The notes below the pieces were generated by a model. It saw only the letters and a program-made list of their open reading frames with translations. It was not told where the DNA came from and made no database searches. A program made the translations under genes and the position numbers. From Petrosia ficiformis (lineage: Eukaryota; Porifera; Demospongiae; Haplosclerida; Petrosiidae), in contig OX345636.1 in assembly GCA_947044365.1 (NCBI GenBank), forward strand, positions 4,980,001-5,044,000: 64,000 nt of DNA. The letters are read 5' to 3'. Positions 1 through 64,000 of the stretch are shown here, one piece after another. The first letter of the stretch is position 1, and every line of letters starts with the position of its first letter.

Positions 1-1318
1 CGGATATGTTTCAAAGGGTAAAGATGTGTTTGCATGTCTCCCAACTTGGTTTGGGAAGTGCCTGTTACAAAATTCTTCTGAAGGCTTTTGATTTGTTGTA
101 TCCTCTCTATCAGCACTGATGAGTGATCAGGTTACTACTTTCAACTCAAAAGGAGTGAGTTCTGCTTTTGTCAACTCATAGACTGAGTCAAGAGCTAATT
201 AGACAAAGGGATTTCCACTTGGTATTCATTAGTCCTGAATGCCTGTTACTAAACAGAATATGGAGTGATATGCTGCTCCATGATGTATACAGAATGCATT
301 TAATGGCTTAGTTATTGATAAAGCCACCTGCGTAAAAATATGGTTAGCAAATTGTTAAGTATAATCTATAAACTATATTAGTAGCCATTCATTTGCATAC
401 CGGTACTTTTATATAATTATATATATATATATATATATATATCTATATATATATATATAATCATAGGGGTGACAGGTTTTGAGAATCTTTTGCCAGTGAA
501 GTGCGTAGCATTGTACCACATACTTTGACTGCCACTGCTATGCAAAGTCTACGAGCGTCTGTTGAACAAATACTAGGAATAAAACAATCCAAACCATTAT
601 CCCCAAGCAGATAGGACTAATCTGTTCTTTTGTGTCAAAGTAATTGATTATTTTAAGGATACATTTATGCCAATAGTTGAATGTCTTTGACATTAATATT
701 ACAGAAGGAAATTAATAATTTTCTGCCACAAACATGACCATTGTCTAATGTTGTATTCAATTTTCTCATTTTGCCTTGAAAAGAACTTCACTGAACCACC
801 TGGTATGCCCACACAATCACCCCAGTTTAGGTTAGTCGATTTATTCACTAGCGGAACTCATGAGTCTATTAAAACAGAAAACTTTTTATAGTGCAATTCA
901 CAATGAATTTCCAAAAATGCAATCAAGCGTAACTGAAAAACTACTACTGATATATACAGGAATATCATCTCTGCAAATTATTATCTCCACCATAGCATTT
1001 TGAAGGGGGGTAGATTGCTCTGTTGTGAGAGAAATAATTCATTTTGTTCAACCACAAACAGTAGAAGAGTATGTACAGCACATTGGACAAGCTAGTGGTG
1101 AACAATGGAAAGTCTGTAATTGTGTGTTTATTTCATGGAAAAGTACTAATGTACCACTTGATCCTCACCTATTAAATTATTGTAAATGCTGCGATACGTT
1201 TAGAAGGGTTTTCTTGTTCCAAGATTTTGATAGAATAATCCTACTAACATTGGTTGTAACTATTGTGACATTTGTGCTAAGTTATATATGTGTATTATGT
1301 TCAGAATGTAAGAAATAA
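1..1318 (+). pseudogene. RecQ-like DNA helicase relic, 5' end outside window
   Basis: Decayed helicase of the RecQ family, read in several frames. Bases 23-65 give DVFACLPTWFGKC, the Walker A region, with the usual TGxGKS altered to TWFGKC. Bases 98-175 match the next RecQ block (LMSDQVTTFNSKGVSSAFV) and end in a stop. Bases 215-345 give FHLVFISPECLL and then a damaged DEAH box (IDKATCVKIW, expected IDEAHCV..W), with an in-frame stop just before it. Bases 466-610 give a GDRFRESFASEVRS-like block and the LTATAM motif III region. Bases 1025-1318 give IIHFVQPQTVEEYVQHIGQ, the motif VI region with the arginine finger lost, then a cysteine-rich RecQ zinc segment (NYCKCCDTFRR, FQDFD, CVLCSECKK). 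Stops, frame changes and lost catalytic residues mean it is not active. RecQ-like relics are often multi-copy in invertebrate genomes, so this is probably a repeat-associated copy and not the host BLM/WRN/RECQL gene. Confidence 0.72.
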
Positions 1319-1903
1319 AAAATGCATAATTGGTATAATTATAGAAGTTTATCTGTTCAAAATCCTTATTTAATCATTCTCAACCTCTTTAACATCCATT
1401 CATCAAATTTTTTCTTATTCAGATTTCTCATTTCATTAGTTATAAAATTAGTACTTTATCTGTGTCTTTTCAAAACTTAAAACTTTGTGTTAAATAATTA
1501 TTAGCATTTTCTTGTCGAAAGTACGCAAAAGATGTCCAATACACTTTTCAACCATAACAATATCTTTATTGGTTTTTGATCCCAATCACTTGTTGGCAGT
1601 TTTAGGGTACTTTGTTTAAATGCTCTAAGTCGAGATCACAGGTTTATGTTCTATCCAGGAAGTCCACAGTAATTCACTCATCAGGACCATAAAAATTGTT
1701 TTTTTCTGTCATTCAGATAAGAAAAAAGTAAGAGCTTCAGTAGCGTAATTCTTTCTTTGAAGCTTTAAAGAAGGACATAATATACCTCCCAGCACCTTAA
1801 GATATGAAGACCATCATCCTCCCTGATGGCATCACAATATTCCATATACAGCAAGCCTAAAAACTAAGGATTTCTTGACTGTATGCAAAAAAAAGGTCCT
1901 TTG

Positions 1904-3414
1904 TTATCCTGGAAGAGCCAAAGGTGACTTCCAAGTCATTAAAGGCTTTAACAATTTCTGTAGATAACCAATGGAATTTGTCATATCTAGCCTCATCAAT
2001 TCACAATTAAAAATCATTTTCCAAACAGTTTTGTGTTCCTTGAGTGGATACATCTGATAAGTAAGATATTTGTAGATATTGCATTGCAGCACAAAAAATG
2101 TAACAAAAAAATCTTCACATGTTGAAATCAAATTTTGGGTTGACAGTGATGTGGTGACAATTAATTACAATCCTCAACTGATACAGTATTACCATAAGTA
2201 AGGTTTGTTTGGTGTGCCAATCTTCAGGAATCGGCAAACATTGGTCAAGTCGTTGCTCAGTTAGAGAGGAGTTCTTTCTTTGTCCTTCAGCTTGATCAAC
2301 TGTCAGCTAATCTCTCGCCAAAAAGTATTTAATAATATACAGTACCATTCATGTCAAAGGTTTCTCCTGATTCTGATGTAATAGAAGTAGTTTGCAGCCT
2401 TCCTGGAACATGCTTGTGAAGGGATTTCATGGAAATCATGTCCTCTAGCTTGGTCTCATTCAGCATCTGAACACAGAGAGGACTGTTAGTAACACAAATA
2501 TAATTCATTATCTTTTGTATTCTTTACCACATACTGTGAAATATTGTTGACACAGTGTTGATTAATGTTTGGATCATTTTTTCAGAATATGTATGCTAGA
2601 TATGACAAGGAACAATTCCATTGAAAGTATCACAAAAGTACTTCATGTTTGCAATTAGTATTCTTTCAACAAGAACTGCCTTGTTCAGTAAAGCCACATT
2701 ATCAACTGTGCAAGGAAGCAGTTCTTTTATATTAACCTTCTCCAAATTCATCTGCTACAATATAAAATGTAATTTTTCCTATGCAAAGCATATATGAAAC
2801 TAATTTCTATGTGCTTATATACTGATACTATAGAGGTGACTTGTCAGAAAAAGATGAATAGTAGTATATCCTGTTCTTGGCATATAGCAATGGAATGAAA
2901 CCCATGAAGAGATTCGGTACCTTTGTCACTTCACTAATACCAAGGTTTGATGTGCTTGTATACATTATCTCCCACTATCTTATAAGTAGCTATGGTTTCA
3001 TAGCTTGCAGTAGATGAAGATATACCATACTGAAATGATTGTTGAGGCCTTCTGTGATAGTAGAGAAAGGTGTTGAATTGATGGAAAAGTGTGTATAATC
3101 AGTTGTTCACACTGATATCGATCCAGTAATGGAAGATGTTGTTACATCTTCTCCATTCAAATTGTCAATGCAATTTTCATCTACTGGCTCTCCGAATAAC
3201 TGATCAATGCTATCTAAGTCGGGAACTGATTGTGGTTCCTATACCAAAAAATTAAAAAGCAATGTATATAGGCTGCTTATAAACAGAGAGATTGTTAAAA
3301 TATTATAGATATAAAATATCACTGGATGACAGATTTACCTGTTTGATGTATGTCCACCATAAACTGTGATTGATGTTATCTTCTGGAAACCAACATGAGG
3401 CCGGTGGTACTTTG
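1904..3414 (-). pseudogene. DUF6589-like protein relic, multi-exon
   Basis: Coding-like blocks with splice signals on the minus strand, in order: 3414-3339 (KVPPASCWFPEDN..., ends AAACAG|GTAAAT); 3238-3107 (EPQSVPDLDSIDQLFGEP..., ends in TGA); 2754-2596 (MNLEKVNIKELLPCTVDN, then ILIANMKYFC, ends in TAG); 2466-2341 (MLNETKLEDMISMKSLHKHV...); 2315-2111 (LTVDQAEGQRKNSS, then LPIPEDWHTKQTLL). The order of a (D/N)E...LHxYVP block, a gE...gT block, a GDxLTVxR block and a rLxxxxPxxEDWHxK block is what I recall of the DUF6589 family, which is abundant and mobile-element-like in sponges and cnidarians. A stop replaces the residue just before LTVDQ, and two other exons end in stops, so it is broken. 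Bases 1904-2110 continue in another frame. Assignment rests on remembered motifs. Confidence 0.5.
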
Positions 3415-6156
3415 CTAACAATGACAGAATAAATGCATTATATACGTGATTGCTATGTAAGATTTTTTTTCTTGTTGAAAAATAAAGTTAAAACGAAACA
3501 GTGCATGGGAGCATTGGTGTGAGCATCGGATAGTAAACTCTACCAAGAGAAGGAAATAGGATCTACGAATCCTGCATTTATATATAATTATAGTGACATT
3601 GTAAGAGAACATAATTTTTTCATTTCCATCTGGAACATGAAGTCACAGCTGGTTTTGTCTCTCTATGTTAACTTTTTTAATTAATGCAAACTTTAACTAT
3701 TAAAGTGCCTGGGTATGAGGCTATACAAAATGGTATATGAACAATTCTATACTAGTGATATCACGTTTAATTAATTAAATAAGGGAAATCCAAAATTAGG
3801 AAGTGTTATAGGCATGCATTAATAAGAGCCCACACAAACAGCTATCATGACACAAATAATATTATAAAGTTGACCATAAACTTGTTTAAGTATGTTGTAA
3901 GAAGAATTTGTTTTGTATAAACTCTGCAATTCTATATATCTATGAAATATATACATGTGTATAATATAATTGTCTGTGATATTATGCATGTATAAACAAA
4001 CTCCCACCTAGGTCTGTTAATTTATCCATATAATGTTGCTCTAGTCGCTGGTTTAAAGGAAAAAAACGTACTTGTGTACAGCAAAAACTAATTTGTTAAA
4101 TAACCAATTTATTGTTTGTTGCAAGGAATAGCATAAATTTCATTGTAACTTGTCATACAGGTTGTTGTGGCTGCATGCATATTATGTTACTGACATTATG
4201 TCCACCAGAATGAATTAAATTATGCTTCCAAACCCTTTTGTTGGCAAAACAATCCCTTTAAATGGTAAATTAAGTTACTTCATGGTATGAAATGAGTATA
4301 TACATGCAGCACCATAACATTATACTGCTTCAACTAATTGAATACAAAGTAGCTGCTATATATGGCAATAAGAATGTGTGAATCAATAACAGTCTGAATT
4401 ATTAAATCCTTGCAATGTGCTAACCAATAAGTTAATTATTTTGTTCTTCCATTGTGAGCATTTTGATATTGACCATGATGAAAGGATTGATGATGGGCGA
4501 CTGTTGTAGTTAATTATTTTGCTTATTTTTATATTTTGAACAATCACATCGAAGGAAATAACTACATAACTCTGAATCTATTATAAGCGTTTATTAGAAT
4601 GAAATGTTGTAAAATGTATTCATGGCCATAACACTTCCTAATTTCTTGATCTCCCTAATTGAATGATATTGACAGCTGACATAACGGTAAGACGGTAATA
4701 GACCTTTTCAGTTTTCCCTTTCATTGACGGTATAGCAAACATTTTTATTGTGAACTCTAGAGTATGTAATTAATGTATATTAAACATGACTGTCACATCA
4801 CATCTGGTGTATAACTATTCATCTGTCGTCTTGTATTGCTGTCAATATCTGGGAATACAAGCATTCACTCGTGTATACCGGATAGTTTTATAAAATTAAT
4901 TGAAATACTAGACTTATAGTAATACCAAACACAAGTTGTAACAATTCAAAACTGTGTAATATAAAAAAAATCAGAGCTACACAAGGGCAGATGTAAGGGC
5001 TAGAACCAATGCGTGCTCCCCCAATAAATATCACACAGACATAAAAATACTTTATACCAAACCCACATGGTATATAGTGTGAAAAATTATACATGGCTAA
5101 AAGACTGGCTGGAATTGCTTCCAGACTTTAACAAAAAGGGCATTCCTTTAGAAGTAGTCTTAATTATTAATTACTTTCTCTTACGAAATGGCCATACATA
5201 TTGAAAGCCTTAAAGAGTTTCAATGTTATTTTCATAATGCATTGAAATTCTCAAAGTTTTTTATTCTCCTGGTATTTTGTTTGAAGAGTCACCACCGCCT
5301 CTTTTTTCAGTAGACAAGCGAGCAGTGAAAGGGCACATTATTATAGTGCATCTTATTTAGACCTCCTTAGAAATCTACTCTAGATACATATACACTTTAA
5401 ACAAAATTTCATCAAGTACAAAAATAAACAATTTCGTTGCAATATATATATATGTGTCCCAGTTTGGGAAAACCACACTTGTGGTGCATAGCAAATGCTT
5501 ACCTCCAAACACTCGCTACTCTGCAATTATATACAGTAAACAAACTAAATTTGGTATCTAGGAGGAGCATTAACTGGTCTTCCAGGACACCAAATGTCAT
5601 TCACTTCTTGTGGAAAATGGCTGAATAGCTAGTACTTGAAAGTAGGTGCTTATTCAAAATAATTATTATTATGCACCACAAATGCAGTTTTCCAAAATTG
5701 GGTCACATATATATATATAATTATATTATGTATACATAATTATATTATAGCAAATTAACTAGCTACTTTGAGTCATCATCATTAGCTAATGATAATAATA
5801 GCAATAACAATAATAATGCAGTTGCTGGTGATTTTGCTCCTTGTTGAGCTTTTATACCAATCTGAACAGCTGTGCTTATACTGTACCCGCATAAGTCATT
5901 TTCGGATGCACCACAGTCTGTCATACTGATAACATTACAAACACTTAATTAATTCAGAAGTATGGATACTTACAACTGAGTTGAAGAGAGTCCAAAAAAA
6001 ATTTTCCACCACACCCTCGACGAATTAAAATACGTTTTGGCGCGTTTTAGAAGGTGTTGTCACAGTTAATAATTGTTATTAAACTTCCGCATATTTTAGC
6101 TCCATGTAAACGCATTCCATACTGTGAAGGCTGTGACAATTTTGTATCTAGTCAAC
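3415..6156. other. Intergenic, AT-rich, with dispersed-repeat copies
   Basis: No gene found. It holds a copy (about 4110-4520) of a dispersed repeat also seen near 7780-8060 and 17395-17760; shared pieces include a 'ttgtcat...ggttgttgtggct' block and an 'aatccttgcaa...ctaaccaataa' block. At 5400-5640 a segment with 'gcttacctccaaacactcgc' resembles the ends of the small inverted-repeat element at 59955-60155 and a segment at 17160-17220. Short TA/TATA runs occur at 5440-5460 and 5705-5730. The last 150 bases upstream of the EF-hand gene must include its promoter, but I see no clear TATA box at a convincing spacing. Confidence 0.5.
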
Positions 6157-6699
6157 ATGTCTCTGACAGACAAGCAAAAGGCTTTCTTTGCTCGCAAAAT
6201 GAAAACAGCATTTGTGAAATTGGATGTTAATAAAACTGGGTATCTTTCTATTGAAGACTACCAAGAGCTTACAAAGCGCTTCATCGAATATGGAAAATTG
6301 AGCAAAGAGGATGAGCAAAGAATTCAAAAAGCTATGGAAGATGTCTGTATTAGTATTGGCATGAGTGAAGGAGTAAAATTAACACCTGAACAGTACTTGT
6401 CAGGAATAATCGAGATGCCTGTAGAAGAGAGGAAAATTATGGCAAAATCTTTATTAAGTCAATGGTTCGATGTAGTGGACACAAATGGTGATGGAGTTAT
6501 TTCTCCCCAGGAGTTTGGTGTTTATTTCAAAATTATGGGTATAGATGAATCAGCAACTCAAGCTTCTTTCGATTTAATTGACGCTAACCATGATGAGATC
6601 ATTAGCCGAGATGAGTTTGTTGCAGCAGGGGAGGATTTCTTTATTGGTGTTGAGGAAACATCTGGTGGTACTCTTTTCTATGGACCACTTGTGGATTAG
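6157..6699 (+). CDS. EF-hand calcium-binding protein, sarcoplasmic calcium-binding-protein type
   Basis: Intronless 180-residue protein beginning MSLTDKQKAFF. An in-frame ATG lies 11 codons upstream (6124), but the MSLTDKQ start fits the family better. It has four EF-hand positions. The first (about residues 23-34, DVNKTGYLSIED) and the third (DTNGDGVISPQE, about 110-121) have good loops; the fourth (DANHDEIISRDE, about 144-155) is acceptable though the position-6 glycine is replaced; the second is degenerate. Length and layout match cytosolic sarcoplasmic calcium-binding proteins and calexcitin-like buffers, which bind calcium and damp its transients. No signal peptide or membrane segment. 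The gene stands alone between TE relics. Being intronless while neighbours are intron-rich could mean retroposition, but there is no poly-A tract or other damage. Whether it is a buffer or a photoprotein relative cannot be decided here. Confidence 0.85.
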   Translation: MSLTDKQKAFFARKMKTAFVKLDVNKTGYLSIEDYQELTKRFIEYGKLSKEDEQRIQKAMEDVCISIGMSEGVKLTPEQYLSGIIEMPVEERKIMAKSLLSQWFDVVDTNGDGVISPQEFGVYFKIMGIDESATQASFDLIDANHDEIISRDEFVAAGEDFFIGVEETSGGTLFYGPLVD

Positions 6700-7058
6700 C
6701 TTTATAATAGTTTTCATGATAATCACAATATTAATTATGTGTGTAACTATTATCACTGTTCTTACTATTAAAGATTATAATAGATTTAATTATATATATA
6801 TCAAACCTACTTAAAAGAAACTGCACAAACAACAACTGTATACGTATAGTAACTTTCTATTTTTATATGAATTATAGATGCTTAAACACTATATTTTATA
6901 GTATACAATGAATGATTTGTGCATGTTTTGAGACTACTAGATTAAATGAAGTCGAGTGATGCATTTGATATTAATGTTATTATCAGTACTTTTAGCTATA
7001 AAGTTGTCAAAATTTTGTTCATAATTGTGAATAGTAGTGTATAATAATTTATCATAAC

Positions 7059-7064
7059 AATAAA
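7059..7064 (+). terminator. Possible poly(A) signal AATAAA for the EF-hand gene
   Basis: Canonical AATAAA 360 bases after the stop codon. A closer ATTAAA variant lies at 6767-6772, about 70 bases after the stop, and could be used instead. Confidence 0.35.
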
Positions 7065-7389
7065 TATAATTTGTTTATTCAATCAGTGACTATATATAGG
7101 GCTACTGTATTAGAAAACTGAAAAAAAAGCGTTACGTAAATACTTTCAATCTGATGTGAGAACATCAACTGGCTTTGTGATACTTCAGCAAGCCAAGCTA
7201 GGGAAAATAATAAGAAATCATTTTATATATCAATAGAAGTATTAGTTTAGGCGTCTTACTCATTAATACATTGAAGATCTTAAATGCATAACTTTACATA
7301 GTGACTGCCTGGTGCGCAACTGAAGCTGAAGCATTCAGTACCACTTGTGCAGTATACATAGAGGATTGTGAAGTGTTGATGGTTGTCAG

Positions 7390-7466
7390 GTTGTCATAGC
7401 TCAGTGGTGAGAGAGAGCAATGGTGGATGAAGTCAATGGCCATAGGTTTGATTCCCAGTGACTACC
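7390..7466 (+). repeat. tRNA-derived (SINE-like) segment
   Basis: The segment has a pol III A box (TAGCTCAGTGGTGAGAG) and B box (GGTTTGATTCC) at tRNA spacing. Its ends pair (GTTGTCA with TGACTAC, 6 of 7). The anticodon arm does not fold properly, so this is a tRNA-derived repeat or tRNA pseudogene and not a working tRNA. Confidence 0.5.
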
Positions 7467-9317
7467 AGCGTTTTTCACTTTCCTCTTCCAGTCTTATTGA
7501 TTAGAATTTATCATTTATACAGATTAATAATTTAATATAATGTTTGGAATGAGTACTATGCTATATGTAGAATACATAACACTATAAGTATCCATGGATC
7601 ATGAAATTAATATAATTACAGTAGACTGGATTATGTATTTTAATTAACAAGTGTACAATATCTTTCTAGGAGGATTGTATTATGTATACGTGCCCACAAT
7701 TTCCCCAGCTAGTAAGTTAATCAGTCATGAATAGTAATCACACTGCAAATAGAATTGTATTACATTTGAAAGGATATACAAATTACAATCCAATTGTCAT
7801 AGAGGTTGTTATGACTACATGATAATTTGTACCAATTATAATCATGTCTTATATTTCATATTAGACGCTACAAGGATTTAATTAAAATGTTTCTTCTGCT
7901 TCTTTGTACATCTATTAGACAGTATAAGGAAATGAAACTGCAATTATTTGATTATAATTACTACAAGTACATTTATATCACCAGGTGATCAACACAATCA
8001 ATTAAATTACAATTCCTTGCAAATGCACTAACCAATAAACTAGTTATTTTAACAATTTTATTTTTGCAGTGTAATAAATGAGCTGAATCAGTCACACAGA
8101 TCCAGCATTGGTCCATTAATTAATAGTATGGGAAGCTATTTATGGCTTCAGAACACTGAATTCCATAGCTGTGTGATATATATAATATTGAAAGTGCATT
8201 CTCACATTCACTAACTGATAGAACACAGAAGCCAAACACATAATTACGATGCTGTATGAAATTGGTTTAAACAATAAATTCATTTTTAAAGTGGTATATA
8301 TAAAGTTGACATTACATAATGCAGGAGCAAAGCATTGTTTACTGGCTACATGAGTGCATATATGTTTTGACATGTTAACATATGTTCCCCCACCAACTCA
8401 TTAATCATACATACTACTAATATATAGATGATAGTACCATTATATTACATATAAAGTCATCACATCATAATTTTGAGGTCATGGTGAATGTAAACAGACT
8501 TTAGTATATTTAACTATGACTTTAACTAAATTATGGAATCAGAGTCTATGTAGGGATGATGCTAACATGTCAAAAGCCTGTGAGGGTGGGTCAGTGGGGG
8601 TAATTCCACCCTCCACCCCTCTAAAATTTGTTTGTGAACCATTCATTGATCATTGTACTGCACATATGTAACCCCTGCAAAGTTATTCTCCCTGCCAATA
8701 ATATGCTCCTAGAAATTCCAAGATTAGCTGGCCCAGCCGGTCCGGCAGTGTATGCCGGTGGATCAAATAGTAATACATTTCAGGGGCTATCAAAGTAGTT
8801 GTAGCATAAACACAAATTTATTTCAAGTGAAATTTGCTGGAACAATTGTCGTTCTGTTTTGTTTCTTGACCTGGTTAACTAATACTTTCAGCCACTACAC
8901 TAACAACCTGCTTATAATGGGGCGCCATTTGTATAGTAAATAGCCACGCCCATTAAGATGATATGGATATCAAATTTTATAATTGTCGCTAAAAATTGAT
9001 GTGTATACTATGCACTAAGCTTACAACAATATGTAACGAAATGAGAAAATTGTAAACTGAAAAAGATAATATGTCTGTCCATGCACAAAATTAGTACTGA
9101 GTATATCTATAACTGTGGTTGTTTCTGTACTATTATGTTTGTTGAGCAGAGTCTGACAAAAAAATATAGTTATCATAATTTGCTGATACTTCATGTAATG
9201 ATGTTTAGAGCGGAGCTTTAAACAAGGTTAATGCTCAGGTGATGCGCATGCGCAGTATTAATTAATTATTGAGTTATCTCATGCTTGTGACTGGGTTTAG
9301 GGTAACTCTGCTTTGCG

Positions 9318-11141
9318 ATGGATTCACAGGATAATTTAGCCCAGCAAAGTGAACAGGAGGGTTCACAGTTTAGCTCACATGTTGAGCAAGGACCGACTAT
9401 GCCGACTAGTCTGTCCCAACAGCAGGTAATTACTACCTTCAGGGACCTGATCCATTCTGAAGTCACCGCTGCTGTTAGAGGCGCGGTAAGCCAGCTATCA
9501 GCTCTATCCCAGTCCCAGCCATTGGGGGATCTGCCCTTACCGGTAGTCACTACGAGTCAAGGTGAGTAAGGTGTTATATTTTGGACCCGCGGTCCCACCA
9601 TTTTTTTTTTGTTTGTTTGTTTTGGTCGCACGTCCCCGCTGTGGACTAACCGCCCACACTCCTCATAATAATTAATAGTTAATTAGCCCGTAATTGGCTT
9701 CTCATGGCAAGCATATCCTTACCCCTCTGCTTGGGTAGACAAAATCTATTGTGTTTCACCCACATTCTCACTGGTCACAAATTCAGTGTTCATTCCACAT
9801 GTTCTTGCTGGTCAGCGTGACCTGCTATGATGCATTCCATCTACAGGTTGGACCCGCGGTCCCGCGTGAACCACTTCCACACCTGAACATCACAGTCAAT
9901 ATGAATTCACAGTAGGACCCTTGGTCCTGCCATAATTCCATTCAGTGTTAGTCGGGCCCCGCTGGGTCTACCTATATGCAACTATATTAGGCAAATTACA
10001 AGGTGTGCCCACATTGGTGCTTCCCCTTGCTCACTGAGTGCAACACAGTCCCAGAATGGTGTTTTAAACCAGTTCATAAAGTAAGCCCACAGTCCATATC
10101 ACGGCTTGGCAGTCACAGTGTTTATACATCAATGGGGGAAGGTGACCTCCATCAACTGCTGGGTTGAACAAAGGTTGTATTTTTCTTGATCATACCCCCC
10201 TTTTACACACCCTCCTACCTTCCCCTCCCATAGATTTCCAGCTTGGTTCTATGCCTCCCCCCTCAGCTATTACCTCAGTGGCCCTATCAGGTACTTCTCT
10301 CTGTCAGCCCAGTCCCTCAGTGTCCCAGCACAGTATCATGACTTCACTGGCTTCCCCTTCCCAAACCTCGTCTGCTTGCCCTCTCAGTCAGGACCAATTG
10401 GTGGTTGACACCCCGCTAGTAGTGTCATCTGCCCTACCTCCAGTCCCAGGGAAGCTGGTAAGAAAAGTTCAGTCGGGCATGTTTGTGGACATGAAGGAGA
10501 TCTTGAGTGACAATGTCTCTTTACTCCAGAGACTAGGAGAGATTTCTTCTGGTCAGCTACCACAAAATCCACCCTTGTCTGTCAAGCTCCGAGAGGTCCC
10601 GGATATCCTGACTTGGGTTTACTGTTTCCTCGAATATATATCAATAAGGTCACAGGATAAGTTCACTCGTGACCTGGTGACCTATGCCAGAGTCATAGTC
10701 CACCTGGCTCAACGTCACGGTGGCAAGGGATGGTTGGACTATGATAAAATTTTTCGTCTCCAGGCAGCTGCCAACCCCTCTGTGTCATGGGGTGAGATTA
10801 ACCCATCTCTGATGGCAGCTACAGTACTGGTAGCAAGTTCAGGGGGCACAATGTGTGTCCTCTGCCACCAGTCGGACCACCAGACAAATGAGTGTGCCCT
10901 ACAGGCCTTGGAGGATCACTCCCAGCAGCCTCCTGGCCCAGTTCGTTACAGGCAGAGGCTCAGACCCTCACCTCTGGATGACATATGCCGGCGATTTAGT
11001 AAGGGTATGTGTAAAGCGGGAGGGGAATGCAAGTATCGACACACTTGCTCCCACTGCTTTAAAGGGGCGCATCCTGCCCTTCTATGCCCTGAGAAGTCAG
11101 GGAAGGTAATGCATGCACAAGCGCTCACCCCCTTGTTTTGA
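9318..11141 (+). CDS. Gag-like protein, spliced (9318-9561 + 10234-11141)
   Basis: Exon 1 starts at ATG 9318 (MDSQDNLAQQ...) and encodes 81 residues plus one base, ending AAG|GTGAGT, a consensus donor. Exon 2 begins after a pyrimidine tract and CCCATAG at 10234, and the phase closes exactly to GAT (Asp). The product is about 383 residues. The N-terminal 80 residues are Gln/Ser-rich with a predicted amphipathic stretch (VITTFRDLIHSEVTAAVRGAV). The middle is Pro/Ser-rich. The C-terminus has zinc-binding clusters: a CCHC-like CVLCHQSDHQTNEC, then CRRFSKGMCKAGGECKYRH (CCCH-like) and CSHCFKGAHPALLC. Such a protein would package element RNA. Reading on from exon 1 without splicing meets a stop within two codons, which supports the splice. 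Confidence 0.75.
9562..10233 (+). other. Leader intron of the retrotransposon
   Basis: Bounded by GTGAGT and CCCATAG. It carries three near-palindromic GGACCC...GGTCC motifs (9582-9597, 9849-9863, 9914-9928) plus a weaker related one near 9953 (ggccccgctgggtc). It also has a T-run at 9601-9610. Confidence 0.6.
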
Positions 11142-11487
11142 TGTGAGCTTGATATACTACCTGGCAGAAGTCCTGATACAGGTGGGTTGGCCTGGTGCCT
11201 GTGTGCCTACAAAATGCTAGTTCATGTCCAATATATCTCCGGACAGTTATGTTGTGTTGGACCGATACTTATAATCTCACTATCATTACACTGTTGTATA
11301 TTTTATGGTCTCTTGTTGATTTCATTACTTGGTATATATATATATATTATGATGAAAAAAAAAAAAAAAAATAATAATAATAATAATAATATGTCAAGCC
11401 ACTCGCCCCCCCCTTCTTGCATGTAACCCCAGACCTTAGTCTGATTATGGCACACCCATCCCCCCCTATCCCTATCTCCTCACATAG
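11142..11487 (+). other. Gap between gag stop and RT acceptor
   Basis: No open frame joins Gag to RT. It contains a TA run (11336-11348), an A-run followed by an (ATA) run (11355-11391), and a C-rich pyrimidine tract leading into the RT acceptor. This is consistent with RT being reached by splicing and not by read-through or frameshift. Confidence 0.5.
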
Positions 11488-13322
11488 GTCAATCCACTAC
11501 CCCTTCAACCCAAGGAGCCCCCCATGTGTGGCAGAGATGTGGAATCCTCTGTGGCCGTTACCAATATATAGAAGATCTCATTGCTTTGGAGAGTAGGGGT
11601 ATGACAAGCCCCAGCAACACCTTCTCATTCCCCGTGTCACACCCACTTAATAGTGGCTGCTGGGAGCCGTTCTTAGCAATCCACCCGGACCAGCAATTTG
11701 CAGCATACCTGAGAAGGGGCTTGTCACACGAATTCCACATCGGATTTCAACGGGACACAAGACTGAATTCAACAAGTAGGAACCACAGGTCAGTGCTCCA
11801 TAACCCAGTAGTGGTGCATTCGCATGTTAGTGAGGAGGTGAAAGCAGATAGACTCAAGGGTCCGTTTGCACTGACTGAGGCAGTAGCAGTTCACATCAGC
11901 CCAATTGGTATTGTCCCGAAAACACAACCAGGGAAGTGGCGTTTAATTGTGGACTTGTCTCACCCTCAAGGGGGAAGCGTCAATGATGGTATTGACCCAT
12001 CAGTATGCTCATTGAAGTATGCCTCAGTAGATGAGGCTGTGGAGGTTATAAGAAGATGGGGTCCAGGCACACTCTTAGCCAAGTTGGACTTGAAGGCTGC
12101 CTACCGTATGGTCCCAGTCCACCCCACAGATCATCACCTCTTAGGTATCATTTGGAATGAGGCAGTGTATGTTGACACAGCACTGCCTTTTGGTCTTCGC
12201 TCTGCACCGAAGATTTTCACAGCTGTAGCAGATGGTTTGGCATGGGCTATGGTGTGCAATGGTGTCAGGGAGCTGCTCCATTACTTGGATGATTTTTTAG
12301 TGTTTGGCACAGCGGGTGCACAAGAGGCAAACCTCGCCTTTACATGTGCATTGGAAACCTGCCGTCGCCTGGGTTTCCAGGTGGCCCCTGAGAAGGTGGA
12401 GGGTCCATCCACTTGCCTCACATTTCTAGGCATCGAGATTGACACCGTGGCTTATGAAGTTCGACTGCCTAGTAGTAAGCTGTCCCGTCTACAGCTGCAG
12501 TCACTATTAGGTTACCTAAACCATGCAGCAACAGTTGTGAGGCCAGGTAGAATGTTTACACGCAATTTGATTGAGGCAATCAGGAGGACAGATCACCCCC
12601 ATCACTTTGTCAGACTGAATACCCAGTGCCGGGGAGACTTACTTTGGTGGCATGAATTTGCCAACCAATGGAATGGGGTATCGTATATGCCGGCATTAGT
12701 GTCTTCAGTGTCTGTCACATCTGATGCGTCTGGCTCCTGGGGTTGTGGTGCCTACACACAGTTGGGAGAATGGTTTCAACTAGAATGGCCTGATGAGTGG
12801 CTGAATGTCAACATTGCAGCCAAAGAGATGGTTTCTATCGCAGTAGCAGCAGCTCTCTGGGGGATATCCTGGAGGGGTCAACACGTCCTGTTTCGGTCAG
12901 ATAATGAAGCCGTGGTGTGGTCAATCAATAAGAACACTGCTAGAGACCCTTCATTGTTGCATGTCCTTCGATGCTTTTTCTTCCTGGCAGCTACATTTGC
13001 TTTTACATACAAAGGGGTCCATATCCCTGGGAAATTAAATGACGCGGCGGATGCCCTATCCAGAAACAGGCCTCATCAATTTTTATCTTTCCTCCCACAG
13101 GCAGACCCCAAGGCAACACCTGTCCCAGAGGCCCTCCACTCCTTGCTTCTGGGTCAGGAGAGGACGTGGACATCCCAAGCCTGGAGACAGCGCTTCAGGG
13201 ATACCTTGTACAAGGTTTGTCAGGGTCAACCCAAAGGTCGTATGACTCAGCCAAACGCAATTGCAAGTACCTCAAGTTTTGCAACATGTTTACCTTTGAA
13301 CCCCTGCCCCTCAAAGAGGTAA
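11488..13322 (+). CDS. Reverse transcriptase and RNase H of the YR retrotransposon
   Basis: Open from 11490 to the stop at 13322, about 610 codons. The frame has no convincing ATG start before the conserved region; at 11526 it reads GTG. A strong acceptor (pyrimidine tract then CACATAG at 11487) is in the right phase for the leader exon at 9318-9561, so the protein probably starts with the same 81 residues as Gag. RT motifs: IVPKTQPGKWRLIVDLSHP, AKLDLKAAYRMVPV, LPFGLRSAPKIF, and the catalytic YLDDFLVFG. RNase H follows with its acidic residues: SDASGSWGCGAY, AAKEMVSIAVAA, FRSDNEAVVW, DALSR. It copies element RNA to DNA and removes the RNA strand. No methylase domain is seen. The 3' end overlaps the recombinase frame. 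Confidence 0.85.
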
Positions 13323-14161
13323 TAATATGTTTTTATGTTACCTGGCTTGCTAAACAGAGCCTAAAGTATTCCTCCATCCGAGGTTACTTGTCAGCACTTA
13401 GACACTTACAGATAATGGAGGGTCACCACGATCCCTGCATGGATAGTCGATTCCCACGGCTGCGGTATGTACCAAATGGAATAAGGCGTTCTACTGGAAA
13501 CCAACCAGTCCACATTCGTTTGCCGATCACACCAGAAATTCTGTTCAAATTGAAACAGGTTTGGTCTAATTGCTCTGCTGACCCAGACATTATAATCATG
13601 TGTGCAGCATGCTGCTTGGGTTTTTTTGCATTTCTTCGTTGTGGAGAATTCACTTCAACAAAGGAAGGCCATTCACCCCCACTTCAGGTAGATGGTGTCC
13701 GTGTAGATGATCACCACAAACCCACATGCATCAGTTTGTTTTTGAGCAAGAGTAAGACCGACCCATATGGCAAAGGGATCACCTTGTTTGTGGGAACGAC
13801 TGGGTCACTTTTATGCCCTGTAGCAGCGGTACTTGCTTATCTGGCAATCCGTCCTAGTACTCCTGGCCCATTATTCCTACTCTCCAGTGGGGTACCCCTC
13901 ACGAGGGAGACCTTTGTCTCTAGGCTGAAGCAGGGGCTTTCATCTGCAGGAATCGATTCCAGTGGTTACAATGGTCACAGCTTCAGGATAGGTGCTGCAA
14001 CAACAGCAGCAAGGGTGGGTATACCAGACTCTACCATAAAGATTCTAGGCAGGTGGGAATCATCTGCATACTGCCTATACATCCGAACTCCTAGACAACA
14101 GCTTACAGGCATATCGTCGAACCTAGTGTCTGTACTGCGACCAAAGGGATTAATTGTATAG
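13101..14161 (+). CDS. Tyrosine recombinase of the YR retrotransposon
   Basis: Open from 13103 to 14161 (about 352 residues) in a different frame from RT, overlapping it by 222 bases. No ATG occurs near the start; the first in-frame Met is well inside the domain. A strong acceptor (TCTTTCCTCCCACAG, ending 13100) again fits the phase-1 leader exon. An N-terminal SAM-like DNA-binding region (YLVQGLSGSTQRSYDSAKRN, then SSIRGYLSALRHLQ) precedes the catalytic domain. The latter has the arginine in FLRCGEFT, the lysine in LSKSKTDPYGKG, HSFRIG (HxxR), LGRWESSAY and the tyrosine nucleophile in YCLYIRTP. It would integrate circular element DNA by strand exchange. All catalytic residues are present. 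Confidence 0.82.
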
Positions 14162-15143
14162 TATATCTCTGCATTCATTGTTTTCGGTCTTTTATGTACA
14201 TTATAGCATCATACTAATGATGCCTTCTTTATATATCTATTATGTTCAGGGTTTGACAGTTATATCAATGTTTACCACCACCATTATTCAATGTTTTCAT
14301 ATACTATATATTGTCTTGGGGGGGAGTTTTCTAATACTCCCTTGGGCAGCAAGGACTCCGCCCTTAGCTAAACTCCGCCCCCACAGTCTAATCCAACTAG
14401 CAAAGGGGTGGGGTCAAGCAATGGTAGTCTTCAACAGAAATGTAGCCAGTTTTATTCACATCCAGTTTCTGAAATCTTGTTTTCATTTTGTAACGGAAGG
14501 AAGCCTTTTGCTTATCCGTCAGATAGTCAAAACGCCAAAACTGAGCTACGTAACGATGATGGCGATGATAAGGGCCACTTCCTCGTTACACTTCCCCTCA
14601 ATGTTAAATTCCTTCATAGAAATTGTGACAAACAATCAATATCCCAGCTTTACCGCCGATGCGAAGGGGCGGTGCCTCTAGGTAGTCTCCACCTTTCAAT
14701 AGTCTAATGCGAATATACATGCCACTGTGCGCAAAAATGGTTCGTTTCAGTACTATATATGCTATCACCAGATCTTTTTTTATGAGCTAATTCATTAGCT
14801 GTCTAATTCATTAGCTGTCTCATGAAGACAAGGCATTGCACATGTATTGTGGTATTCTAACTGACGCAGATCGTGTATGGAGTGTTGTTGCAAAACTCCT
14901 CTAGCTACATAATATTTGCATTATAGTTACAAGGAGCTAGGGGGATGGGTGGTTATTAGGCAAGGGTGGCATCAGGCCCCCAGCTCAGGGATGTGGCAAG
15001 AGGCCATAGGGCATGGTAGCATGCCCCCACATGATCTTTGAATGTACCCCAACAGTCTACTCCATTTTTACTTTGCAGTATCCTCCCCTGTGGAATAATT
15101 TATTTTGTCAAGAATAAGACAATGGCAAATAAAAATACCAGTA

Positions 15144-15252
15144 ATTAACATTCCACAAGAACAATTGCTATATATAGGGGTGAGGATATTATGCTTCATT
15201 ACATCCTCACCCTTAGCTATATACACAGCATTCGTTCTTGTGGAATGTTAAT
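15144..15252. repeat. Long imperfect hairpin, MITE-like
   Basis: The left arm starts attaacattccacaagaac and continues to gggtgaggat. The right arm is its reverse complement (atcctcaccc ... gttcttgtggaatgttaat). Arms are about 45 bases with a loop of roughly 15. This is typical of a small fold-back element. Confidence 0.7.
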
Positions 15253-16119
15253 TTTTGGTGTTTTGCGGGCTGGACATAGTCAAATGCTACATGTGGTGGT
15301 GGTATCCTTGCAGCTAATGCAGAAATTTCATCAGTGCAAATGTCACTTGACTCTGTCACACCAATAATTCCAATGTATAATTATTTCTATGAGTTGTGTG
15401 AGTATGCCAGAATTTAATTCACTAAAGCAACACTGCATGTAGATGTTGAATTCACCTTTCTAGTCATACAATTTAATTCAGTGATAGCCTAAATAGGTGA
15501 AAATTTTTCACTGGCAAAAATTGAAGGCAGTTTGGTGTTATATCTGGATAGTGCATACACTGTACCCCAAACTATCCAACCACATCAGTCATGAAACATG
15601 TATTTCTATTAATTTGAATTCACTAAAAAGATATAATATTCGGGGTGTGGTCAGCCCCATTTCTCAGCAGGAGACAAAGGACTACCCCTCCAAAAAATTT
15701 TCACTTGCAATTAAAATATATAGGTGAACTTTTGCGATCTCGTTTGGAGTTTATATACCAACGCTTAGTCAACGCTCTTGTGGGTTTCACTTGTAATGAG
15801 ATTCATATAGTACTTCCTGTGTTGGTAGACGTGCTGGTCGCAGGTCAAACTGGCCACGCAGACATGCTTCCTAGATTTTTCAATTTTAAACTCCTGCGGT
15901 AGTATCTAGCTATATATAATGATCGGTCATCAGTTTTGTAGCAAACAATTCAAGCAAGGTTGTGTAATTACAATTCAGTTTATTTTTTTAATTTTCTTTC
16001 ACCGGGGTCACCAAATTAACTTCATGATCTTACTGTCTGCTATACTAAAAGACTAGCTAATACCTACTGTCTGTCAATGCAGTTTGGAAGTCCAACTCAG
16101 ACTGTAACAGTGCAAGAGA

Positions 16120-16581
16120 AATCTTGAATTTTCAGAATGACAGAATTGCCCCATCTTAGTGATGGACAATGGCGTAATTAGCTTCATAGTGTGTGATTAT
16201 TGTGGCAGTAATCACCAGTGCCTAAAATAATTATATAGCCACACATGCTATAATATATATAAGTGTATATGTATGCCATAATTGTTTATCATCAAACAAG
16301 TTGCCATAGTCTTGAAAGTTTTGAGGCTAACATTGTGGTTCAATTGATCTCATTTGATACTCTAAACAGGTGCAAAACTAACATCGCAACTCAGTGCACG
16401 TGATAATTAATAATTATCCACATTTTTCACTAAAGGTTCTTGTGTGAGCGAAATTGAAATACACTACTTGAAATGACAAAACACATACTCATTATAGTGG
16501 GACAGGAAGAATCTTGAATTTTCAGAATGACAGAATTGCCCCATCTTAGTGATGGACAATGGCGTAATTAGCTTCATAGTG
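16120..16581. repeat. Exact 72-bp direct repeat pair
   Basis: Bases 16120-16191 and 16510-16581 are identical, beginning aatcttgaattttcagaatg and ending gcttcatagtg, separated by about 320 bases of different sequence. The unit contains a near-palindrome (attgccccat...gatggacaat). Confidence 0.85.
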
Positions 16582-18130
16582 CCCCCATGAATGAATTATT
16601 GGGACATTGTATGTATTTCATGTCAAACGAAAATCAAAACCTTATCCATGCTGGAAGAGCTTTGGCTCTATCAGTTTAAGCCGAAAAAATATTTTTGAGA
16701 CTAAGAAAATTGTTTTGGATTCATGCACACATATGGTCATTTTGTAGGACACAGAAGTTACAACATGATCTAAACAATGTTGGGCAGTTTCTTGATGCCG
16801 GTAACCATTTTGCTACTATAATAAGAAACACTAGCTTCTATAAATAAATCACACCCAAACCTAACATAATTTTATGATATAATGGTGACATAATCCAGTT
16901 ACATGAAGAAACACCCCAATGTTGTCACTGTGTACATCACACATAGTTCGTTACTCAAGAAAAGTTGAGAGCTTCCAGTACAGAATCAGATATCTATATT
17001 AGACATTCATGAATAATCAATAACAAAAGTAGACTGTTAAACATTAAATGTACATGATATACTGTGTATCAGTGTTCAGTTTACACTATGTTGAGGAGTA
17101 TGGTATTCATGCATTCACACAACCAAATTTTCAAAAAAAGACATTTCCGTAAAAAAAAAACATTTTGAACAAACGCTTACCTTCAATCGCTGGCCATTCT
17201 ATACACGCATCACAGACACTTGTTATCCAGGAAGAGTGGATATTTAATTTAGAGTGGTGTCTGGATTCTAACTTGCATTTAGTGCTGTTTACACAACATA
17301 TATAATACTTAATTCTGTCTCAGTGTATAGCCTATATACATATATTATACACTGCTAAATTAACTCATTAAAATAACGGGATAGTATAGTTACAAGGAGG
17401 CTAAACATGAATTTCAATTTGTCATAGATGATGATGTGGCTACTACATGCATAATGTTACTACAGCATCAAGTAGTACACTACATAAACGTTTCTTGCAG
17501 GTATCCAAACCTCTTTGATTCCCATATACAATTACATGTACTTTAGTAGTAAATTCACAATAACATGTACTTTAGTAGTAAATTCACACGTATACTACAT
17601 TGTAAATTGTGATATATAATACTGTTTTGAATATAACTAGTACATAGTATATAGCTATGGCATATAAGATGTATGTATCCTGAACAGCAAACTAATTGTC
17701 GAATCCTTATAACTCTACTAAACAATATATTAGCTATTTTAACCCTTTGTTTTTACAAGAGATGAAAGGTCATCCGAGAAGTGGGACAGGGTTGATCAAT
17801 ACACAGTATGTGGGTGTGGCAGTATAGAATTGGAATTATGGCAAATGTTAAACTAGCATTGGTATTTATTATCAATATTCATGTATTACTCAATGCCAGA
17901 AAATTTCAGACATGGTATATCAGGTGTCAACAATTATAAATTGGTACATTGTTTCATTAGTGTCCATTGATATAAATATACATCACATTATAACCCAAAA
18001 AATAATACACAATTTAAATAATTTCCAGATGATAAATAATTCATAATAAATAACTATTATTATTGACCTATGATTATAGCTATAATTATACATGAACTTT
18101 GATTAATATTCTAGTAATTAACTATTAATC

Positions 18131-21100
18131 TCACATATTAGGTAATAACCAGTTTAGTACACGCACTGAAACTTCAAATCCTAGGAAGCAAGCCTATAGG
18201 AATAAATAGTAGTATTATAAATGAAGGGATAAGAGCCAGATTGGTCTAACTGAAAATCAACTACTGGATATTATCTATATTATAAACAAGATATATAGAG
18301 AAATAAGTATCTCTATGATTGCTTTGTGGTGTCCAACATTCAGTAATCATGGCTGACTTTATCATGCTTGAAACAAAACAGCCGATTACAGTTATTATGT
18401 TCATTATCTACTCTCCTTATCTTTTAAAGGATCTTGTATAGAACTTTAGGAATATAATCAGGTAGAATAACTAGCTATCAGTTCCAGTTTCTACGTAGGC
18501 TACAAGCAGTGCGCATTCTATTATGCATCACACACATTAATTGACCGAGCCCCCAGAATGATACAACTTCCTTAGCTACGTATACAATGCATACTCGCAT
18601 AAGTGACACAAGAATATATATAATATATATATATATAGTTCGAACCCATGGGAAAACATTCATAGGAATGGCCCTACGGGCCAAAAAAAAGGTTAAAATT
18701 TGGGTGTATTCAACTATCAATATTTTTGATTTCTACAATTTTCTCTATTCTTGAAACACATTTTTGGTGTTAACCTGGATATCAGTGCTTGCCCCAGAAG
18801 GTATCTAGGCAATCTAAGAGACCTCAGCAGGACAAGGTTTCACTTGTCCCTTTATAATTATCTGTTGTTAGTGGTGGATCCAGGGGGTTTCTTGGTTTTC
18901 GTGGAAACCTTCTTTCAAACGAGGTGCATGTACTAATATTCAACCAATATCCAATGGAATATCATTGCACGCCTATTATACAGTACTTACTGCATTAGCT
19001 GGAAATGCTCTAATCATTGCAGGACCAAATCCCTTAGCAAATGCTGATATACCTTCTGTGCGCATCTAATGAAGGAATGAAAATTATTAAAATAACACAT
19101 ATAATTAATGTAGTGCAGTACTGTACATATCACTAGTGTGAATACTACAAGTATATGGGGAAATATAGTACAAGTGGTCATACAGCACAAGGCCCCACCA
19201 ACAGTGCTACTTTTCAGTTATAGCATGAGCAAAACTAGCATCATACATGTTGTAGTACTATAATACATAATACAATGTACAAGCTTTCAGGGTGTCTGTC
19301 ATACAAGATTGTTTTGTAGGAGGGAGGGAACAATTGATCATGCAAGGCATACCATTCACTCCTTCCCTTTGGGGTGCCAAAGGGTATGCATCCCCATTTA
19401 CAAATTAAAAAAAAAACCATATACTATTAGATAACTAAAATACCATTATATCTTAGTAACTATCAGAAAATGTTAATTTGATTATGTACATGTAAAATAT
19501 TGGGGGCTTTCCCTGGTCCATAAACTAGAGCTAGTATTACACATAATTAGTTCATTGTAACGAGCTTTGAGTAAACCAGGTTAAGTTTACATATCAAAAT
19601 ATAATTTTGAATTACAAGTGAAAATAGGTAGTTACGGGTAGTATATTGGTGATCAACATTTTACATGTATTACATAAAAAGCCCTACCTTTTTATTAATA
19701 CCTTCTGTGAGTAATGGAAACATCTACATGTAAGTGCTTTACTAGCTTCTGCTAATGCAAATTTATGGAATTCAATTTCAGTAGAGAAACAGTATAAAGA
19801 TGATGCAAGAGTCTTTAACAAGTAAGTATAATATGTTGTTGAGTTTCAGACATGAGGAAGTCATAATTTAAAACTTTGAAGGAGTACTTCAGTTTCTGTG
19901 CACTTAGACTGCAGTTACACTTACTTCTTCAGGCTCTAGTTTTTGAGTACACAGAAAGGTGGACACTAGTGCCATCAGCAATCATTGATACATATATAGT
20001 CATTGCAAAGTAATTATTAGGATACTTTTTTCCCAAAACGGAAGATTAATGACTTCAACAGTTTACTTGCTTGTTATGGCTTTGTCTTTATCTCAATTGG
20101 GATGAACATGTATGCTATACCATTCTAGTTATCGCTCTATTCAGGTAAAACAACAAAATAATGATCTCAATCAATCCATAAGCTAGAGGCGGTCACAAAT
20201 ACACACATATAATTAATAAATGAAACTGACTAGCTCTTTGTAGACATCTCTGATTCCATTATATTTACCATCGGGAGCTATTTGAAATCTAGACTTCAAA
20301 ACATCAGGTCCTATAGCAATTATCCAATTATTAACTCCAGCCATACCACCAGCAAATAGAATAGGAATAGGACTTAACTGATCTCGACTACATAAGAGAG
20401 AGAGAAAGAGAGGGAGGGAGAGAGAGGGAAGGAGGGAGGGAGATATGGATGAATGGTTGTATGAAATTGACAGAATGCTAGGATGGAGGGTTTTTTCTTT
20501 AGAAAGGGGGAGGGGGGGGGGGGGGGGATCTTCACAACACCCCCTTCAGATTAGTATAATGTACATAAATTATATAGAATACACACACAGGAAATGAACT
20601 AATACATGTATAGTTGGTGTTAATGTTGCAATATGGGGAGAAAGAAAATAAATAAGATAAGATTAATGTGTAAATGTAGGTATAAGTATGGGTATACATG
20701 TAGGTATAGGTTAGTGTTGTACCTATACTAGTATAGTACTATAGGTAAATGTATAGGTGCCTATACTCAAGGTATACATGTAAGTAAATACAGATACTTT
20801 ATATACCAAGGTTTATAAACTTTACTTTACTAGATTGATATAACACTCAGCATATCATACCTTTTATTTGCTGGTGTTAGTGTTCTTAGTAGACCTTCAT
20901 ATGTACCAAAATATGCACCTGATCCAGGAATGTCTGTAGAGAGAGATGGAAAGAAACAAAGAATACTAAACAACTTTTAATTATGGCAAATCTGAAAAAA
21001 AGTGATGTTGATCATCTCAAAGTATATGGAATTTGCAACAGAATGTTATCTACAGGTGAAGAAGGATATGCTAAGGGTTGTTCATGTTCACCATGACCTC

Positions 21101-23482
21101 AGAAAAGTTTTTATAACTTTAGTTTGGAAAGACTAACAATCATTTTAACTTCACCATCATGTACATGTATTAACCTTATGACATTAAACTATACACTACA
21201 ATACATATAAAACCATCACATCATAATTTTGAGGTCATCATAAACGTGAACAGACTTTAGTTAGTGTTATGCCTTTTGCCTATACTTCAGATATACCTAT
21301 ACTTATACTTGTGTTTATTTACATGTATATGTTCATGTGCATCTACTTCTTACCACTGCTCTGTTAACTCACAAACTACTAGAAAAGATGGAAATAACTC
21401 AACAAATAATATGCTGAGTGTTATATCAATCTAGTAAAGTAAAGTTTATAAACCTTGGTATATAAAGTATCTGTATTTACTTACATGTATACCTTGAGTA
21501 TAGGCACCTATACATTTACCTATAGTACTATACTAGTATAGGTACAACACTAACCTATACCTACATGTATACCCATACTTATACCTACATTTACACATGT
21601 ATATTTACCTATACTTTGAGTTTAGGCACCTATACATTTACCTACATGTATACTAGTATAGGTACAACACTAACCTATACCTACATGTACATGTATACCC
21701 AATACCTATACCCAATACCTATACCTATATTTACATTTACCTATGCCTTGGGTATAGGCATACCTATACCTATATTTACATTTACCTATGCCTTGGGTAT
21801 AGGCATACCTATACCTATATTTACATTTACCTATGCCTTGGGTATAGGCATCCATACATGTACCTACATGTACATGTATACTAGTATAGGTACAACACTG
21901 AGGCAGGTTATTCACTAAAGTACATGTACATAGTGTACATGTACCAGATAAATGTTATACGTGTGGTCACGTGGTATGGTAAACAGGGTAGAGAGTGACA
22001 TACTGCATGTAATCACACACATACATATAGGCACTACCCTAACCATCCATCTAAGCCTCCCTGGTGAGGGTTAATAATAGCGTAGTTATTCTTAACACAC
22101 CTCTAAGAAAGGTAGACATTGTTCCTCTATATAGACATGCACTACCCTAACCCTCCATCTCAGCTTCCCTGGTGAGGGTTAATAATAGCGTAGTTATTCT
22201 TAACATACCTCTAAGAAAGGTAGCCATTGTTCCTCTATATAAACTTCGAATTCCTCCTTCACGAAGTAGTTTCTTAGCACAATCAATAGATCCAGTATAC
22301 TTAGCCTCACTTTTCTGTGACTGCTGAATCTAATAATTATACATACATGTACATGTATATACATGGACATGTGATTAAAAATATAATTATATAGTAATAT
22401 CCATAGAGGTAGATGTACAGTAGGTACTGTACATGTATATGTATACATGTATATACGTGTACACATATTTTTTATGCCCATGTATTGCTTTTCCACATGT
22501 TCAAACAATATTATATTATAATAATCTATTGATTTTTCTCCATATTACATGTACATGTAAATGTATGTGTACATGTATGTACATGTACACTGTACATGTA
22601 TGTACATGTACACTGTACATGTTTGCATCACGTACAAATGGCATGTAGTTAAGGAGGTTGTTTCATTCCGAAGCAAATACAGGGATATGTTTTCTCAATA
22701 TATCTTGTTTTGAAGGGTATCATGCTTTCTTATAATGTGACTATTGCATATGTACATGTATATATATACATGTATTGTGGGTTCATGTGACAGTATGGAG
22801 GATTACACATTCTAATGTTTGCACATGTGGATTCAAAATTCCAATAAAATGGCAGTGGATAGTGTAAAGTGCAGAACAATCTGTAAAAACAAACATGAAG
22901 ACTTCTTGTATAAACCTCATATAATATAATAATATGCCAATTTTATTTTATTATTATTATCGCATATGCAGTTAAGGAGGTTGTGTCATTACAGAGGCCT
23001 CAGTCAATTAATGAGCACATACTGATTTGTTTCTATGTTACTTGTTTACTGTTTGTGCTCATGCAGGAACAAATACATTCACTCAAAATAGTACTAAAAT
23101 GGTGGTGTATAAGTCTCTTTCTCTGTTTTACAGATTATTCTGCACTCCATAAGCCTAAAAAGTTTTAGGCTTGTAGAGTGCAGAATAATCTGTAAATACA
23201 CAAAGACATTCTTATAAACATCTATTGCAGTTCATTATAGCAAAAGGGTGAGGTAATACTATATTTTACTAACAGGTCATGTATTTTTGAAGAAATTATC
23301 TATATAGAACAGATATTCGAAAATGTTTCATATCTAATAATGAATAACTAATTACACATACATGTACTTTTCTTTGTCATTATAAGTTTCTTACCTGAAG
23401 AAGACATTTTACTCTCTCTCCTGGAGTCATTATAAATGTAGTGAATACACCTGCAACCATACCAGCATTACAATGCTGAAGT

Positions 23483-23562
<80 letters not shown>

Positions 23563-25295
23563 GTACAGTAAACATGACTACATGTACATGTACATGTGTA
23601 TATATTATTTTACTGTAGATGTACAGTGATACTCACATACATGTCATGTACATGTACTATGTGTGACATGTCGAAGTATAAAACTTGCAGTCATGTGACT
23701 TTTACAATTGGGAAAAAAGTTTGAAGGTTCAAAAATTCATTCATTTAATTGGTATATAATTGAAGTAAAATTTCTCCCTCTTCTGCTCTGTCATGTCCAG
23801 TATATTTTTATGTGCACATATACAGTGTAATATCTAAAAATTGTAATTACGCATGTTTCAGAAAAGTTAAGGCTGTGCTACATGTACTTGCTGCTTTTGT
23901 CTCATTTCTCCGTCCAGCAATTCTAAATCCAAGCAAGAACAGCAACAGGAACAAAAGGTAATACTGGAAGGTTTCTACAGCCAATCAAGGTGAGAGTAAC
24001 AGTGACAAAAGCCTGTGTGAACCTTCATTCATTTTTGCTGACAAAGCTTCAAATACTGTTTACCAACCATCATTACAGCACAAATTCATAGCATGTGATT
24101 TGAATGTTTAAATTCATAGTAAGACATTGTTTTTCATTTGATAATTAAAGTATAGTGAATTAATATTTTTTAACATCCCCTTCACACGTACATATTATAC
24201 AATGTACATGAAATTAATGTGCCTATATAGCATGCTAGCAATAGGCATAGACAAACACACACAACAAACAAATAGGCACTCACAATGGCTTCATTAAGCA
24301 CAGCCACAAAGGGCCTAGAAAACATTAGAGCAGCCACCAACCACAATGGCTTAGAAAAGTATTAATCAGCCACCATGGCTTAGAAAATAAGCAGCCACAA
24401 AGGCTTAGAAAAGTAAAAATGGAACACCAAATGTACATGTATTTGTACATGCATGTACATATACACTTGTACATGTACATATGCACTGTACATTGTATGT
24501 GTGCGTGTATTATACATATTTAAATACATACTTGCGTATATGTACGTATGCATTTGTGTACATATGCTCAGAGAAAAGTGAATGATAATAATAATAATAA
24601 TAATTAACCATTTAGGGTCAAAAATGCATATTTGTGCCAATTACCACACGTACAATGTATAAACAATAGTTAGTACAGTGAATATATATGTACATGTAAG
24701 AATGTTTGTATTAAACTATAATTACTGCAATATATCAGGTGTATTGTTTAAGGCTTTCTTCCTGTTGTCAACACAACATCACATTCCATTTAGAATAAGG
24801 TTCAGTGATATTGAAAATTACGTTTTGCAATTATTGCCTAAAGGTGACTTGCAAATATTCCAACAATTCATTGATATTGTCTATGGTTCCTCATGTAACA
24901 AACACAACAACTTCTTGAAGATTGTTGTATCAAAATTATTCATATTATTTCTCGCTTACATGTATATGCGACAGCTATTAGCAGTTTTAGATTCTTACCG
25001 AATCTTTGTGCTGGTTTGTAACTTGAGCGTGCTTTCATTACATATCACAAACAATAATTGATCATTATTTTGATTATCTATTCTCCTTACTGTTTGTGTA
25101 GAACTTTAGAAATTTTATTTCAAGCTGAACAGCTAGTTTCTACACTAACTGTCTGAGCCCTACACAACTTCCTTGACTACGTATACAACACATACATGTA
25201 CATGTAGTTGCATATGTAACACAAGTTGGTTGTATATATATATGCACATGTATACATATATAATATATGTATATATTATATATATATATACATAT

Positions 25296-25326
<31 letters not shown>

Positions 25327-26471
25327 CATATTATATATAATTTATATTTACAGTATATAAATTAATATATATAAAATAATTATTATATACATTAAACCCC
25401 ATGGAATACAATGATAGGGATGGCCCTGTGCACCATAACAAAAATTATCATTTTAATACTCACGTCAAATGATCTGTTGGTTTATTTTGTTGCATTTTCT
25501 TTCCAATACCATATCCAAAGAAACATACAGCAAACATTGGTGTGACCCCCAATAGGGGGGCTAACATGCCTCGATACAATCCACGAAAACCCTACAGGCA
25601 ATTATACATGAAGTGAACAATAACTGACATTATCATACTCAAGATTATACAAGTATTACATGTACACGTGTACATGTCCAATGTATATCAAATCTATATG
25701 AACATGTACATGCGATGTACGCATAGTATAAGTACATATGTACATATAAAATACACATGTATGTACATGTAACATGTATATATATATACATGTATAACTA
25801 CTGTAGTGTAGTGTCGTGTAGTGTAGTGTAGTGTACTATACTGTAGTGTAGTGTAGTGTGATGTACTGTAGTGTAGTGCAGTGTAGTATAGTGTAGTGTC
25901 GTGTAGTGTAGTGTAGTGTACTATACTGTAGTGTAGTATAGTGTAGTGTGGTGTACTATAGTGTAGTGTAGTATAGTGTAGTGCAGTGTAGTATAGTGTA
26001 GTGTAGTGTAGTGTAGTGTAGTGTAGTGTAGTGCAGTGCAGTGTAATGTAGTGTACTGTACTATAGCATATTGTACTTTACTGTATTTACTGTGCTGTAC
26101 GTGTAGTACTATAGTGCACTATACAGTAATGTAGTGTGGTGTAGTGTAGCATAGTGTCATGCACTGCATTGCACTCACTGTACTGTACTGTACTGTACTG
26201 TACTGTAGTGCACTATACTGTAATTGGTATAATGTACAATGTAGTATACTATATTGTAAAGTAAAAGTGTTATCAATAGTAACTCTTTTATAGACACATG
26301 GACAGTGTTGTTTGAATAGATTTATAAATGTATTTTAAAATAGACTTACTTCATTACGTACAGTCCTTGCAGCACAGTCAAATGTTCCTTTGAACAGTGG
26401 AGGATCTCCAGGTTTAGGTGTGGGTTGAGTTTGAAGACGAACCTAGAAATTATAATTATAATAATAATAGT

Positions 26472-26511
<40 letters not shown>

Positions 26512-28118
26512 TCACAGCAAGAATAGCCCTATCACTGAACGGATACAAGAGTCTCAGAAGGAATGACAAGTGTATTACAATTATTGTTGCTATTTCTACA
26601 GAAAATCATAAGTAGACAAAATGTTTAAATAATACAATATTGTTAAATGCTATTACAAGAGAAAGCACACAAGATTAATTTAGTAAACTTATTATCACAC
26701 AGATATCCAGAAAATGTTACTCGTTTGCTACATGTACAGTGTCGCATCTTTGGACTTATGGCAATGCTGTATTCAACTCACAATACACATGTATTTTCTA
26801 GTATCTGTACTATAATAAGTATAATTATAGTTTAATACATTAATTATACTAATAGCCATTACATTAATTATAATCATATTATTAAATTTTACATGTACAA
26901 GTGTATTTAGTAATTGGATAATTTTGATATCAAGTAGTTTAAGAATAAGAATGAGTACGATATCGAATACTTAGTAACATCTGAATGGTTTGAATTTGAC
27001 AATTGGTACAGTAACAGTCTCATTCCCAGACTCACCACAGGAAAAGAAAGTCTGGTGAATCGTCTTAACACTTTTTGTCCCTAGTAAGGAATGTTCTGCA
27101 AGTAAATACTTGCCTTACTAGGGACAAAAAGTGTCAAGTTATTTAATGATATTCATAAAGTTAAGTGTGTACAAATGTACACACTTAACTTTATGAATAT
27201 CATTAAATAACTTGTGGAAAAAATGGAGCAAGGAAGCCTGTGTGCTTGCTTATATAAAGAGTAGACACTTCTAACAGACAAATAGAATATACATGTAACT
27301 CATAGTTTAATCCAGCAGAAAACATGTGTTTATAAAATTGCCAGACTGTGATCTTGGCAAGATGGCCAGATTGTGATCTTGGCAACATTTTGTGAAGAAT
27401 TATAAGTTCAGTTATTACTCAATTGCACTGTATGTTGTAGATTGTTTTCGATTATTGTATATCCATTTACATGCAATAATTGCATACCAACACCTGTGTC
27501 ACATTCCTTACTGGAGTGTAATTTGCCAGACTCTCATTTTCTTTAGCAAGTCTGGCAATGAGACTAGTGTATTAATATCATGTCATTAAAATCAAAAAAA
27601 AATATACTTTCAACAAACTTTGAAATAAAACTGCAAGTGTCACATGGGGTCAACTGATATATGGTACCTCATTAAGCTTCATAGGACACCCCCCTTGATG
27701 TAAGGGTCTCTTATCAGTAGGGTTTAATCTGTGTCAAATTAAACTGTTGCTACACCCAATCCCATATATTCCAGTTCATCCACGATATGTAATGGGGTGT
27801 GTCATTGTTGTGACAACTCTGAATGGAATAAATCAATTCTACAACTAGTAATCGATACCAGCCACTAATTTGAATTGGAATTGCCCATTACTACAAAATT
27901 ATTATCATTTCAACTACACACTACACTACAGAGCAGTCATTCCATGTAGCATAATTACATGTATGACACAGATATTAATTATCATTGCTATAACATAATT
28001 ACAACACCTTTATTGTATCCAGTGGATGCCCAACTATCACTACACAAGCACCCCCAACTCCACCTGCTATGAAATTCTTAAAGGATGAAGGCTCTTTGAC
28101 ATCAGTATTTTCAGCCAT
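18131..28118 (-). CDS. SLC25A20: Mitochondrial carnitine/acylcarnitine carrier, nine exons
   Basis: Exons (minus strand, in order): 28118-28008, 26442-26350, 25591-25464, 23485-23395, 22329-22209, 20933-20861, 20387-20231, 19065-18991, 18193-18131. All boundaries are GT-AG, phases close, and the total is 912 bases (303 residues; human about 301). The protein begins [20 protein letters not shown] and ends VLNWLLPNM. Three carrier signatures are intact: PLDTIK (32-37), PGERVK (132-137) and PDVLK (233-237). Further family blocks are [31 protein letters not shown] and [16 protein letters not shown], which closely follow the vertebrate carrier. It exchanges acylcarnitine for carnitine across the inner mitochondrial membrane, feeding beta-oxidation; six membrane helices are expected. 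The start codon is 123 bases from that of the divergent RASEF gene. Exon 6 lies inside a perfect inverted repeat and exon 5 has a partial tandem copy. Confidence 0.95.
18194..20230 (-). other. Carrier introns 7 and 8
   Basis: Intron 8 (18194-18990) contains dispersed repeat copy R1 at about 18399-18690 (second copy 25063-25445) and a TA run near 18615. Intron 7 (19066-20230) has no recognised element; its donor is the weaker GTCAGT. Confidence 0.6.
18399..18690. repeat. Dispersed repeat R1, copy 1
   Basis: Shares ordered blocks with 25063-25445: 'ttatctactctcctta', 'gtatagaactttag', 'gaccgagcccc', 'acaacttccttagctacgta', a TA-rich run, then 'cccatgg...ataggaatggccct'. Both copies lie in introns of the carrier gene. 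No coding potential seen. Confidence 0.7.
20393..20528. repeat. Purine tract and G-run in carrier intron 6
   Basis: Bases 20393-20447 are (GA)n/(GGGA)n on the plus strand, which is a long pyrimidine tract directly in front of the exon 7 acceptor on the coding strand. Bases 20506-20527 are almost pure G, so a G-quadruplex is possible on the plus strand. Confidence 0.75.
20666..21598. repeat. Perfect 190-bp inverted repeat flanking carrier exon 6
   Basis: Arms 20666-20855 and 21409-21598 are reverse complements with no mismatch that I can find by eye. The spacer of about 553 bases contains exon 6 (20933-20861). The left arm ends five bases inside intron 6, so the right arm carries a copy of intron 6 starting just past its splice donor. 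The outer part of the right arm continues into a diverged tandem array of the same sequence (21599-21900). Confidence 0.92.
21599..21900. repeat. Tandem repeats built on 'tacctatacctatat'
   Basis: A partial repeat of the right arm (21600-21700) is followed by three copies of a 45-base unit (cctatacctatatttacatt...ccttgggtataggcat). The long open frames here are repeat artefacts. Confidence 0.8.
22031..22243. repeat. 108-bp tandem duplication including the end of carrier exon 5
   Basis: Copy 1 is 22031-22135 and copy 2 is 22139-22243. Copy 2 contains the last 35 coding bases of exon 5 and its donor GTATGT. Copy 1 has the same exon end with a few substitutions and GTGTGT in place of the donor. 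Confidence 0.88.
23488..23559. repeat. (TG)n microsatellite abutting the exon 4 acceptor
   Basis: About 36 uninterrupted TG units on the plus strand. On the coding strand this is (CA)n, and its last units CACACAG form the exon 4 splice acceptor itself; the phase only works with this AG. Confidence 0.9.
25063..25445. repeat. Dispersed repeat R1, copy 2
   Basis: Second copy of the repeat at 18399-18690, same orientation, with a longer TA-rich centre. Confidence 0.65.
25797..26220. repeat. (GTGTA)n pentanucleotide array
   Basis: Degenerate array of GTGTA/GTAGT units with interspersed variants, ending in (TACTG) units at 26178-26205. It fills most of carrier intron 2. Confidence 0.85.
26443..28007 (-). 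other. Carrier intron 1
   Basis: It contains an (AAT)n run (26450-26510) and the inverted-repeat element 27015-27565 with two internal palindromes. The remaining sequence shows no coding signal. Confidence 0.6.
27015..27565. mobile_element. Small inverted-repeat element with nested palindromes
   Basis: Terminal inverted repeats of about 40 bases (left 27015-27054, starting agtctcattcccagact; right 27526-27565, ending agtctggcaatgagact), imperfect. Inside are a hairpin (27068-27134, 22-base arms around cctagtaagg) and an 80-base perfect palindrome (27135-27214, 39-base arms, 2-base loop). No transposase frame, so it is a non-autonomous MITE-like element. Confidence 0.7.
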
Positions 28119-28241
28119 GACTCCACTCTAATGGGTGGAGATTAGTTTTTACCACATGGAAATTGGCAAATTCAATTAGTCACAAAGACAGGCTTTACAA
28201 AGGGAACAAGGATATTAAAGCTGCAAGCTAATCCTCTAAAT
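28119..28241. promoter_or_regulatory. Likely bidirectional promoter of SLC25A20 and RASEF
   Basis: Only 123 bases separate the two divergent start codons. No TATA box is obvious in either direction. The segment must contain both 5' UTRs and the core promoter unless either gene has an upstream non-coding exon. Confidence 0.6.
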
Positions 28242-62170
<33,929 letters not shown>

Positions 62171-63380
62171 TTATAGTGTGCTGGATACATGTATATAATT
62201 ATAATATATTTAACAACAAGGATAATTGTATATGTGTTGTGTGTATTGATTACATCTCAATTATTTTGTAATTACTTGTCATTTCAGTGCTAAGATATGA
62301 TTTCTGACTTTCTGTGTTGTGTTATATTTAGTTTTGTATATTTTCTGTAAGCTATAATTATTATCATAATTATTTTGAAGTAACTTTTGGCTGCTTGACA
62401 CAGCACAGTATGGTATGATGTTGTAATATTACGATATGGTGGATTTATAGTACTGGCTAGTACAGTATAGTAAGTGTAGTATACTACTGTAAGGTATAGT
62501 ATAATATGTAATACAGTACAGTGAGTGATGTGTAGTAATACTTATTACAATATGGTGGACATATAGTACTGGCTAGTACAGTACAGTATGTATAGTACAC
62601 TACAGTAAGGTATAGAATAGTATAGTATAATATATTATACAGTACAGTGAGGTACATACTGTGTAGTGCAGTAAGGTACAGTACAGTAACGAATAGTTCA
62701 ATAAGGTAATAGTAGAGTATACAGTAACGTATAGTAGACTTTACAGCACAATAAGGTATAGTAATACTATACCTTATTGTGCTGTAGAGTCTTACTGTAC
62801 TATACTATAATAGTATAGTACAATAATTAAGGTACAGTACTGTAAGATATAGTACAATATACAGTACAGTAAGGTATAGATAGTATGGTACAGTAAGATG
62901 TATTATAGTACATGTATATACAGTAAAGTAGGGGATAGTATACTATATCATAGTATAGTATTAGAGTACAGTACAGTAAGGTACACAATGTATATAGTAA
63001 AATACAGTAAGGTATAGTATAGTACAGTAATGTGTTTCTATATATCATTGAGAAACTGCTCATTTTTAACAATTCTTTGAAAAGTATTTCATTTCCTTCA
63101 TTCAAGCTTCCTGATTATGATGCATGCTGTAGTAGATACAAATATAATATATATTTATGCATGTTGCCAATTTACTCACTTGCAGAGATGTTTGTTTTGT
63201 ATCATTGGGGAAAGTACAGTATATATAGTATAGTACAGTACAGTAAGGTATGTATATCTTATACTATACTATGTCACAGAAATTCATGTCATTTGCACAT
63301 TCCTGGCTCTTTCAACATAATTTTGTTTACTATGCAGAGTTCAACTGGTGGGTAATGATACGTACATGTACTTGTACTAC
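62171..63380. other. 3' flank of RASEF with pentanucleotide arrays
   Basis: From 62455 to 63020, and again at 63215-63275, the sequence is degenerate gtaca/ggtat/agta arrays with inverted sections (for example 62745-62785, 'acagcacaataaggtatag' against 'ctataccttattgtgctgt'). No gene and no clear AATAAA signal for RASEF is seen. Confidence 0.6.
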
Positions 63381-63509
63381 TTAATATGTACATGTACTTG
63401 TAGTCACTACTTTACATGTACATGTACACGGCCACTGTTTTGATATGTACATGTACTTTTCGCCACCCACTACATGGTATGTACACTACTTTGTATGTGC
63501 ATATGTTAT

Positions 63510-63513
63510 CTGA

Positions 63514-63545
<32 letters not shown>

Positions 63546-63690
63546 CAAACACCTGAGACAATGGAAAAATGAAAAATGAGAGTTGCCTCAGGTGGGATTC
63601 GAACCCACGACACTCTGTATTCCAGACACATGCTCTACCAACTGAGCTACCCAGGCAGCTCAGCTGGCAGGGTTCGAATACTAGGCTTTT
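63510..63690 (-). mobile_element. tRNA-derived SINE, copy B
   Basis: The tRNA-like head is at 63656-63584 (minus) with perfect D stem (GCTC/GAGC) and T stem (GTGGG/CCCAC), anticodon loop CTGGAAT (GGA). The acceptor and anticodon stems each contain a mismatch. It is followed by the same body and (CTTT)n tail as copy A. Confidence 0.8.
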
Positions 63691-63819
63691 AGGTGAAGGC
63701 CGGGGTAATGAAACCACCAAAGACACCAACACCAAACCTTAGTATATACATATGTTATCTGAAAGAAAGAAAGAAAGACAATGTACATGTAGCCACACTA
63801 CTTTGTATGTACATGTACG

Positions 63820-64000
63820 TGTATAGCCACTATTTGGTAATATGTACATATTCTTGTAGCTACTTTATTTATTAAATCTAAACCTACAGCAGCTCTAAGC
63901 ATTATTTTCAGAAGCTAGTGCACTATCAGGAGATAATGTAATACAATGCTTCTCCTTGAGAGAGAAAATCAAGATATGGAAGCAATTAAAAGATCAACAC
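63820..64000 (+). pseudogene. Damaged duplicate of RASEF exon 13, cut by window end
   Basis: Bases 63820-63889 match the end of the last RASEF intron, including 'aacctacag'. From 63890 the sequence follows exon 13 (cattattttcagaagctagt...) almost exactly but lacks a net 19 bases after 'gtaatacaat', which destroys the frame. It arose by duplication of the segment 61440-62130. Confidence 0.85.

Follow-up and report, generated by a model that had tools for sequence, protein, structure and literature searches.

A coding leader exon predicted to be spliced to three acceptors in a Ngaro-type retrotransposon of the sponge Petrosia ficiformis

Results

Organization of the element

The DNA analysed (the window) is a stretch of 64,000 nucleotides from Petrosia ficiformis contig OX345636.1, and all features described lie on its forward strand. 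Genes and repeats found between 9179 and 14424 are best explained as a copy of a Ngaro-type tyrosine-recombinase retrotransposon, as judged from gene order, domains and repeats. A 5' untranslated part, which carries an A-type terminal repeat (9179..9317), is followed by a leader exon (9318..9561), a Gag-like exon with a CCCH-type knuckle (10234..11141), an RT/RNase H exon with a YLDD motif (11488..13322), a tyrosine recombinase (REC) exon in which HxxR and Tyr are present (13101..14161), and a B-type terminal repeat (14344..14424).

Pfam matches of the Gag-like exon are weak, below the curated cut-off, and homologues were found. RVT_1 (1.8e-12) is the only Pfam call in the RT ORF, and RNase H is not called; DAS, SDN and ADALSR, spotted by eye, are presumably its motifs. 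The window RT misses a conserved 16-residue stretch near 12492. Phage_integrase matches the last exon at 7.8e-4, below cut-off; the enzyme is regarded as a tyrosine recombinase and not a DDE integrase, as relative P0004 (53% identity) passes the cut-off, and HxxR and Tyr are seen by eye. No methyltransferase match was obtained by Pfam in the element, RVT_1 being the sole domain in the window RT and in relatives P0123 and P0126.

The sequence at about 9197-9313 is found again at the 3' end of copy L012, which features split direct repeats in the order A1-ORFs-B1-A2-B2; the B-type repeat marks an element end common to L010, L012 and L013. The order Gag, RT/RNase H, tyrosine recombinase, the lack of a methyltransferase match and the L012 repeats are all Ngaro-like. 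Split direct repeats were not found in the L010 and L011 stretches examined. No direct repeats of 25 nt or more occur within 8000-16500, hence the 3' repeats of the window copy are missing. The inverted terminal repeats and methyltransferase that characterize DIRS1-like elements were not found in the window element, the sole inverted pair with arms of 25 nt or more in the same interval (15132-15264) lying outside it. No Rfam family reached gathering score in 8800-15500, and one scan found no relatives in viral contigs.

Leader exon and splice donor

The leader opens with an ATG at 9318, measures 244 nt (81 codons plus one base), and encodes the helix motif VITTFRDLIHSEV. It ends at a 5' splice donor, GTGAGT (9562..9567; tcaag/GTGAGTAA, that is AAG/GTGAGT), the only GTRAGT within 9318-14161. 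Unspliced, the leader frame codes for 83 residues, and is closed by a TAA (9567-9569) overlapping the donor.

The predicted intron before Gag (9562..10233) has more indels and diverges more quickly between copies than the leader exon. In L010, L011 and L012, changes relative to the window measure 0.4, 1.6 and 4.5% in the leader versus 2.4, 3.6 and 9.3% in the intron, and gap columns 0, 1 and 0 versus 8, 35 and 47. Leader pN/pS values within the family rest on few changes: L010 has no synonymous change, then come 0.31 and 0.54, and 1.27 against the degenerate L014. Leader DNA matches 8 genomic places. Five hold its 3' end (window, L010, L011, L012, L014) and all run into the intron, so that a genomic copy derived from spliced RNA was not found for the window family; this lack of retrocopies neither supports nor opposes splicing. 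Pfam holds no family for the window leader, nor for three of four other leaders scanned (that of L048 was left out); the L050 leader gave a single match, to DUF5470 at 0.032, below cut-off. The leader has no PDB match at E 1.

Candidate acceptors in the window copy

Three candidate acceptor tracts precede the large exons. Those of Gag (10212..10233; cctcccatag before 10234) and RT (11466..11487; tcacatag before 11488) end in CCCATAG and CACATAG, respectively. The recombinase tract (13079..13100; ctcccacag before 13101) ends in CCTCCCACAG, and lies within the RT frame, where it reads ...PQ. All three leave two spare bases to the phase-1 donor, and leader sequences joined in silico to Gag, RT and REC are in frame up to the expected stops (383, 692 and 434 aa). 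Every coordinate given for leader, donor and acceptors in the preliminary description proved correct on direct reading, as did the overlap of the RT and REC frames, whose stops are at 13322 and 14161. That neither frame has a usable ATG was also borne out. The earliest Met residues (RT residue 39, REC residue 63) both fall beyond conserved positions, and are Met in 0/119 RT and 2/118 REC relatives listed; the window REC frame has no ATG from its opening to the domain.

An alignment of sister copies, proposed to see whether leader, donor and acceptors stay in phase, showed them mostly kept within the family, with exceptions in L012 and L014. The leader ATG is conserved in 4/4 copies aligned and the donor in 3/4 (GTGACT in L014). 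The AG of the first acceptor is kept in 4/4 copies, with one additional base in the tract of L012 and several indels in that of L014, the second AG in 3/3 and the third in 5/5, L014 having lost 6 nt of the tract.

Agreement of three phases by chance had been put at 1 in 27. The figure is fair as a naive estimate and weak alone, because the sites were selected with the sequence in view. AG often follows a pyrimidine run, the choice of sites was free, and a single element could fit by chance; therefore other families were compared.

Acceptors and leaders in other families

Families (about 41-52% RT identity) were assigned by visual judgement of similarity rather than by clustering. In each, the best-scoring AG upstream of conserved homology was taken, according to a simple 3' splice site score based on splice site frequencies. 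L016, L017, L021, L023, L032, L034, L040, L043, L044, L026, L036, L042, L028, L027, L030, L029 and L038 were dropped before the count as further copies; L033, L037 and L055 were also dropped. L019 replaced L018 at Gag, L031 was used instead of L027, and the L022 REC, broken in frame there, was left unscored. The scan start was moved some codons downstream to include the known site in the three window ORFs, and in the L024 and L059 REC.

The best AG leaves two spare bases in 9/9 families for Gag, 10/11 for RT and 9/9 for REC, or 28/29 sites over 11 families. A stricter RT count, in which L033 is added and the weak L031 not credited, gives 9/12 and lowers the total to 27/30. Dropped rows, when rescored, had two spare bases in 10/13 cases, the exceptions being L033 RT, L030 RT and the Gag of L027, a degenerate copy whose best AG is out of phase. 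The REC acceptor candidate of L024 and L028 also leaves two spare bases. All three acceptors are in phase in L059, a contig from a sponge-symbiont MAG which is probably host DNA of another species; no ATG is found there in the open frame ahead of Gag, RT or REC homology.

Leaders that encode the helix motif and end at a GTRAGT donor in phase 1 were identified in 6 of the 9 families in which upstream DNA was read. The five outside the window family start with ATG and measure 63-112 codons. No leader was found upstream in the other three (copies L051/L055, L052, L053). All six motif-bearing leader donors, the window one included, are in phase 1. A motif pattern, written after the leaders had been seen, catches 4 of the 5 other leaders, and had no match when one 2.3-kb stretch was letter-shuffled 200 times. 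As background, window DNA beyond the element (117,000 bases when the two strands are summed) contains 58 GTRAGT, of which only 3 close an ATG frame of at least 60 codons. Of the five second copies that cover the donor, four (L065 to L068) retain it; the degenerate L049 has lost it.

Other ATG frames ending at GTRAG were noted in three copies. Both frames of L045 lack a spare base, and the shorter is the first part of the leader itself; L052 has one, also with no spare base; the two of L051 are in phase 1 and resemble host Ig-type exons.

That fitting sites were merely picked is hard to reconcile with rule-based choices in phase in 28/29 (27/30) cases, six of six donors in phase 1 and three acceptors in phase in L059, and coincidence is considered extremely improbable.

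The RT junction and start codons

Of the three predicted junctions, that of RT is the least certain. The best-scoring RT AG is out of phase in L035, and in L030; in its sister L031 the in-phase AG scores only -2.1. L033 has no good RT AG, the best leaving one spare base. An ATG is present in the open frame ahead of conserved homology in 5/12 RT and 4/9 Gag frames scored. Among relatives listed, Met occurs at RT residue 18 in 27/119 and at recombinase residue 28 in 36/118. The weak RT acceptors, the ATGs in five of 12 RT families and these Met residues fit a scheme in which the leader is used by Gag only, or by Gag and recombinase, RT and perhaps recombinase being made by internal initiation, re-initiation or from 5'-truncated transcripts, with some acceptor-like sites incidental. 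We consider this unlikely, since the best RT AG is in phase in 10/11 families (9/12 on the stricter count) despite lying 8 to 56 bases from conserved sequence, none of the 10 REC frames scored, outgroup included, has an ATG before the domain, and conservation of the REC tract and its CAG codon exceeds what the protein requires. Exon lengths vary and phase is kept, the pattern expected if leader-to-exon splicing is under selection; from frameshifting or internal initiation one would expect neither the recurring phases, nor the leader donor, nor this constancy.

M is the first letter of 119 of the 120 recombinase entries listed, so that any start codon is probably rendered as M in the database; internal starts may nevertheless occur. 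When the fused leader+REC protein was searched, the best 120 of 2879 matches covered 57-80% of the query; the database entries appear to be single-frame calls, and the search is thus mute on fusion.

The recombinase acceptor and the PQ site

The CAG of the recombinase acceptor is the codon of RT residue Q538. Among the RT relatives listed, Q is found in 107/119 and the P of PQ in 114/119, and the lineage whose Gag is a single exon has PQ as well. The acceptor could in principle be a by-product of the conserved RT C-terminal motif F.SL.PQA, the recombinase being made by frameshifting from RT, and protein-level conservation of PQ, even where Gag has one exon, agrees with that. At the codon level the data point elsewhere: Q538 is CAG in 25/25 aligned loci (23 distinct copies) against 459 CAG and 390 CAA (54% CAG) for Q codons overall in those matches, and the conserved residues beside it are those with pyrimidine-rich codons. 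As frameshifting also leaves the leader and the Gag and RT acceptors unexplained, it is judged very unlikely.

A deeper lineage on C11 has a one-exon Gag and no convincing RT acceptor; its REC acceptor is nonetheless in phase. A phase-1 GTAAGT inside the C11 Gag (L054:1598) was considered as ancestral donor and rejected, as the related C8 copy lacks it.

Discussion

From the phases, the open frames and their conservation across families, we infer splicing of a common leader. This Ngaro-type lineage very probably uses alternative splicing to give the mRNAs of Gag, RT and recombinase one coding leader; the earlier proposal that three proteins share an N-terminus in this way gains support from phases recurring across families. 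A single primary transcript would start upstream of the leader. Unspliced, it would serve as genome for reverse transcription and, read from the leader ATG, would code only for the 83-residue peptide. The single strong donor would be joined to one of three acceptors, yielding leader-Gag, leader-RT/RNase H and leader-recombinase mRNAs. The three proteins would have an identical N-terminus, in which a short amphipathic helix is embedded in low-complexity sequence. Lacking a protease and a Gag-Pol fusion, the element would set the protein ratio by acceptor choice. The shared helix may act as a natural tag, recruiting RT and recombinase into the Gag particle.

A broader reading, entertained tentatively at somewhat below even chance, is that in a widespread animal Ngaro-type lineage the three-way leader splice replaced Gag-Pol fusion and protease processing. 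The helix would be an assembly tag, and PQ (107/119 listed RT relatives) would mark the strategy across hosts and explain overlapping recombinase ORFs devoid of a start.

The integration machinery of foamy viruses is unrelated to that of tyrosine-recombinase elements. Expression of foamy virus Pol and of insect ERV env offers partial parallels. Foamy viruses make the RT protein from its own spliced mRNA, with no Gag-Pol fusion, as predicted here for RT; a coding leader common to Gag and Pol is not described in the available portions of the source (PMC7828637). In insect ERVs (ZAM and Beagle subclades), the accessible descriptions concern Env only, whereas here Gag, RT and recombinase all appear leader-joined. 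In the parts of PMC3783388 at hand, Ngaro elements have three ORFs, with the YR in the same frame or frameshifted, differently from the leader splicing predicted here, and elements of this type encode no protease. LAP2alpha exons of TMPO and ZNF451 were domesticated from DIRS1-like gag; capture by host genes is inferred in the excerpts of PMC4495291 used here, and splice-based expression of the element itself is not proposed in them.

Our literature search found no tyrosine-recombinase element described as using leader splicing for its three proteins. The strings "intron" and "splic" are absent from PMC3783388, PMC3266345 and PMC9210276 (counts of 0); in PMC8547959 "splic" is absent, and "intron" occurs twice, both times concerning virophages and their host insertion sites. 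How tyrosine-recombinase retroelements make three separate proteins is not addressed in the portions of the cited literature covered. Many distant relatives share the layout, suggesting a mode of gene expression unrecognised so far for such elements.

No protease is encoded by tyrosine-recombinase retroelements, whose ORFs overlap in many cases; a conserved leader spliced in three ways would solve the problem of making separate proteins. If the leader is shared, Gag, RT and recombinase should carry one N-terminal tag, and exact junctions are expected at 9561-10234, 9561-11488 and 9561-13101. It may also be a reason why acceptors lie before gag, where host genes could capture them, as inferred for LAP2alpha in the passages of PMC4495291 consulted.

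Identity and state of the element

The element spans positions 9179–14424 of the window and features, in this order, a leader, Gag, RT with a putative RNase H, and a recombinase; position 14424 is the common end of the matches of loci L010, L012 and L013. The RT matches Pfam RVT_1 (1.8e-12), the recombinase matches Phage_integrase below the cut-off (7.8e-4), and Gag gives weak CCCH-type matches and nothing else. A methyltransferase domain was not found by domain search, and split direct repeats (A1-ORFs-B1-A2-B2) are present in the copy L012. In these terms the element fits Ngaro. No split direct repeats were found in the window copy by repeat search, and its RT is short of 16 residues near 12492 which are present in 19/19 aligned relatives, an in-frame deletion as judged by the extra bases found there in the DNA alignments of other copies. 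Lacking both, the window copy itself may be dead. About 700 bases beyond the element, an imperfect inverted repeat (15132–15264; 54-nt arms, 80% complementary) is possibly a MITE.

The proposed leader exon and its three acceptors

According to the preliminary description, one coding leader is alternatively spliced to Gag, RT and recombinase. Direct reading of the sequence confirmed all its coordinates. The leader (9318–9561) measures 81 codons plus one base and ends in AAG/GTGAGT, the sole GTRAGT in 9318–14161. Downstream of each predicted acceptor (10234, 11488 and 13101) the frame begins with two bases to spare, which complete a codon with the extra base of the leader. The frames stay open as claimed: the in silico leader-Gag (383 aa), leader-RT (692 aa) and leader-recombinase (434 aa) products each carry one terminal stop. 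Without splicing, the leader frame stays open for 83 residues and closes at a TAA that overlaps the donor.

A genome search with the leader gave eight matches. In aligned same-family copies the ATG and the three AGs are conserved wherever these are covered, the donor only partly, being GTGAGT in 3/4 and GTGACT in L014, the 80% copy. Divergence in L010, L011 and L012 is 0.4, 1.6 and 4.5% for the leader and 2.4, 3.6 and 9.3% for the predicted intron; gap columns are 0, 1 and 0 in the leader vs 8, 35 and 47 in the intron.

Leaders in other families

Upstream DNA was examined in ten divergent copies from eight families, and in the outgroup. ATG leaders of 63–112 codons, with a phase-1 GTAAGT or GTGAGT donor, were found in five divergent families (6/9 families including the window), and none was found in L051, L052, L053 and L055. 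The five families have a leader motif in common (LLASVRRVVQAEL, LMASVRRVVQSEL, VLDTIRAAVQSEV, LLELIRNEVRQEM, LLPTLRSLIQEGV; VITTFRDLIHSEV in the window); the search pattern, derived from these same leaders, missed the motif of L048, and is a rough net only. For the 18-residue helix segments, the hydrophobic moment at 100 degrees is between 0.28 and 0.44. The donor is kept in 4/5 second copies covering it (L065–L068, not L049), a count leaving out L064, which ends short of the donor. The L049 leader exon equals that of L050 over 190 bases, the donor being removed by a small deletion. Repeated Ig-like coding frames with phase-1 donors at L051, upstream of the L041 copy, are probably host gene exons.

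Acceptor phase in distant relatives

An RT search of the genome gave 88 matches. In the divergent families used (RT identity about 41–52%), the best pyrimidine-rich AG ahead of the conserved homology usually leaves two spare bases. A rule-based scan picked, in one copy per family, the AG with the highest score in the interval from the last in-frame stop to the start of homology; some rows were dropped and some scan starts adjusted, L059 (from a prokaryote record) was counted, and the outgroup was kept apart. Two spare bases were found for Gag in 9/9, RT in 10/11 and recombinase in 9/9 families (binomial vs 1/3: 5e-5, 1.3e-4 and 5e-5, for families which share descent and are not independent trials). 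A stricter RT count is 9/12, with L033 added (best AG with one spare base and a poor score) and L031 not credited (in-phase AG scoring -2.1, sister L030 out of phase). The distance of in-phase RT sites from the homology varies (8 to 56 bases), yet the phase is kept. An ATG precedes the Gag homology in 4/9 families and the RT homology in 5/12 scored, so some families may start RT internally.

The recombinase acceptor reads F.SL.PQ/A in the RT frame. P is kept in 114/119 and Q in 107/119 RT relatives (the 120 matches listed of 3338, own-family P0121 removed), a conservation that could stem from the protein motif alone. Against this, the Q codon is CAG in 25/25 loci (23 distinct copies, overlapping pairs L021/L043 and L032/L044 removed), while all Q codons of the same matches count 459 CAG vs 390 CAA; with a CAG share of 0.54, the chance of finding CAG throughout about ten families is about 0.002 (0.54^10). 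The invariant CAG thus favours a splice site. L032 and L044 also have a second alignment, in another frame. Among the matches listed, called starts of recombinase relatives are scattered, with Met at residue 28 in 36/118 and at residue 23 in 18/118; an initial M in the database probably stands for a start codon of any kind.

Scanning of prokaryote genomes gave five loci (L059–L063). L059 is recorded under Gammaproteobacteria bacterium AqS3, which lives in symbiosis with the sponge Amphimedon queenslandica; the contig is thus probably host DNA contaminating a bacterial MAG. It holds Gag, RT (46%) and recombinase, all three acceptors being in phase, with no ATG in the open frames ahead of the three homologies; the contig ends before the leader position. 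Its RT region matches this genome in two short stretches only (71–73%), and is therefore independent of it. L060, from a Cycloclasticus symbiont record of a Poecilosclerida sponge and probably host contamination as well, is too broken to use; copia-like frames were also seen by eye. L061–L063 are distant (23–27%) and were left out.

The outgroup is a deeper Ngaro-like lineage (L054 with L056 on contig C11, also C10, C12 and C8; C11 RT 37%). Its Gag is one exon, with a SAP domain (3e-7) and an RS-rich stretch, and gag and RT overlap. RT and recombinase have no early ATG, the first RT-frame Met being residue 195. The recombinase acceptor is in phase; scans for an RT acceptor found no good one. 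Related Gag fragments on contig C1 (near 14533021, 14562650, 14591985 and 14620880) lie ~29 kb apart, three equal in score, which suggests tandem segmental duplication.

Relation to known strategies

A coding leader spliced to Ngaro or DIRS genes was not found in the accessible portions of the literature covered (PMC3783388, PMC3266345, PMC9210276, PMC8547959, PMC4157794, PMC12477816, PMC5633606, PMC8096092, PMC12992720, PMC7828637, PMC4495291), a scope outside which subscription papers mostly fall. The nearest known strategies are those of foamy viruses, in which Pol has a spliced mRNA to itself, and of insect ERVs, in which a peptide-coding exon located upstream of gag is joined to env by splicing. 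The RT junction is the least certain of the three; as a whole, the conserved anatomy supports alternative splicing of one leader to Gag, RT and recombinase.
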